Positions 1-64,000 of a DNA stretch of 64,000 nucleotides are shown here, in pieces. Numbering within the stretch: position 1 is the first letter of the stretch; every line of letters begins with the position of its first letter. The notes beneath the pieces are model-generated. The model ran no database searches. It was given only the letters and a program-made list of their open reading frames with translations, and had not been told where the DNA came from. Origin of the DNA: Pedobacter sp. Leaf41 (lineage in GTDB: Bacteria; Bacteroidota; Bacteroidia; Sphingobacteriales; Sphingobacteriaceae); the NCBI RefSeq assembly GCF_001422545.1, contig NZ_LMLE01000001.1, forward strand, positions 249,373-313,372, read 5' to 3'. The position numbers were made by a program, and so were the translations under genes.

Positions 1-786
1 TGGATAGGAAGATACCTCGATAGCAATTGCCAAACCTGTAAATTTCCTTACACTGCCATAGAGGTTGATGACTCACTTTCCTTGGCTATGAAAGGACAAA
101 CCAAGAAAGGAATAGCGCTCAAAGATCCAGCGGCTTTATATCGCAATACTAACGATCCTTTTTTTAAGGCCATGCTGAAGAGCGATAAGGAGCATCTTGA
201 TGAAGATAATTTAGGTTATTTGTACAAGACAATGATTGAGACGCAATCATCGGCAAGTTACATTCAAAATACGTCTAAAATTTACCAATCGAAATCCACC
301 TATCCTCAAAGTGGTTTTGCAAACCAATTGAAAACGGTATCTAAATTTATCTCATCTGGATTGAAAACCAGGGTATATTACGTTTCCCTGAGCGGTTTCG
401 ATACACACGTTAACCAAATAAACCAACAGGGGAATTTGCTGAAACAATACAGCGAAGGCATGGCTGCGTTTTTAAAAGACTTAAAATCAAATAATAAGCT
501 GGAAGATACTTTAGTGGTTACTTTTTCGGAATTTGGCCGTCGCGTAGAGCAAAATGCAAGTAACGGCACCGATCACGGCACAGCAAATAATATGTTCGTC
601 TTTGGCGGAAAATTAAAAAAACAGGGGATATTTAACAGCGCTCCAAATTTAAGCGATTTAGATACTGGTGATCTCAAATATCAACTGGATTTTAGACAGG
701 TTTACGGCACCATTTTAGATAAATGGCTGGATGTAAATAATGGCGATATCTTAAATAAGAAGTTTAATACCCTAGATTTTATTTAA
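1..786 (+). CDS. DUF1501 family protein, C-terminal part
   Basis: The reading frame is open from the first base, so the gene starts before the window; about 261 residues are visible, roughly the C-terminal 60 percent of a usual DUF1501 protein. Seen: the segment LSGFDTHVNQ, then FSEFGRRV and TDHGTANNMFVFGG, which together are typical of the DUF1501 / sulfatase-like fold. DUF1501 proteins are usually exported and in Bacteroidota often sit beside DUF1800 genes; that partner would lie outside the window. Substrate is unknown. A strong hairpin terminator follows at 858-892. An internal ATG at position 82 is unlikely to be the true start because the codons before it read as normal protein. Confidence 0.85.
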   Translation, partial: WIGRYLDSNCQTCKFPYTAIEVDDSLSLAMKGQTKKGIALKDPAALYRNTNDPFFKAMLKSDKEHLDEDNLGYLYKTMIETQSSASYIQNTSKIYQSKSTYPQSGFANQLKTVSKFISSGLKTRVYYVSLSGFDTHVNQINQQGNLLKQYSEGMAAFLKDLKSNNKLEDTLVVTFSEFGRRVEQNASNGTDHGTANNMFVFGGKLKKQGIFNSAPNLSDLDTGDLKYQLDFRQVYGTILDKWLDVNNGDILNKKFNTLDFI

Positions 787-857
787 AATTTAAAAAAGTT
801 CAGCAGAATTTTTTAGACCCAATTCGCAAGTACAGCAAAAATTTTGGTCACGTTAAC

Positions 858-892
858 AAAAAGAGCTAATCAAATTTGGATTGGCTCTTTTT
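858..892 (+). terminator. Rho-independent terminator after the DUF1501 gene
   Basis: A 14-bp stem with one G-U pair (AAAAAGAGCTAATC / GATTGGCTCTTTTT) encloses a 7-base loop and ends in a T run, 72 bases after the stop codon. Confidence 0.75.
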
Positions 893-943
893 GCTTAAAT
901 TATGGAGACTTTAAATGACCAGAAGCCCCAGATTTTTGGTATT

Positions 944-1297
944 TTATTTTCTTTTAAGTACATATACTGGCTTGCTACTGTCTGCTCCGGTTTGTTCGGA
1001 AAAGACTTGAAAAAGCTCGTATCCATAAGATTTAACTTTATTCAAAAAATCCATCGCAGATTTAAATTCCATCCTTTTTCCATCATCATCCTTAATAAAA
1101 CTGTCTTCTACATATTGTACATTTTGGCCATAATCTACAGCGATAAATACTTTCTCGGAGAAGGTTCGGGAAATAGGTTTAAACTGAATGTAATCTGTTT
1201 TTAATTCGCTCAGCCTGAGTCCACTTACAGTTTGGGCTTTTGCAATACTTGTTGCGAAGCAGGCGACAAGTGCCGACGCAATTAATAATTTTTTCAT
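944..1297 (-). CDS. small secreted protein, DUF4177-like
   Basis: 117 residues. The first 22 residues form a clear signal peptide ending in AKAQ, so the mature protein is periplasmic or secreted. The C-terminal half (KSYGYELFQVF ... KPVYVLKRK) resembles the end of DUF4177-type domains, in which a GWELV-like strand is followed by a closing YxLKR strand; this is a resemblance, not a firm assignment. It stands alone: the neighbours on both sides are on the other strand. Function unknown. Confidence 0.6.
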   Translation of the reverse strand: MKKLLIASALVACFATSIAKAQTVSGLRLSELKTDYIQFKPISRTFSEKVFIAVDYGQNVQYVEDSFIKDDDGKRMEFKSAMDFLNKVKSYGYELFQVFSEQTGADSSKPVYVLKRK

Positions 1298-1414
1298 GAT
1301 TTGTTTCTTTTGTGTGTGAGTGTAAATTAATAAGAATCAATCAATGAAAAAACAGAAATCAATTTTCGCAGTGTAACATTTTAGGCCAATATATATCTTA
1401 ACTTAAAAAATTGA

Positions 1415-1783
1415 ATGAACTTCTTAGGCAATATCATCTGGATTATTTTTGGCGGAATTTTTATATTTTTCGAATATATTATTGGTGGTTTAATCCTATG
1501 CTTAACCATTGTAGGTATTCCTTTCGGCATCCAGTGTTTTAAGTTTGCCATTGTTGGGTTAGCTCCGTTTGGCGTTAAAATCACCGATACTTCATCTAAC
1601 ACAGGTTGTCTATCTACCATAATGAATATTCTTTGGCTGGTTTGTGGCGGTTTTTGGATTGCGCTAACGCATTTATTGTTTGGCATTTTATTATGCATTA
1701 CCATTATCGGGATACCTTTTGGCAGGCAGCATTTCAAATTGATGAATCTGGCTTTCACGCCTTTTGGAAAGTCAATTTCGTAA
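1415..1783 (+). CDS. YccF domain membrane protein
   Basis: 122 residues, almost all hydrophobic. The protein is an internal duplication: GIPFGIQCFKFAIVGLAPFG in the first half matches GIPFGRQHFKLMNLAFTPFG in the second. Each half has a long hydrophobic stretch before the motif, giving about four membrane passes. This double motif is the hallmark of the YccF family of inner-membrane proteins, whose function is not established. It is a single gene, followed by an intergenic hairpin element at 1806-1864. Confidence 0.85.
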   Translation: MNFLGNIIWIIFGGIFIFFEYIIGGLILCLTIVGIPFGIQCFKFAIVGLAPFGVKITDTSSNTGCLSTIMNILWLVCGGFWIALTHLLFGILLCITIIGIPFGRQHFKLMNLAFTPFGKSIS

Positions 1784-1805
1784 AAGGCAGCATATTTTGT
1801 TCACT

Positions 1806-1864
1806 AGCCCCGATTGTAATGGAATGCCCGAAGCGTAGCGAGGCATGGAATGAAAAGCGGGAAC
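1806..1864. repeat. intergenic hairpin of AGCCCCGAT...AGCGGGA type
   Basis: The sequence AGCCCCGATTG opens and AAGCGGGAAC closes the element; CCCG pairs with CGGG, and TGCC (1825-1828) pairs with GGCA (1842-1845) around a 13-base loop. From memory, hairpins framed by AGCCCCGAT and AGCGGGA are scattered between genes in many Bacteroidota genomes; that recollection was not checked. Only one copy is seen here. Confidence 0.4.
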
Positions 1865-1902
1865 AAATTACCCGATGAAAACGAAAAATTGCGCTCCAAA
1901 AA

Positions 1903-2877
1903 CTATTGTATTAAGCCAATTTTTTTAGAGTGCTCGATGGCTTCATTACTATTTTTAAATAAGCAGGCACATACATTTTTTGCTTCTATCTTCTGAAGTA
2001 GTTCACGGGTTTCATTTTCCTTTTCAGGACGAATATTTCGGATGTAAACCGCTTCGATATTTTTTGGATATTTTTCTACAATGGAGGCATATATGAATGG
2101 ATCCTGCTGTGAATTATCGCCAAAAAAAATAAATTTTTGGTTCGGAAAGGCATCCAAAATTCGCATTACCCGGAGCAATTTACCTTCATGACCAGTTTTA
2201 CCGGTTTTAATTAAATCGCTCCAGCGTTTTAAAGTGTTCAGCAAAAAAGCACCATCTGGCAATTTGTTAAACTTAAATGTTTCCACCAAATAATCGTAAA
2301 GGTTCCATTCGCTGCTGCTTACATAAAAAAAAGGATTAGGCTGGTTCTTTTCGGTATGGGATAGCGCTAGCTGCTGGTAATGACTGGAGGCATCTGGAAA
2401 TGTTTTTCTGGTGTGTGGATTTTTGATAAAAAGTTCTCTCAACCTTCTTCCGATAGTAGCCGAATGTGAAATCATTACCGTATCATCAATATCAGAAATG
2501 AAAGCATATTGTGTAATGTGCGGTACATAAACTTTGCCCTCGTTAGCGGCTAAAACCTGGTTATTTTCATCTAAAGCTTCAACTTTTACAAAATGCCAGC
2601 CTGCTTCTACCTCGTGTAGTGCTTCCCATTCAAATTTAAAAAAACCATCTTTTTCGGTTTTATTGTAAATGGTTTGATCGAAAAATTGCAATCGGATGTT
2701 AACTAAAGGATAGGGTTTTAAGATGAAAAGTTTAAGTAGATGAATAATATTTACGAAAATATTGTTGCTGTAAATTTGAGATGTTTTAGCCCTTCGTTTA
2801 AAAACATGGCCATAAACTACGAGGTTATGTTTGTGGCCATAGCCATGGTAAATTTTTACGCTTACAGATTTATTCAT
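1903..2877 (-). CDS. App1 family (DUF2183) phosphatidate phosphatase-like protein
   Basis: 324 residues. The N-terminal ~120 residues look like a beta-rich accessory domain. From about residue 122 runs the DUF2183 / App1 catalytic domain of the HAD superfamily: DIDDT at 129-133 supplies the DxDxT nucleophile motif, YVSSSEWN lies near 185, a Lys-rich stretch TGKTGHEGK near 226, and FFGDNSQQD at 251-259 is the acidic metal-binding motif. In yeast App1 this domain removes phosphate from phosphatidate to give diacylglycerol. No signal peptide, so probably cytoplasmic or membrane-associated. It is divergent from the lipid kinase at 2938, which could run the opposite reaction. Substrate is inferred from family. 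Confidence 0.85.
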   Translation of the reverse strand: MNKSVSVKIYHGYGHKHNLVVYGHVFKRRAKTSQIYSNNIFVNIIHLLKLFILKPYPLVNIRLQFFDQTIYNKTEKDGFFKFEWEALHEVEAGWHFVKVEALDENNQVLAANEGKVYVPHITQYAFISDIDDTVMISHSATIGRRLRELFIKNPHTRKTFPDASSHYQQLALSHTEKNQPNPFFYVSSSEWNLYDYLVETFKFNKLPDGAFLLNTLKRWSDLIKTGKTGHEGKLLRVMRILDAFPNQKFIFFGDNSQQDPFIYASIVEKYPKNIEAVYIRNIRPEKENETRELLQKIEAKNVCACLFKNSNEAIEHSKKIGLIQ

Positions 2878-2937
2878 CGAAGTTAAAACAGAGTGAATTA
2901 AAAGTTGTTTGTGAAGTAACGCATTTAAGGCTAAAAC

Positions 2938-3792
2938 ATGAAATTGCTATTTATCATTAATCCAGGTTCTGGAAGTCACGATATTAATTTAAAAGAAGTA
3001 ATTTCTACTCACTTCAAAGGAGGAGATGTGAACATTGAACTCTTTGAATTGCCAGATGATTGTTCGTTAGATAAAATAAAAGCTAAAATCGAACAGTCGC
3101 AACCCGACCGTGTGGTTGCCGTTGGCGGAGACGGAACGCTGAAACTGGTGGCCGAGTGTTTGTTAAATAAAGAAATTCCAATTGGGATTATCCCCGCAGG
3201 ATCTGCAAACGGGATGGCCAAGGAGCTGGGAATACCTCAGGAAATTACTGAAGCACTTGATCTACTGAAAAATGGAAAAACCCAAAAGATTCACGTGGTT
3301 AAAATAAATGATGAAATATGCATTCATCTATCTGATTTGGGATTTAATGCTTACCTGGTAAAGAAGTTTGATACTTTGCCCGAGCGTGGGATGTGGGGAT
3401 ATGCTAAAGCGACATGGCATGCCTTGTGGAATCATAAACGCATGGATGTAGAATTGAATATTAAGGGCGAAACCATTAAATCGAAAGCAGCTATGGTAGC
3501 CATCGCAAATGCGACGATGTATGGCTCGGGTTTAAAAATTAATCCTGATGGAAAGTTGGACGATGAACTTTTTGAAATCGTTTTGGTTAAAGATTATTCA
3601 TACCTCGAAATATTAAAAGTTTGGATCACACGGCTTCCATTTAACCCTAAAAAAGTAGAAATTTTTCAAACATCGGCAATTAAAATTTCGTCTAAACATA
3701 AGGCCCATTTTCAGGTTGATGGTGAATATATGGGGAAAATAAATACGGTTGAAGCCCATATTTTACCCGCGGCGATAACTGTTATCGTTTAA
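2938..3792 (+). CDS. diacylglycerol/lipid kinase, YegS/DagK family
   Basis: 284 residues, the usual length. The N-terminal domain starts with LLFIINPGSGS, carries the nucleotide-binding GGDGT at 63-67 and PAGSANGMAKELGI near 86-99; the C-terminal beta domain ends with FQVDGEYMG, the typical family ending. Members phosphorylate diacylglycerol or related lipids in the cytoplasm with ATP. It faces away from an App1-type phosphatase, from which 60 bases separate it. Its TAA stop overlaps the stop of the convergent gene at 3789; both stops share the palindrome TTAA. The exact lipid substrate cannot be read from the sequence. Confidence 0.9.
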   Translation: MKLLFIINPGSGSHDINLKEVISTHFKGGDVNIELFELPDDCSLDKIKAKIEQSQPDRVVAVGGDGTLKLVAECLLNKEIPIGIIPAGSANGMAKELGIPQEITEALDLLKNGKTQKIHVVKINDEICIHLSDLGFNAYLVKKFDTLPERGMWGYAKATWHALWNHKRMDVELNIKGETIKSKAAMVAIANATMYGSGLKINPDGKLDDELFEIVLVKDYSYLEILKVWITRLPFNPKKVEIFQTSAIKISSKHKAHFQVDGEYMGKINTVEAHILPAAITVIV

Positions 3793-4181
3793 TTCAGTTC
3801 CCTACGATAGATTTGAATGGTAAAATAGAGTCTGAAAAACTCAGCAATAAAACATATTTTAAATAGTATATCGAACCAGCGTTCGCCTAAATTTAAAATT
3901 TCTGGCAAAAAGGTTATAAAGCCAATGGAAAATATCCAAACGATTAACCTGAATGGGAATTGGATAAAGTAGGTAATAAAACCAAATTTTTTGAAAAGGA
4001 ATAAGCCAACTGCAGATAGAAATAACGACAAAAACATAGGCAGTGTTAAAACAACCCTTATCTGAGATAACAGTTGATCCGGAATTTCATTTATATGGGT
4101 AATAATTGCCCAAAATTGTTTAGTAAGGAGTAAAATGCTAATGATATCTAGCAGGGCAAAAAACTTAGTGGCAGTTCTCAT
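3789..4181 (-). CDS. small integral membrane protein, unknown function
   Basis: 130 residues with about four hydrophobic segments (near residues 10-25, 45-65, 70-90 and 95-115) and charged ends. No family recognised. Its ATG follows the TAA of the upstream TonB-domain gene with no base between them (TAAATG), so the two are surely co-translated. Its stop overlaps the stop of the opposing lipid kinase by 4 bases. Alternative: a small DUF4149/DoxX-like membrane protein, but nothing decisive is visible. Confidence 0.65.
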   Translation of the reverse strand: MRTATKFFALLDIISILLLTKQFWAIITHINEIPDQLLSQIRVVLTLPMFLSLFLSAVGLFLFKKFGFITYFIQFPFRLIVWIFSIGFITFLPEILNLGERWFDILFKICFIAEFFRLYFTIQIYRRELN

Positions 4182-4835
4182 TTACTTACAGTATTTGGAA
4201 AGATACTGATCTGCTAAACTACTACCCATATTTTTAACAAACAAAAAATCTTCGCAAGCGCCTTGTTTATCACCTTGTTTAATTTTTTTTAAGCCGTTGT
4301 CAATTCGCTCATTTAAATAATCGTCATCAATACCCAACTGATTCTTAATAACGATAATCTGTGCTTCTTGTCCCGGTTTTGCCTGATTAATGTTTTTGTA
4401 AAAATTAATTACAGAATTTGTCAAACCTTCTTCCGCCTGGTAACTGCGAATGGCATCTTGCATATCTCTACTCGATTTACCTTCGCAATTAAAACCAGAA
4501 AGCTTAAAATTAACCGGTACTATCACTGCTGTTGTGGTATCATAACCGACAGGAACTTTCCATTTACCACTGCTTAATCTCACAAGCCTCAACGCTTCTT
4601 CGTCCAATTCGCTTAAAATGCTTTTGGTTACTCTTGAGGAATAAACATTTCCTTTTTCATCTAGTTTAAAACTGATGTTTACGGTACCTTGGATACAGTT
4701 ATTTTTTGAAAATGAGGGGTAAATGGTTTTTTCTCTTAAGAAACTTGTAAAACCATCTTTGCCCGATTTAAATTGCAACTGTGCCGTCGCAGCCAAACAG
4801 CAAAATATTAAGAAGATGGTGACTAGCCTTTTCAT
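4182..4835 (-). CDS. secreted TonB C-terminal domain protein with Sel1-like tail
   Basis: 217 residues. Residues 1-18 are a signal peptide (cleavage near ATA-Q). Residues ~25-115 form a TonB C-terminal domain (IYPSFSKNNCIQGTVNISFKL ... SGKWKVPV). The tail KQGDKQGACEDFLFVKNMG ... YLSKYC resembles the single Sel1/TPR-like repeat often seen at the end of Bacteroidota TonB-type proteins. No transmembrane anchor or proline-rich linker is present, so it is unlikely to be a classical energy transducer. Co-transcribed with the downstream membrane protein. Role unknown. Confidence 0.75.
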   Translation of the reverse strand: MKRLVTIFLIFCCLAATAQLQFKSGKDGFTSFLREKTIYPSFSKNNCIQGTVNISFKLDEKGNVYSSRVTKSILSELDEEALRLVRLSSGKWKVPVGYDTTTAVIVPVNFKLSGFNCEGKSSRDMQDAIRSYQAEEGLTNSVINFYKNINQAKPGQEAQIIVIKNQLGIDDDYLNERIDNGLKKIKQGDKQGACEDFLFVKNMGSSLADQYLSKYCK

Positions 4836-4966
4836 AATTACTAATTTACGGTTTTAGTCGCACTACAGATATGCTTTCGTGGAATATAAACCTCACAATT
4901 GTAAAAAGATAACAACGGTAAGGTTAACAATGTTTAAATCAGCGATGCCAGATTATTTCGATAATT

Positions 4967-5662
4967 TTATTGTTGCCCATTAAACGTAAAATTTAAGATA
5001 ATGTTTGGATCTGGACAATTTGCCAGGTATTGGTTTCTTTCGCTAAACTTACAAACGCCAGGATAATCGCCTTCGTAGTTTTCAATATTTTTTACCAGTT
5101 GAAAATGAAGGTGAGATGGCCAGTTACCATTTTCTTCTTTGGTGCCGAGTTCAGCAATTTTTTCTCCGGCTGAAATCATTTTACCTACTTTCAAATGGTT
5201 AATTGATGCTAAATTTAGGTGGCCATAAAGTGCGTGGAATTTGAAACCTTCGATATTATAAACTAAGATAATTGTGGCACCATAATCGCCGAAAGCATTG
5301 TTGTTGGCAAAACTATGAACCTCGGCATCGTAAAAATTATAAATTGAAGTTCCAGCTTCGCCCCAAATATCTACCCCCAAATGTAACCGCCGGGGTTCTT
5401 CTACACTACTAAAATGAGCACTTCGCGAATAAATCGTACGATGCTCATTATAACCGCCAATACCATAGCGAGCCTTAGCGGCGATGAGTTTTTGGTTTAT
5501 CCATTCAGAAAAAGAATCTGTATCGTTTAAAATCGCATCAGTTAATTCTAAATTCGAGACAGTAAAATCGAAGGGTAAAAGTTGATCTTGTTTAAGATCA
5601 AAATCGACAATTTTTTGAATGGCAGACGAATTTTCGTTAATAATTTGTTCAAAGGTTTTCAT
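4967..5662 (-). CDS. M23 family peptidase (LytM-like)
   Basis: 231 residues. The M23 zinc site is visible: HLGVDIWGEAGTSI gives the first His/Asp pair, and SHLHFQLV near residue 190 gives the HxH motif, with GHLN between them. M23 enzymes cut peptidoglycan cross-links. There is no obvious signal peptide, which is odd for a wall hydrolase; it may use another export route or act on a different peptide. Its ATG overlaps the stop of the upstream hemolysin-III gene (TAATG), so both belong to one operon. Confidence 0.85.
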   Translation of the reverse strand: MKTFEQIINENSSAIQKIVDFDLKQDQLLPFDFTVSNLELTDAILNDTDSFSEWINQKLIAAKARYGIGGYNEHRTIYSRSAHFSSVEEPRRLHLGVDIWGEAGTSIYNFYDAEVHSFANNNAFGDYGATIILVYNIEGFKFHALYGHLNLASINHLKVGKMISAGEKIAELGTKEENGNWPSHLHFQLVKNIENYEGDYPGVCKFSERNQYLANCPDPNIILNFTFNGQQ

Positions 5663-6297
5663 TAAAGCTGATCAAAAATATAAACGTGATTATAAATGTA
5701 ATGTGACAATGCACCGCCAATAACAAAGAGGTGCCACAGCTCGTGACTATGCATCCAGCGAAACATTTGTTTATCCTTGGCGTAATAATACGTGCCACCG
5801 ATGTAGAAAATACCGCCGAATAATAACCAAAAAATGGCACCAATGGGCAATGTGCTGAGCATTTTTTGTAGTAGTGGAACAATTAAACAGCCCATTAAAA
5901 TATAAATGGAGAGGGATATAGCAGTGCTCTTAAGTTTGTTAAAAATTTTTAAAAGGCAACCAATTATTGCAATTAACCATACAATAGCAAATAAACTCCA
6001 GCGTAACCATCCATCAAAAACCAGAAGGGCAGTGGGAGTATATGATCCTGCAATCATCAAATAAATGCAGCAGTGATCAAATTTTTGCCAAAAGCGAATG
6101 CCATAATCACTAGCAGGAAAACCATGATAAGTGGCACTTACGCCAAACAAAATAAACGTAGCAATGCTGTAAATCCAGGCTGCGGTGAATTGAATTGGTG
6201 TTTCGCATTTTTGGAGCAAAAAATAACCCGCTGGTATGGCTACCAATGCGGGTAGAAAATGTGTAAAGAAGTTTACCGGTTCTCTTAATTTTCTCAC
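5662..6297 (-). CDS. hemolysin III / PAQR family membrane protein
   Basis: 211 residues with about seven membrane passes. The PAQR/YqfA signatures are all present: HFLPALVAIP near the start, SATYHGF near 55, DHCCIYLMIAGSYTP near 72-86 and HSHELWHLFVIGGALSHY near the end, giving the Ser/His/Asp/His set thought to bind zinc. Family members are inner-membrane proteins of debated function; the name hemolysin is historical. The downstream M23 gene starts at the overlap TAATG. rbfA lies 5 bases upstream on the same strand, so hlyIII-M23 may be the tail of an rbfA transcript. Confidence 0.9.
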   Translation of the reverse strand: MRKLREPVNFFTHFLPALVAIPAGYFLLQKCETPIQFTAAWIYSIATFILFGVSATYHGFPASDYGIRFWQKFDHCCIYLMIAGSYTPTALLVFDGWLRWSLFAIVWLIAIIGCLLKIFNKLKSTAISLSIYILMGCLIVPLLQKMLSTLPIGAIFWLLFGGIFYIGGTYYYAKDKQMFRWMHSHELWHLFVIGGALSHYIYNHVYIFDQL

Positions 6298-6302
6298 GAT
6301 AA

Positions 6303-6680
6303 CTATTCTTCGCCTTCTTCTTTTTGTCTCGGTTCTTTAGCAATTTTATCAAAAAGATGATCCATGCGCTCTACATACTCATTTGTATCATCTACAAAAA
6401 AAGTAAGCTCTGGCACCACCCTAACCTGATGGCGGATTCTGGCGCCCAGTTTGTATCTAATTTCACCAGCATGAGCATTTACCGTATTAATGGATAAAGT
6501 AGTATTGGTAGTATTAAAAAAACTCAAATATACCTTTGCTACAGCCAAATCTGGCGATACCCGAACACGTGTAATCGTTACCAGCGTATTCGGCAAAAAT
6601 GCTCCACCCTCACGCTGAAAAACCTGTGCTAACTCTTCTTGTAGTACTCCTGCAAATTTCTGCTGACGTTTACTTTCCAT
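6303..6680 (-). CDS. rbfA: 30S ribosome-binding factor A
   Basis: 125 residues, the normal size. The start MESKRQQKFAGVLQEELA and the segment VTITRVRVSPDLAVAKVYLSFF fit the KH-type fold of RbfA, and VRVVPELTFFVDDT is the usual C-terminal strand. RbfA binds 30S subunits and helps mature the 5' end of 16S rRNA, mostly in cold conditions. The tail is Lys/Glu rich and looks disordered. It precedes hemolysin III and M23 genes on the same strand. hflX lies further upstream, separated by an inverted-repeat element at 6695-6759. Confidence 0.93.
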   Translation of the reverse strand: MESKRQQKFAGVLQEELAQVFQREGGAFLPNTLVTITRVRVSPDLAVAKVYLSFFNTTNTTLSINTVNAHAGEIRYKLGARIRHQVRVVPELTFFVDDTNEYVERMDHLFDKIAKEPRQKEEGEE

Positions 6681-6694
6681 AAGTTTTATTTTTC

Positions 6695-6759
6695 ATCATT
6701 GCGAAGTACGAAGCAATCTCACTCGCAAATTAAATTGCTTCATGCCTCGCAACGACGGA
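6695..6759. repeat. dispersed inverted repeat (TCATTGCGA...GAAGCAAT family), copy 1
   Basis: The left arm TCATTGCGAAGTACGAAGCA and the right arm TTGCTTCATGCCTCGCAACG are imperfect inverted copies about 20 bases apart. A second, better preserved copy lies at 22420-22503. Both are in short gaps between genes and carry no coding capacity. This copy sits between hflX and rbfA. Confidence 0.75.
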
Positions 6760-6767
6760 TTATTTAA

Positions 6768-7958
6768 TTAATATAACAGATTGCTATCATAAGGATATCT
6801 GGCTACATGCGCCGCTTTTACCTTATCATATAACAATGTTTTAAACTCTTCAATGTTTTCTTTTTCTGTAGCCGATATAAATAACACGGGCACTTTTCCA
6901 TGGCTCATCCAGCTTTTCTTAAATTCATCAATGCTTAATTTACCATCATCGTCTTCATCTTCCACTTCTGGTGAAACGTAGGCATCAATTTTATTAAACA
7001 CCAAAATCATATCCTTATCAATGGCGCCGATATCTTTTAGTGTTTCGTTAACAGTATTAATCTGATCTTCGAAATTTGGATGTGACACGTCTACAACATG
7101 AATCAATAAATCAGCTTCGCGAACTTCATCCAGGGTCGACTTAAAGCACTCTACCAAATGATGGGGCAGTTTTCTGATAAACCCAACGGTATCAGAAAGT
7201 AAGAATGGTAAGTTTTCAATTACCACTTTTCTAACTGTAGTATCCAGCGTAGCAAAAAGCTTATTTTCGGCAAACACTTCCGATTTGGAAAGCATGTTCA
7301 TAATGGTAGATTTGCCCACATTGGTATATCCAACCAAAGCTACACGAATCAGCTGGCCACGATTTTTGCGCTGAGTTTCGTTTTGTCTATCTATATTTCT
7401 TAACCGCTCCTTAAGTAGCGAAATCTTATTTAAAATAATACGTCTATCACTCTCAATCTGCGTTTCTCCAGGTCCACGCATACCAATACCACCCTTTTGG
7501 CGCTCTAAGTGAGTCCACATACCCGTTAATCGTGGCAATACATATTGCAGTTGTGCTAATTCTACCTGTGTTTTTGCTTGTGCAGTTTGGGCTCTGCTGG
7601 CAAAAATATCGAGAATCAGATTGCTTCGATCTAAAACTTTTACACCCAGCTCACGATCAATGTTCCGCAACTGCGACGGTGAAAGTTCATCATCAAAAAC
7701 AACGGTGTCAATCTCTTCCGATTTTACATAAGCTTTAATCTCCTCTAGCTTTCCTGTACCCACAAATGTTGCCCGTTCTGGCTTAAGCATTTTCTGAGTA
7801 AATACTTTCTCTACTTGTCCTCCTGCTGTATCAACAAGAAAAGCCAATTCATCTAAATATTCTTTTGTTTGCTCTTCCTTTTCTCCCGGAGTAACAACGC
7901 CAACCAAAACGGCTCGTTCCTGCTTAATCGCAGTATCATAAAATTTTTGTTTTCCCAT
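6768..7958 (-). CDS. hflX: GTPase HflX
   Basis: 396 residues from the ATG at 7958; an upstream UUG would add ten residues but the protein then begins untypically. Order: N-terminal HflX domain with the conserved GTGKLEEIKAYV and VVFDDELSPSQLRNI, the linker MRGPGETQIESDRR, then the GTPase domain with G1 GYTNVGKST, G3 DTVGFIRKLPHHLV and G4 NKID. HflX splits stalled or stressed 70S ribosomes and hydrolyses GTP and ATP. A -7 promoter element lies just 11 bases before the start codon. The gene is probably the first of a transcript that may run into rbfA. Confidence 0.94.
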   Translation of the reverse strand: MGKQKFYDTAIKQERAVLVGVVTPGEKEEQTKEYLDELAFLVDTAGGQVEKVFTQKMLKPERATFVGTGKLEEIKAYVKSEEIDTVVFDDELSPSQLRNIDRELGVKVLDRSNLILDIFASRAQTAQAKTQVELAQLQYVLPRLTGMWTHLERQKGGIGMRGPGETQIESDRRIILNKISLLKERLRNIDRQNETQRKNRGQLIRVALVGYTNVGKSTIMNMLSKSEVFAENKLFATLDTTVRKVVIENLPFLLSDTVGFIRKLPHHLVECFKSTLDEVREADLLIHVVDVSHPNFEDQINTVNETLKDIGAIDKDMILVFNKIDAYVSPEVEDEDDDGKLSIDEFKKSWMSHGKVPVLFISATEKENIEEFKTLLYDKVKAAHVARYPYDSNLLY

Positions 7959-7968
7959 GTAATATGTA

Positions 7969-7976
7969 CAAAGATA
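7969..7976 (-). promoter_or_regulatory. -7 promoter element of hflX
   Basis: TATCTTTG on the minus strand is an exact match to the Bacteroidota -7 consensus TAnnTTTG. It ends 11 bases before the ATG, so the leader would be only a few bases long. No clear TTG at the -33 position is seen. Confidence 0.55.
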
Positions 7977-8234
7977 CAAATTTTGCAAATTGAAAATTGG
8001 CTAGGCCTACACAGCTAGCAACAACTTACATTCAAACAATAAGTCTGGTAAAAAGCAATAGCTTAAGCCCGTTTGCATTTAATCTGAATTATAATCTCGA
8101 AATTGATTAAGGATTCGGTTAGAACTATTGGTTAATTAGTTTGAACAACATTTGGTTTTTAATTTTTGTTTAACCTTCAGTATCTAACTACAATATTATG
8201 TTCTAATTTAGATTGAAACTTATCTAACTAGAGG

Positions 8235-8897
8235 ATGAATTTTTTTAGTACCAAAAGCATCTTTTTTACTATTCTTGATTACCCAATGAGCTATCTCGAA
8301 TTTTTTGCAGTAGTTACAGGGGTTATTTCGGTTATTTTATCTGCAAGGGCAAACATCTGGAGTTGGCCGGCCGGTATTGTCAATGTGTTTTTATCTGCTT
8401 TTTTTTATTACCAGATACAGCTTTATCCTGATATGTTTTTAATGGGTTTCTTTTTCGTTACCAACATTCTTGGCTGGTGGCGATGGGCAAATCCGAAGCC
8501 GGAAGAAGAAGACAAAAAGAAACAGTTGAAGATAAGCTTTATGCCCAGAAAGCAGTTTCTGATCTTTTTGGCTGTTGGTATAGTTGGAACGGTAATAATT
8601 GGTGCATTGGCCAGACAGTTACATCACTGGTTTCCGTTGGTTTTTAACCTGCCAAGCGCCTATCCCTTCGTCGATTCATTTATTCTAGTGATGAGTGTAA
8701 TTACTACATTTTTAATGATTCAAAAGCGAATAGAATGTTGGATTATCTGGCTAATGATTGATGTGGTAGCGACCTATTTATACTTTTTGAAAGGCGCAAT
8801 GTTTTTTGGTGTCGAGTACATTCTTTTCACCATCATTGCAGCCTTTGCCTTATGGAATTGGATTAAAGAATATAAAAGCTACAGTAAAACCGAATGA
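8235..8897 (+). CDS. pnuC: nicotinamide riboside transporter PnuC
   Basis: 220 residues with about seven membrane segments. Recognisable PnuC features: LEFFAVVTGVISVILSAR near the start, WSWPAGIVN, FFFVTNILGWWRW (the Trp-rich substrate-site motif) and the closing YFLKGAMFFGVEYILF. PnuC is an inner-membrane facilitator for nicotinamide riboside. It overlaps the next gene by ATGA, and that gene encodes the kinase and adenylyltransferase that trap the imported riboside as NAD. I looked for a TPP riboswitch upstream, since some Bacteroidota PnuC relatives import thiamine, and saw none; together with nadR this supports the riboside substrate. Confidence 0.92.
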   Translation: MNFFSTKSIFFTILDYPMSYLEFFAVVTGVISVILSARANIWSWPAGIVNVFLSAFFYYQIQLYPDMFLMGFFFVTNILGWWRWANPKPEEEDKKKQLKISFMPRKQFLIFLAVGIVGTVIIGALARQLHHWFPLVFNLPSAYPFVDSFILVMSVITTFLMIQKRIECWIIWLMIDVVATYLYFLKGAMFFGVEYILFTIIAAFALWNWIKEYKSYSKTE

Positions 8898-9856
8898 TAA
8901 GAGGTTTGGTAATTGGAAAATTTATGCCTATTCACAATGGACATATTCGGTTAATACAATTTGCCGCATTGCATTGCGATGAACTTATTGTTTCCATGAG
9001 CTTTACTCAACAAGATCCCATTGATGCTGAAAAAAGATTTAGTTGGATCAAGGAAATTTTTAAATCAGAACCTAAAATCAAGCCTTGCATAATTGCTGAT
9101 GATTTTGATGATGAAGCATTAGCACTTATGCCTCGAACTAAAATTTGGGCAAATCGGATGAGGGAGGTTTATCCGAAAATTGATGTGCTTATTAGTTCAG
9201 AAGAATACGGAGAACCCTTTGCCTTTAATCTGGAAGCTGTGCATGTTTTATGCGATTTTAAACGAATGGAAATTCCAGTTTCGGCAACGATGATTCGAAC
9301 CAATCCTTTTAAATATTGGAAATTCATTCCTGATGTAGTTAAGCCGCATTTTGTAAAGCGAGTTTGCTTCTATGGACCTGAAAGTACCGGAAAATCAACA
9401 TTGGCAGAAAAAATGGCACTACATTATCAAACAGAATTTGTTCCTGAAGTGGCAAGAGAACTGATATCATCGAACGATATTTCTGTTGATGATATAATTA
9501 AGATTGGCTTTGCACAAACGGAAAGAGTAAATGAAAAAACAAAAATTGCTAACAAATTACTTTTTTGCGATACAGATTTAGTTACTACCAAAATTTATTC
9601 GCAGCATTATTTAGGTGTTGTGCCAGAGGTTTTAACGATGCTTGAAAATGAAATTGTTTACGATTTATATTTTTTGTTGGATATTGATGTGGAATGGGTA
9701 GCCGATGATTTAAGGGACTTCGGCGATAGAAGGCAAGAAATGTTCGATTTATTTAAGGCTGAATTAGAATGCCGAGGGATAAATTATAATCTAATTAGTG
9801 GAAATTATCAGCAACGGGAAGCAAAAGTTAAATCCATTATTGATCAATTTTTTTAA
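8894..9856 (+). CDS. nadR: NadR-type NMN adenylyltransferase / nicotinamide riboside kinase
   Basis: 320 residues, two enzymes in one chain. The first ~150 residues are a nucleotidyltransferase with GKFMPIHNGHIRLI (HxGH) and SATMIRTNPFKYW (the ISxTxIR-like motif). From about 155 comes a P-loop kinase: FYGPESTGKSTLAEKMA, then VPEVARELI and a D(T)D motif in LLFCDTDLVTTK. It should phosphorylate nicotinamide riboside to NMN and adenylate it to NAD in the cytoplasm. No DNA-binding domain precedes it, unlike enterobacterial NadR, so it is not expected to be a repressor. Co-translated with pnuC (4-base overlap). Confidence 0.92.
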   Translation: MIRGLVIGKFMPIHNGHIRLIQFAALHCDELIVSMSFTQQDPIDAEKRFSWIKEIFKSEPKIKPCIIADDFDDEALALMPRTKIWANRMREVYPKIDVLISSEEYGEPFAFNLEAVHVLCDFKRMEIPVSATMIRTNPFKYWKFIPDVVKPHFVKRVCFYGPESTGKSTLAEKMALHYQTEFVPEVARELISSNDISVDDIIKIGFAQTERVNEKTKIANKLLFCDTDLVTTKIYSQHYLGVVPEVLTMLENEIVYDLYFLLDIDVEWVADDLRDFGDRRQEMFDLFKAELECRGINYNLISGNYQQREAKVKSIIDQFF

Positions 9857-9989
9857 CATTAAAATATAATAGTACACTTATCGGAAGTTGGATTGCCGAC
9901 TCCATCCTTAAAAAAATTAAAACATAATCGGTGATGGTCGGTTAATATAATGGCGCTCGGAATAAATGTTTAACTTAAAATTTATTGCC

Positions 9990-10169
9990 ATGAAAAATGT
10001 AAATACACCCAAGAACAATCCAACAACCCAAGGAAGTTCAATTGCCGACAGAGCAAATCACGATGTAAAAGTTGACAAGAAAATGCAGGGAATAACGAAT
10101 GGTGGAGGTCAGCGTTCCGATCAAACATCGAATAAAGATAATCAACGTAAAGTTGATAATAAGAAATAG
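9990..10169 (+). CDS. small hydrophilic protein, unknown function
   Basis: 59 residues from the ATG at 9990; a frame extension to 9966 would need a UUG. The protein is rich in Asn, Lys, Asp, Gln and Gly and has no hydrophobic stretch, so it is probably disordered and cytoplasmic. No family recognised. It stands alone, about 130 bases after nadR, and is followed by a weak inverted repeat near 10182-10220. Similar short Asn/Lys-rich proteins are common in Sphingobacteriaceae, but I cannot give a role. Confidence 0.5.
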   Translation: MKNVNTPKNNPTTQGSSIADRANHDVKVDKKMQGITNGGGQRSDQTSNKDNQRKVDNKK

Positions 10170-10244
10170 TGTAAACTTAAAACGGAAGATCGTGAAGGTT
10201 ATGACCCAAAACTATCTTCCATTTTACCTCATTAATTTTCGATT

Positions 10245-10922
10245 TTAAGAAAATTCTTTAGCTAGTTTAATAATATCTTTTCCTTCCAAAATTCTTCTTT
10301 CGCTTTGATGATATAATGTATTAATCATCGCATCTCCGAGTTCGGTCATCGTACAAAAACCATTAGGGAAAAATTTTCTTCCAATAGGAAACATCCAGTT
10401 GATATACTTATAAAAATTGTGGGCAAATTTTTGCTCTTGAAGTGGTTTGATAAAACCCGGACGGAAGTGATAAACCTGCTTAAACGGTAAGTTGATTAAT
10501 TCGTTTTCTGTTTTGCCTTTTACCTTCTGCCAGTTTAGTTTTCCATTTATATTTGTTCCACTGCCAGAAACATAACAAAAAGTCATATTATCATTTAACT
10601 TAACCAAAGTATCTGCAACATGCATCGTAAGTGTATAAGTCATGCGATAATAAGTATCGTTATCAACCCCAACTGATGAAATACCAAGACAGAAGAAGCA
10701 AGCGTTGTAGCCTTTCAGTTCATCTTCGATAGCTTTGAAATTAAAAAAATCCTGATGAATAATTTCCTTAAGTTTAGCATGAACATAACCGCATGGTTTC
10801 CGGTTAATTACCAAAATTGAGTCTATTTCGAGGTTATTTAGGCACTGAATTAATACACCTTCGCCAACCATACCTGTGCTTCCGGTAATAATAACATTGT
10901 TAAGTGATCTCGTTTTTCCCAT
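10245..10922 (-). CDS. atypical SDR / NAD(P)-binding Rossmann protein
   Basis: 225 residues. The N-terminal NVIITGSTGMVGEGVLIQCL is the Gly-rich dinucleotide-binding motif of atypical short-chain dehydrogenases, and FCYVSGSGTN and YHFRPGFIKP follow at the positions normal for the epimerase / NmrA-like group. A classical YxxxK pair is not obvious. Members of this group act as oxidoreductases, epimerases or NADPH sensors; the substrate cannot be inferred. It is read away from the small gene at 9990 and lies 32 bases downstream of the carboxypeptidase-regulatory protein on the same strand. Confidence 0.8.
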   Translation of the reverse strand: MGKTRSLNNVIITGSTGMVGEGVLIQCLNNLEIDSILVINRKPCGYVHAKLKEIIHQDFFNFKAIEDELKGYNACFFCLGISSVGVDNDTYYRMTYTLTMHVADTLVKLNDNMTFCYVSGSGTNINGKLNWQKVKGKTENELINLPFKQVYHFRPGFIKPLQEQKFAHNFYKYINWMFPIGRKFFPNGFCTMTELGDAMINTLYHQSERRILEGKDIIKLAKEFS

Positions 10923-10954
10923 TTAAATTGATGTTTAATAATTAACTTTTAAAG

Positions 10955-11707
10955 TTAATCTTTGTTTGGGTTAATAAAATCTACGTAGCTACGCTTCACA
11001 TACATCAGTATTTCATAGTCATTCATTTTTCTAATTTCGGCAGCAGAAGGACGATATATTTCAATAAAATTATTTAATGAATCATCTTCCAGTTTAGTGA
11101 TAGCGCTTATTTTTTCTGGTGAGAAACGATTATTGATATAATTTGTTTCCTCATCTTTTAACTGCACTTTCTTTAATTTTGAAAGTGAATTTTTATTCTT
11201 GGTGAGTAAACCAATTGTTCTTAAAACATCCAGACTTAATATAGAGGAAGTGGAGTTGGAAACCAGGTTTGATCCTGGCGTTTTATAGCGCAAACCTTTT
11301 TTAACCAGTACATCTTTAATGGATGGGTTTTTATAAGCGAAAACCTTTGCGAAATCTTCCCGTATCTGCAACGAGTCTTTAAGGTAATCTCTTTTAGAAT
11401 AAATGGTAACATCATTTAAATTGATAGCAACCGAACGCAAAAGGACGATCACATCTTTAAAGTTATTAATTAGGCTTAATTCCTTTTCTTCATAGCCTAA
11501 CTTATTAATTTTTAAAATTCGAATAGAAGGATTTTTCAGAAATGAAAATTTTCCGGTACTCGAGGTTATGCTTACTTCGTTTCCGTATTTGACTACCGCA
11601 TTTTCGATCGGAATTCTGGAAATATCATCCAACACTTGTCCGCTAATTTGTTGGGAAAATAAGCGGTTGGAGATAATGATTAGCACAAAGAAGAAGAAAT
11701 ATTTCAT
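10955..11707 (-). CDS. secreted carboxypeptidase-regulatory-like domain protein
   Basis: 250 residues. Signal peptide at 1-18 (LFSQ cleavage region), then a CarboxypepD_reg-like beta-sandwich at ~20-95 (ISGQVLDDISRIPIENAVV ... VIVLLRSVAINLNDVTIYSK), which is the domain normally found in front of TonB-dependent receptors. The rest is hydrophilic and unassigned; there is no plug or barrel. A distant paralogue with the same layout is at 19203. Probably periplasmic. Function unknown. May be co-transcribed with the SDR gene. Confidence 0.75.
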   Translation of the reverse strand: MKYFFFFVLIIISNRLFSQQISGQVLDDISRIPIENAVVKYGNEVSITSSTGKFSFLKNPSIRILKINKLGYEEKELSLINNFKDVIVLLRSVAINLNDVTIYSKRDYLKDSLQIREDFAKVFAYKNPSIKDVLVKKGLRYKTPGSNLVSNSTSSILSLDVLRTIGLLTKNKNSLSKLKKVQLKDEETNYINNRFSPEKISAITKLEDDSLNNFIEIYRPSAAEIRKMNDYEILMYVKRSYVDFINPNKD

Positions 11708-11774
11708 TGTTAGCGAATCTAAAGGATAATTAACTGTCTATTAAAATTTTAACATAGATTAACCTTGTTTGGAA

Positions 11775-11813
11775 ATACAAAAGGGTTTCGATACTATCAA
11801 AACCCTTTTGTAT
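11775..11813 (-). terminator. terminator after the DPP-IV peptidase gene
   Basis: A perfect 14-bp stem ATACAAAAGGGTTT / AAACCCTTTTGTAT around an 11-base loop, four bases after the stop codon. Confidence 0.75.
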
Positions 11814-11816
11814 GTG

Positions 11817-13961
11817 TTACTTAATCACTGTGCCAACCATTTTATAGTCTCTAGGCGGCTCAGCTCCTAATAAATGCTGTACAAAATAATCCCATCTTCT
11901 TCTCATCATGTAAGCAGAATACGGGCCATAACCATGTGCACTATTCGGAAAAATTACTAAATCAAAACTTTTATTAGCCTTTTGTAAAGCTTCAACAACT
12001 AATAAAGTATTGTAAGGTGGTACGTTATCATCCATCATCCCATGAACCAACATGAGCTTTCCTTTTAAATTTTTGGCATAAGTTTGATTGGCTTGCGCTG
12101 CATAATCTACGTTTTCTGCCAATCCATTGTAGCGTTCGCCCCAGTCATCCTCATAATTTCTATTGTCGTGGTTTCCTGATTCTGATATTCCAACCTTAAA
12201 GAAATCTGGGTAGCGGAACATCGCTGCAGCTGTTGCAAACCCGCCGCCAGAATGGCCCCAGATACCAACTTTGGCAGTATCGATTGGGTATTTGGTAGCC
12301 AGTTGTTTGATCGCGGTGATTTGATCTGGCAATGTGTTTTCGGCCATATTGCCATAATTCATATCGTGGTAGCTTTTAGATCGGCCTGGGTTACTTGTTC
12401 CTTCAAGTACCACAACAATAAAACCTAATTCTGCTAAAGCTTGGTTATCGCCACGCGATGCTGAAAAGAACCAGCTGCCCACACTTCCACCTTGTGGCCC
12501 GGGATAAATGTAATCGATTACCGGATATTTTTTAGTGGCATCCATTTTTGATGGCGTAAATACCAAACCGTAAATGTCAGTCTTGCCATCATTAGCTTTT
12601 ACAGTAACTGGTGTAGGCGCTTTCCAGCCTGTTGCAGTTAATCTAGAAACGTCCGTTTTAGCCAGTTCGCTAACTACCTTGCCATTTATATCCTTTAAAA
12701 CAACATTCGCTGGAACATTAGGCTGAGAATAATTATCGATGAAAAATTTTCCGGAAGGAGAGAAAGTAACCATGTGATTACCTGGTTCTGGTGTTAAATC
12801 TTTTAAATTTTTACCGTCGAAACCAATTGTAAAAAAGTGACCAAAATAAGGATTCAATTTATCTTGACCATTGGCGATGAAAAAAAGCGTACGTGTTTTT
12901 TCATCAACTTTAAGCAGCCTTGTAACTACCCAATTTCCTTTTGTTATTTGATTTTTTACTTTGCCGGTAGTGGAGTCATATAGGTACAAATGGCCCCAAT
13001 TATCTCGTTCAGAATACCAGATAATTTCTTTGGTTGCTGGTAAATATCTCCAATTAATGGTGCCTTGGCCAGATTCGAATTGCGTCTTTACGGTTTCTTC
13101 AAATACTTCCCGAACAGCACCTGTGCTTGCATTTGCAATGCGAAATTTCTCATTTTTGTGATCTCTCGAGGTAGATACAAAAGCAACTTCCGATCCATCA
13201 GCTTTCCAATCAATATCATCAAAAGTTCCACTGCTCGAAATGTCATCACTCAAAGTACCACGGTGCGGATCAGGAGGAATGTTTAAAGAAATTACCTTTT
13301 GGTTTTCAATATCGATAACTACACGTCTGATGGTAGGGATTTCTTTATCTCCCGGTAATGGATATTTCCAGGCTTCCAGTTTTGGAGCACCAACATTGGT
13401 GGTTACCAAATACATCTCTTTCGAATTTCTTTGGTCTTGCTGGAAAGTCATAATTTTCTTCGAATCTGGCGACCAGCGTAGGATGGGCGCATCGCTATGT
13501 TTCCACCCAGCATTGTCAGTTGCGTAACCATAGTCCTTCACGCCATCAGTAGTTAACTGAGTGAGTTTGTCTGATGCCACATCTTTCAAATATAAATTAT
13601 AATCTTTAATTAGAATGGATTTTTTCCCATCAGGAGAAAGTACTTCGTCGCCGCCGCCCCTTCTTCTTGCAGTAGGAGGTGGTGAAGCTAAACCTTTTCC
13701 ATATTCTGTAGTTAAGGTTTTCGTTTTCTTTTCAGGATTTACCAAAAAGGTTTGCGTACCATTGGCATTTTTAATAGTAAACCAAAAGTTATCACCTTCA
13801 AGCCAATTGGGTGTAACACCTACATTATCAATGTATTTAGAAGTGTTGTAAGCCATAAAGCTTTCCGCATGTTCATAATCTTTTTCGGTTAAAACTTTGT
13901 GTTGCGCATTTGCCGAAGTCATTATGGACAGGGCAATTGCGGTTAGCCAATATTTATTCAT
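11817..13961 (-). CDS. S9 family peptidase, dipeptidyl peptidase IV type
   Basis: 714 residues. Signal peptide at 1-19 (ASANAQ), so periplasmic or outer-membrane associated. Residues ~90-440 form the DPPIV N-terminal beta-propeller, with several WSPD/WKADG type blades. The C-terminal alpha/beta hydrolase has the nucleophile elbow GHSGGG near 568, the acid in MMDDNVPP near 644 and the His in NSAHGYG near 677. DPP-IV enzymes remove X-Pro dipeptides from peptide N-termini; the strong Pro-Gly loop YPGPQGG near the oxyanion region is as in this group. Single gene with its own terminator. Confidence 0.92.
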   Translation of the reverse strand: MNKYWLTAIALSIMTSANAQHKVLTEKDYEHAESFMAYNTSKYIDNVGVTPNWLEGDNFWFTIKNANGTQTFLVNPEKKTKTLTTEYGKGLASPPPTARRRGGGDEVLSPDGKKSILIKDYNLYLKDVASDKLTQLTTDGVKDYGYATDNAGWKHSDAPILRWSPDSKKIMTFQQDQRNSKEMYLVTTNVGAPKLEAWKYPLPGDKEIPTIRRVVIDIENQKVISLNIPPDPHRGTLSDDISSSGTFDDIDWKADGSEVAFVSTSRDHKNEKFRIANASTGAVREVFEETVKTQFESGQGTINWRYLPATKEIIWYSERDNWGHLYLYDSTTGKVKNQITKGNWVVTRLLKVDEKTRTLFFIANGQDKLNPYFGHFFTIGFDGKNLKDLTPEPGNHMVTFSPSGKFFIDNYSQPNVPANVVLKDINGKVVSELAKTDVSRLTATGWKAPTPVTVKANDGKTDIYGLVFTPSKMDATKKYPVIDYIYPGPQGGSVGSWFFSASRGDNQALAELGFIVVVLEGTSNPGRSKSYHDMNYGNMAENTLPDQITAIKQLATKYPIDTAKVGIWGHSGGGFATAAAMFRYPDFFKVGISESGNHDNRNYEDDWGERYNGLAENVDYAAQANQTYAKNLKGKLMLVHGMMDDNVPPYNTLLVVEALQKANKSFDLVIFPNSAHGYGPYSAYMMRRRWDYFVQHLLGAEPPRDYKMVGTVIK

Positions 13962-14089
13962 AATAGTCAGTTGGTTAATCTTTGGGATAAAATTAAGAGT
14001 GTTTCGTGAGATCAGATTAAATTAGCAAGAATAATACAAATTAACGTTTCTAAAATATGCTTAAGTTAGGTTACGCTAACAGCTTAAAT

Positions 14090-14121
14090 AAAAAATGCCA
14101 TCTTAAAAAAGATAGCATTTT
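14090..14121 (-). terminator. terminator downstream of tRNA-Ser
   Basis: On the minus strand AAAATGCTATCTT pairs with AAGATGGCATTTT (one G-T mismatch pair) and is followed by a T run; it begins directly at the 3' end of the tRNA. Confidence 0.7.
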
Positions 14122-14122
14122 G

Positions 14123-14207
14123 CGGAGAGAGCGGGATTCGAACCCGCGGTACCGTTAAGTACACACGCTTTCCAAGCGTGCTCGATCGACCACTCTGACA
14201 CCTCTCC
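14123..14207 (-). tRNA. tRNA-Ser (anticodon GGA)
   Basis: 85 bases on the minus strand. Acceptor stem GGAGAGG / TCTCTCC (G-U at the last pair), D arm with AGTGG, anticodon stem CACGC / GCGTG with loop TTGGAAA giving anticodon GGA, a long variable arm typical of class II tRNAs (GTACTTAACGGTACC), T arm GCGGG-TTCGAAT-CCCGC and discriminator G. The 3' CCA is not encoded. The GIY-YIG stop codon lies only 3 bases from its 5' end, and a 5'-half copy lies ~290 bases upstream. Confidence 0.95.
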
Positions 14208-14210
14208 GGA

Positions 14211-14453
14211 TTATATAATTTTTTCTTGTTTCAAATAAATGTAACCATTTACCGATTTATAATATTGTTCTCTTCTAAAAGCTTCACCCCTTGTACTAAA
14301 CATTTCATAAAAATGAATAATAAGAGGTCGTCTGCCTTTTGTAGATTTCACATCTCCTTTATTATGTTTAATCAGTCTTGCTTCCAAATTCTCGGTACTG
14401 CCATAATAATATCTTCCATCTTTTAAGCTTTTTAGAATGTAACTATAAAACAT
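14211..14453 (-). CDS. GIY-YIG nuclease domain protein (URI/UPF0213-like)
   Basis: 80 residues from the ATG at 14453; a UUG at 14477 would add eight residues that do not fit the family. Seen: MFYSYILKSLKDGRYYYGST carries the two-Tyr GIY/YIG-type pair, then NLEARLIKHNKG with the catalytic-type Arg, and RREQYYKS with Glu near the end. Small single-domain GIY-YIG proteins of this type are predicted DNA nucleases. The stop codon is 3 bases before the intact tRNA-Ser and the start is ~40 bases after a broken 5' half of the same tRNA, so the ORF looks like cargo of a tRNA-targeting element. Activity is inferred. Confidence 0.85.
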   Translation of the reverse strand: MFYSYILKSLKDGRYYYGSTENLEARLIKHNKGDVKSTKGRRPLIIHFYEMFSTRGEAFRREQYYKSVNGYIYLKQEKII

Positions 14454-14493
14454 ACTATATTTAAAATATGTATCCAAACTTTTTAAATACTAT

Positions 14494-14559
14494 CACACGC
14501 TTTCCAAGCGTGCTTGATCGACCACTCCCCGTAGGGGTCCTTTGGACTGACACCTCTCC
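14494..14559 (-). pseudogene. 5'-half copy of tRNA-Ser(GGA), interrupted
   Basis: On the minus strand this reproduces the tRNA-Ser from the acceptor 5' strand through the anticodon stem-loop, with one base changed in the D arm (CAAGC for CGAGC). It stops right after the anticodon stem and continues into unrelated AT-rich DNA. A 20-base palindromic insert at 14527-14546 splits the D arm. It has no variable arm, T arm or acceptor 3' strand, so it cannot make a tRNA. Confidence 0.9.
14527..14546. repeat. 20-base palindromic insertion in the tRNA-Ser fragment
   Basis: CCCCGTAGGGG followed by a second small palindrome (GTCC TTT GGAC) sits exactly between two blocks that are contiguous in the intact tRNA. 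The CCCGTAGGG core equals that of the palindromes at 54054-54070 and 54335-54351 beside the RAYT-like transposase. Confidence 0.8.
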
Positions 14560-14593
14560 GGAATGGTTTGCAAAAGTAATTTTTTTATTCAAA

Positions 14594-14627
14594 AAAAATG
14601 CTTCCAATTTTCAAAGGAAGCATTTTT
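14594..14627 (-). terminator. terminator after pyk
   Basis: AAAAATGCTTCC / GGAAGCATTTTT, a 12-bp perfect stem with T runs on both strands, 18 bases after the pyk stop codon. Confidence 0.8.
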
Positions 14628-14645
14628 ATTTGATGAGTTGTTAAA

Positions 14646-16076
14646 TTAATCAACAACTGTAATTTTTAGCATATTAGTTTTTCCTTTCGCTTCTATTGGA
14701 ATTGCCGCAGTATTAATTAAAATATCGCCTTGCTTAACCAATTTTTTGCTTTTTAAGAATTCGTTCACCTCAATAATGGTATTGTCTGTACTTTCCCATT
14801 TATCATAGTAAAAACCTCTAACGCCCCATAATAAGCTAACTGCATTTAAAAGTGCTCTGTTGCTCGTGAAGATGAAAGTTAAAGCTTCCGGTCTGTGGCT
14901 TGAGATTTCAAAAGCAGTATAGCCACTTAAAGTCATTGATACAATACCAACAGCATTGGTTTGCTTAGCTAAGAAACAAGCAGAATCGCAAATCGCATCG
15001 CTCAAGAAAGAGGCAGATTTTGGTTTTAAAAACTTATCAGGATTAAATGGATAATTGTTTTGCTCAATGTTTTGAATAATTTTCTGCATCGTTTCAATAA
15101 CGATCAAAGGAAATTCTCCAACTGAAGTTTCACCACTTAACATTACCGCATCTGCACCATCCAATACTGAATTGGCTACGTCATTCACCTCTGCACGAGT
15201 TGGGCGAGGCGTAGTGATCATGCTTTCTAGCATTTGAGTGGCTACGATTACAGGTTTTGAGGCTGCTCTACATTTAGCAACAATCATTTTTTGTAATAAA
15301 GGAACTTCTTCCATTGGGCATTCAACACCCAAATCGCCCCGGGCAACCATAATACCATCTGTAACCGCTATAATCTCATCGATATTGGCAATAGCTTCTG
15401 GTTTTTCAATTTTTGCAATTACACGGGCAGTTTTACCACGTTCTGCAATAATCTTTTTCAGTTCAATAATATCTTCAGCTTTACGAACGAAAGATAAACC
15501 AATCCATTCTACATCATTTTCTAAAACGAATTCTAGGTTTTCTCTATCTTCTGGAGTTAAAGATGGGATAGAAACCTTTGTGTTTGGAAGATTTACTCCT
15601 TTTCTTGAAGTTAATATTCCGCCGTGAACAATCTCACAAACCACCTCATCTTTAAGATTCGTAGAAATCACTTTCATTTGCAGTTTTCCATCATCCAAAA
15701 GGATGATTTCACCTGCCTGAACATCTTGAGGGAAGTTCTGATATGTTATATAAATACGTTCTTCGTTACCAATGCATTCTTGTGTAGTAATAACGGTGGT
15801 TTTACCATTAATTAAGTTAATCCCGCCTTCTTTTACTAAACCGATACGAATTTTTGGGCCTTGTAAATCTGCAAGGATACCTACATTATAATCGTATTTC
15901 TTATTTAAATCGCGGATGGTATCTAAAACGGCCTGATGATCTGCTTGAGAACCATGCGAGAAATTTAGACGACAAACATCCAAACCTGCGTTAAACATAC
16001 TATATAATACTTCTGGTTTTGCTGATGCTGGCCCAAGCGTAGCAACAATTTTAGTTCTTGAATGAAAAGGTTTCAT
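14646..16076 (-). CDS. pyk: pyruvate kinase
   Basis: 476 residues, full length. N-terminal TKIVATLGPASAKPEVL and CRLNFSHGS, the beta-barrel B-domain insert around 75-170, the active-site signature IAKIEKPEAIANIDEI near 220 and MVARGDLGVECP, then ATQMLESMITTPRPTRAEVNDVANSVLDG; a C-terminal allosteric domain follows. It converts phosphoenolpyruvate and ADP to pyruvate and ATP in the cytoplasm. The next gene upstream on the same strand is the IPExxxVDY protein, whose stop is 151 bases away; a separate -7 element for pyk is seen at 16190. This pyk/IPExxxVDY/acpP/fabF/rnc order is conserved in Bacteroidota from memory. Confidence 0.95.
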   Translation of the reverse strand: MKPFHSRTKIVATLGPASAKPEVLYSMFNAGLDVCRLNFSHGSQADHQAVLDTIRDLNKKYDYNVGILADLQGPKIRIGLVKEGGINLINGKTTVITTQECIGNEERIYITYQNFPQDVQAGEIILLDDGKLQMKVISTNLKDEVVCEIVHGGILTSRKGVNLPNTKVSIPSLTPEDRENLEFVLENDVEWIGLSFVRKAEDIIELKKIIAERGKTARVIAKIEKPEAIANIDEIIAVTDGIMVARGDLGVECPMEEVPLLQKMIVAKCRAASKPVIVATQMLESMITTPRPTRAEVNDVANSVLDGADAVMLSGETSVGEFPLIVIETMQKIIQNIEQNNYPFNPDKFLKPKSASFLSDAICDSACFLAKQTNAVGIVSMTLSGYTAFEISSHRPEALTFIFTSNRALLNAVSLLWGVRGFYYDKWESTDNTIIEVNEFLKSKKLVKQGDILINTAAIPIEAKGKTNMLKITVVD

Positions 16077-16189
16077 TTAATTATTTGATTTTAGCAATGC
16101 AGTTTCAGAAAACGCTAATTAATTATCTAAAATAATTAAACTGCATTAAATTTTATATATTTTGTTTTTTGTTCGTTGTTTATAACCGT

Positions 16190-16197
16190 CAAATATA
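16190..16197 (-). promoter_or_regulatory. candidate -7 promoter element of pyk
   Basis: TATATTTG on the minus strand matches TAnnTTTG; it would give a leader of about 110 bases. The nearest TTG is 15 rather than 19 bases upstream, so the match is partial. Confidence 0.4.
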
Positions 16198-16226
16198 GTG
16201 TATTTAATACACCAAGTATATAATTT

Positions 16227-16646
16227 TTATATTACCAAATTCTCTTTACTCTTTAATTTGGTTGGATCTATTTTTGCAGCAACTTGAATATCAGGCAGTT
16301 TGTTTAATCCGTTAATTAAATAATTAAGATCTTCCTTGTCGATAAATTCCTTAATTATTATAAAAAAATCTACATTTCCCATTTCCGGAACCAGCAAACC
16401 ATCGCTACTTCTGTTACTAATAAGGTAATATTCAATCTCGCCTTGCTCTACAAAAAAATAATATTTAGAGAAAGACCACGCCGGTTCATCAATGTTAAAA
16501 AATATTTCATGGTCTTCGATTTTCTCAAATTCGGTGTTCAACCTCGTATTAATTTTGTGGCATAGCACATAGTCTTTTAGGGGTGCTGTGATCGCAATTA
16601 GTATAAAATCAAGGTCTAACGTTAATTTCAGGTAAGTTCTATTCAA
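16227..16646 (-). CDS. IPExxxVDY family protein
   Basis: 139 residues. The family motif appears as VPEMGNVDF near residue 80. The start is a UUG at 16646: an in-frame TAA lies 18 bases further upstream, there is no ATG before the motif itself, and LKLTLDLDFILIAIT directly after the start is the normal family N-terminus. The small cytoplasmic protein has no established function but is almost always found between pyk and acpP in Bacteroidota. It is divergent from acpP. Confidence 0.82.
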   Translation of the reverse strand: MNRTYLKLTLDLDFILIAITAPLKDYVLCHKINTRLNTEFEKIEDHEIFFNIDEPAWSFSKYYFFVEQGEIEYYLISNRSSDGLLVPEMGNVDFFIIIKEFIDKEDLNYLINGLNKLPDIQVAAKIDPTKLKSKENLVI

Positions 16647-16740
16647 GTCGAAATAAATTATTTACAGAACGAAATTAAAAAACTAATTCTATATTCGCTT
16701 GTTATTTGAGAGCCAAATTTAGGTGTCGAAATAAAAACAT

Positions 16741-16770
16741 TTGAAAATTGTAAGAATTTATTTTTCTTTG
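16741..16770 (+). promoter_or_regulatory. acpP promoter
   Basis: TTG at 16741-16743, then 19 bases, then TTTCTTTG at 16763-16770, which is 7 of 8 to the TAnnTTTG consensus at the right spacing. It lies 33 bases before the acpP start codon. Confidence 0.6.
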
Positions 16771-16803
16771 CACAGAATTATTTAACCATTAAATTATAAA
16801 ATT

Positions 16804-17040
16804 ATGTCTGATATTGCTTCAAGAGTTAAGGCTATTATCGTAGAAAAACTAGGTGTTGACGAAAGCGAAGTTACGCCAGAGGCTTCATTCACCAACGATT
16901 TGGGTGCAGATTCTTTAGATACCGTAGAATTGATTATGGAATTTGAAAAAGAATTTAATGTAGCTATCCCTGACGATCAGGCTGAAACCATCGGTACAGT
17001 TGGTCAAGCGATTGCTTATTTGGAAAAAAACGTTAAATAG
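16804..17040 (+). CDS. acpP: acyl carrier protein
   Basis: 78 residues, acidic, the normal length. [15 protein letters not shown] carries the DSL serine that takes the 4'-phosphopantetheine arm. ACP holds growing fatty-acid chains in the cytoplasm and hands them to the ketosynthase encoded next. Preceded by a good promoter; fabF starts 22 bases after its stop, so acpP-fabF form an operon, with rnc following. Confidence 0.97.
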
Positions 17041-17061
17041 AATTACGCTTTTTCAGTATAA

Positions 17062-18315
17062 ATGGAATTAAAAAGAGTAGTAGTAACAGGGTTGGGTGCG
17101 CTCACTCCTATAGGCAATAATGTTCCTGATTTTTGGGAAGGATTGACTAACGGGGTGAGTGGCGCTGCTCCTATTGTGGGTTTTAATACTGAAAAGTTTA
17201 AAACCAAATTCGCATGTGAGGTAAAAAACTTTAATCCGGAAGATTTTCTGGAGAAAAAGGAAGCCCGCAAGCTAGATCCGTTTGTACAATATGCTTTAGT
17301 AGCAACAGATGAGGCTGTAAAAGATGGTGGTTTTGATTTTGAGAAATTGGATACCAACAGAATCGGTGTTATTTGGGGCGCTGGCATAGGTGGATTGAAA
17401 ACCTTTCTTGATGAAATTTCGAATTTCGCCAAGGGAGATGGTACGCCAAGATACAATCCATTTTTTATTCCTAAGATGATTATTGATATTGCTCCAGGGC
17501 ATATCTCTATCAAATATGGCTTACGTGGGCCAAATTTTGCAACTGTTTCGGCATGTGCTTCCTCAACCAATGCGATGATTGATGCTTTTAACTATATCCG
17601 TTTGGGTATGGCAGATGTGATCATCAGCGGGGGTTCAGAAGCCATTATTAATGAAGCAGGAATGGGTGGTTTTAACGCCATGCATGCATTATCTACACGC
17701 AACGATGATCCTCGAACCGCTTCACGTCCTTTTGATAAAGACCGTGATGGCTTTGTGGCTGGTGAAGGCGCAGGAACTATTATTTTAGAAGAACTTGAAC
17801 ATGCCAAAGCAAGGGGTGCAAAAATTTATGCAGAACTTGTGGGTGGAGGGATGAGTGCTGATGCAAATCACATCACTGCTCCACACCCTGAAGGTTTAGG
17901 TGCCAGAATGGTAATGACTAACGCTTTGAGAGATGCAGGATTAACCACCGCCGATATCGATTACATCAATGTTCATGGAACTTCTACGCCACTTGGCGAT
18001 ATTAGTGAAACTAAGGCCATTGCTGATCTTTTCGGAGAGGATGCCTACCGCTTAAACATCAGTTCAACAAAATCAATGACGGGCCACTTATTAGGCGCCG
18101 CTGGAGCTATTGAAGCGATCGCCGCAATTCTTTCTGTTCAAAATGATATTGTACCTCCTACAATTAATCACTTTACAGATGATCCTGCATTTGATCCTAA
18201 ATTGAATTTTACTTTCAACAAAGCTCAAAAACGTGAAGTTAGAGCTGCTTTAAGTAATACTTTTGGTTTCGGTGGTCATAATGCTTCAGTAATTTTCAAG
18301 AAATACGAAGATTAA
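17062..18315 (+). CDS. fabF: beta-ketoacyl-ACP synthase II
   Basis: 417 residues. The thiolase-fold active site is complete: Cys in VSACASSTNA near 164, the first His in NVHGTSTPLGD near 305 and the second in TKSMTGHLLGAAGA near 341, plus the C-terminal GFGGHNAS. It condenses malonyl-ACP with acyl-ACP in fatty-acid elongation. It follows acpP by 22 bases and precedes rnc by 94, the usual Bacteroidota gene order. Confidence 0.96.
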   Translation: MELKRVVVTGLGALTPIGNNVPDFWEGLTNGVSGAAPIVGFNTEKFKTKFACEVKNFNPEDFLEKKEARKLDPFVQYALVATDEAVKDGGFDFEKLDTNRIGVIWGAGIGGLKTFLDEISNFAKGDGTPRYNPFFIPKMIIDIAPGHISIKYGLRGPNFATVSACASSTNAMIDAFNYIRLGMADVIISGGSEAIINEAGMGGFNAMHALSTRNDDPRTASRPFDKDRDGFVAGEGAGTIILEELEHAKARGAKIYAELVGGGMSADANHITAPHPEGLGARMVMTNALRDAGLTTADIDYINVHGTSTPLGDISETKAIADLFGEDAYRLNISSTKSMTGHLLGAAGAIEAIAAILSVQNDIVPPTINHFTDDPAFDPKLNFTFNKAQKREVRAALSNTFGFGGHNASVIFKKYED

Positions 18316-18409
18316 TTTATTCAGCTTTGCTATATAATTTTGTATGCTAATTAAAAATAGATAACTTAGTTAAATATGCTTATTAGCCGCTAATTGTGTT
18401 ATTTATTTA

Positions 18410-19138
18410 ATGCCGATATTAAAATTATATAAACTTTATCTCTCTCCTGAAAAGGAGTTTGTTAAAAAGCTGAAAAATATTTTAGGCTTTGTTCCTGGCA
18501 ATGTTACGCTTTATAAAATGGCGTTCAGGCATCGTTCTGTAGCTAAAGTTTTAAAAAATGGTAGCAGGAGCAGCAATGAACGATTAGAATTTCTTGGCGA
18601 TGCAGTTTTAGGTTCGGTGATCGCCGAACTTCTTTTTAAGCATTATCCTTATAAGGAAGAAGGTTTTTTAACTGAAATGCGTTCTAAAATTGTCAATCGA
18701 GCAAACTTGAACCAATTGGCAAAAAAGATAGGTTTTGATAAGTTAATCCAATTCGATCAACGTTCAGTTAGTATCCAAACCAAACACAATTCTATGTTGG
18801 GAGATGCTTTCGAAGCCATTGTAGGTGCCATTTATATGGATAAGGGTTACAATTTTACTAAGGAGTTTTTGCTTAGAAGGATAGTTAAGCCTCATATCGA
18901 TATTCATACATTAGAACTTACGGAAACCAATTTCAAAAGTAAACTCATCGAGTGGTGTCAACGCCACGGTAAGGATGTTACTTTTGAGCTTGCTCAGAAT
19001 GGTGAAGGCGAAAGCGCAAAACTATTTACTATTAGTGCCATTGTAGATGGTGAAAAGCACGGTACCGGTAGAGATTACAATAAGAAAAATGCAGAAAAAC
19101 TTGCTGCAGAAAAAGCCTGCGAAGCATTATCTATTTAA
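18410..19138 (+). CDS. rnc: ribonuclease III
   Basis: 242 residues. The catalytic domain contains the RNase III signature NERLEFLGDAVLGSV near 55-70 with its Glu/Asp metal ligands and, later, LGDAFEAIVGAIYMDKG. A C-terminal double-stranded RNA-binding domain follows from about 172 (NFKSKLIEWCQRHGKD ... KKNAEKLAAEKACEAL). The enzyme cuts double-stranded rRNA precursors and other structured RNAs. Co-directional with acpP-fabF. Confidence 0.95.
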   Translation: MPILKLYKLYLSPEKEFVKKLKNILGFVPGNVTLYKMAFRHRSVAKVLKNGSRSSNERLEFLGDAVLGSVIAELLFKHYPYKEEGFLTEMRSKIVNRANLNQLAKKIGFDKLIQFDQRSVSIQTKHNSMLGDAFEAIVGAIYMDKGYNFTKEFLLRRIVKPHIDIHTLELTETNFKSKLIEWCQRHGKDVTFELAQNGEGESAKLFTISAIVDGEKHGTGRDYNKKNAEKLAAEKACEALSI

Positions 19139-19202
19139 GGTTAAATGATTGGTTATTAATTTTGTAATCGCCAACTACGAACTGCAAATTGGCAACTGAT
19201 CA

Positions 19203-19913
19203 CTACTTCCCTTTCCCCAACGTATCGGTAAACTTCTTTGATGATTCTTTAATGTACTTGATATAGTCGTAGCTGTTCCAATATTGAGCTTTATCAAAAG
19301 CGGGTCTGCAATCCAGCATATAACGTTCCAGCGTATCACCTCTTAGTTCTGTATTATTCTTGATGATAGATTGGTTAAAATAAACATCTATTTGCGATTG
19401 TTTAATTTCATTATCCGCATAGCGTCCAAATCTTCGGGCATTTTTGGGGTCCTTGCCGAATAAATTATAAAGCGCATTTAAAGGATTTGATAACACAGAT
19501 AATAAAGGTGTCTTGCCTCCTTTATAAACGCCCTTGTTCTGAAATTCTCTCTTAATTTCTGCTAAATCTTGCTTTTTGGTGTTGCCTACAATGGTCACTT
19601 CGTTCAGCATGGTACTTTCTCTCACTAAATAAATCAAAATATCTTGAGTGCCTTTTATAATGATTCTCTGGTCTGTTAAATTTCTTTTGGTGATGAGTAA
19701 AGTGTCGCCAACTTTAGCTTTTAGCTGGAAAAACCCCAAATCATTACTTCCTACACCCAAATTGGTTCGTAGATTGGTAATCTCTGCGAGGGCAACCCGG
19801 ATATTCGCTCCTTTTTCAAAAACAACACCCTTAACAATAAAGTCTTGTGCTTTAAGATTAAAGCTGATAAGTAATAAAAAAAATGGAATGATCGCGGTTT
19901 TTAAAAATTTCAT
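19203..19913 (-). CDS. secreted carboxypeptidase-regulatory-like domain protein
   Basis: 236 residues from the ATG at 19913 (a UUG two codons earlier is less likely). Signal peptide to about residue 23 (NLKAQ), then a CarboxypepD_reg-like domain: FIVKGVVFEKGANIRVALA ... GFFQLKAKVGDTLLIT ... LNEVTIVG. The C-terminal part is basic, hydrophilic and unassigned (LFGKDPKNARRFGRYADNE). Same layout as the gene at 10955. Probably periplasmic. It converges on rnc. Function unknown. Confidence 0.75.
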   Translation of the reverse strand: MKFLKTAIIPFFLLLISFNLKAQDFIVKGVVFEKGANIRVALAEITNLRTNLGVGSNDLGFFQLKAKVGDTLLITKRNLTDQRIIIKGTQDILIYLVRESTMLNEVTIVGNTKKQDLAEIKREFQNKGVYKGGKTPLLSVLSNPLNALYNLFGKDPKNARRFGRYADNEIKQSQIDVYFNQSIIKNNTELRGDTLERYMLDCRPAFDKAQYWNSYDYIKYIKESSKKFTDTLGKGK

Positions 19914-20093
19914 CAGCAATTAATTTATCAAATATCTGTAGAGAAGATTTGAAGGTGCGCTTATTTTGCGGTTTTTTATAAACAAGGATGATATCACTAA
20001 TGTTCTATTATTTGTTTACAAACAGATTTCCTACTTAAGATATTTTTTGTAAAATTAACATTTGTTAACCTTTTATTTGTTAAATAAACGTTA

Positions 20094-20762
20094 ATGCAAG
20101 TGCGTAAGGTTTTTGGACTGCTTTACTTTCTCTATATATCAACAAATTTCTTTTTGTTGATGATTGTGGTATGTCCGTTTATTATCCTCAGCATGGGAGT
20201 TTCCAATGAAAAAGATGGAAGCAGAATCTCTTTTTGGTTCTTAAAGTTTTGGGCATTTGGATTCAGTGCGCTAACCTTTCTATGGTTTAGCAGCAATAGC
20301 AAATCTGGAATCGATACCTCAAGAACTTATATTTATGTAGGCAACCATGGTTCATTTCTTGATGCAGTAGCACTCGTGCTTTGTATTCCTCAAACTTTTA
20401 GTCCGCTTGGCAAAATAGAAAGGCTTAAAGTCCCAGTATTTGGATGGATTTATAAGCGTTTGGTTGTGATGATTGACCGCTGCAGTCGTGAAAGTCGCGA
20501 TCAATCGGTAGCAGAACTTCGCAGAAATTTGAATGGAGGGCAGTCGATTTTAATCTTCTCCGAGGGAACCATGAATAAAACGAAAAGCTTACTTAATCCT
20601 TTCTACGATGGTGCTTTTCGTTTGGCCATAGAAACACAAACTCCAATTATGCCTTTTGCTATATTCAACAGCAAGGAACATCTTCCACGGACCGATTCTT
20701 TGCTGCTTTATCCAGGAATAATTAAAATGGAATTTGGGAATGTAATTGAAACAGCTGGCTAA
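20094..20762 (+). CDS. lysophospholipid acyltransferase (PlsC-like), shortened by an in-frame stop
   Basis: 222 residues. Two N-terminal hydrophobic segments precede the acyltransferase domain with NHGSFLDAV near 83 (HxxxxD), RCSRESRDQS and FSEGTMNK near 163. The domain transfers an acyl chain to lysophosphatidic acid at the inner membrane. The frame ends in TAA at 20760-20762, but the same frame stays open for another 35 sense codons to a second TAA at 20868-20870, and the extension (EDLEFLKQHTFNAIYKMLEE) reads like a normal PlsC C-terminus. So either a recent point mutation shortened the protein, or the stop is a sequencing error. A second PlsC gene is at 52607. Confidence 0.8.
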   Translation: MQVRKVFGLLYFLYISTNFFLLMIVVCPFIILSMGVSNEKDGSRISFWFLKFWAFGFSALTFLWFSSNSKSGIDTSRTYIYVGNHGSFLDAVALVLCIPQTFSPLGKIERLKVPVFGWIYKRLVVMIDRCSRESRDQSVAELRRNLNGGQSILIFSEGTMNKTKSLLNPFYDGAFRLAIETQTPIMPFAIFNSKEHLPRTDSLLLYPGIIKMEFGNVIETAG

Positions 20763-20870
20763 AAATCTGAAGATTTAGAATTTTTGAAACAACATACCTT
20801 CAATGCAATTTACAAAATGCTTGAAGAATATGGTGCTGGCATAAAAGGTCCACTGCGAACTCTAAACTAA
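20763..20870 (+). pseudogene. in-frame continuation of the PlsC-like gene after the stop
   Basis: 35 codons without a stop, in the same frame as the gene at 20094, encoding an amphipathic helix-rich tail. One base change (TTA to TAA, Leu to stop) would explain the interruption. The sequence ends just before the yicC promoter. Confidence 0.6.
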
Positions 20871-20876
20871 TTTTTC

Positions 20877-20884
20877 TATCTTTG
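20877..20884 (+). promoter_or_regulatory. -7 promoter element of yicC
   Basis: TATCTTTG, exact match to TAnnTTTG, ending 3 bases before the ATG at 20888. If used, the mRNA would start at or inside the start codon. Confidence 0.45.
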
Positions 20885-20887
20885 CGC

Positions 20888-21763
20888 ATGATAAAATCCA
20901 TGACAGGATACGGCTTAGCAACAGCCGATTATGCAAATGCAAAATACAGTGTCGAAATCAAATCGCTCAACAGTAAATTTCTTGAGCTTAACTTAAAATA
21001 TCCTAAAGCTTTTTCTGATAAAGAATTAATACTACGAAATGTTTGTAGTAAAGATATTGAACGTGGCAAAGTGAGTTTGAGTATTAATGTAGAACGTGCC
21101 AACGGTGAAGTGACTGGTGCCACTATTAATACTGCATTACTTGCGCATTACTATAATCAACTCACTTCCGTTAATACCGAATTAGGCGCCAACAGTACCA
21201 ATTTACTTCAAACTGCTTTAACCTTTCCTGATGTAATTTCATATAAAGAAGAGAGTGTGAGTGAGGATGAATGGAACCATTTATATCAAATTTTTAATCA
21301 AGCATTAGCTAACTTCAACAAGTTTAGAGAAGATGAAGGAGCAGTTTTAAAAGCTGATTTGGAGCTTAGGATAAAAAATATTCTTTCTTATTTCAAATTT
21401 GTTGAAGAACTGGAACCAAAGAGAATTGCAGCTATCCGTGATAAATTCTCACAGTTTTTAGACGATGCAGTTGGAAAGGTAAACATCGATCAAAATCGTT
21501 TTGAACAAGAATTGATCTATTATATTGATAAAATTGATATCACCGAAGAGAAAACGCGTTTAAAAAGTCATTGCGATTATTTCTTGCAAACTTTAGCAAG
21601 TAAAGAAGCAAATGGGAAAAAAATGGGTTTCATTTCACAAGAGATTGGAAGAGAAATAAACACAATGGGTGCGAAAGCAAACGATGCTCAAATGCAGCAA
21701 TATGTTGTGGGTATGAAGGAAGAGCTAGAGAAAATTAAAGAACAGTTATTAAACGTATTATAA
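20888..21763 (+). CDS. yicC: YicC family endoribonuclease-like protein
   Basis: 291 residues from the ATG at 20888 (an upstream UUG adds two). MIKSMTGYG is the family start; SLNSKFLELNLKYP and RGKVSLSINVER follow, and the C-terminal DUF1732 part has KSHCDYFLQTL, KKMGFISQEIGREINTMGAKAND. In E. coli YicC is an RNase implicated in small-RNA turnover. It heads a likely yicC-gmk-nadD group on the plus strand; gmk begins 68 bases later. The -7 element sits so close to the start that the leader may be absent. Confidence 0.92.
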   Translation: MIKSMTGYGLATADYANAKYSVEIKSLNSKFLELNLKYPKAFSDKELILRNVCSKDIERGKVSLSINVERANGEVTGATINTALLAHYYNQLTSVNTELGANSTNLLQTALTFPDVISYKEESVSEDEWNHLYQIFNQALANFNKFREDEGAVLKADLELRIKNILSYFKFVEELEPKRIAAIRDKFSQFLDDAVGKVNIDQNRFEQELIYYIDKIDITEEKTRLKSHCDYFLQTLASKEANGKKMGFISQEIGREINTMGAKANDAQMQQYVVGMKEELEKIKEQLLNVL

Positions 21764-21831
21764 GGAGAAAGACTAAATACTAAAGCGTAAAGCAGCTTTG
21801 GTATTTCAGCTTTTTGCTTTCAGCTTACAAC

Positions 21832-22401
21832 ATGAAACAAGGCAAATTAATCATATTTTCAGCGCCATCTGGAGCCGGCAAAACCACTATCGTACACCAT
21901 TTATTAAGCAAGTTTCCAGAGTTAAGCTTTTCAATTTCTGCAACAACACGCGAATTGAGGGGTGCTGAAACCCATGAAAACGACTACTACTTCATCTCGA
22001 AAGAAGAGTTTTTGCATAAAGTGGCACGCCAAGAATTTGTGGAGTTTGAGGAAGTTTATAATGGCACTTTCTATGGTACTTTACGCTCAGAAATTGAGCG
22101 TATCTGGAACGATGGTAAACACGTTATCTTTGATATTGATGTAGAAGGCGGCATTCGTTTAAAGCGTAAATATGAGGAAGATGCATTGGCTATTTTTGTT
22201 CAACCACCATCATTAGAAGTACTTAAAGAACGTTTAAGCGGAAGAGGAACGGATAGCCATGAAAAGCTGCAGGAGCGTTTTATTAAAGCAGAAAAGGAAC
22301 TAACCTACGCTGATAAGTTCGATGTGATACTTAAAAATTACGATTTAGCTACAGCATGTGCCGAGGCTGAGAAATTGGTGGGCGATTTTATAAGGAGTTA
22401 A
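21832..22401 (+). CDS. gmk: guanylate kinase
   Basis: 189 residues from the ATG at 21832; a UUG 18 bases earlier is not the family start. P-loop FSAPSGAGKTTIVHHLL, then ISATTRELRGAETHENDYYFIS with the GMP-binding Arg/Tyr set, VEFEEVYNGTFYGTL, and FDIDVEGGIRLK. It converts GMP and ATP to GDP and ADP in the cytoplasm. It lies between yicC and nadD, and an inverted-repeat element separates it from nadD. Confidence 0.95.
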   Translation: MKQGKLIIFSAPSGAGKTTIVHHLLSKFPELSFSISATTRELRGAETHENDYYFISKEEFLHKVARQEFVEFEEVYNGTFYGTLRSEIERIWNDGKHVIFDIDVEGGIRLKRKYEEDALAIFVQPPSLEVLKERLSGRGTDSHEKLQERFIKAEKELTYADKFDVILKNYDLATACAEAEKLVGDFIRS

Positions 22402-22419
22402 CAATTTTTCATTAGCGGT

Positions 22420-22503
22420 CGTCATTGCGAGGAGCGAAGTAATCTCATTTGGTAGCCTAAATTTAAATCCTCGGGTAAGATTGCTTCGTGCCTCGCAATG
22501 ACG
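22420..22503. repeat. dispersed inverted repeat (TCATTGCGA...GAAGCAAT family), copy 2
   Basis: The left arm GTCATTGCGAGGAGCGAAGT and the right arm TTGCTTCGTGCCTCGCAATG are near-perfect inverted copies about 34 bases apart. It belongs to the same family as 6695-6759 and lies between gmk and nadD, so it would fold in the transcript. Confidence 0.8.
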
Positions 22504-22535
22504 ATTTGATAAACCTTTTAACTGAAAACTAAAAA

Positions 22536-23108
22536 TTGAAAACTGGTCTATTTTTCGGTTCTTTTAATCCCATTCATACTGGGCATCTGATCATTGCCAA
22601 TTATATGGCTAATCATTCAGGTCTTGATGAGGTATGGCTAGTGGTTTCACCACATAATCCCTTAAAAGATAAAAAAGGCTTAACCAACATGTATGATCGT
22701 TTGGAAATGGCACAATTAGCTACTGAAAATACAGATCACATCCGCGTTAGCGATATTGAGTTTTCCTTACCGCAACCATCATACACTATAGATACGTTAA
22801 CCTATTTGCGTGAACGTTATCCAACAAAAGAATTTGTGTTGATTATTGGAGCTGATAATCTGGTTTCTTTTAAGAAATGGAAGAATTACGAAGTGCTGTT
22901 GGATAACTACCAGATTTACGTTTACCCACGTCCCGGGGCCGACGTTACCGAGTGGATTAATCATCCATCAATCACGTTCACAGATACACCTTTAATGGAG
23001 ATCTCTTCAACATTTATCAGAAAAGCAATTAAAGAAGGAAAGAATGTTCAGTTTTTTTTGCCAGATAAGGTGATTGATTTTATTGATGGCAAAGGCATGT
23101 ATCGTTGA
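22536..23108 (+). CDS. nadD: nicotinate-nucleotide adenylyltransferase
   Basis: 190 residues. GLFFGSFNPIHTGHLIIA carries the HxGH-type nucleotidyltransferase motif and MEISSTFIRKAIKEG the ISSTxIR motif; VVSPHNPLK and IIGADNL are also typical. It adenylates nicotinate mononucleotide in NAD synthesis. The start is UUG at 22536: a TAA lies in frame two codons before it, and KTGLFFGSFNP follows directly, as expected. The pnuC-nadR salvage operon is elsewhere at 8235. Confidence 0.95.
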   Translation: MKTGLFFGSFNPIHTGHLIIANYMANHSGLDEVWLVVSPHNPLKDKKGLTNMYDRLEMAQLATENTDHIRVSDIEFSLPQPSYTIDTLTYLRERYPTKEFVLIIGADNLVSFKKWKNYEVLLDNYQIYVYPRPGADVTEWINHPSITFTDTPLMEISSTFIRKAIKEGKNVQFFLPDKVIDFIDGKGMYR

Positions 23109-23189
23109 TTTACGATTTTAGATTTACGAATTACGATTGATAGGCAATTGATTAACCTTTTAGCTTTCAGAACCTTTGATTTAAGATTT

Positions 23190-23249
23190 TGGGTTTAAGA
23201 ATAACATTATTGCAGACTTCTAAAATCTAAATCGTAATTCTTAAACCCA
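23190..23249. terminator. terminator between nadD and the efflux operon
   Basis: TGGGTTTAAGAAT (23190-23202) pairs perfectly with ATTCTTAAACCCA (23237-23249), loop 34 bases. It lies between convergent genes. The flanks hold repeats of GATTTACGA type that can form other pairings. Confidence 0.5.
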
Positions 23250-23260
23250 GAATCAATCGG

Positions 23261-24661
23261 CTATTTCCAACCGCCACCTAATGCTCTGTATAAGTTAACT
23301 ACAGATTGAAGTTTTTGTAATCTATCGTTTATTCCACTCAATTGAGCAGTTAACAAACTCTGTTCGGAGGTCAAAACGTCGGTATAATTTGTTGCTGAAC
23401 TGTAACGCAATAACTCTTTAGTAAAATCAACTGCTTTTGTTAACGAAGCAATTTGTTTTGCTCTCGTTTCCTCTTTTTCAGCAGCAGTTTGGTAAGCGTA
23501 CAAAGCGTTTGAAACCTCTTGTCCACCAGTTAAAAGTGCTTGTTGAAAAGCATAAAATGCTATTTGTTGATTTGCCTGTGCAGTTGTTAAGCGGGCTTTA
23601 TTGGCACCTTTAGCAAAAATGGGTTGGGTTAAACCTCCAACTAAATTATAGAATATGGAATTATCGAAAAAATTGCTCAGCTGTAAACTCGTTAAGCCAC
23701 CTGTAGCCGTCAAAGTTAAAGCCGGATAGAAATAAGTTTTAGCTACGTTGGTATTTTCAAATGCAGATCTAAAACCGAATTCGGCGGCAATAACATCCGG
23801 ACGATTTTGCAATAGTTGCGCAGAAACACCAGTTTGCAAATTGGCATAAGGAATTTGCTGATCTAAATTGGTGCGATTAATCGTTCCAGGTGCTTGTGCT
23901 AAAATAATGCTCAAAGCGTTTTCAGCCTCTTTAATGCTTCTTTTTAAATCAGGGAGTGTTACCTGAGCGGCATAAAGATTGGCCTCACTTTGAACTACAG
24001 CCGCACCATTTACAACAGCGCCTTCTTTTAGCGCTTTCATGGTTTCTACATCCTGCGCTCTGATTTTAATCGTTTGCTCTGTAATCGCCAATTGTTTATC
24101 TAAAGCTAATAAAGTATAATAATTATTCGCGATAGTGGCTATTAATTGCGTTTGAACGGCACGTTTTGCCGCATCGCTTTGTAGTAAGGTTGCAAATGCG
24201 GCCCGTTTTGCGCTACTTAATTTGCCCCAAATATCAGCTTCCCAAGCTGTGCTTAAAGCAGCTCTGTATGTTTGAGTTTCTAAGTTAATGTTAATGCCAG
24301 CTGGAAAGTTCAGCGCCGCTTGAGACTGTTTTGCATCGGTAACGGAAACATCAGCTTGTAAGCTCGGTAAAAAGGCTGCACGACTTTGACGTAAGGTAGC
24401 TTCAGAAATTTTGATCCGTTCAATGGCTTGTTTAAGATCCAGATTTTGATTAATTCCCTGTTGAATCAGCGACTGTAAAGTCGTATCAGAAAATAGGCTC
24501 TTCCATGGCAAATCTGCCATGGTTGTTGTATCTGTTGTATTATTATCCCGGTATAAACCTTCATTCTTAACCTGCGGGCGTTCGTATTTTTGTGTTACGC
24601 AGGCGCTTAGGGTAAGGATGGAAATACCAATTAAAAAGGAATACTTATGTGTGAATTTCAT
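23261..24661 (-). CDS. outer-membrane efflux lipoprotein, NodT/TolC type
   Basis: 466 residues. Signal peptide with lipobox LTLSAC (Cys ~21), then two long helical TolC-type repeats (DLKQAIERIKISEATLRQSRAAFLP and, in the second half, TTAQANQQIAFYAFQQALL) and the motif AAWEADIWGKL-like STAWEADIWGKLSSAKRAA. The C-terminus NLYRALGGGWK is the standard NodT end. It forms the outer-membrane exit duct. Last gene of the operon adaptor-pump-duct, 12 bases after the pump gene. Confidence 0.94.
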   Translation of the reverse strand: MKFTHKYSFLIGISILTLSACVTQKYERPQVKNEGLYRDNNTTDTTTMADLPWKSLFSDTTLQSLIQQGINQNLDLKQAIERIKISEATLRQSRAAFLPSLQADVSVTDAKQSQAALNFPAGININLETQTYRAALSTAWEADIWGKLSSAKRAAFATLLQSDAAKRAVQTQLIATIANNYYTLLALDKQLAITEQTIKIRAQDVETMKALKEGAVVNGAAVVQSEANLYAAQVTLPDLKRSIKEAENALSIILAQAPGTINRTNLDQQIPYANLQTGVSAQLLQNRPDVIAAEFGFRSAFENTNVAKTYFYPALTLTATGGLTSLQLSNFFDNSIFYNLVGGLTQPIFAKGANKARLTTAQANQQIAFYAFQQALLTGGQEVSNALYAYQTAAEKEETRAKQIASLTKAVDFTKELLRYSSATNYTDVLTSEQSLLTAQLSGINDRLQKLQSVVNLYRALGGGWK

Positions 24662-24673
24662 GTTCGGATTAAA

Positions 24674-27600
24674 TTAATGTTTACTGTTAGCGGTTGCTAA
24701 TTCGTATTCTTCAGGAGTTTGCTCTTTTTCAATTCCTTCATCAAAAGGAGATTTATTGCTTACTCTTTCTTGCAACGACTGGAATACAATGAACAAAGCC
24801 GGAATTACGAAAATACCGAAAATGGTACCGATTAACATTCCCCCAACGGCACCTGTTCCAATTGATTTATTTCCTGACGCACCAACACCTGATGAAAGCA
24901 TCAGCGGGAGTAATCCAAGGATAAAGGCAAATGAAGTCATCAAAATTGGACGTAAACGAGCGGTTGCGCCATCAATAGCCGCATTCACGATACTCATGCC
25001 TTTGCGTCGTCTATCCACCGCATATTCTACAATCAAAATGGCATTCTTCGCTAACAAACCAACGAGCATAATGAGCGTAATTTGGGTATAAATGTTATTA
25101 TCGATACCGAAAATTTTATCGAAAATAAAGGTTCCCGCCAAACCGATTGGGAGTGATATTAATACTGCCAACGGTAAAATATAACTTTCATATTGGGCTG
25201 CCAACAAGAAATAAACGAAGATTACGCACAGTAAGAAAATGAAGATGGTCTGGCTACCGCTGCTCATCTCTTCACGAGATAATCCCGAAAACTCATATCC
25301 GTATCCTGCAGGTAAATGTTTCGCAGCTTCTTCCTGAACGGCCGCTAATGCATCTCCGGAACTATAACCTGCATTTGGATTCCCTGTAACAGCAATTGAT
25401 GTAAATAAATTGAAACGGGATATGGCTTGCGGACCGTAAACTTTCGTAAGGGTAATAAACTCCGAAATTGGTGCCATTTGGCCAGAAGGATTTCGAACGA
25501 AAATACGCGTTAACGTTTGTTCATTTGAACGATACGCCGCTTCTGCCTGATACATTACCCTAAATTGTTTACCAAATTTATTAAAGTTTGATGCATAAAC
25601 CCCACCATAGTAGCCTTGCATTACGCCCAACACATCACTCACGTTTAGGCCTGCTTGTTTTACTTTTGCCACGTTAACATCAATTTGATATTGTGGGAAG
25701 TTCGGGTTAAAAGAGGTGGAAGCATATTGAATTTCCGGACGCTGACTTAAAGCCGCTAAAAATCCGTTACCAACTTCATTAAATTTTTTAATATCGCCAC
25801 CAGTTTTATCTTGCAATTGGAACTCAAAACCTCCACTGGTACCAAAACCCTGAATAGTGGGCGGTGCGAAGAAAATAATTTTAGCACCTTTAATCGTAGC
25901 CGTTTTAGCAAATAATTCGCCAATGATGGTTTTAACATCACGCCCTTTACGTTCATCCCAAGGGGTTAATCGTGAAATTACCATCCCGTATGAACTTCCA
26001 GAACCACTGATCATGCTTCGGCCAACTACTCTCAAAGTATTTTTGATTTCAGGAATCTTATGAGCGATGCTATCGATTTTTGCAATCACAATATTGGTTT
26101 CCTCTTGAGAAGTTCCCGCAGGTAATGAAATATCAGACATAATCGTTCCCAAATCCTCATTTGGTACAAAACCTTTAGGGGTAGTATTCATTGTCCATAT
26201 TAAAAGACCCGTGAAAAATAAAATCCCTACGCCAACGAGCCATTTTGTTCTAGATAGAAAGCTAACCGATTTTTTATATTTTCCTGTAACGGCATCAAAA
26301 GAAGTATTAAATGCAGCATAAAAACGCTCTAAAAAGTTTTTCTTTTTTCCATGATCGTCTTTGTGTGGCTTTAAAAACAAAGCACACAATGCCGGACTCA
26401 GTGTTAACGCATTTACAGCTGATAAAATAATTGAAATGGCCAGTGTTAAACCAAACTGTTTGTAAAATACTCCTGATGAGCCTTGGATAAAACTTACTGG
26501 GATAAATACTGCAGCCATTACCAATGTGATGGAAATGATGGCGCCACTAATATCATCCATGGCATCAACTGTTGCTTTTTTTGCATCAGTATAACCTTCA
26601 TCAAGTTTGGCGTGGACCGCCTCCACCACCACAATCGCATCATCCACTACAATACCGATGGCAAGTACAAGTGCAAATAGGGTTAGTAAGTTAATGGTAA
26701 AACCGAACAAACTTAAAAAGAAGAAGGTACCAATAATAGCTACCGGAACACTTATCGCTGGAATTAAAGTAGAACGCAAATCTTGCAAGAAGATAAATAC
26801 CACTAAGAATACCAAGATAAAAGCTTCAATTAAAGTGTGGATTACTTTTTCAATTGAGGCATCCAGGAAATCATTTACGTTAACCAAGGTGGAGTAATGA
26901 ACACCTTTTGGAAAGGATTTTTGAGCTTCATCTAAGGTTTTAATGGAATTCTCAATTACTTCTTTCGCATTCGATCCCGCTGTTTGGTTAATTGCAATAC
27001 CTAAAGCTTGCTTGCCATTAAATTTTACAGAACTGGCATAACTTTGAGCACCTAATTCAATTCTTGCAATATCTTTTAAGCGAAGAATTTGTCCGCTAGC
27101 TGTAGATTTAATAATGATGTTGCCAAATTGTGCTTCATCTTTTAACCGGCCTGTATATTTTAGTGTGTATTGAAATGCCTGATCGCCTTGTTCACCAAAT
27201 TGCCCTGGAGCAGCCTCCACGTTTTGATCGGCTAAAGCCGTATTTACATCACTTGGAACTAAACCGTAAGTGGCCATAATATCTGGTTTCAACCAGATAC
27301 GCATGGTATAATCCAACGTTCCGAAAGCACTGGCATCACCAACACCGTTAATACGCTTAATCTGCGGAATGATGTTGATATTGGCGTAATTCTGTAGAAA
27401 CTTTTGATCATAAGAGGGATCATCACTATACAAACCAAAAATCAAAACGTTACTCGCTTGCCTTTTTGCTGTAATTACACCTGACTTTGTTACCTCTGCA
27501 GGTAATAAACTGGTTGCCCTTGCCACCCTGTTTTGAACGTTTACTGCTGCCAAATCGGGGTTTGTACCCAATTTAAAGTTAACCGTGATGGTTGCAGTAC

Positions 27601-27856
27601 CGTCGTTACTGGCGCTAGAAGTCATGTACGTCATGTCTTCCACACCATTAATTTGCTCTTCAAGCGGAACAACAACGCTATTCATTACCACATCTGCATT
27701 GGCACCTTGGTACGAAGTGGAAACCTGTACTGTAGGTGGTGCTATTTCTGGATATTGCGAAACCGGTAAAGTAGCTAAACCTAAAACACCGAGAATAACG
27801 ATGATAATGGATATAACCGTAGATAGTACTGGTCTTTCTATAAATTTCTTAAACAT
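24674..27856 (-). CDS. RND multidrug efflux permease, HAE1 (AcrB-like)
   Basis: 1060 residues, full length. N-terminal MFKKFIERPVLSTVISII, two large periplasmic loops and twelve membrane segments in two sets. Typical: QYPEIAPPTVQVSTSYQGANAD, the charged TM4 motif LALVLAIGIVVDDAIVVVEAV with the proton-relay Asp pair, and SPALCALFLKP. It pumps hydrophobic drugs, dyes or bile-type compounds outward using the proton gradient. It sits between its adaptor and outer-membrane duct in one operon. Substrate cannot be read from sequence. Confidence 0.96.
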   Translation of the reverse strand: MFKKFIERPVLSTVISIIIVILGVLGLATLPVSQYPEIAPPTVQVSTSYQGANADVVMNSVVVPLEEQINGVEDMTYMTSSASNDGTATITVNFKLGTNPDLAAVNVQNRVARATSLLPAEVTKSGVITAKRQASNVLIFGLYSDDPSYDQKFLQNYANINIIPQIKRINGVGDASAFGTLDYTMRIWLKPDIMATYGLVPSDVNTALADQNVEAAPGQFGEQGDQAFQYTLKYTGRLKDEAQFGNIIIKSTASGQILRLKDIARIELGAQSYASSVKFNGKQALGIAINQTAGSNAKEVIENSIKTLDEAQKSFPKGVHYSTLVNVNDFLDASIEKVIHTLIEAFILVFLVVFIFLQDLRSTLIPAISVPVAIIGTFFFLSLFGFTINLLTLFALVLAIGIVVDDAIVVVEAVHAKLDEGYTDAKKATVDAMDDISGAIISITLVMAAVFIPVSFIQGSSGVFYKQFGLTLAISIILSAVNALTLSPALCALFLKPHKDDHGKKKNFLERFYAAFNTSFDAVTGKYKKSVSFLSRTKWLVGVGILFFTGLLIWTMNTTPKGFVPNEDLGTIMSDISLPAGTSQEETNIVIAKIDSIAHKIPEIKNTLRVVGRSMISGSGSSYGMVISRLTPWDERKGRDVKTIIGELFAKTATIKGAKIIFFAPPTIQGFGTSGGFEFQLQDKTGGDIKKFNEVGNGFLAALSQRPEIQYASTSFNPNFPQYQIDVNVAKVKQAGLNVSDVLGVMQGYYGGVYASNFNKFGKQFRVMYQAEAAYRSNEQTLTRIFVRNPSGQMAPISEFITLTKVYGPQAISRFNLFTSIAVTGNPNAGYSSGDALAAVQEEAAKHLPAGYGYEFSGLSREEMSSGSQTIFIFLLCVIFVYFLLAAQYESYILPLAVLISLPIGLAGTFIFDKIFGIDNNIYTQITLIMLVGLLAKNAILIVEYAVDRRRKGMSIVNAAIDGATARLRPILMTSFAFILGLLPLMLSSGVGASGNKSIGTGAVGGMLIGTIFGIFVIPALFIVFQSLQERVSNKSPFDEGIEKEQTPEEYELATANSKH

Positions 27857-27902
27857 ATTTAATATTGATTACACTGATATTATGACTGCAGTGATGATAT
27901 CT

Positions 27903-29072
27903 TTATTTTTTTATATCAGCATAAACTGAATCGGCACTTTGTTCTTCTGGTTTAATTTTAGCTCCATCTTTTAAAGATTGAAACCCTTCAAGAACGATTT
28001 TATCGCCAGCTTTTAAGCCTTTGGTTACCACATAAAATTTATCTTTAGCTAAATCCATAATCTGAATTTCTGTACTGATAATTTTTGAGGAATCGCCTAA
28101 AACGTAAACGAATTTCTTTCCCTGTAAATCGATTGTTGATTTTTGAGGGACAAGAATTGCATTTTCAACTTTCTGCGGTACACGAACTGAAGCACTTGCA
28201 CCATTCTTTAATAAGGAAACTGGATTGGGGAATGTAGCTCTTAAACTAGCAGAACCGGTAGCGGTATTAATTTGGCCATTGATGGATTCAATCTTACCAT
28301 TTTGAGCATAAACAGTTCCATCAGCTAATACCAAACTAACTGCCGGAATGTTTTTCATCTGCTGTGCCAATGTGCTCCCTTTATATGTTTTAGAAAAATC
28401 TAATAATTGTTTCTCATTAAGTGAGAAGTAAGCATACACTTTAGATGTATTTGAAACCGTGGTAAGAGGTTCAGTACTTGAGCTGCTCACTAAACTTCCG
28501 GTTCTGAAGGGAAGGCTACCAACCACGCCATCAACTGGGCTTGTGATAGAGGTATAACCCAAATTTACCTGAGCATTTGCTAACGCAGCTCTCGCTTGCG
28601 CTAATGCTGCTTTTCTACTTTGCAAGGTTAGCTGCGCTGCATCCAAATCGTATTTGCTGATGATGTCTTTCTCCACTAGAGGGCGAGTTTTATTTACCTG
28701 AAGTTGGGCTGCATTTACATCAGCCTCTGCACTGCTAATCGCAGCTCTCGCAGTTCTAACCTCTTGCTCATATTGTGGTGCCATTATCGTGAAAAGTAAT
28801 TGCCCTTTTTTAACAACTGCACCTTCATCTACCAATATTTTTTGAATGAAACCATCAACTTTAGGGCGGATATCGATATTTTGAATCCCTTCGATGGTTG
28901 CTGGATAATCTGAATTTAGCTCTGTGGTTTGTGCGTTAACCGTAAAAACAGGGTAGGCTTGGGGACCAGCCGCGGCTGCTGCTGCGGCTTTCTTCTGTTC
29001 ATCATTATTTCCGCATGATGCTAAAACAATAGCGATGCTCATGCCAAAAACGAGAGTTGTTACTTTTCTCAT
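27903..29072 (-). CDS. RND efflux periplasmic adaptor lipoprotein
   Basis: 389 residues. Lipobox LASC near residue 20 follows a signal peptide; a short Ala-run (KKAAAAAAAGP) links to the membrane-fusion domains: GFIQKILVDEGAVVKKGQLL (lipoyl half), a helical hairpin with EQEVRTARAAISSAEADVNAA, then LGYTSITSPVDGVVG and the beta-barrel. The adaptor bridges pump and outer-membrane duct. First gene of the operon; no regulator gene is adjacent, but a 16-base palindrome lies upstream at 29205. Confidence 0.94.
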   Translation of the reverse strand: MRKVTTLVFGMSIAIVLASCGNNDEQKKAAAAAAAGPQAYPVFTVNAQTTELNSDYPATIEGIQNIDIRPKVDGFIQKILVDEGAVVKKGQLLFTIMAPQYEQEVRTARAAISSAEADVNAAQLQVNKTRPLVEKDIISKYDLDAAQLTLQSRKAALAQARAALANAQVNLGYTSITSPVDGVVGSLPFRTGSLVSSSSTEPLTTVSNTSKVYAYFSLNEKQLLDFSKTYKGSTLAQQMKNIPAVSLVLADGTVYAQNGKIESINGQINTATGSASLRATFPNPVSLLKNGASASVRVPQKVENAILVPQKSTIDLQGKKFVYVLGDSSKIISTEIQIMDLAKDKFYVVTKGLKAGDKIVLEGFQSLKDGAKIKPEEQSADSVYADIKK

Positions 29073-29493
29073 GGACTATTTGTGTGTGTATTTAAATTTT
29101 AATTTCCGGATTTGAAAGCGCAGTGAATGATGGTTTTCAACTTGCCGATTTCTGCCCAAAAATAAAGCCTAAAAGAAATTAAGTCTGTCCAATTTCTGTC
29201 ATTTAATCAATCGATTGATTTATTTTTTATCTCCAAGTAGCTATTTTGAGTGTTAAATGCCTGTTTTCGAGTATGATATCGTTGATTTGTTTCCGAAATT
29301 TTTGTGTAAATATCTTGAGACAGATGTTAATTGCTATTAAATAAGCCTCTTCTATTTGCCGAATTGTTAAAGATTTTGTTTAGAAAAACAGTCATTATTT
29401 TATTTCCTTAGTGTGAAATATACACTTTATAAAATCCTGTTGTTATAGTGGGCGTAGATTAGTGTTCAAAAGGTTAGTATCAATCGATCGGCG
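29073..29493. other. 421-base gap upstream of the efflux operon
   Basis: No ORF with coding character is seen. It holds a perfect palindrome at 29205-29220 and otherwise AT-rich sequence. The efflux promoter must lie here, but no clear TAnnTTTG on the minus strand was found. Confidence 0.5.
29205..29220. promoter_or_regulatory. 16-base palindrome, possible repressor operator
   Basis: AATCAATCGATTGATT is a perfect 16-base palindrome 133 bases upstream of the adaptor start. TetR-type repressors of RND operons bind palindromes of this kind; no regulator gene is in the window. Confidence 0.35.
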
Positions 29494-30276
29494 TTATCCA
29501 ACCTCTCCTTCAAAAACCAATTTTGCCGGCCCGCATAAAAATACGTTTGTAAATTCATTTCCATCATAATTAAATTCGATTTTGATATCTCCACCCAAAG
29601 CTTTTATATCAGTTTTGATATGGCCGCTTTGATTTTTGTATTTCGCCATAGCCATTGCAACAGCAGTTACGCCGGTACCGCAGGCATAGGTTTCATCTTC
29701 TACGCCACGTTCGTAAGTTCGCACAAATAAATGATCGCCTTTATCTTCAACGAAATTTACATTAATGCCTTTTTCGCTGTAAACTTCATTGTATCTAATG
29801 TTTTTTCCCTGTGTAAAAACATCGAAATTTTTTAAATCACTTTGTAAAGCAACGTAATGTGGTGAGCCGGTATTTAAAACAAATGCTTCACCATCACTGG
29901 TAATGCTGTCAACATCAATCATTTGTAGCTCCACCCAATCTCCTGATTCTGAAATTCTGGCATAATGCGGTCCGTCTACTGCCAAAAAGTTCGTTTCATT
30001 TTCAATAATACCGAGTTGTTTGGCAAATGCCACAATGCACCTGCCACCATTACCGCACATGCTGCCTAACTTACCATCCGCATTGAAATAATGCATTTCA
30101 AAATCGTAGTCATCATGTTTGGTTAAAAACATTAAGCCATCTGCGCCAATGCCGAATCTTCTATTGCAAAGTTGTTCAATCAACTCATTATCAATATCTT
30201 CCAATTGTTTCATGGTGTGATCTATCAGAATGAAATCATTACCTGCTCCTTGGTATTTAAAGAAATTAATTTTCAT
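29494..30276 (-). CDS. dapF: diaminopimelate epimerase
   Basis: 260 residues. The two catalytic cysteines are in GSMCGNGGRC near 73 and ETYACGTGVTA near 196; the N-terminus INFFKYQGAGNDFILID is the standard start. It interconverts LL- and meso-diaminopimelate, needed for lysine and peptidoglycan. A single gene facing away from the protease gene at 30674. Confidence 0.96.
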   Translation of the reverse strand: MKINFFKYQGAGNDFILIDHTMKQLEDIDNELIEQLCNRRFGIGADGLMFLTKHDDYDFEMHYFNADGKLGSMCGNGGRCIVAFAKQLGIIENETNFLAVDGPHYARISESGDWVELQMIDVDSITSDGEAFVLNTGSPHYVALQSDLKNFDVFTQGKNIRYNEVYSEKGINVNFVEDKGDHLFVRTYERGVEDETYACGTGVTAVAMAMAKYKNQSGHIKTDIKALGGDIKIEFNYDGNEFTNVFLCGPAKLVFEGEVG

Positions 30277-30673
30277 GAAACCTTCATTTTTTTATGCAAT
30301 ATTTGAGATGCAATTAGCAACCGCAAAGCCTGGGTTAAAGGTTTTAACATTTTTTAACATGGCTTGTGGTGCTTAACTGATACAAATATCGTTTATATGG
30401 TATTAAATTTGAATAAAACTGTTAAAGAAAATTTGAGCAGATAAAAACTGCTGGGGCAATCTGCTTAAAACAAAGTGAATATTGCTCTTGCAACCATTAC
30501 AAATAACAACGAATGTTATAAGCAAACAATTAGCTAGCATTAATGCTTGTAATAATCATGGGATTTAAAAAACAATATAAAAACACATGAAACCGTCAAA
30601 AGCTAAACGAATAAAAAGAATAGTCAATTGCTTTTGATCGCTTCATTACCATTAAAAAACAATATACAAACAC
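30277..30673. other. 397-base gap between dapF and the HtrA gene
   Basis: Holds a candidate -7 element TAAATTTG at 30404-30411 on the plus strand without a good -33 partner, a duplicated translation-start region (30564-30592 and 30652-30680) and a 16-codon ORF at 30587. Nothing else is recognisable. Confidence 0.5.
30587..30637 (+). CDS. possible 16-residue leader ORF before the HtrA gene
   Basis: ATG followed by 15 codons and TGA; the product is strongly basic (MKPSKAKRIKRIVNCF). Its initiation region, AAAAAACAATATAAAAACAC then ATG, is almost identical to that of the HtrA gene 87 bases later. It may be a translated leader or a relic of a short duplication. Translation is not proven. Confidence 0.3.
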   Translation: MKPSKAKRIKRIVNCF

Positions 30674-32227
30674 ATGAAAAAAATATTAGGTATTACGGTG
30701 TTGGCTGCTTTTATAGGTGGGGCAGCAGCAATTGGAGGTTACAAACTATTTGAACGCAATCAAACTGGCAGTACGATTTCTGAAAAGCAGAATTTATATT
30801 TCGCCAATAACCCACTTAAAGTATCATCGGCTGGTACAGCTGATTTTACCCAGGCTGCGGCCGCGGTTGCACCAGGAGTGGTACATATTAAAACAACTTA
30901 TGAAGCCAAAAGTGGTGGTGGATCAAGAAACTCATCGCCATTTGATATGTTCGATGATTTCTTTGGAGGCGGCGGTCGCCAGATGCAACGCCAACCACGA
31001 GCGGCATCAGGTTCTGGTGTAATTATTAGTCAGGATGGTTATATTGTCACCAATAATCACGTGGTAGAAAATGCATCAAAGGTTGAGGTAGTATTAACTG
31101 ACCGACGTAAAGTAGAAGCCAAAGTGATTGGTCGCGATCCTAACACTGATTTAGCTTTAATTAAAGTTAATGCTACTGGTTTACCTGTTGTAAAAATGGG
31201 TAATTCTGATAATGTTCAGGTAGGAGAATGGGTATTGGCAGTAGGGTTCCCTCTCGATTTACAGACAACAGTTACGGCTGGTATCGTGAGCGCAAAAAAT
31301 AGAAGTATTGGCATTATCGGTCGTGAGCAACAAGGTAACGAGATTACCGAAGAAGAATACCGCGAATATCAGCGTACGGGTAAAAGGCCACAGGCACCTG
31401 CAAACACCAGTATCGAATCCTTTATTCAAACAGATGCGGCCATTAATCCTGGTAACAGTGGAGGAGCGTTAGTAAATGCAACTGGAGAATTAGTAGGTAT
31501 TAACTCTGCAATTGCTTCACAAAGTGGATACAATCAAGGTTATGGCTTTGCGATTCCTGTAAATTTAGCCCGTAAAATCGTTGATGATTTTATGAAATAT
31601 GGAATGGTAAAACGTGGATACATTGGTGTTAATTTTTACCCTTTAAGTGGCGATGAAAAACCAGAAGGAATTACAACATCAGAAGTAAGCGGATTATATG
31701 TAAGTGATGTGGTAGCTGGTGGCGGTGGTGCTGCTGCGGGAATTAAAAAAGGCGACATCATTAAAAAAGTAGATGGTGTTGTTATTAATGATTCTCCTGA
31801 TTTGCAGGAAAGAATTGGCCGTATGAATCCTGGCGACAAAGTGAAGCTAAGTGTTTTAAGAGATGGTTCTTTGAAAGATATAACCGTTACTTTAAAAGGT
31901 GAATCTAGCATCGGTTTAACAGCCAATAATGCAGCTACTAAAAATGTAGAGGTTTCTAAGTTAGGTGCAACATTTGCTCCGGCAACCCAGGCTCAAAAAA
32001 CCAAGTTTGGAATTAATAGCGGGGTGGTGGTAACATCAGTAGTTACTGGTAAAGCATTTGATAATATCGGAGTAGAAAAAGGTTTAATCATTACGAAAGT
32101 GAATGGTCAGCCTGTAAATTCTGTTGCCGATGTTCAAAAGGCGCTACCTCAGGGTAGAAATAATATGATTAGTATTTCTGGTGTGGGCGAACAGGGAACT
32201 TATAATTTTAGTTTCCCAGCTCAATAA
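30674..32227 (+). CDS. Do/HtrA family periplasmic serine protease
   Basis: 517 residues. An N-terminal hydrophobic segment (residues ~4-22) exports or anchors it. The trypsin-like domain has the triad His in TNNHVVE near 119, Asp in DPNTDLALIKV near 152 and Ser in GNSGGALVN near 263. Two PDZ domains follow, the first at about 310-415 (GYIGVNFYPLS ... GIKKGDIIKKVDGVVI) and the second to the end. Gly-rich loop SGGGSRNSSPFDMFDDFFGG near 80-100 resembles the regulatory LA loop. It degrades or refolds damaged envelope proteins. Preceded by a duplicated start region; followed by a bidirectional terminator. Confidence 0.95.
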   Translation: MKKILGITVLAAFIGGAAAIGGYKLFERNQTGSTISEKQNLYFANNPLKVSSAGTADFTQAAAAVAPGVVHIKTTYEAKSGGGSRNSSPFDMFDDFFGGGGRQMQRQPRAASGSGVIISQDGYIVTNNHVVENASKVEVVLTDRRKVEAKVIGRDPNTDLALIKVNATGLPVVKMGNSDNVQVGEWVLAVGFPLDLQTTVTAGIVSAKNRSIGIIGREQQGNEITEEEYREYQRTGKRPQAPANTSIESFIQTDAAINPGNSGGALVNATGELVGINSAIASQSGYNQGYGFAIPVNLARKIVDDFMKYGMVKRGYIGVNFYPLSGDEKPEGITTSEVSGLYVSDVVAGGGGAAAGIKKGDIIKKVDGVVINDSPDLQERIGRMNPGDKVKLSVLRDGSLKDITVTLKGESSIGLTANNAATKNVEVSKLGATFAPATQAQKTKFGINSGVVVTSVVTGKAFDNIGVEKGLIITKVNGQPVNSVADVQKALPQGRNNMISISGVGEQGTYNFSFPAQ

Positions 32228-32246
32228 TTCAGGCAGAGCGATACAT

Positions 32247-32282
32247 AAAAAATGTCCCGATTTAATAATCGGGACATTTTTT
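32247..32282. terminator. bidirectional terminator
   Basis: AAAAAATGTCCCGA / TCGGGACATTTTTT, a 14-bp perfect stem with an 8-base loop and T runs on both strands, between convergent genes. Confidence 0.85.
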
Positions 32283-32288
32283 ATGCAA

Positions 32289-32636
32289 TTAATCTTGCTC
32301 AATAGGTTGGTGGTTAGCATGACAGGCATCGGCGCATTCTTCGCAGGCAACTGCACATTGTCTGCAATGTTCATGGTCGTGATTGCTGCATTCTTCTGCG
32401 CATAAACGACAAATTTCTTCACATAACAAAAGGTATTGCCTTCCAATTACCGAATCGCGTTGAAGCAATCGTGCTGCCTGAGTACAAATGTCTGCACAAT
32501 CTCTATTCAATTTAATGCAATCTACCATCATTGCAATATCTTGCTCTTCCTTCAGGCTTGAAGAACCGCAATGTTCGCATGCCATAGCGCAATCTAATAA
32601 AGCCTGAATTAATGCGTGGTTGTTTCTCGTTTCCAT
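32289..32636 (-). CDS. Cys-rich four-helix bundle protein (DUF326, copper-binding type)
   Basis: 115 residues with 14 Cys arranged mostly as CxxxC along helices: LLDCAMACEHC, MMVDCIKLNRDCADIC, LLLCEEICRLCAEEC, CRQCAVACEECADAC. The layout matches the four-helix Csp / DUF326 family, in which Cys line the core and hold many Cu(I) ions. His residues near the end (NHDHEHC) could help. No signal peptide, so a cytosolic copper store or buffer is likely. No copper pump or regulator is adjacent in the window. Confidence 0.85.
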   Translation of the reverse strand: METRNNHALIQALLDCAMACEHCGSSSLKEEQDIAMMVDCIKLNRDCADICTQAARLLQRDSVIGRQYLLLCEEICRLCAEECSNHDHEHCRQCAVACEECADACHANHQPIEQD

Positions 32637-32709
32637 ATTTTTTTGGTTAGCTACTATTGTATGTAATTAACGCCTAAGGATATAAAGAGTTTTAATAAAA
32701 ATGGGATTA

Positions 32710-32759
32710 GCAGAACCGAATCTTTATTCACCCCTGTAGTGGTGAAAGTTCCGATCTGC
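32710..32759. other. interrupted hairpin
   Basis: GCAGA (32710-32714) pairs with TCTGC (32755-32759) and TTCACC (32727-32732) with GGTGAA (32741-32746), with CG and AA/TT pairs possible in the internal loop; terminal loop 8 bases. Confidence 0.4.
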
Positions 32760-32802
32760 AACTTACATTTTGTTTATTGCATTGTTTTATGTTTTCTCAA
32801 CC

Positions 32803-32890
32803 TAAAAATAGCGAACACGAACCCGTTTTTTCGGGTGAGTAAAGTGGATGGCAGGACTATCCTTACTGAAACGGATAGAAACCTGCTTTT
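32803..32890 (+). ncRNA. candidate small structured RNA
   Basis: Plus-strand hairpins ACCCG-TTTTTT-CGGGT (32821-32836) and GCAGG...CCTGC (32851-32855 with 32882-32886) with inner CTATCC/GGATAG, then TTTT and AT-rich DNA. A partial -7 element TATGTTTT lies at 32789-32796. No ORF overlaps. No known RNA family recognised; boundaries are estimates. Confidence 0.3.
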
Positions 32891-33066
32891 CGAATTTTTA
32901 TTTTTATGATTGAAGCGAATAGTAATGATTACTCGTTTTAGCTAATGACAGTTCATTTTAAATTCATTTTTGCTATTTAGTTTCGCATGTACCGATTAAT
33001 AAGGAGTCTTTATAGCAAACAGATTTTTATGATTTCATATTTGACCAGAATTAAAACCGAATAATT

Positions 33067-33576
33067 ATGGCTTTGGCTTATATCAACATTATTGCTAAAC
33101 AGTATTTTAATTTTATGTGCCGATCGGATTTCGAACGAAGAATTTTTCACGATACCTACAAGGAATTTCAGGAAAAATCTAAACCATATACTTCTGGCGA
33201 GCGCTTAAATACGTTTTCTCAAATGATGTTGGCTAATAAAAAAGCCAAAGATTTGCATCAGAAGCTCCATTATTCGGTAATGGATGTTATCGAAAAGTTA
33301 GAACATCAAATTCCGATTTTAAGGGATGAAAATGGAAATTCCATCAGATTTGAATGGGCTGAACTTGAAATAATAGATTCAGATTTGTTAAACAAGGCCG
33401 GTCACGTGGTTTCATTAACTTATACTAGTCCAAAAATGTTGTTGCATGAGATTGATAAGGAACTATTGGTTTTGAGTGAGGAAACGGCAGGCAAATCCAA
33501 TTCTATATTAAAGATTAAAATGACTGAAGAATTAAGGATCGATTATTGCGAAAAGCATGAACTGGTTTGCAGTTAA
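33067..33576 (+). CDS. conserved-looking cytoplasmic protein, unknown function
   Basis: 169 residues, mixed alpha/beta character, no signal peptide and no membrane segment. The central stretch MDVIEKLEHQIPILRDENG looks like a helix and turn. No family recognised. Base composition and codon use look like those of its neighbours, so it is likely native. It is a single gene, 211 bases before the cold-shock gene on the same strand. Confidence 0.6.
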   Translation: MALAYINIIAKQYFNFMCRSDFERRIFHDTYKEFQEKSKPYTSGERLNTFSQMMLANKKAKDLHQKLHYSVMDVIEKLEHQIPILRDENGNSIRFEWAELEIIDSDLLNKAGHVVSLTYTSPKMLLHEIDKELLVLSEETAGKSNSILKIKMTEELRIDYCEKHELVCS

Positions 33577-33735
33577 AACAAATTATTCAACTATCTGAAG
33601 GGCTATTTTAGTTGATATAGATGTTTAAAATGGAAAATATGGCAAGTGATTGAATAGGCTAACGCATCCAAATAGTGGTTTAAATAGCAATAAATCAATA
33701 TAATTAGCTTAATTCGAATAAATAAAAATAAAAAA

Positions 33736-33765
33736 TTGATTTATAGGTAATTAACATTATCTTTG
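33736..33765 (+). promoter_or_regulatory. cold-shock gene promoter
   Basis: TTG at 33736-33738, 19 bases, then TATCTTTG at 33758-33765: exact match to the Bacteroidota promoter consensus with ideal spacing. The start codon is 22 bases further on. Confidence 0.8.
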
Positions 33766-33787
33766 AAACAAATTAAAATACAATATA

Positions 33788-33979
33788 ATGCAACAAGGAA
33801 CAGTAAAATTTTTTAATGAAACTAAAGGTTTCGGATTTATCACTCCATCTAATGGCGATGCCGAAATTTTTGTTCATGCTTCAGGCTTAATTGACAACAT
33901 TCGTGAGAATGATACCGTAAACTACGATGTAGAAGAAGGTAGAAAAGGCCTAAACGCGGTAAATGTAAAAGTAGCTTAA
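33788..33979 (+). CDS. cold-shock domain protein
   Basis: 63 residues. GTVKFFNETKGFGFITPSNG holds RNP1-like KGFGFI and EIFVHASGL is RNP2-like, giving the five-strand OB fold that binds single-stranded RNA and DNA. Cold-shock proteins act as RNA chaperones. It has its own strong promoter at 33736-33765 and its own terminator at 34003-34033, so it is monocistronic. A few residues shorter than E. coli CspA. Confidence 0.95.
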   Translation: MQQGTVKFFNETKGFGFITPSNGDAEIFVHASGLIDNIRENDTVNYDVEEGRKGLNAVNVKVA

Positions 33980-34002
33980 GAAAACTCGAACACATAAATC
34001 GT

Positions 34003-34033
34003 AAAAAGTCCTGATGAAAATCAGGACTTTTTT
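34003..34033 (+). terminator. terminator of the cold-shock gene
   Basis: AAAAAGTCCTGA / TCAGGACTTTTT, a 12-bp perfect stem with a 6-base loop and T run. Confidence 0.88.
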
Positions 34034-34096
34034 TGTGCAAAATAATTTGAAGTAAGGTGGGTTGATCTTTGAGGATTAATTGTTTTCTTATTGTTT

Positions 34097-35017
34097 TTAT
34101 ATCGAATCGACCAAACTCATTAGGCTGATAAAATCCTGATGAATTGATCTTATGGTAGATTGCAATTGGTTAATCATTGCAGAACGGGTATGTAAGTCAT
34201 CAGCTCCGTAGAGCCCACCATCCCCAAACAGCAATTTTTCTTCATCGATATCTACGCCCCCGTTAAACTCGAACTTTAGCCAGCGGTTTTTAATACTATT
34301 AATCAAAGTCACGTTACCGCTTGAGCTGAATTGCTTTTCATTGAGCATCTTCCATACAAATTCCGGGTAATCGGTATTTTTTTCTCCATCCCGCCAAATC
34401 GTTCTTAAAAGGTTATGTTCATGGTAAAACTCCACCTTTTTCCCCTTGGGATTAATAGTCATTGCGCCAAGACCAGCGCTAACCAAGCCACCACTTATGC
34501 CCACGATAGTTTGCGTATTATTCTTTGCTACTGCACTTACAACCGTAGTTAGGGCGCCTATAACCACCGAACCGACTGTGAGCTGCCGATTTCGTTTGCT
34601 GTTTAGTCCATCCAGATAGTCTGCAGCCATATCAGATCGTTCGCCTTCACAATCAAGTTCTGCGGCAACCGCAGTTAGTTGTGCTTGCGCTAAACCAATA
34701 CGGCTATTTATTTTTTGTTTTAACTTCAAATAATCGGCATTATTTGTCCCTTCTTTTTTCAGGCGTGAAAGCGCATTGATCTCATTACTTAAGCCAAGCA
34801 AATGACACAGCAATTGATCGTGTTTAGAAAGTGCATCTATGGCAGATAGATCAGTTGCCGTTTTTTCCTCGAAAAATCCAGTGGAATTAATGTATGGACG
34901 CGTAGGAGTACAATAATTGTATTTAAATGCCTGAGGATTCGTCGTTTGCTTCCTCATGCTTCCGCATGAAAATAAAATCAAAGAAATTGGAGCTAACAAG
35001 ATGGCGTTACGTTTCAT
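34097..35017 (-). CDS. predicted lipoprotein, unknown function
   Basis: 306 residues from the ATG at 35017; a second ATG four codons earlier is also possible. A signal peptide ends in the lipobox LFSCGS (Cys ~18), so it is an envelope lipoprotein. A helical region (SNEINALSRLKKEG ... LKLKQKINSRIGLAQAQL) is followed by a Gly/Ala/Val-rich hydrophobic stretch near 145-185 (GALTTVVSAVAKNN ... GISGGLVSAGLGAM) that could be a membrane hairpin. No family recognised. Single gene, convergent with the cold-shock gene. Confidence 0.65.
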   Translation of the reverse strand: MKRNAILLAPISLILFSCGSMRKQTTNPQAFKYNYCTPTRPYINSTGFFEEKTATDLSAIDALSKHDQLLCHLLGLSNEINALSRLKKEGTNNADYLKLKQKINSRIGLAQAQLTAVAAELDCEGERSDMAADYLDGLNSKRNRQLTVGSVVIGALTTVVSAVAKNNTQTIVGISGGLVSAGLGAMTINPKGKKVEFYHEHNLLRTIWRDGEKNTDYPEFVWKMLNEKQFSSSGNVTLINSIKNRWLKFEFNGGVDIDEEKLLFGDGGLYGADDLHTRSAMINQLQSTIRSIHQDFISLMSLVDSI

Positions 35018-35329
35018 AAAAAAAAACATTTTATGAATGAATATAAGAATCTAGCTGTAAAAAATGATTCTCGATAGAAAATCATTAACATTTCTTTAGA
35101 ATGATGATTTGATTATTTGCTGTAGCTTTTGTGAAATTATAAGATGGATTAATTTTGCTTATCCAATAATGATGTGAGTATAGTGGTGATTGAATTTCCG
35201 AAGAAAAATCTACAATGCTTTTAGAATGTTTCTAAATAAATGTTTTATCGGCGTTTTGTCATAATCGTTTATAAATTAAACTCATAATTAGATACTTTTG
35301 CAAGAAATTTAGATATAAATCCTAATCAA
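35018..35329. other. 312-base gap upstream of sdhC
   Basis: No ORF is apparent. It holds the sdhC -7 element at 35293-35300; the rest is AT-rich with nothing recognised. Confidence 0.5.
35293..35300 (+). promoter_or_regulatory. -7 promoter element of the sdhCAB operon
   Basis: TACTTTTG matches TAnnTTTG, 29 bases before the sdhC start. No convincing TTG at -33. Confidence 0.5.
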
Positions 35330-36010
35330 ATGAGTGGTTTCGGAAATGCGCTTTCTTCATCAATAGGAAGAAAATACGTTATGGGTGTTACAGGAATATT
35401 CCTGATACTCTTTTTAATTGTACATGCTGGTATTAATTCGTTGATATTTCTTGACGATAATGGTTTGACTTTCAATATTGGAGCCCATTTTATGGCGACA
35501 AACTGGATTATCAGAGCTGGGGAGTACATATTGTTTATAGGTTTACTGGTTCACATTTACCAGGCGGTAAACTTGACTATTCAAAACAGAAAAGCAAGAC
35601 CAGAAAACTATGCTGTTTATAATGGAAGCGCCAACAGTAAGTGGTATAGCCGCTCTATGGGCTTGCTAGGTACTTTGTTATTGATTTTCCTTGTAATTCA
35701 CCTTAAAGATTTCTGGGTGGTTTCTCGCTTTACCGGTATTCCAACGGTAGATGCTAACGGTCACGAAGATCTTTATGCGGTAATGAGAGAGAAATTCCAG
35801 GATCCTGTACGTGTAGTTGCCTATGTTTTGTTAATGATTTCGTTGTGCTATCACTTGCTTCATGGTTTTGCTTCGGCATTTCAAACTATGGGATGGAATC
35901 ATTCAAAATACAATGGCATTATTAAAAGCACAAGTGTTTGGTATTCGATTATTATATCGCTTGTTTTCGCTTTGATGCCGATTGCCGTATATACTCATTT
36001 AATTGATTAA
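35330..36010 (+). CDS. sdhC: succinate dehydrogenase / fumarate reductase cytochrome b subunit
   Basis: 226 residues with five membrane segments. It belongs to the B-type, di-haem family: His residues occur in the helices at FLIVHAGINSL, GLLVHIYQAVN, LVIHLKDFW and LCYHLLHGFASAFQTMG. It anchors the complex in the inner membrane and passes electrons between menaquinone and the Fe-S subunit. First gene of sdhCAB; the flavoprotein starts 20 bases later. Confidence 0.93.
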   Translation: MSGFGNALSSSIGRKYVMGVTGIFLILFLIVHAGINSLIFLDDNGLTFNIGAHFMATNWIIRAGEYILFIGLLVHIYQAVNLTIQNRKARPENYAVYNGSANSKWYSRSMGLLGTLLLIFLVIHLKDFWVVSRFTGIPTVDANGHEDLYAVMREKFQDPVRVVAYVLLMISLCYHLLHGFASAFQTMGWNHSKYNGIIKSTSVWYSIIISLVFALMPIAVYTHLID

Positions 36011-36030
36011 GTTTTTAGCACAAAAGAGAT

Positions 36031-38010
36031 ATGTCAGATATTAATTCAAATATTCCAGAAGGCGAATTAACCTCCAAATGGACCAAGTATAAGTCTTCTG
36101 TGCCTTTGGTTAACCCATCGAACAAAAGAACTATTGAAGTAATTATTGTAGGTTCTGGTTTAGCAGGTGCTTCTGCAGCTGCAACTTTAGCTGAAATGGG
36201 TTACAAGGTAAAGTGTTTTTGCTTTCAGGATTCACCACGTAGAGCGCACTCGATTGCGGCTCAGGGTGGTATTAATGCAGCAAAAAATTACCAGAATGAT
36301 GGCGATAGTACTTATCGTTTATTTTATGATACAATTAAAGGTGGCGATTACAGAGCCCGCGAAGCGAATGTGCATCGCTTGGCTGAGGTAAGTGCTAACA
36401 TTATAGATCAATGTGTGGCTCAGGGTGTTCCCTTAGCTCGCGAATACGGTGGTTTGTTAGATAACCGTTCATTCGGTGGTACGCAAGTTCAACGTACATT
36501 TTATGCAGCTGGTCAAACTGGTCAGCAATTGTTATTAGGTGCTTATTCTGCTTTAGAACGCCAGATTGGTATGGGTAAAGTAGAAATGTACACCCGCCAT
36601 GAAATGCTTGAGGTTGTTAAAATTGATGGCAAGGCTCGTGGTATTATTGCCCGTAACCTAATCACTGGAGAAATTGAGCGTCACTTTGGTCATGCGGTTG
36701 TTTTAGGAACTGGTGGTTACGGTAACGTATTTTACCTTTCTACAAACGCAATGGGCAGTAACGTTACGGCAGCATGGAAAGCACATAAACAAGGTGCTTA
36801 CTTCGCCAATCCGTGTTATACCCAAATTCACCCAACCTGTATTCCGGTTTCTGGTGATCACCAATCGAAATTAACCCTGATGTCTGAATCATTACGTAAT
36901 GATGGACGTATCTGGGTTCCTAAAAAGAAAGATGATAACCGTAAAGCTTCAGAAATTCCTGAAGATGAAAGAGATTATTATTTAGAGCGTCGTTACCCAG
37001 CTTTTGGTAACCTTGTGCCTCGTGATGTGGCCTCTAGGGCAGCAAAAGAGCGTTGTGATGCTGGTTACGGTGTAGGTGCTTCAAAATTGGCGGTTTATTT
37101 AGATTTTAAAGCAAATACTGAACGCTACGGTAGAATCGAGGCTTCTAAATCAGGTATTCATAATCCTGATAAAGAAACCTGTATGCGTTTGGGAACCGCG
37201 GTAATCAAAGAGAAATACGGAAATTTATTTGATATGTATGCTCAGATTACCGGTGAGAATCCTTACGAAACGCCAATGCGTATCTATCCAGCAGTTCACT
37301 ACACAATGGGCGGCCTTTGGGTTGATTATAACTTAATGACTTCTGTACCTGGTTTATATTGTACTGGTGAGGCTAATTTCTCCGATCATGGTGCGAACCG
37401 TTTAGGTGCTTCTGCTTTAATGCAAGGTTTGGCTGATGGATATTTCGTGCTTCCTTACACTATTGGTGCTTACTTATCTAAGGAGATTTCTGTAAAAGCT
37501 ATCCCTACAGATCACCCTGCATTCGTAGAAGCAGAAGAGCGAGCGAAAGGAATTCTCAACAAGCTAATCAACATTAAAGGCACCAAATCTGTAGATCATT
37601 TCCACAAACGTTTGGGCCACATCATGTGGGAAAAATGTGGTATGGCTCGTAATGAAAAAGGCCTGAAAGAAGCTATTGAGGAAATCAGAGCTTTACGTGC
37701 TGAATTCTGGAGTAATGTTCGTGTACCTGGTGTAGTAGAAGAATTAAATCCGGAGTTAGAGAAAGCCGGCCGTGTTGCTGATTTCATCGAATTGGGCGAA
37801 CTAATGTGTATTGATGCTTTAAACCGTAACGAAAGTTGTGGTGGTCACTTCCGTGAAGAGTATCAAACAGAAGAAGGCGAGGCTTTACGTGACGATGAAA
37901 ACTTTGCTTACGTGGCAGCCTGGGAATTTAAAGAAGGTGTAAACTTTGAACTTCATAAAGAAGAATTGAAGTTTGAAAATATTAAAGTAGCACAAAGAAG
38001 TTATAAATAG
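36031..38010 (+). CDS. sdhA: succinate dehydrogenase / fumarate reductase flavoprotein subunit
   Basis: 659 residues. FAD-binding [19 protein letters not shown] at the N-terminus, the FAD-linking motif [15 protein letters not shown] near 71, the substrate site with [12 protein letters not shown] near 268 and the catalytic [18 protein letters not shown] near 310-330; [18 protein letters not shown] is the second FAD segment. It interconverts succinate and fumarate at the cytoplasmic face. Longer than E. coli SdhA, as in the epsilon/Bacteroidota type. The intergenic region to sdhB carries inverted TGAGA-type repeats. Confidence 0.95.
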
Positions 38011-38110
38011 ATGTGAGAGGGTAGATATGAGAAACTAGATAGGAGATATGAGATACGGTAGTTGCCGATGCTCAGGTCTCACATCTCAAGTCTCACATCT
38101 CAAATCTAAT
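38009..38110. repeat. short inverted repeats between sdhA and sdhB
   Basis: AGATGTGAGA (38009-38018) is complementary to TCTCACATCT at 38077-38086 and again at 38091-38100; further GAGATATGAGA units lie between. The first unit overlaps the sdhA stop codon. The RNA could form a hairpin of about 90 bases inside the operon transcript. Confidence 0.7.
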
Positions 38111-38128
38111 GTCCAAAATCTCAATATC

Positions 38129-38899
38129 ATGAGTACAGGAAATATGAACTTAACGCTAAAAGTTTGGCGTCAGAAAAATAACAAAACCAAAGGTGCTTTG
38201 GTAGATTATAAATTGTCTGGTATTTCTCCGGATATGTCTTTCTTGGAGATGTTCGATGTGTTAAACGAAGATCTGATTACTAAAGGTGAAGAGCCGGTGG
38301 TATTCGACCATGATTGCCGTGAGGGTATCTGCGGAATGTGTTCGATGTTCATCAACGGTCGTCCGCATGGTCCGAAAGACTTGGTTACCACCTGTCAATT
38401 GCACATGCGTTCATTCAAAGATGGTGATACTATAGTTGTGGAGCCTTGGAGAGCAGCAGCTTTTCCAGTGGTAAAAGATTTGACTGTAGATCGCTCTGCA
38501 TTTGATAGAGTGATTGCGGCTGGTGGTTTTATTTCTGTAAACACAGGAAACGCACAAGATGCTAATAACCTGCCAATTCCTAAAATGAAAGCAGATGCTG
38601 CTTTCGAAGCGGCAGCTTGTATAGGTTGCGGCGCTTGTGTGGCTACATGTAAAAATGCTTCGGCAATGTTGTTCGTTTCTGCGAAAATTTCTCAGCTGGC
38701 GTTATTGCCACAAGGCCAGCCAGAACGTTATCGTCGTGTGCAAAGCATGGTAGCGCAAATGGATGCTGAAGGTTTCGGTAATTGTACCAATACAGGTGCA
38801 TGTGAAGCAGAATGCCCTAAAGGAATCTCTTTAGAAAATATCGCTTTAATGAATCGTGATTTTGCATCTGCAAAGTTTGTTTCAGAAGAAACGGTTTAA
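38129..38899 (+). CDS. sdhB: succinate dehydrogenase / fumarate reductase iron-sulfur subunit
   Basis: 256 residues from the ATG at 38129; the frame is open further upstream, but that part crosses the TGAGA-type repeat and does not read as protein. Cluster ligands: CREGICGMC for [2Fe-2S], [11 protein letters not shown] for [4Fe-4S] and [14 protein letters not shown] for [3Fe-4S]. It carries electrons between flavin and quinone. Last gene of sdhCAB, with a terminator 40 bases after the stop. Confidence 0.95.
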
Positions 38900-38937
38900 A
38901 ATTATACTGTGCGTTCGGTTTAGTTACCGAATTCTCG

Positions 38938-38966
38938 AGCCTCCATATTTATGGGGGCTTTTTTAT
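38938..38966 (+). terminator. terminator of sdhCAB
   Basis: AGCCTCCAT / ATGGGGGCT with one T-G pair, 4-base loop, then six T. Confidence 0.75.
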
Positions 38967-39217
38967 TTTGTAAATCTTGCCAAGATAAAAGTTGATCAGA
39001 CTCGATTATTTTTGGTATGCTGCGGTGCGCAAATAAAAGATTTCAAGAGACGACTTCTTAAAAGGGATGTTATCATCAAAATAAAAGTTTGCGAAAGTTG
39101 CAAATATTCTATGTTAGCATATTAAAAAAATATCTAATTAGAAATTTTATTTTGTATTATTTGTATATACATTAAATATTTTATAAATTTAGTGTTCCGA
39201 GACAGGAGAGAAAACAT

Positions 39218-39247
39218 AAAACCCCGACTATTATTAGCTGGGGTTTT
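39218..39247 (-). terminator. terminator of the TonB/BlaI cluster
   Basis: AAAACCCC / GGGGTTTT, 18 bases after the stop of the last cluster gene on the minus strand. Confidence 0.6.
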
Positions 39248-39264
39248 GTGGTTAAGTGTAGTGC

Positions 39265-39690
39265 TTAATTGGGCGAAAAGTTAACCTTGATATTGTATTT
39301 CACCCTAACTGGTTTACCATCTTGTATTCCTGGATTCCATTTTGGCGATTTGCTTACCACTCTTATCGCTTCTTCGTCAATATCTTTCCTCAAGCCGCTA
39401 ACTACCATTACTTCCGTTAAATCTCCACTTCTCTCCACAACAAATGATAGCGTTACAGCTCCGCCTATTCTATCTTTCCAAGCTTGCTTTGGGTATTTAG
39501 TATTTCTGCCTAAATATTGATAGAACTTTTGTAATCCTCCAGGGTATTCTGGTGGCTTTTCTATAGAATTAAAATCGAAATTTTTGATGGAGTCTACCGG
39601 AATCATCACTTCTTGTGCCTTGATCTTGCTTTCTAAAGCGAATAGTAGCGCTATTGACAAAATACTAAATTTAAAGAGCTGAGTTATCAT
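39265..39690 (-). CDS. secreted TonB C-terminal domain protein
   Basis: 141 residues from the ATG at 39690. A signal peptide (to KIKAQ, ~26) is followed directly by one TonB C-terminal domain: EYPGGLQKFYQYLGRNTKYP ... GGAVTLSFVVERSGDLTEV ... DGKPVRVKYNIKVNFS. There is no membrane anchor beyond the signal and no proline-rich span, so it should be free in the periplasm and cannot by itself couple to ExbBD. It is a paralogue of the domains in the two larger cluster genes. It has its own -7 element next to the start codon. Confidence 0.82.
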   Translation of the reverse strand: MITQLFKFSILSIALLFALESKIKAQEVMIPVDSIKNFDFNSIEKPPEYPGGLQKFYQYLGRNTKYPKQAWKDRIGGAVTLSFVVERSGDLTEVMVVSGLRKDIDEEAIRVVSKSPKWNPGIQDGKPVRVKYNIKVNFSPN

Positions 39691-39693
39691 TCT

Positions 39694-39723
39694 CAAATAT
39701 ACAATGCGCTTTGAATTGTACAG
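39694..39723 (-). promoter_or_regulatory. promoter of the 39265 TonB-domain gene
   Basis: On the minus strand CTG, 19 bases, then TATATTTG; the -7 element ends 3 bases before the ATG, leaving essentially no leader. Confidence 0.5.
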
Positions 39724-39728
39724 TGAAA

Positions 39729-39764
39729 TCGCAAAATCTTAATATTGAAATTAAGACTTTGCGA
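39729..39764. terminator. hairpin between two TonB-domain genes
   Basis: TCGCAAAATCTTAAT / ATTAAGACTTTGCGA with one mismatch and a 6-base loop, 21 bases after the stop of the two-domain TonB gene. No strong T run, so termination is uncertain. Confidence 0.5.
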
Positions 39765-39785
39765 TGTTGAGAGCGTCATAAAATG

Positions 39786-40505
39786 TTAAGACAAAGTGAA
39801 ATTCACTGTCATACGGTATTTAGTTTTTACAGGATGGCCATCTGTGCCAATTGCCGGATTCCACCTTGGTGCAGCTTTCATTACCCTCAAAGCTTCTGCA
39901 TCAGTTTCTTTGGATAGCCCTCTGGTTACAACAATATCTGTTAAGGTTCCATTTTTTTCTACATTAAATTCAAGAAAAACTTTTCCTTGGACATTATTTT
40001 TCTGAGCTTCTTTTGGGTATTTAATGTTTTTAGCCAAATAGCTATAAAGCTTCTCTGTTCCCCCAGGAAATTCAGGTGTTAAGCCTGATTTAATCATTGT
40101 TTTTTTATCGGCGCCACTTTGTGATAGGTAGAAATTAACATTGATATTGTATTTGACCCTTACAGGTTTCCCGTTTAGCAGTCCTGGTTCCCAACTTGGA
40201 GAGTTTTTGATTACCCTGATGGCTTCCACATCGGTTTCTTTCGATAAACTCCTTGTTATAACTACATCAGTTAGCTTGCCATTTTTTTCAACTGTAAAGC
40301 TTAAAAATACCTTTCCCTGTATCTTATTATTCTTCGCAACTTCAGGATATTTAATTTCATTTTTCATGTACTGATAGAATTTAACAATTCCACCGGGGTA
40401 AACTGGCTGCTTTTCTACTGATACGAAATCGTAAATTTTTTGTGCTTTTACCGAATTGGTAAGCATGGCAATGCCCGTTAGGGCTAAAATCATTAGCTTT
40501 CTCAT
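39786..40505 (-). CDS. secreted protein with two TonB C-terminal domains
   Basis: 239 residues. Signal peptide to KAQ (~22), then two TonB C-terminal domains in tandem: residues ~30-128 (QPVYPGGIVKFYQYMKNEIK) and ~135-238 (TPEFPGGTEKLYSYLAKNIK). Each contains the pattern GKVFLxFxVEKNGxLTDxVxTR. The two halves and the second TonB domain of the M56 gene are close relatives, so the cluster grew by domain duplication. As with 39265, no inner-membrane anchor is seen. Probably a periplasmic binder of TonB-box-like or peptidoglycan targets; unknown. Confidence 0.82.
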   Translation of the reverse strand: MRKLMILALTGIAMLTNSVKAQKIYDFVSVEKQPVYPGGIVKFYQYMKNEIKYPEVAKNNKIQGKVFLSFTVEKNGKLTDVVITRSLSKETDVEAIRVIKNSPSWEPGLLNGKPVRVKYNINVNFYLSQSGADKKTMIKSGLTPEFPGGTEKLYSYLAKNIKYPKEAQKNNVQGKVFLEFNVEKNGTLTDIVVTRGLSKETDAEALRVMKAAPRWNPAIGTDGHPVKTKYRMTVNFTLS

Positions 40506-40530
40506 GGTTAAATAGTATTAAGTTTTTTAT

Positions 40531-41193
40531 TTAGTTTTTCTTTTGAGATTCTTTTTTAGGAACTTTTGTAGTAATAATAACTACTCCATTTGCGCCTGAT
40601 TCACCATACTGTGATTTTCTAGCAGCAACATCTTTCAGTACATTAATTGATTCAATTGTATTTGGATCAAGCGTTTCTATATTATCTACTTGCTTTCCAT
40701 CAACTATATAAATTGGATTAGCTTTTGGATCGGAATCTTTTTGCAGGAGATTTCTGATAATCACTTTGTGGTCAGAATCTTTTGTCTTGTAATTTCGGAT
40801 CACACCTGTAGCATTCGGGCGAAAACTTAGTCCGGTCATTTTGCCCTGAAGGCCGACGCTATTTGAATCTATGTTCTTATTATAAATTCCTGCTAAACCG
40901 TTTTTAGTTTTAATTTCAATAACACCCGCAAATCCGTCAGGGCCATATTTAGTGGTTGATGCAGCATCTTTCAAAATGTTTATCGATTCGATATTGTTGG
41001 GATCCACACCAGCCATCGATGCCGTTCCTCGTAGGTATTGCTTATTTCCGTCAATTACAATAAGGGGCTCCGCAACAGATGTAGCTGTACCACGTAAAGT
41101 AATGCTCGGTGTTTTGGTGCTATCTGGTTTCGTTTGTGCCTTTACACTATAGGCCAAACCCAGCGCTATAACAATCGTTAATATTCTTTTCAT
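40531..41193 (-). CDS. secreted protein with two orphan SusC-type plug motifs
   Basis: 220 residues. Signal peptide to VKAQ (20). Two repeats of the end of the TonB-receptor plug: IVIDGNKQYL ... NIESINILKDAASTTKYG ... AGVIEIKTKNG at ~45-118 and YIVDGKQVDN ... TIESINVLKDVAARKSQYG ... GVVIITTK at ~150-212. In SusC-type receptors this motif closes the plug domain before the barrel; here no barrel follows. Co-transcribed with the M56 gene (14-base gap) and the two-domain TonB gene. It may occupy or mimic a receptor plug; that is inference. Confidence 0.8.
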   Translation of the reverse strand: MKRILTIVIALGLAYSVKAQTKPDSTKTPSITLRGTATSVAEPLIVIDGNKQYLRGTASMAGVDPNNIESINILKDAASTTKYGPDGFAGVIEIKTKNGLAGIYNKNIDSNSVGLQGKMTGLSFRPNATGVIRNYKTKDSDHKVIIRNLLQKDSDPKANPIYIVDGKQVDNIETLDPNTIESINVLKDVAARKSQYGESGANGVVIITTKVPKKESQKKN

Positions 41194-41207
41194 ATTGTTG
41201 ATCTTAA

Positions 41208-43181
41208 TTATCTTATTTTAAGAGTAGGTGTGTTGGTATCTAACTTAAGTTCCGTGTAACTTGCTTTTCTAAAATCGTTATTTTTTGTGGTAATGATGAG
41301 CACGCCGTTTTTCCCCTTATCTCCGTATAAACTTGTTGCTGCAGCATCTTTTAGTACCGAAACGGATTGAATATCGCGACTATCAATCTTGGTAAAATCA
41401 AATCCATTTTGGCTCACTTTTCCATTTAGTACCACAACACCATCAAATTTCGAGTTGTTAAAAACGTTGCTCGTAGAAAGGCCTTTAATCCGAGTTGCTT
41501 TCTTCACCTCATCATCAACATTTAGTGTGAAATTCACGTTGATGTTGTATTTTACCCTAACGGGTTTACCATCCGTTATTCCGGGATTCCATTTGGGCGA
41601 ACCATTTATTACCCTTAACGCCTCCTCATCCAGTCCGCTACCCAGGCCGCGGGTTATCAAAGCATCGCTAAGCGAGCCATCTTTTTCAACGATAAAGGAT
41701 AGAAAAACTTTTCCCTGCACATTATTTTCTTGTGCTAGTTTTGGATACTTTATGGTCTTGCTTAAATATTCATAAAACTTTGATATCCCCCCAGGAAACT
41801 CCGGCTGTTTCTCTATTGAAACGAAGTCAAAAACCTTGTCTAACTTATCCTCCTCACTGCCACTTTCTACAGGTGAAGAATAGCCAATGATATTAATATC
41901 AGAAAGTTTTTGGTAATTAGCCACTTTAATCGTCTCCTTATTTTTAAGCGGGGTCTTATTTCCGGAAAGCGTGAAACCTACTTTCAACGTGTATTTACCA
42001 TTAAGCAGATTTTCAAATTTTCTGTACGACAATATGGCTTTCATCACTTCCTCATCGCAGCCGTCGCCCAAACTCAAAACACTGCTTACGTTTGTTACCT
42101 TATTGTTTTGAAGGGTGAATTTTATCTGAGTATTGCCCTGAAGGTTGTTTTTCTGAGCTTCGGATGGATATTTTATTGATCTGGCCATGAAAGTATAAAA
42201 GTTGTTCCAATTTCCGGCTACTTTTTCTGCTGTAGGAATGATCTCAGTGGTAGATAACTTTTCTGGCGCAAATGCTGGCTCAGGAATAATTATTTCCTGA
42301 ACCATTTCAATAGGTTTGTCCAGTGGTATTTGATTGGTAATTGAAATCAGCTTTTCATTTTTTCTTACCGTTGCTGAGGAGAAAATAATGAGAATTGCAA
42401 AAAGCGGAATAAAGAAGCCATACTTCAAAATGGCTATTTTCTTTGATCTTTCTTTTTGCAACATAAAGATCCGTTTCTTGATGAGTGATTGATCAAAGAA
42501 ACCATTGGTAAGGCGATTGGGAGAAATTCCGAACGACTGACTTAAGATAAGCATCGCATATTCAGCTTTATCACCTTGAAATGCCGCAGCATGCTCATCT
42601 GCTAAAAATTCGTGAATATTTTTAATGGATTTTTTGTAGAAATAAATGATTGGATTTATCCAGGTAAAAACTCCTATAATCTCAAAAAACAAAATATCTG
42701 CGGTATGCCATTGTTTAATATGGGCTTCTTCGTGTACGTCAATCACTGCCATTAGCGGCAAATCCTGATCAACGACTTTCTTACTAAAAAAAGAAAAGGC
42801 AGAACCCGATTTCGCATTTTTTATCAGTTTCTGTACTGAGAGTAAATTGTAAGCAAGCTTGCCTAAGCAGAAGATTATGCCTGCACAATAGATATACACA
42901 AACGCATAACCCCAATTAAAGCCATTGCTACTATCGCCTACAATAGTAGCTTTTTCCAATACGGCTTCCCAATTTACAGATGTATAAACCTGCTGTGCCG
43001 CCTTTTGCTCAGTAAGCCATTCCAGTCGGATAAATGGAATAGATAATGATAATACACCAGCACTTACCAGGTAAACGCGGTTGAGTAAAAAGTAGGTTTC
43101 CTTATCTAAAAGTAATTTATAAAAGCCATAAAAAACAATTAAGTATAAGTTTACCTGAAGGAGGTAATGGGCAAAACTCAT
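41208..43181 (-). CDS. M56 (BlaR1-like) metallopeptidase fused to TonB domains and a plug motif
   Basis: 657 residues. N-terminal part with about four membrane segments and the M56 peptidase: DVHEEAHIKQWH near 150-161 has the HExxH zinc motif and IHEFLADEHA near 190 the third ligand. A further membrane segment follows near 265-285 (YGFFIPLFAILIIFSSATV). The periplasmic part holds a diverged TonB C-terminal domain (~325-410), a typical one (~455-555, QPEFPGGISKFYEYLSK) and a SusC-type plug motif (~575-640, SVSVLKDAAATSLYGDKG). BlaR1-type peptidases sense an outside signal and cleave the BlaI repressor; the blaI-like gene overlaps it by ATGA. No beta-lactamase or PBP sensor domain is present. 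Confidence 0.88.
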   Translation of the reverse strand: MSFAHYLLQVNLYLIVFYGFYKLLLDKETYFLLNRVYLVSAGVLSLSIPFIRLEWLTEQKAAQQVYTSVNWEAVLEKATIVGDSSNGFNWGYAFVYIYCAGIIFCLGKLAYNLLSVQKLIKNAKSGSAFSFFSKKVVDQDLPLMAVIDVHEEAHIKQWHTADILFFEIIGVFTWINPIIYFYKKSIKNIHEFLADEHAAAFQGDKAEYAMLILSQSFGISPNRLTNGFFDQSLIKKRIFMLQKERSKKIAILKYGFFIPLFAILIIFSSATVRKNEKLISITNQIPLDKPIEMVQEIIIPEPAFAPEKLSTTEIIPTAEKVAGNWNNFYTFMARSIKYPSEAQKNNLQGNTQIKFTLQNNKVTNVSSVLSLGDGCDEEVMKAILSYRKFENLLNGKYTLKVGFTLSGNKTPLKNKETIKVANYQKLSDINIIGYSSPVESGSEEDKLDKVFDFVSIEKQPEFPGGISKFYEYLSKTIKYPKLAQENNVQGKVFLSFIVEKDGSLSDALITRGLGSGLDEEALRVINGSPKWNPGITDGKPVRVKYNINVNFTLNVDDEVKKATRIKGLSTSNVFNNSKFDGVVVLNGKVSQNGFDFTKIDSRDIQSVSVLKDAAATSLYGDKGKNGVLIITTKNNDFRKASYTELKLDTNTPTLKIR

Positions 43182-43555
43182 TTTGGCTTATGTTTAATTT
43201 TATCAATCATTTTTAAAATTTCATCAACATCACTTAAATCTAACTTCTCTTCTTTCACGAAGAAAGAAAACATACTTTCTACTGAATTTTCGAAATAATT
43301 GCCGAGTAACTTTTCGGTGGCGTGGCGTTTGTATTCTTCTTTGCTGATGATCGGGAAATATTGATGGGCTTTTCCAAAGGCCTCATGGCCAATAAAACCT
43401 TTTGTCTCTAAAATTCTAATAATTGTTGAAACTGTATTGTAAGCGGGTTTTGGCAAGGGAAGTTCATCGATAACCTCTTTCACAAATGCTTTTTCCAACT
43501 GCCACAATACCTGCATAAGCTGTTCTTCTGCTTTGGTTAGATCTTTAATTTCCAT
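43178..43555 (-). CDS. BlaI/MecI family transcriptional repressor
   Basis: 125 residues from the ATG at 43555 (a UUG-extended form adds 11). Winged-helix start EIKDLTKAEEQLMQVLWQLEKA, recognition region PKPAYNTVSTIIRILETKGFIGHEAFGKAHQYFP cut-site region, and a helical C-terminal dimer part. BlaI-type repressors are inactivated by their paired M56 protease, here encoded next with a 4-base overlap. Two adjacent dyads at 43594-43623 are the likely operator, so the operon would be autoregulated. Confidence 0.92.
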   Translation of the reverse strand: MEIKDLTKAEEQLMQVLWQLEKAFVKEVIDELPLPKPAYNTVSTIIRILETKGFIGHEAFGKAHQYFPIISKEEYKRHATEKLLGNYFENSVESMFSFFVKEEKLDLSDVDEILKMIDKIKHKPK

Positions 43556-43593
43556 AGTATTTAATAAATAGAGATAAGCTTTAGGCAAAAGCC

Positions 43594-43623
43594 TTAACTA
43601 AAGTTAAAACTAATTATTTAGTT
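43594..43623. promoter_or_regulatory. candidate BlaI operator, two adjacent dyads
   Basis: TTAACT-AA-AGTTAA (43594-43607) and AACTAA-TTAT-TTAGTT (43608-43623) are perfect inverted repeats that touch each other, 39-68 bases upstream of the repressor start. Confidence 0.5.
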
Positions 43624-43675
43624 ATGCAAATTATTTATCAAGTTTTTAATTGGTAAAGATTTTCAGCGGTGCTGA

Positions 43676-44317
43676 TTATATGGTAATTAGGTTATTCTTG
43701 ATCGCATAAACCACCAATCCTGTACGAGATCGGATATTGAGTTTGGCAAATAATGATTCCCGGTAATTGTCAACAGTTCGTGGGCTTACATTCATCATGT
43801 CGGCAATTTCTTTGTAGGTGTGTTCGGTACTGCAATGCTGCAAAAATGCAAGTTCCCTTGTGCTGAAAATTGGGCCTGAATCGCCATTTTTTAAAGCAAC
43901 CAAAAGCCTGCCCGACACCAGGTCGTTGATGTAAAACCCTTTTTCAACAACAGCTTTAATGGCCAAGAGAAGGTCGTTAGGTGTAGACTCTTTAAGCATA
44001 TAGCCGCTTGCGCCAGCTCTCAGCATTTCAATAATGGCTTTTTCATCTTCAAGCATGCTCAATGCTAATACATTTACATTGGGGTGGTGCTCCTTCATCC
44101 ACTTGGTGGCTGCAAATCCATCCATTACTGGCATATTAATATCCATTAATAGCAGTTGAACATCTGGATGATTTACAATTTTATGTTGTAAATCCTGGCC
44201 ATTTTTGCCTTCAAATACCACCTTAATTTCGTCGAATTCGTCTAATAAGCTGGCTAATCCAGAACGGAATAGGGTATGATCATCAACTATGGCAATGGAT
44301 ATGGGTTGAAGTAACAT
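43676..44317 (-). CDS. NarL/LuxR-type response regulator
   Basis: 213 residues. Receiver domain at 1-125 with acidic pair IVDDHTL, phosphor-acceptor in LLLMDINMPVMDG near 58 and Lys in YMLKEST near 110. C-terminal LuxR helix-turn-helix at ~148-210 (ELAFLQHCSTEHTYKEIADMMNVSPRTVDNYRESL). It is the output of the histidine kinase encoded 3 bases upstream. Last gene of a four-gene operon. Confidence 0.94.
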   Translation of the reverse strand: MLLQPISIAIVDDHTLFRSGLASLLDEFDEIKVVFEGKNGQDLQHKIVNHPDVQLLLMDINMPVMDGFAATKWMKEHHPNVNVLALSMLEDEKAIIEMLRAGASGYMLKESTPNDLLLAIKAVVEKGFYINDLVSGRLLVALKNGDSGPIFSTRELAFLQHCSTEHTYKEIADMMNVSPRTVDNYRESLFAKLNIRSRTGLVVYAIKNNLITI

Positions 44318-44320
44318 GAT

Positions 44321-45112
44321 TTAGGGATATGGGATTTCGATTAGGATGTTAGTGCCTTTATTAGGAATTGAATTTAAAGCCAATTTACCATTTATCATTT
44401 CGATGCGCTTTGAAATGGAACTTAATCCCAAACCTGCTTTATTTGCTTTAGCCTTTTCATAATTGAAACCTACTCCATTTTCTTCAACGTTTAAATATAA
44501 TTTTTTATCCTCATAGTATGCATTAAAACTGATTGAAGTAGCGTTTGCATGTTTGATGATGTTGTTGATGATTTCCTGTAGCAAGCGTAAAATAATTAAG
44601 TCTTTATCTGGGGAGTTTTCCTGCAGATTATGAAGTTGATTGCTCACCTGCAATTCGTAACTGCCTGTTTTTTCCAGCCAGTTTATTTCTTGTTGCAAAG
44701 CATTGCCTAAACCGTTTTCTACTATTTGCTCACCATGTAAAAGTTTGGCAAGTTCTCTTAACTCTTTGATAGATTTGTTGACCAGAGATAAGGAATTTTC
44801 TATTTTGACAGTGGCTTTGTCGCTATGATCAAGATTAATTGAATTTAGGGTCAATGTGGTTAAACTTAATAATTGTCCTACATTATCATGCAGTTCTGTT
44901 GCAATAGCTTGCATGGTATTATCTTGCACTTCAATTCTGGCTTGAAGCATCTCTGCCTCAAACTGCTGTTGCATATGTTGTTTCTCTAAAATGTGGTTTT
45001 TCTTATGCCGATTATACGAACGGATGTACATAATCAAAAAAACAGGCATTAGTAAGAAAATCAAAGTTGCAAGAACAACTAAGATTGCAATTTTTGTTGT
45101 TTCGCTCTGCAT
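44321..45112 (-). CDS. sensor histidine kinase, HisKA_3 type
   Basis: 263 residues from the ATG at 45112. One N-terminal membrane helix (ILVVLATLIFLLMPVFLIMY), a coiled coil (QQQFEAEMLQARIEVQD), the dimerisation/phosphorylation site ATELHDNVGQLLSLTTL near 72-88 and an HATPase with VEENGVGFNY and AGLGLSSISKRIEMINGKL. No sensing domain is present, so input must come from another protein, most simply the membrane protein encoded just upstream, whose 3' end overlaps this gene by 34 bases. It should phosphorylate the regulator at 43676. Confidence 0.92.
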   Translation of the reverse strand: MQSETTKIAILVVLATLIFLLMPVFLIMYIRSYNRHKKNHILEKQHMQQQFEAEMLQARIEVQDNTMQAIATELHDNVGQLLSLTTLTLNSINLDHSDKATVKIENSLSLVNKSIKELRELAKLLHGEQIVENGLGNALQQEINWLEKTGSYELQVSNQLHNLQENSPDKDLIILRLLQEIINNIIKHANATSISFNAYYEDKKLYLNVEENGVGFNYEKAKANKAGLGLSSISKRIEMINGKLALNSIPNKGTNILIEIPYP

Positions 45113-45726
45113 AAGTAAGAATAGGTCCAAACGCTATATAAAATGAAATTCAATGCTATGGTAATAGCGTACCTGAGGGTTAAACTTTTGCCGAAACGAA
45201 CATCAAATACATCACTTAACAAATTACAAACCGTTCCACCGAAATAATAAAACAATACACCTGTTATCCACCAAAATTCTGAATGATATTTGATTTCAAT
45301 AAATTTTTCGTCATTTAACAGGAGATAATAATAATAAAGGCAGTAGAGGCTAAAAACTACCGACATTACTGTTACAGCAGTCGAGTTAAACACCATAATC
45401 GAATCTTTGGCAATAAACCCAAAATAAATCGAATAGACGATCCCTAACCCTACATATATAATAGGCTTAGGGATTAAATAATTTTTCAGGCAATGCCAGA
45501 TGCCAATAAAAATGAAGCTAATTTCGAAAAATACAAAGGAGTTAAATAACCAAAGATTGTTTTCTCTTTTAGAGGACATATAACTTCCTGCAGCTTCCGT
45601 TAATAACGCCAGCAGAAGATAGGCAATATTTAATTTCCAAAAAATGCTTTTATCATTCCTTAAAAATATAACTGCGCCTATAAGGCACATTATTTCGGCT
45701 ATAACTATCGGTGATGTAAAATTCAT
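45079..45726 (-). CDS. multi-pass membrane protein, unknown, in a two-component operon
   Basis: 215 residues with about seven hydrophobic segments and short loops (MCLIGAVIFLRND, LNIAYLLLALLTEAAG, PIIYVGLGIVYSIYFGFIA ...). It ends SYLCRAKQQKLQS. No family recognised. Its 3' end overlaps the kinase gene by 34 bases and its ATG is 3 bases after the stop of the upstream gene, so it is tightly coupled to both. It may be the missing sensor of the sensor-less kinase; this is inference. Confidence 0.75.
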   Translation of the reverse strand: MNFTSPIVIAEIMCLIGAVIFLRNDKSIFWKLNIAYLLLALLTEAAGSYMSSKRENNLWLFNSFVFFEISFIFIGIWHCLKNYLIPKPIIYVGLGIVYSIYFGFIAKDSIMVFNSTAVTVMSVVFSLYCLYYYYLLLNDEKFIEIKYHSEFWWITGVLFYYFGGTVCNLLSDVFDVRFGKSLTLRYAITIALNFILYSVWTYSYLCRAKQQKLQS

Positions 45727-45729
45727 TCT

Positions 45730-46116
45730 TTAAAGTCCGGTTCCCTGGCATACGCTAGGACAAAGTTCCCCTCTGTTTTCAATGTCTTCCAAATCATCTT
45801 CATGTTCTTCGGTTAAGTCGCCAATTGGGTTGCTGTAGCCAGCAGCAAAGGTTGGCACTAGTAATACCGTGTTTCTTCCTTCATATTCTTTTGGCAATCC
45901 TTCTATGGAGTTGGCTGTGTATTGAGCATTATAAATTCGCAAACCATCGTGTTTTCCATCTGCAATTGTTTTGGCCATTTCTAAGATTTGTGCTGCAGGA
46001 AACCAGATTGCTTTGGTATAAGATTTTGGATCTTTGCTGGCCTGTTCGGTATATGCGTTAACCATTTCTTGTGCAACCTTCTTATCAATAGGTTGAAAAT
46101 TCGAATTTTTGCTCAT
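45730..46116 (-). CDS. small soluble protein with C-terminal CPxxC tail, first gene of a two-component operon
   Basis: 128 residues, no signal peptide. The body (PIDKKVAQEMVNAYTEQASK ... SYTKAIWFPAAQILEMAKTI) looks globular; an acidic strip (TEEHEDDLEDIENRG) leads to the end LCPSVCQGTGL with two Cys three apart. No family recognised. It is followed at 3 bases by the membrane protein, then kinase and regulator. A redox- or metal-responsive role is conceivable from the CPxxC tail but unproven. Confidence 0.65.
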   Translation of the reverse strand: MSKNSNFQPIDKKVAQEMVNAYTEQASKDPKSYTKAIWFPAAQILEMAKTIADGKHDGLRIYNAQYTANSIEGLPKEYEGRNTVLLVPTFAAGYSNPIGDLTEEHEDDLEDIENRGELCPSVCQGTGL

Positions 46117-46402
46117 TAGTAAAGTAGGTTTGATTTTGGTCTTCTAAATTCGTTATTTAGATAGTTTCTGACAATAGCCACTATGAATTTTAATACCGTA
46201 AAAACACCTTTTGATTTAGGGTAAAACATACTACTCATATATAGGTACGTCGACATACTTTTGAAATGCAATAAAGAATGAAAATTTAGTGTTGCACATC
46301 CCAAAGTTGTTTATCCCATAATAAAAAGATCCCGATTTTTTGCGGGGTAAGCAGGAGTCTTCTTTGTGATGAGCTAATGATCACCCTACAATTTAATTTA
46401 CA
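46117..46402. other. 286-base intergenic region between divergent regulators
   Basis: Contains no gene that I can support. It must carry the promoters of the four-gene operon (minus) and of the solo LuxR gene (plus); no exact TAnnTTTG was found. Confidence 0.4.
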
Positions 46403-46633
46403 ATGACAAACAACATCCATCTTCAAGAAAGTAATAACTTGATAACGGAAAGGGAAATTGAAATAGTAAAGCTATTATCAAAAGGTTATAACAGCAAAGA
46501 AATAGGCGATATGCTTTTTATTAGCGAGCATACCGTAAATACACACAGGCGGAACATGGTTAGAAAGCTAGATCTACGAAACTCGTATCAGCTTATTGTG
46601 TGGGCATTTAAGCAGCGGATATTATCTTACTAA
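46403..46633 (+). CDS. solo LuxR-type DNA-binding protein
   Basis: 76 residues, essentially only a LuxR C-terminal helix-turn-helix: LITEREIEIVKLLSKGYNSK followed by EIGDMLFISEHTVNTHRRNMVRKL. No receiver or sensor domain precedes it, and an in-frame upstream extension is not seen. It is divergent from the two-component operon, whose regulator has the same type of output domain, so it may compete with or modify that regulator's binding. Followed by a strong terminator. Confidence 0.88.
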   Translation: MTNNIHLQESNNLITEREIEIVKLLSKGYNSKEIGDMLFISEHTVNTHRRNMVRKLDLRNSYQLIVWAFKQRILSY

Positions 46634-46673
46634 AGATTAAAATATACATATTTAACGCACCCTCTCTCTAAAA

Positions 46674-46726
46674 AGCAAAGCCTGCCGTTTGACTTTATGG
46701 TCAACTTAGCAGGCTTTTGCATTTTT
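46674..46726. terminator. bidirectional terminator
   Basis: AAAGCCTGC / GCAGGCTTT with an inner GTTGAC-like pairing and a T run, between the convergent LuxR and M28 genes. Confidence 0.75.
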
Positions 46727-46733
46727 AAATTAA

Positions 46734-48302
46734 TTATGGTCTTGCGGCTTGTGCTGCTGGTAATTCCTTTCTTGGAATTTGTGCATCACGCTGGGAGGTA
46801 TTGTAAACGAAAGAAGCGACAATAGTTGCTGATTGTTTCAAATCATCTTCCACCAATCTATCATAAGTATCCATGTTGCTGTGGTGCGTACGGGTGTTGT
46901 AGTCGGCTGGGTCTTGTATAAATTGGAAACCCGGAATGCCTACTGCATCAAAGGCCTGGTGATCGGTTCCTCCAGTGTTGTTAATCGTTACCGTTGTAGC
47001 CCCAAGATCATTAAACGGACTTAGCCAACTTTGGAATATAGGGCCGGCCGCTGCGTTTCCTTGTAAATAAATGCCGCGAATTTTGCCTGTTCCGTTATCT
47101 AAATTATAATATGCTGAAATTTTCTTTTGATCTGGTGTTAAAACCATCGTTTTCGGATCGCCAAAATGTTTGGCTACATAACCTCTTGAACCAAATAGTC
47201 CTTGCTCTTCAGAACTCCAAAGTGCGATGCGGATGGTGCGCTTAGGTTTAAAATCAATGGCTTTTAAAATGCGCATAGCTTCCATCATTACGGCAGAACC
47301 AGCTGCATTATCGGTAGCGCCAGTTGCAGCATGCCACGAATCGAAGTGGCCTCCAATCATAATTACTTCATCCTTTAATTTTTTATCGGTTCCCGGAATT
47401 TCGGCTATTACGTTGTATCCCTGAGGGTCTTGAGCATAAAATGAAGTTTTGATGTCAGCCTCTATCTCTACTAGTTTGCCAGCACGAAGCAAACGTAAAA
47501 TATGTAAGAAATCTTCAGCAGCAACTTCAAGTTCAGGCGAAACTGGTTTAGCATCTAACGCATAAGAGGCACCATTGCTGGTGAAGAAAGTTCCTTGTCC
47601 GCCGCGGGCATAAGTTAAGATCAAAGCCACTTTTTCTTCGACTAACATGGCGCTCATGGCGGCACGCGCTTCACGCATTTTCATCATTTGCGCCATACGA
47701 TCGGCCATTGGCCCGGTGGCAGCACGTTGACGAGGTGCGCCAGCTGCAGGTTTTGCCGCTGCCATCTGCGCCAGCGTAGAATCAGCATAGCGTGAAAAAT
47801 CTGGCTTCAATCCGCTCGCAAGTGGAGCGCCTTGATCCATCATTACAATTTTGCCCGCGAGTTTACCTTTATATTTCACTAAATCGGCAACACTATCTGC
47901 TTTAATTAAAACTACTTCGGATTTTATTGGCCCATTGGTTCCTGGTGTCCATGCTTTTGGAGAGGCAATAATCGGGTGATAAAATGGAGCGGTGGTTGCA
48001 GCGTAATATTTATCTACTTGCCAGCCTTTGCCAAATGTTCCCCAGGCTTCGAGATGTGCATTTTTCAAACCCCACTCTGTAAGTTGTTTTACTGCCCAAT
48101 CTTGCGCTCGTTTTAAACCGGGAGAGTTAGACAAACGTGGACCGGAAACATCAGTTAAGTTGAAGGCAATATCCATCACTTTTGAATTCTCCAGGCCAGC
48201 TGTACGTATTTTTTGTACTATCGCGGCATCTGGTGCATCTTGCGCAAACGCAGAAAAGCAAAGGCCAAAAGCCATTGCTGTGATTGTAAATCTTTTGACC
48301 AT
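46734..48302 (-). CDS. M28 family zinc aminopeptidase with PA domain
   Basis: 522 residues. Signal peptide to FAQ (21). A protease-associated (PA) domain spans about 130-290 and carries a long Ala/Met/Arg-rich insert near 185-220. The M28 catalytic domain has zinc ligands in GGHFDSWHAATGATDNAAG near 317-335, the Glu pair in SSEEQGLFGSRG near 365 and the last His in GGTDHQAFDAVGIPG near 465. Such enzymes release N-terminal amino acids from peptides in the periplasm or outside. Single gene. Confidence 0.92.
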   Translation of the reverse strand: MVKRFTITAMAFGLCFSAFAQDAPDAAIVQKIRTAGLENSKVMDIAFNLTDVSGPRLSNSPGLKRAQDWAVKQLTEWGLKNAHLEAWGTFGKGWQVDKYYAATTAPFYHPIIASPKAWTPGTNGPIKSEVVLIKADSVADLVKYKGKLAGKIVMMDQGAPLASGLKPDFSRYADSTLAQMAAAKPAAGAPRQRAATGPMADRMAQMMKMREARAAMSAMLVEEKVALILTYARGGQGTFFTSNGASYALDAKPVSPELEVAAEDFLHILRLLRAGKLVEIEADIKTSFYAQDPQGYNVIAEIPGTDKKLKDEVIMIGGHFDSWHAATGATDNAAGSAVMMEAMRILKAIDFKPKRTIRIALWSSEEQGLFGSRGYVAKHFGDPKTMVLTPDQKKISAYYNLDNGTGKIRGIYLQGNAAAGPIFQSWLSPFNDLGATTVTINNTGGTDHQAFDAVGIPGFQFIQDPADYNTRTHHSNMDTYDRLVEDDLKQSATIVASFVYNTSQRDAQIPRKELPAAQAARP

Positions 48303-48589
48303 TTCAAGAAGTAGGTTGGTTTAAGTGCTAAATTACATTTTAGCTTTTCTACAATTAGAATCTCCCGACATTTTTACAAAGTGTTTTTGCGGCAGAACAG
48401 TTGCCAAACTTGATAGTAAAAGCCAAAATAATCTAAACCTTATTGAAACGGAAAGCCCGTATTCCAATTGAGAACAAATAGAAGTTTTGATGCATATGCT
48501 TCACCTAAGCACAAAACTTTTGAAGTGTGCTTGTAGTGTAAAGAAGGACTAACATTAAAATGAAATGCAGCTGTTGCTTTTCAAAAATC
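48303..48589. other. 287-base gap, nothing recognised
   Basis: AT-rich DNA between the M28 peptidase and the ABC permease, both on the minus strand. No ORF, hairpin terminator or repeat stands out. Confidence 0.4.
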
Positions 48590-49387
48590 TTATTTAATAC
48601 TTTTTCTGGTTACAATAAAGTAACCTGCAATAAATAATATTCCTGCATATATTAGACTTACCCAAATTTCTCTGGCGAAAATTTCAAAATCTAGTGGATC
48701 TTTTCCTTTTTTTACCTGTGTAACTTGCAAAGCCAAGGCAGGCAGACTGTACGGGATAAGATAGGCGTATGTCCAGTTAACCATTCCTGCTACAATGCCC
48801 ATAATAGTACCTACGAAACCGATGCCGATCGGTTTAAGAAAATCGCCCCATATTAAGCTAAAGATAAATTGAAGGGACAAAATGCCCAGGGATGACAAAA
48901 ATAACTTGCTATAAGAGTTAATGAGGAAGTTGGATGGGTTGTATTGACTAAACGTATATTTTGGAACTAAAACTTGCAATAAATGGCCGAAACCATAGGT
49001 TAGCGTAGCAAATAGAAACAGACAAATAAAAATCAACGTAACCGCAAATAGGTATTTAGCGGTATAGATAGAGAATTTGTTTAACGGTTGGGCAAAAAGG
49101 CTTTTCCATGTATCGTTTTTGTGCTCAATATTATTAACCGAAAAAGCCATAAACATTACATAAAAAGGCATCACCAGTATGCCCATAACGTTCAGGGTGG
49201 CACCAGCGTATCTTATCCAAAGCGTCATACCGGGTGCGTTCAATTTCAGAATTTTATCAGCACCTGAATAAAAACCAAAACTTACCAAGCTGCATATTAC
49301 AACCGGAAGTAAAATTGCGGCCCAAAAGGCGAGTGTTTTCCTGGATTTATAAAACTCGGAAACTAATGAAATGTAGATGGAGCGCAT
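48590..49387 (-). CDS. ABC-2 type transporter permease
   Basis: 265 residues from the ATG at 49387. Six hydrophobic segments; the start YISLVSEFYKSRKTLAFWAAILLPV and the loop NIEHKNDTWKSLFAQPLNKFSIYTAKYL are typical of the lantibiotic-immunity / BcrB-like ABC-2 permeases. It starts one base after the stop of its ATPase gene. Together they form an exporter, possibly of peptides or antibiotics. Last gene of the operon. Confidence 0.88.
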   Translation of the reverse strand: MRSIYISLVSEFYKSRKTLAFWAAILLPVVICSLVSFGFYSGADKILKLNAPGMTLWIRYAGATLNVMGILVMPFYVMFMAFSVNNIEHKNDTWKSLFAQPLNKFSIYTAKYLFAVTLIFICLFLFATLTYGFGHLLQVLVPKYTFSQYNPSNFLINSYSKLFLSSLGILSLQFIFSLIWGDFLKPIGIGFVGTIMGIVAGMVNWTYAYLIPYSLPALALQVTQVKKGKDPLDFEIFAREIWVSLIYAGILFIAGYFIVTRKSIK

Positions 49388-49388
49388 T

Positions 49389-50297
49389 TTAGTTGTTTTT
49401 GGTAATATCAAGAAAAAGGTTTTCCAAATCTTTGCGTTGCTTGGAGAGGCTGCTTACTGTGAATCCATTTTGGATGAGTAGCGTATTGAGTTTTCCGCTA
49501 TCAGCGGATGAAGAAAAAGGAACGGTTATTCTGTTATCTGTTTTGGAAGCGATTTCATAGCCTTTGGTAACCAAAAAAGCGCTTGCATTTTCAATTTGAT
49601 CTACTTCTATTTCGACCATCGGTTTGCTTAGCAGATGCAGCTCTTCAATGGTGCCTTGGAATAATAATTGGCCTTTGTTAATGATGCCTACATGGGTAGC
49701 AGTTCTTTCAATCTCAGCCAATAAATGGCTAGATACTAAAATAGTTTTGTTGTGTTTGGTGGCTAATTCAATCATCAGGTTTCTGATTTCGATAATACCG
49801 TTAGGATCTAAGCCATTGGTTGGTTCGTCAAGCAGTAGTAATTCCGGGTCTGAAACCAAGGCCAGGGCAATGCCTAGACGTTGTTTCATTCCTAAAGAAT
49901 ATTTACCAGCCTTTTTATCTGCAGCATCGGTTAGGTCTACTAAAGCCAGCATTTCGGCGACTTTGCTTTTTGCAATCCTGAGCAGGAGGCAGCGATTAAT
50001 TAAATTTTCTTTACCAGAAAGATGGCCATAGATAGCGGGTTGCTCTACCAAGGCTCCAATTTTTTTAAGTGTGGCAATGCGATTACTGTTGATCTCTTTC
50101 CCAAAAATAAAAACCTGATCTGCCGGCGATTTCAATAAATTAAGCAGGATTTTTATTGTAGTAGTTTTACCAGCGCCATTAGGGCCTAAAAAACCATAAA
50201 TACTACCTCTTGGTACTTGTAAGGATAAATCTTTTACAATGGTTTGGTTGCCAAAACTAAAGTTTAAGCCTACAGTTTCGATTGCATAATTACTCAT
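49389..50297 (-). CDS. ABC transporter ATP-binding protein
   Basis: 302 residues. Walker A GPNGAGKTTTIK, Q-loop GALVEQPAIYG, signature YSLGMKQRLGIA, Walker B LLLLDEPTNGLDP and switch His in VSSHLLAE. The C-terminal ~80 residues are the extra domain of the BcrA / drug-export subgroup. It drives the permease encoded next. The small membrane protein at 50302 starts the operon. Divergent from a LytS/LytTR pair, a setting common for exporters controlled by LytTR regulators. Confidence 0.94.
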   Translation of the reverse strand: MSNYAIETVGLNFSFGNQTIVKDLSLQVPRGSIYGFLGPNGAGKTTTIKILLNLLKSPADQVFIFGKEINSNRIATLKKIGALVEQPAIYGHLSGKENLINRCLLLRIAKSKVAEMLALVDLTDAADKKAGKYSLGMKQRLGIALALVSDPELLLLDEPTNGLDPNGIIEIRNLMIELATKHNKTILVSSHLLAEIERTATHVGIINKGQLLFQGTIEELHLLSKPMVEIEVDQIENASAFLVTKGYEIASKTDNRITVPFSSSADSGKLNTLLIQNGFTVSSLSKQRKDLENLFLDITKNN

Positions 50298-50301
50298 TAC
50301 C

Positions 50302-50472
50302 TTATTTGAAAACCGCTGATACTTGTTTTGCGATCGTATTAGTGCTTGATGTAGGTTTTACCACAACTTCAGCATCATTTTGATTTGTATTTACCGTAAG
50401 CGTTAAAATAATCATCATGAATACTGGAACTAATAAAAGTAAAAATGGCGATGTGTTTACTAACTTTTTCAT
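50302..50472 (-). CDS. small single-pass membrane protein of the ABC operon
   Basis: 56 residues from the ATG at 50472. One membrane helix (PFLLLLVPVFMMIILTLTV) followed by a short polar, Thr/Ser-rich tail. Four bases separate it from the ATPase gene. No family recognised; it may be an accessory subunit of the exporter, as small helices often are, but this is inference. Confidence 0.6.
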   Translation of the reverse strand: MKKLVNTSPFLLLLVPVFMMIILTLTVNTNQNDAEVVVKPTSSTNTIAKQVSAVFK

Positions 50473-50617
50473 TTTGTTTTCGTTTTGATGATTCAAAGGA
50501 ACAGCATTCGAATTGTTTGCTAAAATGTATTATACCAAGTGTTCAAGATTCTAGATAAACAGGCATTTTTGGCGTTTATCGATGAGATTTGGAGTTTGTC
50601 GATAAAATATGGCTGTT

Positions 50618-50652
50618 TGCCTGTTGGTAGAAAAAAAATGCCTGTTGGTAGA
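50618..50652. promoter_or_regulatory. direct repeat, candidate LytTR regulator binding site
   Basis: TGCCTGTTGGTAGA occurs at 50618-50631 and again, identical, at 50639-50652, a period of 21 bases or two helical turns. It lies between the divergent ABC operon and the LytS gene. Paired direct repeats with this period are what LytTR proteins such as AgrA bind. An inverted repeat TTTATCGA / TCGATAAA lies just before it (50575-50606). Confidence 0.6.
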
Positions 50653-50737
50653 TTGTGTGCGGTTTAAAAAGAAAGTTTATTTATTTTGGATGCGGAAAGA
50701 TTAGCAATCAGCTGCTTCCTCTTCCAAAGTATATTAA

Positions 50738-51769
50738 ATGAAAAAAAGCAAAGGAACATTAATACTTCACGGAATTTTCTGGGCATTTATAATATTAATA
50801 ATTGCGTTAGATGTCTTTTTTGATTCTCAGGTAAAAAGTGTTAAACATTTTTTACTCTCCCTTGTGCTATTTGGTATAATAAATATTTCCCTCTTTTATA
50901 TTAACTATTTAATCCTTATTCCCCAGCTCATTAAAAAAAGGAAGAAATATTTTCTCTACATGTTGGCATTTGTTCTTTTGTTAGGCGCTGCGGCATTAAT
51001 TAAAACTGTTGTAGCGGTTTTAAATCCTAAAGATATGATGGATTACATCATGGAAGGAAAGCCGAAAACACTGCAGGCAGATCAATACTTTTTCGCACAA
51101 TTGTTTTTGTGTGGATTCTTTTTAGTCTCAAGTTGCCTCATTAAATTTGCTGCTGATTGGTTTTCTAATGAACGAATTCAACGTAACCTGGAAAGTGAAC
51201 GCCGGGAAATGGAATTGCAATTCCTTAAATCGCAGCTTAATCCGCACTTTCTTTTCAACTCCTTAAATAATATCTATTCGCTTGCTTATCAAAAATCGGA
51301 TAAAACAGCCGATGCGATTATGAAACTTTCGGAGATTATGCGTTACATGATTTATGAAAGCAATACCCCAACGGTAGCTTTAAGCAAGGAGGTTGATTAT
51401 TTAACTAACTATATAGAACTGCAAAAAATAAGATTTAAAGATGGGGCTTTCATAGAACTTACCCTTAATGGGGAAATTGACGATCAAAAAATAGTACCGC
51501 TGATGTTGATTTCATTTGTAGAGAATGCGTTTAAACATGGCGTAGTCAACGATCCGGAAAACCCGGTTAAAATTAACATTATTGCGAACCAAAAGATTCT
51601 TCATTTTAGCGTGATCAATAAGAAAAATCAGCAGAATAAGGATGCGCAAGGTGGAATTGGTTTGCCTAACGTAGAAAGACGATTACAGCTGGTATACCCA
51701 GACAGATATAAATTAAATGTTGTAAATTCGGCTACTCATTACACCTGTGAACTAATGATCGATATTTAA
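50738..51769 (+). CDS. LytS-type sensor histidine kinase
   Basis: 343 residues. Four membrane segments in the first ~145 residues, then a His_kinase domain with QLNPHFLFNSLNNIYSLAYQ near 165-185 (phospho-His) and a C-terminal ATPase with SFVENAFKHG and GIGLPNVERRLQLVYP. No extra sensor domain. It should phosphorylate the LytTR regulator encoded 63 bases downstream. Confidence 0.93.
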   Translation: MKKSKGTLILHGIFWAFIILIIALDVFFDSQVKSVKHFLLSLVLFGIINISLFYINYLILIPQLIKKRKKYFLYMLAFVLLLGAAALIKTVVAVLNPKDMMDYIMEGKPKTLQADQYFFAQLFLCGFFLVSSCLIKFAADWFSNERIQRNLESERREMELQFLKSQLNPHFLFNSLNNIYSLAYQKSDKTADAIMKLSEIMRYMIYESNTPTVALSKEVDYLTNYIELQKIRFKDGAFIELTLNGEIDDQKIVPLMLISFVENAFKHGVVNDPENPVKINIIANQKILHFSVINKKNQQNKDAQGGIGLPNVERRLQLVYPDRYKLNVVNSATHYTCELMIDI

Positions 51770-51832
51770 TTTGCCAACTGGCTTTGAAGAATTGACCATT
51801 TTTGAATCGTTGAATTAAAATTAAACCTAAAA

Positions 51833-52582
51833 ATGAACTTAAACTGTATTGTTGTTGATGATGAGCCATTAGCGCTTGATATTTTGGAAGATTATATCTC
51901 CAAAGTTCCGTTTTTAACGATGGTGAAGCGATGCGAAAATCCAATTGAAGCATTGCAGGTTGTTCAGGGTGGGGGTATTGATCTGGTGTTTTTAGATATT
52001 CAAATGCCAGAGCTAACGGGGATTCAGTTTTTAAAAATCGCGGGAACTAAATGCAATTATATTTTAACTACAGCATACCCACAGTACGCCTTGGAAAGTT
52101 ACGATTTAAATGTTTCTGACTATTTGCTGAAACCCATTGCTTTCGATCGCTTTTACAAAGCAGTAGAGAAGGTTCACAAACAGCATAAGCCAGTAGAAGC
52201 GCCCGCAAGTGTAGCACAGCCAATTATTACTCCGGCAGCTTTCTCTGCACCACCCAATCCCGTTCAGGATTATATTTTTGTAAAAACAGAACATAAAATT
52301 CAGAAAATCTACCTTCACGATATTTTGTATATCGAAGGATTGAAAGACTACATTTCAATATTCACCAGGGATGAACGCATCATTACGCTCCAAAGCATGA
52401 AGAAAATGGAAGAGGCGTTACCACAGAGTCAGTTCATTCGTGTACATAAATCGTACATTGTGGCTGTTGATAAAATTGAAAGTATTGAGCGCAGTAGGAT
52501 TACCATTAACACCAAAATAATTCCGGTAGGAGACACTTATCGCGATGAATTTTTCAGGGTTATTGGCAACAAGAATATTTAA
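51833..52582 (+). CDS. LytTR family response regulator
   Basis: 249 residues. Receiver domain with VVDDEPLALDIL, phospho-acceptor in LVFLDIQMPELTG near 55 and YLLKPIAFDRF near 102. A Pro/Ala linker (~118-145) is followed by the LytTR DNA-binding domain (DYIFVKTEHKIQKIYLHDIL ... FIRVHKSYIVAVDKIESI). It is the partner of the upstream LytS kinase. The exact direct repeat at 50618-50652 is the likely target. Confidence 0.95.
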   Translation: MNLNCIVVDDEPLALDILEDYISKVPFLTMVKRCENPIEALQVVQGGGIDLVFLDIQMPELTGIQFLKIAGTKCNYILTTAYPQYALESYDLNVSDYLLKPIAFDRFYKAVEKVHKQHKPVEAPASVAQPIITPAAFSAPPNPVQDYIFVKTEHKIQKIYLHDILYIEGLKDYISIFTRDERIITLQSMKKMEEALPQSQFIRVHKSYIVAVDKIESIERSRITINTKIIPVGDTYRDEFFRVIGNKNI

Positions 52583-52606
52583 TTGCCACTCTCGAACTAA
52601 CTTCTT

Positions 52607-53353
52607 TTATAAAGTTATTTCCTGACCCAAAACTTTTCTGATTTCTGTCTCGGCTTCCAGCGTAATTTCGTTTGGCGTTTTTAGCCCTGGTTCTATCGGT
52701 TTCAAAACCGTCCATTTTAAGGCATGGCCGGTAGTTAAAGGAAACATTCCGAAGCGAACGATCTTCCACGAGTTTTCGATGGCTATTGGCACTACTAATG
52801 CGTTTGGAACTGCTTTCAAAATGGTTGCGATTCCTCCGAATTGAAATTGCTTCACCATCCCATCTTTAGCCCTGGTACCTTCAGGGAAAATAACCGTGCT
52901 CCAGTTATTTTCTTTCATTCTACGGCCAAGTTTGATAATTTCGGAAATGGCTTGTTTGTTGTCTTTTCTGTTGATATTGGCTCCACCCCCTAGGCGTAAG
53001 TTAATAGAGATAGATGGAATCCCTTTTGTAAGTTCGATTTTGGAGATAAATTTTGCACTATACTTTCTTAAAAACCAAATCAACGATGGGATATCGTACA
53101 TGCTTTGATGGTTAGCTGCAAATATGATTGGCCGATCGGTTGGGAGATCATATTCATTCCTGAAACTGATGGAATTAAATAAAAATATCTGGCAATAGGT
53201 TAAGAAGAAATTTAAAATATCAACCGACGTTTTGTGCGCTTTATAGCCAAATAATTTATAGCAAATCCATTGAATGGGATGGAAAATGCACAGCATTAAA
53301 CCAAAGAAAATGTAAAATATTGGAGTAAGTATATAGCCGAAAAATTTGCTCAT
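52607..53353 (-). CDS. 1-acyl-glycerol-3-phosphate acyltransferase (PlsC family)
   Basis: 248 residues. An N-terminal membrane segment, then NHQSMYDIPSLIWF near 80 (HxxxxD), the Lys/Ser stretch and VIFPEGTRAKDG near 155 (motif III). It acylates lysophosphatidate at the inner membrane in phospholipid synthesis. The second acyltransferase gene at 20094 is shortened, so this may be the main enzyme. It converges on the LytTR gene and lies 35 bases before the transposase gene. Confidence 0.9.
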   Translation of the reverse strand: MSKFFGYILTPIFYIFFGLMLCIFHPIQWICYKLFGYKAHKTSVDILNFFLTYCQIFLFNSISFRNEYDLPTDRPIIFAANHQSMYDIPSLIWFLRKYSAKFISKIELTKGIPSISINLRLGGGANINRKDNKQAISEIIKLGRRMKENNWSTVIFPEGTRAKDGMVKQFQFGGIATILKAVPNALVVPIAIENSWKIVRFGMFPLTTGHALKWTVLKPIEPGLKTPNEITLEAETEIRKVLGQEITL

Positions 53354-53388
53354 CTGGTTTTAAAATAAAGCAACAAAGATAATATAAA

Positions 53389-53850
53389 TTATTCTGGTTC
53401 CTTGAAGATGTATTTGTCCTCGAACTCAATTTCGAAATCTTTTAAAAATTTAGCGTACTCGCTTAGAAAGCTTTCTTTTTTGTGATGCTCTTTTTGATTG
53501 TGGATATATTGAATGACGTTTGGTAATTCGCTTTTTGAATAAGAGAACGCCCCATAACCCCCTTGCCATGAAAATTTAGATTTAGATAAATTTTGATCGT
53601 TAATCCATTTTGAACTTTCGGTTTTGACGTTTTGAATTAAGCTCGAAATAGATTGATGTGGACGTATCCCAACCAAAATGTGGATATGATCCGGCATGTT
53701 ATTGATCTGAATCATTTTATGGTTATTGTTTTGGAAGATTCCAGTGATATATTTTTGCAAATTATCCTCCCATTCTGCCCCAATTAGTGCCGCTCGGTAT
53801 TTCACTGCAAAAACAAATTGGATGTGTATTTGAGTGTAGGTGTTTGGCAT
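53389..53850 (-). CDS. IS200-like Y1 transposase, RAYT type
   Basis: 153 residues, full length for the family. TQIHIQFVFAVKYR at the N-terminus, the HUH metal site in MPDHIHILVG near 62-71 and the catalytic-type Tyr in NVIQYIHNQKEHH near 113, then a C-terminal extension. Such enzymes cut and rejoin single-stranded DNA at hairpins. No IS200/IS605 accessory gene is present. Immediately upstream lies an array of short palindromes (53879-54402), so it is better described as a REP-associated transposase. Single copy in the window. Confidence 0.88.
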   Translation of the reverse strand: MPNTYTQIHIQFVFAVKYRAALIGAEWEDNLQKYITGIFQNNNHKMIQINNMPDHIHILVGIRPHQSISSLIQNVKTESSKWINDQNLSKSKFSWQGGYGAFSYSKSELPNVIQYIHNQKEHHKKESFLSEYAKFLKDFEIEFEDKYIFKEPE

Positions 53851-53878
53851 ATCATTTTTTAATGAATATAACCAATTT

Positions 53879-54402
53879 TCATGATAGCTTGGGTTAATAT
53901 TTTGATGTTTGTTTTCATGAAACGTTCCTACGGAACGAAAATGTATGGTGCATATTTTCTACCGAGGAGATGTTCCTATGGAACATGTGACATCCGGTTT
54001 TGGTATATATCATTAAAATCAAGGCATAAATTTTCATTTTTTTAAGCGCCCAAATATCCCGTAGGGATATCTCCTTGGTAGAAAGAATTCGTGGTTTTTC
54101 ATGTTCCGTTAGGAACATTTCATGATAGCTTGGGGTAATATTTTGATGTTTATTTTTATGAAACGTTCCTACGGAACGAAAATGTATGGTGCATAATTGT
54201 TCTACCGAGGAAATGTTCCTACGGAACATGAGGTAAAAAAGAATTATCCATTTTGAGAAAACATCAAAAGCACCTAACTACGCAGGTAGTTATCTTCAAT
54301 CAAGGCATAAATTTCATTTTTTCTAAGCGCCCAAATATCCCGTAGGGATATCTCCTCGGTAGAAAAAAAAATGGTTTTTCATGTTCCGTTAGGAACATTT
54401 TA
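53879..54402. repeat. tandem palindrome array next to the transposase
   Basis: Two units offset by 241 bases, each with four palindromes: CGTTCCTACGGAACG (53923, 54164), ATGTTCC-TAT/TAC-GGAACAT (53970, 54213), ATATCCCGTAGGGATAT (54054, 54335) and ATGTTCCGTTAGGAACAT (54101, 54381). Unit 2 has a fifth palindrome, TAACTAC-GCA-GGTAGTTA, at 54275-54292. TTTCTACCGAGGAGAT and its complement frame the middle of unit 1, so each unit can also fold as one long hairpin. Confidence 0.9.
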
Positions 54403-54416
54403 TGATAAAATAAACA

Positions 54417-54971
54417 TCAAATCAGGTTTTCCATAATCATCAGCTTCGCTTTTAAAATTGCCGCCACGCTCATTGAATCCGTAATTTCATTTTTCATCAC
54501 CATTTCGAAAGCCTCATCAAACGGGACTTTTTTAACCACTAGTTCTTCGGTTTCTTCTGGCATTGCAATGCCTTGAATCAAGCCGGTAGCTACATAAATG
54601 ATGCTTAATTCATCGCTCACTGAGTTTGACAAATGCATGCGTTGAATTTCTTTCCAGTTGCTTGCGCTCATGCCTGTTTCTTCCAGCAGTTCTCTTCTGG
54701 CACTTTCTAATGGATCTTCGCCGAGTGGTCCCCCTCCTTCGGGAATCTCCCAGCTATAAGCTTTTAACGGAAAGCGATACTGGCCTACCAACCAGGTGTT
54801 GTAATCTTCATCGAGCGGCAAGATACCAATGGCTAAGTTTTTAAAGTGTACTTCACCGTAAATTCCTTTCCCACCAGATGGATTGATCACCTGATGTTCG
54901 GTGACACTAATCCAGTTGTTGTCATATTTTAAGTTACTCTCCAGCGTTTTCCAGGGGTTTTGTTCTTCCAT
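54417..54971 (-). CDS. NUDIX hydrolase, ADP-ribose pyrophosphatase type
   Basis: 184 residues. The Nudix box GGGPLGEDPLESARRELLEETGM-like signature (GEDPLESARRELLEETGM) is complete near 78-100. GQYRFPLKAYSWEIPEGG just before it is typical of the NudF / ADP-ribose pyrophosphatase group. It hydrolyses nucleoside diphosphate derivatives in the cytoplasm. Located beside the palindrome array on the same strand as the transposase; the array may lie in its 3' region. Confidence 0.9.
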   Translation of the reverse strand: MEEQNPWKTLESNLKYDNNWISVTEHQVINPSGGKGIYGEVHFKNLAIGILPLDEDYNTWLVGQYRFPLKAYSWEIPEGGGPLGEDPLESARRELLEETGMSASNWKEIQRMHLSNSVSDELSIIYVATGLIQGIAMPEETEELVVKKVPFDEAFEMVMKNEITDSMSVAAILKAKLMIMENLI

Positions 54972-55006
54972 TACGCAAATTACAAATATCCTATCCTAAA
55001 TAAAAT

Positions 55007-57430
55007 TTATCGTCGTGTTGCTGGGGGCAGTGGTGGAATTTTTTTTGCGATCTTCGTAAATCTATAGTTTAGGCTGAATATGAAATTCTGCGTATTATTC
55101 GTAGAAAAACTTTGCAATCTAAAATTTTCACCTTCGTTATAGATGGTGTTATTTCGATTTCCAAAAATATCGTTTAAAGTAACCCTGAAATTTAATCTAT
55201 TGCTAAAAAACATTTTTCTAGCAGAGAAGCTCGAAGTTACCGAACCCTTGTTTCTTCCCTGGGCACTTAAGTTGTTGGCATAATTTAAATTTGATTCGAA
55301 AGCAGTCTTCTGTGGAAGTTGCATAGAAAAGCCAAAAGTTCCCCTAATGCTTAATCCATCTCTATTTAAAACTGAATTTAATTTTGAAGTGTAATTACTC
55401 TGAATCATACTGAAATTCCCATTGGCTGAAATTTTATTTGTTGGGCGGTAATTTCCAATTATAATCAAAGCCAGAGAATTGTTTGTCCCGACGTTATCGA
55501 AAGTGCTTTCCGATCGAGCTGAAGTAGAACCCGGAATTAAGGTAACTGTTCTAAATCTTTCAATTACGCCCTGACTAATGGAATAAGAAAGGCGAGGCGT
55601 AAAAGACCATTTCTGCCCAAATGCCCCAAAACTAATATCCATTTGGTGCGTGTATGAGGGCGAAAGGTTCGGATTACCATAAGAGATATTTAAAGTATCT
55701 ACATTATTAACCTGTGGATTCAAGGTATTTTCTCTTGGTCTATTGATACGAACGCTGTATGTTGCGCCAAAATTATAACGTTTGCGGAAAAATTTATTAA
55801 CCGAAAGGTTCGGGAAAACGCTTAGATAAGGCTTTACATTATAGTTTTCTCCTGTCGAAAGATCGAAAGCCACATCTGTTAGTTCTGTTCTAACCCCTGT
55901 TTTTACGCCCCAACCTGCATTGCGATAATTGTATGATGCATATCCAGCCAGAATGTTTTCATTGTATAAAAATTGATTACTCAACCTATCATTGGTTACA
56001 AATTGCTGCGTTTGAAAATTGAAATTCTCCACCAATAAGTCGTTGTCATTTTTTCTATAATTATAGGCAAGACCTAACTCAACTCGATCCCTTTTTTTAA
56101 ATACCGGTTTATCATAGTCCAGGTTAAAAGTAATGCCATTATTTCCAATATCATTATTGTTTTGCTGTAGTGTTGCCCGCGAAATACCAATTGGTAAATA
56201 GGAGGTGTTATAGGTTCGAAGATCTAAACTTCCATTGGTGTTAAATGTTAATCCAATCGATAGGTTTCCACCACTCGTATCAGTCTGTAGCTTGTAATCG
56301 GCATTTATTATAAAGTTGTTGCTGTTTCCATTGCCTGTATTAGCCTGGTTTCGCAATCGTTTTTCAATGAGTTGCTCACTTAAATAGCGCAGCTCGTTTG
56401 CTGAATTGGAAGAAGATGTATTATCGTTGTAATTGGTTGATAGGCGAATATTTTGCTTTGGCGTGATGTCCCAATCAAAACCCAACCTAAAATTGACACC
56501 TCTGCTTTTGCTTTTGTTGGCGCCGTTTTGATCGTAATAAAATGTCGTATCAGGAAAGAAGTTTTCTCTATAACTATTATTTTCACCCTTGCCAACGTTA
56601 TAACGATAGGCTGCACTTCCATTAATGGCATAATTTTTTCCACGGTAGGAAGCATTCGTATTGGCATTTCCATTTCCTTGCGCACCACCTGCTACGCCGA
56701 TATTACCATTAAACCCTACCTTAAACCCTTTTTTCATCACAATATTGATGATTCCTTCTCCGTCGCCACTGTATTTTGCAGGTGGGTTGGTGAGCACTTC
56801 AATTTTTTCAATTGCATCTGATGGAAGCACATTCAAAAGATCGGCAATGTTCGATGTCATATAATCAGATGGCTTTCCATCAATGAAAACACGGGTGCTT
56901 TTTTTGCCAGCAATAGTTGCATTCCCATCGATATCAACCTGTACCATGGGTACATTTTTCAAAACATCTGTTGCAGTGCTGCCTTCCGCTAATAAAGTAG
57001 AACCCACATTATAGGTTACACCGTCGGCACCAAATTCTATTGCAGGTTTCTGAACGGTAATGGTTACTTCCTGCAGCGAATTTTGCTCTGAGCTGAGTTT
57101 CAATGATCCTAAGTTTTTATCAAAATCTTTGTCAGTAATGATGATTCCGTTTACCACCAAAGGTGCATAACCAACAAAACTAATTTTAATGCGATAGTTT
57201 CCGCTTTTCAGATTTTTGATACTAAAAAAACCGTCATCATCACTTGTAGAAGTAATCAAAGGTTGTTCTGCCTCTCCAAGATATATCGAAATGATAGCTG
57301 AGGGAATAGATAAACCACCAACTTCTTCTACCACTTTGCCACTAATCGTTCCCTTTTCGGCGGCAAAAGCCATGACTCCTGAAAATAGAATCAAGAAAGT
57401 AAGACAAAATTTAGGGAGACGTTTTTTCAA
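55007..57430 (-). CDS. TonB-dependent outer-membrane receptor (OMP_b-brl_3 type), receptor 2
   Basis: 807 residues from a UUG at 57430, where KKRLPKFCLTFLILFSGVMAFAAEK forms a clear signal peptide; no ATG is available and further upstream the frame runs through the terminator of the previous gene. Order: carboxypeptidase-regulatory domain (~27-115, GTISGKVVEEVGGLSIPSA), plug (~125-240, FIDGKPSDYM ... EKIEVLTNPPAKYSGDGEG), beta barrel to the end. The plug ends INIVMKKGFKVGFNGNIGVAGG. Imports or binds an unknown ligand at the outer membrane. Paralogue of the next gene upstream. Confidence 0.9.
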   Translation of the reverse strand: MKKRLPKFCLTFLILFSGVMAFAAEKGTISGKVVEEVGGLSIPSAIISIYLGEAEQPLITSTSDDDGFFSIKNLKSGNYRIKISFVGYAPLVVNGIIITDKDFDKNLGSLKLSSEQNSLQEVTITVQKPAIEFGADGVTYNVGSTLLAEGSTATDVLKNVPMVQVDIDGNATIAGKKSTRVFIDGKPSDYMTSNIADLLNVLPSDAIEKIEVLTNPPAKYSGDGEGIINIVMKKGFKVGFNGNIGVAGGAQGNGNANTNASYRGKNYAINGSAAYRYNVGKGENNSYRENFFPDTTFYYDQNGANKSKSRGVNFRLGFDWDITPKQNIRLSTNYNDNTSSSNSANELRYLSEQLIEKRLRNQANTGNGNSNNFIINADYKLQTDTSGGNLSIGLTFNTNGSLDLRTYNTSYLPIGISRATLQQNNNDIGNNGITFNLDYDKPVFKKRDRVELGLAYNYRKNDNDLLVENFNFQTQQFVTNDRLSNQFLYNENILAGYASYNYRNAGWGVKTGVRTELTDVAFDLSTGENYNVKPYLSVFPNLSVNKFFRKRYNFGATYSVRINRPRENTLNPQVNNVDTLNISYGNPNLSPSYTHQMDISFGAFGQKWSFTPRLSYSISQGVIERFRTVTLIPGSTSARSESTFDNVGTNNSLALIIIGNYRPTNKISANGNFSMIQSNYTSKLNSVLNRDGLSIRGTFGFSMQLPQKTAFESNLNYANNLSAQGRNKGSVTSSFSARKMFFSNRLNFRVTLNDIFGNRNNTIYNEGENFRLQSFSTNNTQNFIFSLNYRFTKIAKKIPPLPPATRR

Positions 57431-57450
57431 TGTTTGGTTAGCGTTTATAA

Positions 57451-57487
57451 AAAAGGCGTTTAAAAATATCTTTTTAAACGCCTTTTT
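57451..57487 (-). terminator. terminator between the two receptor genes
   Basis: AAAAGGCGTTTAAAAA / TTTTTAAACGCCTTTT with a 4-base loop and T run, just before the receptor-2 start, so that gene needs its own promoter or readthrough. Confidence 0.85.
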
Positions 57488-57492
57488 CAAAA

Positions 57493-59985
57493 TTAAAATG
57501 AGCCTTCATCAGGACGATTGTCTTGCTGATCGTCTTTCTTCTTGGTTTTATTTAAGTTGAATGTGGTTTTTCCGAAGCGGTAAGAAAACGTTAGGTTACC
57601 CATTGTTCCTTGCATGCGTCGGGCAAAATCGATATACGTAAAGTTATCATCCGTAGTCATGCTCCATCTGCGGGTATTAAACACATCTCGAATGTTGAAA
57701 CTCAGTGATGCTTTTTTGTTAGGGAAATCGTATTTGGCTCCACCATCAATACCGTACATGGCGTTACGTTTACCTTGCGCCATTACTTCCGGCGCTCTGT
57801 AATCGGCACGAACCTGAATAGATACGTTTTTTGCTACAGTTAAATTTCCAGTGATATTTCCATTCCAGCTAAAACCACTTCTACTTGCAATGTTAAATCT
57901 TTCATCACCTTCAAATTTCTGTTGATATAAATTTACGTTCGTAGTAAAGTTTAACGCTTTAATTAAATCGAAACGACCAATTAATTCTAAACCACTATTT
58001 TGTTGACGGGTTAAGTTTTGTGGTGTTGTGGTGATAATTCCATTTGCATCAGGCACACTTCTTACCCTTTGAATAACGTCGTTAGTTTGGCGGAAATATA
58101 AGCTAGATGTTAAGGTTACCTTTTTGAAATATTTGCTGTAACCCAATTCAAAAGAGTGTACATCTTCCGGATATAAATTCGGATTACCTGCTCTGTAATT
58201 CAACGGATCGGATACATCTAAAAATGGGTTTGTATCCCATGGGCGAGGACGGTTTACACGGCGTGTATAGCTCAACTGAACGGTTTGTTCGCCTTTTAGT
58301 TTTTGCGTTAAAAATACACTTGGATATAACCTTTTGTAATGGATGTTTCCTTCACTTGCTACTAGGTTATTACCATTATATCCTTCCAGATGGGTATCTA
58401 AACGGGCATCTTCAGCTCGTAAACCGATTTGGTAACCAAAATCTTTTATCTGATTTTGATAGTTTAGGTAAAGCGCATGAACCTGATCTTTGCTGTTAAA
58501 ATCATTAATCAATTTGTTATTACGAATGTAAATTTCAGTATTGGTTAAAATCGAATCTGCATATTGATCGTTATCTCCTAAACGAATTTGGCTGCGGTAG
58601 CCGGTTTCAATTTTACCTGCCTTGCCAACTGGCAAAGTGTAATCAGCCTGGATGTTATAATTTGTGTTATCGCCAGTATTAAAAATACGCTGTAAACTTG
58701 GATTGATATTTACTTGATTTCCGTTTTGGTTGGTAAAAGTGGTGCTAAACGCCTGATCATTATTATTCGTTCCATATGAGTAACCAAAGTTGAAAGTCAA
58801 TTCCTCTTTCGGTTTTTTAAATTTTTGAACGTAATCCAAATTTAAATCATAACTGCTTCCATCACCTTTATTGGTATTGCTTCTGTTGCTTAGTAAAACC
58901 GGACTCAAATTAGAGCGCAATTGTCTGATGTCAACAAATTCATCGCGGTCATTTTCCCTTGAGTTAAAACCACCCGATAAACTTACAATGCTTTTAGGAG
59001 TGATGTAATAATCTAAACCTGCTTTAGCATTATGTCCCTTATCCAACGAAGTTGATGAAGTATTTTGGTTTGCAAAAGCAGTTGAAGTGGTTGGACTTTT
59101 ATAAGTAATATCCTGAAAGCCACCACCAATTCTATTGCCGTAACGATAGCTGTAGTTTCCGTAAAGGTTTACTTTACTATTTTGAAAACTCAAATTGGTA
59201 TTGCCATTGTAGTTGTCGCGATTACCGGCAGTTAAAGCCACAGAACCGTTAAACCCAAGTTTAGTATTTTTCTTTAGCACAATATTGATGATACCAGATT
59301 GGCCTTCCGCGTCATATTTGGATGATGGATTGGTAATTACCTCTACACTTTCGATAGAACTTGCCGGGATAGACTGGAGAATTTGCGCCACGTTACCACC
59401 GGCAATAAGTGAAGGTTTGCCATCAATTAAAACCCTAACGCCACTCGATCCACGTAGGCTTACATTTCCGTCCATATCTGTAGAAACAGAAGGAACATTT
59501 TGTAGTAAATCGCCGGCAGAACCGCCTTCGCTAATCACGCTTTGATCTACAGCAAAAATCTTTTTGTCGATGCCCATTTGCATACCTTGTTTTTGCCCGG
59601 TTACCGTAACCTCGCTTAAGATATTTCCTTTCGCGGTATTCATCTTAATATCGCCGAAGTTTAAAGTTCCGGTAGCTGAGGTAATGTTTACGTTATCGCG
59701 TACCATGGTTTGGTAGCCAACAAAACTTATTTTGAAAGTAAAAGTTCCTGTAGGTAAATCGGCCATTACAAAAGCGCCGTTTGCATCAGTTTGCGCTATT
59801 TTAGCATTTTTAGCGGTTGCTTTATCAATTAAAACAGCCGTTGCAAATGGGATGGTTTCTTGTGTTTTGGCATCTTTAAGTACACCGATTATTTTTGCCT
59901 TGCCTCCAGTTTGCGCGAAAATGTTAAAGGATAAACTTAAGAATAGAAGGGTAATTTGTATCGTCCTTGATTTAAAAATTCTCAT
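57493..59985 (-). CDS. TonB-dependent outer-membrane receptor (OMP_b-brl_3 type), receptor 1
   Basis: 830 residues. Signal peptide to FAQ (~25), a carboxypeptidase-regulatory domain (KIIGVLKDAKTQETIPFATAV ... near 32-115), a plug domain (VLIDGKPSLIAG ... SVEVITNPSSKYDAEGQSG near 185-230) and a barrel of about 590 residues; no canonical TonB box stands out. The C-terminus is Lys/Asp-rich. Same domain order as the gene downstream; likely product of tandem duplication. No SusD partner is present, so polysaccharide uptake is not indicated. Confidence 0.92.
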   Translation of the reverse strand: MRIFKSRTIQITLLFLSLSFNIFAQTGGKAKIIGVLKDAKTQETIPFATAVLIDKATAKNAKIAQTDANGAFVMADLPTGTFTFKISFVGYQTMVRDNVNITSATGTLNFGDIKMNTAKGNILSEVTVTGQKQGMQMGIDKKIFAVDQSVISEGGSAGDLLQNVPSVSTDMDGNVSLRGSSGVRVLIDGKPSLIAGGNVAQILQSIPASSIESVEVITNPSSKYDAEGQSGIINIVLKKNTKLGFNGSVALTAGNRDNYNGNTNLSFQNSKVNLYGNYSYRYGNRIGGGFQDITYKSPTTSTAFANQNTSSTSLDKGHNAKAGLDYYITPKSIVSLSGGFNSRENDRDEFVDIRQLRSNLSPVLLSNRSNTNKGDGSSYDLNLDYVQKFKKPKEELTFNFGYSYGTNNNDQAFSTTFTNQNGNQVNINPSLQRIFNTGDNTNYNIQADYTLPVGKAGKIETGYRSQIRLGDNDQYADSILTNTEIYIRNNKLINDFNSKDQVHALYLNYQNQIKDFGYQIGLRAEDARLDTHLEGYNGNNLVASEGNIHYKRLYPSVFLTQKLKGEQTVQLSYTRRVNRPRPWDTNPFLDVSDPLNYRAGNPNLYPEDVHSFELGYSKYFKKVTLTSSLYFRQTNDVIQRVRSVPDANGIITTTPQNLTRQQNSGLELIGRFDLIKALNFTTNVNLYQQKFEGDERFNIASRSGFSWNGNITGNLTVAKNVSIQVRADYRAPEVMAQGKRNAMYGIDGGAKYDFPNKKASLSFNIRDVFNTRRWSMTTDDNFTYIDFARRMQGTMGNLTFSYRFGKTTFNLNKTKKKDDQQDNRPDEGSF

Positions 59986-60195
59986 TAAATATATTATTTG
60001 TTGTGTGTTTTTGTAAAGGGAGACAAAGTAACGGCAACTAAGTTTAATTAAGGAGGCGTAACTATTTTATTACAGCCATTTTATAGTAATATTTTCGTGA
60101 GCAATTTTTGTTCAAATTTAAGGTCCAGGCATATTTGTGTTAGTTAAACAGGAAAACAATTGAACAATATTATAAATGGCCAATATCTAAATTGT

Positions 60196-60203
60196 TACTT
60201 TTG
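60196..60203 (+). promoter_or_regulatory. -7 promoter element of the 2-hydroxyacid dehydrogenase gene
   Basis: TACTTTTG matches TAnnTTTG and ends 6 bases before the ATG at 60210. No TTG at -33. Confidence 0.45.
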
Positions 60204-60209
60204 TTCGAG

Positions 60210-61136
60210 ATGAAAAAAATATTAATCGTTGATGATTTACATCCCGCTTTTAAAGAGCAGGCGGTGGCATTGGGCTATCAGGTTGATGATGAACCTGAAA
60301 TTACCAGACAGCAGACGTTAGAAAAAATAAAAGACTACGTCGGTATTGCTGTTCGTACCAAATTCAGGATTGATGCTGAGCTTTTCGCGGCGGCTCCAAA
60401 CCTGAAATTTGTGGCCCGTGCCGGTGCTGGTTTAGACAATATCGATGAGAAAATTGCTTTCGAACGAGGTATTGAGTTAATTAACGCCCCAGAAGGTAAT
60501 TGCGATGCGGTGGGCGAACATGCCACAGGTTTGCTTTTATCGCTGATGAATAACTTCCGCAGGGCTGATATGGAGATTAGAACTGGGGTTTGGGATCGCG
60601 AAGGAAACCGCGGCTACGAATTAAAAGGAAAGAAAGTTGGCATTATTGGATATGGCTTTATGGGACAAAGTTTCGCTAAAAAACTGGCTGGCTTTGAAGT
60701 TGATGTAATGGCTTATGATAAATATAAAACAGGCTTTTCTGATGCGTTCGCCCGGGAAGTAAGTATGGAAGAAATTGTAAAACACAGCGATGTGCTGAGT
60801 TTGCACATTCCACTCACTGCCGAAACCAAACAGATGGTTGACGATGAATATTTTTTCCATTTTAAAAAACCAATATTCTTTATCAATACAGCAAGAGGCG
60901 AAATTGTTAATACGAAAGCAGTACTGAACAATTTGAAATCGGGCAAAATTTTAGGTGCCGGTTTAGATGTTTTAGAAACTGAGAAGTTTCCTGCTTTGGG
61001 CGAACAAAACTGGTATAATGAATTGAAGATGAATGATAAAGTTATTTTAACACCTCATGTTGGCGGTTGGACATTTGATTCTTATCTCAAGATATCGGAA
61101 GTTTTGGCTCAAAAACTGGAGGGACTTTCTTTTTAG
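60210..61136 (+). CDS. D-2-hydroxyacid dehydrogenase (phosphoglycerate dehydrogenase-like)
   Basis: 308 residues from the ATG at 60210. N-terminal flavodoxin-like part with VARAGAGLDNIDEK, Rossmann motif GIIGYGFMGQSFAKKLAGF near 145-165 with an acidic residue (YDKYK) after it that points to NAD, substrate Arg in NTARGEIVN near 230, Glu in LETEKFPAL and catalytic His in TPHVGGWTFDS near 287. It oxidises or reduces a D-2-hydroxyacid. It lacks the ACT domain of long serine-pathway enzymes. Convergent with the DUF6157 gene. Confidence 0.88.
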   Translation: MKKILIVDDLHPAFKEQAVALGYQVDDEPEITRQQTLEKIKDYVGIAVRTKFRIDAELFAAAPNLKFVARAGAGLDNIDEKIAFERGIELINAPEGNCDAVGEHATGLLLSLMNNFRRADMEIRTGVWDREGNRGYELKGKKVGIIGYGFMGQSFAKKLAGFEVDVMAYDKYKTGFSDAFAREVSMEEIVKHSDVLSLHIPLTAETKQMVDDEYFFHFKKPIFFINTARGEIVNTKAVLNNLKSGKILGAGLDVLETEKFPALGEQNWYNELKMNDKVILTPHVGGWTFDSYLKISEVLAQKLEGLSF

Positions 61137-61145
61137 ACTCTTGAA

Positions 61146-61565
61146 TTATTTTTTTGAGGTACGCATGGCTTTCACTGTTTTAATTCCAGAATCGGAAGAT
61201 AGCTTTGTGTATTCTTCTGTTTCCATTCCATAAATAGCAATTTTGCCTTCGTGGTTGGAGTGAACGCCAAAGCCGTATCGTTTTGTTAAAGGTGAAGCAC
61301 GAAAACAAGGTTGTCCTTTCGAGAAAAAGCTTTTCTTGGCTTCATCTTTTTCTGCTTCGCTGATATCGTTTCTTTCTGCGAAAACTTGAAATAACACATC
61401 ATCAGATGAGTATTTGTAAGGCTTTTTTGAGATCATTTCAAACTGTAATTCAGCAACCGTTTTATTGTTTCCTTTTAGTTTTGGTATTTCTCCGTGGATA
61501 ACCGGACAATCTTCTGCTACCTCAATAAAAGTGTCGAAATAGTTAGTGGTGTGAGTTTTGGTCAT
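61146..61565 (-). CDS. DUF6157 family protein
   Basis: 139 residues, cytoplasmic, no signal. The start THTTNYFDTFIEVAEDCPV and the end KRYGFGVHSNHEGKIAIYG are characteristic of DUF6157, widespread small proteins of unknown function. It ends 9 bases from the opposing dehydrogenase gene and faces away from the OsmC gene. Confidence 0.82.
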   Translation of the reverse strand: MTKTHTTNYFDTFIEVAEDCPVIHGEIPKLKGNNKTVAELQFEMISKKPYKYSSDDVLFQVFAERNDISEAEKDEAKKSFFSKGQPCFRASPLTKRYGFGVHSNHEGKIAIYGMETEEYTKLSSDSGIKTVKAMRTSKK

Positions 61566-61711
61566 GGGATGTGATTAAGTCTATTCAATTTCTAATTTTG
61601 GGCGGGAAATTTTTTCATTTTGATTCTAAATTAACAAACAATTGCGATTTCTTCTCGTAGTTTCCACCCTTATTTCCTAAATTGGAATACAATTTCTAAC
61701 TAAATTATATC

Positions 61712-62188
61712 ATGCCGAAAGATCATTTATACACTACCACCGTAACCTGGACGGGCAATAAGGGTTCTGGAACAATGGATTACCGCTCTTACGATCGCGA
61801 CTACGTTATTTCTGTACAAGGAAAAAGCGATATTTCTGGTTCATCAGATTCTGCCTTTCTTGGCGATAAATCTAAATATAACCCGGAAGATTTGTTATTG
61901 GCTTCTATTTCCAGTTGCCACATGCTTTGGTATTTGCACCTATGTTCTAAAAACGAAATAGTAGTTATCGATTATAAAGATGAGGCTGTCGGCACAATGG
62001 AAGAATCGGCAGATGGAAGTGGTAAGTTTAAGGAAGTAACCCTATATCCAAAGGTTTTAATAGCAGATAAGGAACACTTTGAATTGGCAGAGTCGTTGCA
62101 TGTAGAAGCGAACAAAATGTGTTTTATCGCCAACTCATTAAATTTTCCGGTTAAACACCAGCCTGGCTGTAAAGCGGAGAATAGCTAG
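61712..62188 (+). CDS. OsmC family peroxiredoxin-like protein
   Basis: 158 residues. Two redox-type Cys occur: ISSCHMLWYLHLC near 70 and PVKHQPGCKAE near 152, with MCFIANSLNFP between them. The family reduces organic peroxides with a dithiol partner in the cytoplasm. The N-terminus has the YTTTVTWTGNKGSGTMDY strand pair typical of the group. Single gene with a bidirectional terminator behind it. Confidence 0.9.
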   Translation: MPKDHLYTTTVTWTGNKGSGTMDYRSYDRDYVISVQGKSDISGSSDSAFLGDKSKYNPEDLLLASISSCHMLWYLHLCSKNEIVVIDYKDEAVGTMEESADGSGKFKEVTLYPKVLIADKEHFELAESLHVEANKMCFIANSLNFPVKHQPGCKAENS

Positions 62189-62214
62189 TATTTAGTATTT
62201 GGTAAAAAGTAGAA

Positions 62215-62260
62215 AGTTAAAAGTTGGCAGTTTATAATTAGAAACTGCCAACTTTTAACT
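62215..62260. terminator. bidirectional terminator
   Basis: A perfect 19-bp stem between 62215-62233 and 62242-62260 (AGTTAAAAGTTGGCAGTTT on the left) with an 8-base loop, between the OsmC gene and the M1 peptidase gene. Confidence 0.85.
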
Positions 62261-62264
62261 GCTA

Positions 62265-64000
62265 TTATTTTACAACAAAAACGTTATCATTTGGTGTGGC
62301 ATCTACATAAATACCATTATCCAAAGTAATCGACTTTATTTTACGGTTGGTGTTAATCGTCATGGTTAATTCTTTCTGATTGACCTTCCAAACCGCTGGT
62401 GTTTTATGAATGGTTTCTGTTTTACCTTCCGTATCGGTAACCAAAATATCAAATGGGATAGCAAAACCGCCAACATTTTTAATTACAAACGTTACTTTTC
62501 CTGATGAAATTTGCGGGTTACTCAGGGCCAAATCGAGGTAGTGATTGGTGAAAAACCAGTTCTGAAAAAACCAGTTTAGATTCTGCCCAGATCCTGTATT
62601 CATCGAATTAAAATAATCCCATGGGATGGGATGTTTACCATTCCAGGTGTTCATGTAATGATGAAGTGCTTTTTTAAATAAATCATCACCCAGCATATCT
62701 TTCAATGCCAGATAACTTAACGAAGCCTTTCCGTAAGAGTTATTTCCGTACCCGGCACCAGAAACCTGGTCAGACATCGAAATTACGGGTTGATCTTCTT
62801 CTGCAGATTTATCGTTAATATAGCTGTTAACCCTAAATTTTTTGTAAAAATCATCAGCAGCTTTTTTACCATGTTCGGCAATGCCGATTAAATATTCGAA
62901 CGTAGTTGCCCAACCTTCATCCATATAAGCATAACGTGTTTCATTTATGCCCATAAAGAAAGGAAAATAGGTATGCGCCACTTCATGGTCTTGAACCAGT
63001 TGAGCGAAAACCGGATCTCCGAAGTTAGAATCATTAACCATCATCGGGTATTCCATATCGGCAAAGCCTTGAAAAGCAATGCTTTTGGCGTAAGGATAAG
63101 GAATGCCAGGCCAGTTATTCGAGAACCAGGCCAGTGCATTAATGTTGTATTTTACCGAATTTAAAAAATCTTTTCCTGTTGTTGGGTTATAGGCTGCCTG
63201 TGCACTTGCCCTGCGACCGCTTTTTGAATCTACCACAACACTTCCACCATCCCAAACGTAGTGATTGCTCATGGCAAACGTTACATCAGGAATATGATTG
63301 GCCTTAAATTTCCATGTATTCCAATCTTTTTGAACCGTTACTTTACCATTTTTTAATTCATCTGCGGTAGCAATATTAATTACTCCATCTGTATCATATG
63401 ATTTTTTTAATCGAGCGGAGATTTCAGGCTGCAATACCTCATCAGGATTTAAGAAATCACCGGTAGCGTAAACCACGTAATCTTTTGGCACTGTTACTGA
63501 GAAAACATAATCGTTAAAATCATTGTAAAATTCCGCTCTGTCGGTATGTGGAATTCTGTCCCAACCATTGTAATCATCATAAACAGAAATACGGGGATAG
63601 CTGTAAGCCACAAAGAAAGAGTTTGGATCAATCTGTCCTTCGCGACCGCTTTCTTTTGATAAAGGATAATCCCATCCTATTTTAACAGATACTTTCGACT
63701 TTGGATTTAATGGCTTTTTCAAACGCACATTGCCAACCGTTCCCCAGTTTTTAGCATCTACTTTATACGTTTCTCCATCAACAGAAAACGATGAAATGTT
63801 TAGGCCTGTGGTTAAAAAATCTTCGCTTACAGCACCTCCACGTGGAGAAGTTGGCTTGTGTAAATTGTTTACAAAACGAATAGCCAGGGTTTTTAGCGTA
63901 TCGCTGCTGTTGTTGCTATATAAAATTTCTTCTTGTCCGCTAACAACTTTCGTAGCGGCATCTACTTTAATATCCATGGTGTATTTGCCATGATTTTGCC
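62265..64000 (-). CDS. M1 family zinc metallopeptidase, N-terminus beyond the window
   Basis: The frame is open to the last base, so the true start lies outside; about 577 residues are visible. The first visible ones (QNHGKYTMDIKVDAATK) are those of the N-terminal beta domain. Catalytic features: the substrate-anchoring GFADMEYPMM near 280 in the GAMEN position, the zinc motif HEVAHTYFP near 312 and DEGWATTFEY with the third ligand. C-terminal ~90 residues form a beta domain. The enzyme removes amino acids from peptide N-termini, probably in the periplasm. Ends 5 bases from the terminator at 62215-62260. Confidence 0.9.
   Translation of the reverse strand, partial: QNHGKYTMDIKVDAATKVVSGQEEILYSNNSSDTLKTLAIRFVNNLHKPTSPRGGAVSEDFLTTGLNISSFSVDGETYKVDAKNWGTVGNVRLKKPLNPKSKVSVKIGWDYPLSKESGREGQIDPNSFFVAYSYPRISVYDDYNGWDRIPHTDRAEFYNDFNDYVFSVTVPKDYVVYATGDFLNPDEVLQPEISARLKKSYDTDGVINIATADELKNGKVTVQKDWNTWKFKANHIPDVTFAMSNHYVWDGGSVVVDSKSGRRASAQAAYNPTTGKDFLNSVKYNINALAWFSNNWPGIPYPYAKSIAFQGFADMEYPMMVNDSNFGDPVFAQLVQDHEVAHTYFPFFMGINETRYAYMDEGWATTFEYLIGIAEHGKKAADDFYKKFRVNSYINDKSAEEDQPVISMSDQVSGAGYGNNSYGKASLSYLALKDMLGDDLFKKALHHYMNTWNGKHPIPWDYFNSMNTGSGQNLNWFFQNWFFTNHYLDLALSNPQISSGKVTFVIKNVGGFAIPFDILVTDTEGKTETIHKTPAVWKVNQKELTMTINTNRKIKSITLDNGIYVDATPNDNVFVVK

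Follow-up and report, generated by a model that had tools for sequence, protein, structure and literature searches.

A single-gene GIY-YIG element between a truncated and an intact tRNA-Ser gene of Pedobacter, with probable kin in tRNA genes across bacteria

Integrative elements with a tyrosine integrase can attach at a tRNA gene and restore it. Among GIY-YIG proteins, Slx1 works together with Slx4 on branched DNA in eukaryotes; to our knowledge, the characterised relatives use this fold as a DNA nuclease, and we know of no linkage of Slx1/UPF0213 proteins to tRNA. In the accessible parts of the reports on phages T4 and T6, SegB is described as a free-standing GIY-YIG homing endonuclease of the phage tRNA region (PMC13096335, PMC2988022) and is reported to drive the tandem amplification of a tRNA segment (PMC13096335). 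Dispersed REP palindromes with a CGTC tag have been reported without a dedicated enzyme (PMC3733652). The locus described here lies in the window, i.e., the whole analysed stretch of 64,000 nucleotides from Pedobacter sp. Leaf41 (contig NZ_LMLE01000001.1, positions 249,373 to 313,372). It is likely to belong to a class of mobile elements that live in tRNA genes across bacteria and are very small (about 0.35–0.45 kb), integrase-free, of homing type, and made up of a single gene. A search of literature other than preprints, with few subscription papers, found no earlier description of this tRNA-gene GIY-YIG class; an earlier report is possible.

On the minus strand of the window, a promoter-like motif is followed by nucleotides 1–13 of tRNA-Ser(GGA) (14547..14559), a 20-bp palindrome (TCCAAAGGACCCCTACGGGG, 14527..14546), nucleotides 14–46 of the same tRNA (14494..14526), a GIY-YIG open reading frame (ORF), three bases, an intact tRNA-Ser(GGA) (14122..14207), and a terminator-like hairpin with a T run (14088..14121). 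The partial copy as a whole spans 14494..14559. Its second part reaches from the D loop to the end of the anticodon stem with one substitution, and its palindrome, a twin mini-hairpin where the D loop starts, occurs nowhere else in the genome. The single-domain ORF occupies 14211..14453 and encodes 80 amino acids from a conserved ATG (up to 14477 if a TTG start is used). The intact, rebuilt gene was located by ARAGORN, a DNA search, and an RF00005 census, and is the sole tRNA-Ser(GGA) found in the Leaf41 genome. The flanking genes are pyk (14646–16076) and a DPP-type peptidase gene (11817–13961). When filled and empty sites are compared, the native tRNA promoter-like −7 motif (TTACTTTTGC, 14570..14579) stands 5′ of the broken copy in the window and 5′ of the intact tRNA-Ser in empty relatives; it probably functions as the promoter.

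An initial annotation, made from the letters alone, had described the order of broken 5′ half, ORF, and intact tRNA, a half copy with one substitution and one insert, an ORF stop codon 3 bases from the intact gene, and the absence of an integrase. ARAGORN, the ORF coordinates, and the alignment bear out all of this: the GIY-YIG ORF is the only gene between the two tRNA copies, and no recombinase gene lies there. The insert itself had been noted, whereas its palindromic nature and its position in the D loop were missed, as were the promoter-like motif now preceding the broken copy and three further units at tRNA-Asp genes. The proposal of a homing-type, integrase-free element that entered the tRNA with a piece that rebuilds it fits everything tested. 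The proposed point of entry, behind the anticodon arm, is less certain: any position from the tRNA 5′ end to the end of the similarity could hold the crossover, and it is the D loop that the palindrome marks.

The encoded protein matches Pfam PF01541 at 1.5e-13, and the catalytic residues R29 and E65 are kept in nearly all or all aligned rows, which places it in the GIY-YIG superfamily. According to Pfam and the AlphaFold model (pLDDT 95.9), the 80 residues form a complete catalytic domain alone, with no further DNA-binding domain. The nearest solved structures are UPF0213 proteins and Slx1, a structure-specific nuclease, and we read the window protein as a bare Slx1/UPF0213-like GIY-YIG domain. 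The ORF is under strong purifying selection: dN/dS is mostly 0.03–0.15 in comparisons with relatives that differ at more than a handful of sites, and higher (0.35–0.86) in some closely related pairs, on very few changes. Several Ser-type ORFs in the genus-wide search contain stops, as expected of ORF decay.

The source genome holds 12 GIY-YIG matches, four of them of the window clade, namely one at tRNA-Ser and three in a tRNA-Asp cluster on contig C8. Each C8 ORF is followed by a tRNA-Asp copy without the 5′ acceptor strand, in which the palindrome TCCCCAATAAGATTGGGGA replaces part of the anticodon arm; the assembly has one N within this array, and the copy number there may therefore be inexact. 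The other eight matches, which have no tRNA within about 1.5 kb, provide an internal control. With the window protein as query, matches were obtained in 25 of 145 same-genus genomes (E ≤ 1e-12), and all the loci fetched lie near a tRNA gene for Ser(GGA), Arg(CCT), or Leu(TAA), with one tRNA species per protein subgroup.

Relatives have empty sites. The ORF is absent from 24 of the 30 best tRNA-Ser loci, and none of these 24 carries the half copy. The initial annotation had named a half copy persisting in close relatives without the ORF as evidence against its reading; because no ORF-less tRNA-Ser locus (n = 24) has one, that objection falls away. The sister genome G116 (pyk dS 0.17) shows pyk, the promoter, and tRNA-Ser with the same downstream flank as in the window, without the element; about 20 bp differ just upstream of its tRNA-Ser, and the junction is therefore not a perfect empty site. 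G116 also has two intact tRNA-Asp genes without a cassette, while the source genome has cassettes after both, and the first insert relative to G116 measures 401 bp. Among five Pedobacter species, the dS of the cassette GIY gene is 0.02–0.16 versus 0.21–0.36 for the adjacent pyk. Among some species, the ORF is far less diverged than its neighbour; on these sequence comparisons, the element would be mobile. Some of the empty sites could instead reflect exact excision through the short direct repeat.

The arrangement extends well beyond the genus. In a profile search, 175 of 345 Bacteroidia genomes had members of the family (E ≤ 1e-12). A scan of named genomes yielded 79 loci, with hosts that include Calditrichota, Ignavibacteria, Elusimicrobia, Omnitrophota, Planctomycetota, and many Patescibacteria; the hosts of the class also include Bacteroidota. 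An assembly artefact was rejected, the pattern also being present in the single-contig genomes G067, G068, G122, and G117, and so was a phage or plasmid origin, with no plasmid matches and three weak phage matches. When the pooled loci were scored by script, ARAGORN placed a tRNA within 450 bp in 153 of 175 (about 9 of the 175 being counted twice where two collections overlap), on the same strand in 153/153 and with a partial tRNA copy in 140 of the 153. The chance of a same-strand tRNA within 450 bp is about 0.5% (47 tRNAs in 4.78 Mb). The 175 loci were ranked by protein similarity alone; as the profile derived from tRNA-linked members and the loci taken were the top-scoring ones, the fraction is valid for this clade rather than for small GIY-YIG proteins at large. 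A lack of association with tRNA genes among the relatives had been the other observation expected to count against the initial reading, and it failed to appear because the relatives overwhelmingly adjoin tRNA genes.

In all, tRNAs of 19 amino-acid classes are involved. On a protein tree of 163 sequences, the amino-acid label of the tRNA changes 40 times versus 87 in shuffles (minimum 79), which indicates that the target is inherited, yet switches. The recurrence at many tRNA genes points to a widespread, apparently undescribed class of tRNA-targeting mobile elements.

Two mirror forms exist, with the ORF either before or after the intact tRNA. If the ORF comes before, the partial copy precedes it and starts at tRNA nucleotide 1 in 62 of 76 cases; if it comes after, the partial copy follows it and runs to the 3′ end of the tRNA in 66 of 85. 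Both acceptor strands are kept in only four partial copies. The outer tRNA end therefore stays at the native flank while the inner part is replaced, which is the same formal outcome as tRNA attachment-site integration with reconstitution.

The partial copies bear palindromic scars. Of 38 deduplicated events with a clean palindromic insert, 36 have it within or at the edge of a D, anticodon, or T loop, where 15.8 would be expected (p about 5e-12). The Ser and Glu scars are twin mini-hairpins of 20–22 nt whose stems vary with the pairing kept; those of Arg and several others are CCYGCC...GGCRGG hairpins, a type that is a dispersed repeat in some genomes, with about 20 places in G179. Exact dispersed copies of one scar type occur in G291, G179, and G019, within other structured repeats; G291 has nine exact copies of its own tRNA-Glu scar sequence, and a reversed-pattern control gave 0. 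Units can also be arrayed: eight ORF-plus-scar units of 398 bp each stand consecutively after tRNA-Leu in one complete same-genus genome, and at L107 (G251:C9:904500-912000) ten units of ORF and scarred tRNA-Met 3′ end, spaced by exactly 457 bp, follow one intact tRNA-Met. At L046, on the reverse strand near a tRNA-Leu pair, a lone palindrome-scarred tRNA-Leu without an ORF stands before an intact tRNA-Leu and is possibly a remnant after element loss.

From this anatomy we infer the following route. The small, structure-selective nuclease would cut an unoccupied cognate tRNA gene in a dyad-symmetric arm, and repair from an occupied copy would install the element, i.e., homing. The element sits within the tRNA gene, whose original outer end remains, truncated, at the native flank; since the element supplies the missing piece, one full tRNA gene is rebuilt beside the ORF. 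Standing on the same strand, the ORF is probably co-transcribed with the rebuilt tRNA. The loop palindromes of the truncated copy may mark and destroy the nuclease target, so that the scarred site would be blocked from the enzyme. Tandem arrays could arise by re-targeting of the intact copy or by unequal recombination, and the ORFs would decay after fixation. The loop preference and the Slx1-like fold together suggest that the nuclease reads a hairpin or cruciform shape. Some points speak against this explanation: the intact tRNA that the element carries ought to be a target as well, the protein is a bare catalytic core, unlike the phage GIY-YIG homing enzymes with their added DNA-binding modules, and about 13% of loci have no tRNA within 450 bp, ten or so of them looking like inverted-repeat elements instead.

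These loci without a tRNA bring a different emphasis into play, in which hairpins or cruciforms would be cut by small GIY-YIG proteins that also carry short palindromes and inverted-repeat elements into loops of structured genes. The tRNA cassettes would be one branch, where the gene travels with a piece of tRNA. The near confinement of the tRNA palindromes to loops, the dispersal of one scar type, and the kinship with Slx1 and UPF0213 would all suit this account. Some same-clade members without a tRNA have terminal inverted repeats of 13–18 bp, and at L197 (about 1470–2059 of a Doudnabacteria MAG) an ORF with 13-bp repeats interrupts an RNase P RNA gene, recognised by RF00010 at E 7.8e-25, yet below the gathering score. 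At L113 and L132, likewise with inverted repeats around the ORF, the reading of the flanks places it inside protein genes. G203 (L259, L261–L266) has seven ORF-less nested, MITE-like palindromes built from ACCCCGTWGG, the terminal inverted repeat of this GIY-YIG element type, and two patescibacterial members (L239, L244) lie just upstream of tmRNA genes; at the Rfam gathering score, the tRNA-less loci gave no known RNA family other than tmRNA. As an explanation of the window locus, this account is nonetheless rather improbable, given that the window palindrome stands alone in its genome, that most tRNA elements have no terminal inverted repeats, and that no transposition was seen. The inverted-repeat loci, the ORF-less palindromes, and the tmRNA loci do suggest a wider palindrome-linked GIY-YIG element family. 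It is conceivable, and we propose it tentatively, that small GIY-YIG genes form a new class of bacterial mobile DNA, whose bare structure-selective nuclease would transfer palindromes or inverted-repeat elements into structured-gene loops. One branch would rebuild tRNA, another would have ACCCCGTTRGAT-type terminal inverted repeats, lie in genes for RNase P RNA or for proteins, and include palindromic derivatives that lack the ORF, and a third may be the missing enzyme of the CGTC-tagged REP repeats.

Readings without mobility at their centre fare worse. An ancestral tRNA gene duplicated in tandem with a passenger ORF and then simply inherited would explain why the tRNA target partly tracks the protein tree. 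Such a static history is scarcely credible in view of an anatomy that recurs at many tRNA species and positions, the 40 target changes, the empty sites in close relatives (24 of 30 tRNA-Ser loci), and a cassette dS far below that of the neighbouring gene; the two empty tRNA-Asp genes of G116 already contradict it. Alternatively, the protein could act on the tRNA or its expression (processing, addiction, or a toxin-like role), with the adjoining intact tRNA as immunity or cargo and mobility as a secondary matter. The ORF is indeed always on the same strand and close by, and in the window it separates the native promoter from a tRNA gene that is single-copy and should thus be essential, and the loss of the ORF would therefore have to be exact. 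Truncated palindrome-scarred copies, arrays, and insertions into RNase P RNA and protein genes are left unexplained by this role, and the DNA nuclease fold of the characterised relatives, as far as we know it, also argues against it; we regard it as very unlikely. The homing-type tRNA element is the explanation that we prefer.

If that explanation holds, one-gene, integrase-free elements persist over much of the bacterial tree in the cell's most conserved genes, restoring the genes that they disrupt. Many annotated small GIY-YIG ORFs and truncated tRNA fragments would thereby be explained. The paired occupied and empty tRNA genes of 19 amino-acid classes offer ready targets for studying how a bare GIY-YIG domain finds its site, which matters for our understanding of homing, of how REP-like palindromes arose, and of compact site-specific nucleases.

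Several known systems share part of this picture. Group I introns in tRNA genes, as the accessible text describes them, have a homing nuclease gene within a tRNA gene and the logic of homing, whereas no splicing is needed here and a complete tRNA gene adjoins the ORF (PMC3984707). Rather than a tRNA interrupted by a self-splicing RNA, an intact tRNA is present, and Rfam found no group I intron in 22 loci related to the window locus. The REP/RAYT systems link short dispersed palindromes to one small nuclease-type gene; however, RAYTs are HUH tyrosine transposases, and the enzyme linked here is of the GIY-YIG type (PMC3733652). The palindromes are dispersed in G179, G291, and G019, and that of the window is not. 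Three other small GIY-YIG genes of the source genome, L001, L002, and L005, have palindromic repeats with a CGTC tag on their flanks. The one at L005 (GTCATTGCGAGGNACGAAGCAATC), with copies on both sides of the gene (C9:203535 and C9:203937), has over 100 matches in the genome and 0 for the reversed control. The same CGTC-type repeat occurs in the window at 6695–6718, 22421–22444, and 22479–22502 (G000:C1:256067, 271793, 271851), and a GIY-YIG enzyme may serve the CGTC-tagged REPs of this genome.

In fold and sequence, Slx1/UPF0213 proteins are nearest to the window protein. In construction, the nearest described relatives are phage SegB and the tRNA-rebuilding integrative elements. The latter also insert in a tRNA gene, carry the restoring part, and leave a truncated copy at the other end, and the window locus likewise has a restored tRNA and a far-end partial copy. 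Instead of a site-specific recombinase, it has one 80-aa nuclease gene within about 0.4 kb, palindromes occur in the truncated copy, and either tRNA end may be truncated. With SegB, in the accessible parts of its reports, the element shares a GIY-YIG gene beside tRNA genes, where SegB promotes the inheritance of the tRNA region, and tandem amplification; the empty and filled sites would fit copying into a gene-less allele. SegB is a phage protein encoded between tRNA genes, and those parts describe no truncated tRNA copy with loop palindromes for it, whereas the present element is chromosomal, has a rebuilt tRNA, and encodes the catalytic domain only, where SegB-type enzymes combine a catalytic and a DNA-binding domain. 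The element works like a homing or a tRNA-attachment element and, having neither the DNA-binding domain of the one nor the recombinase of the other, is therefore assigned to neither class.
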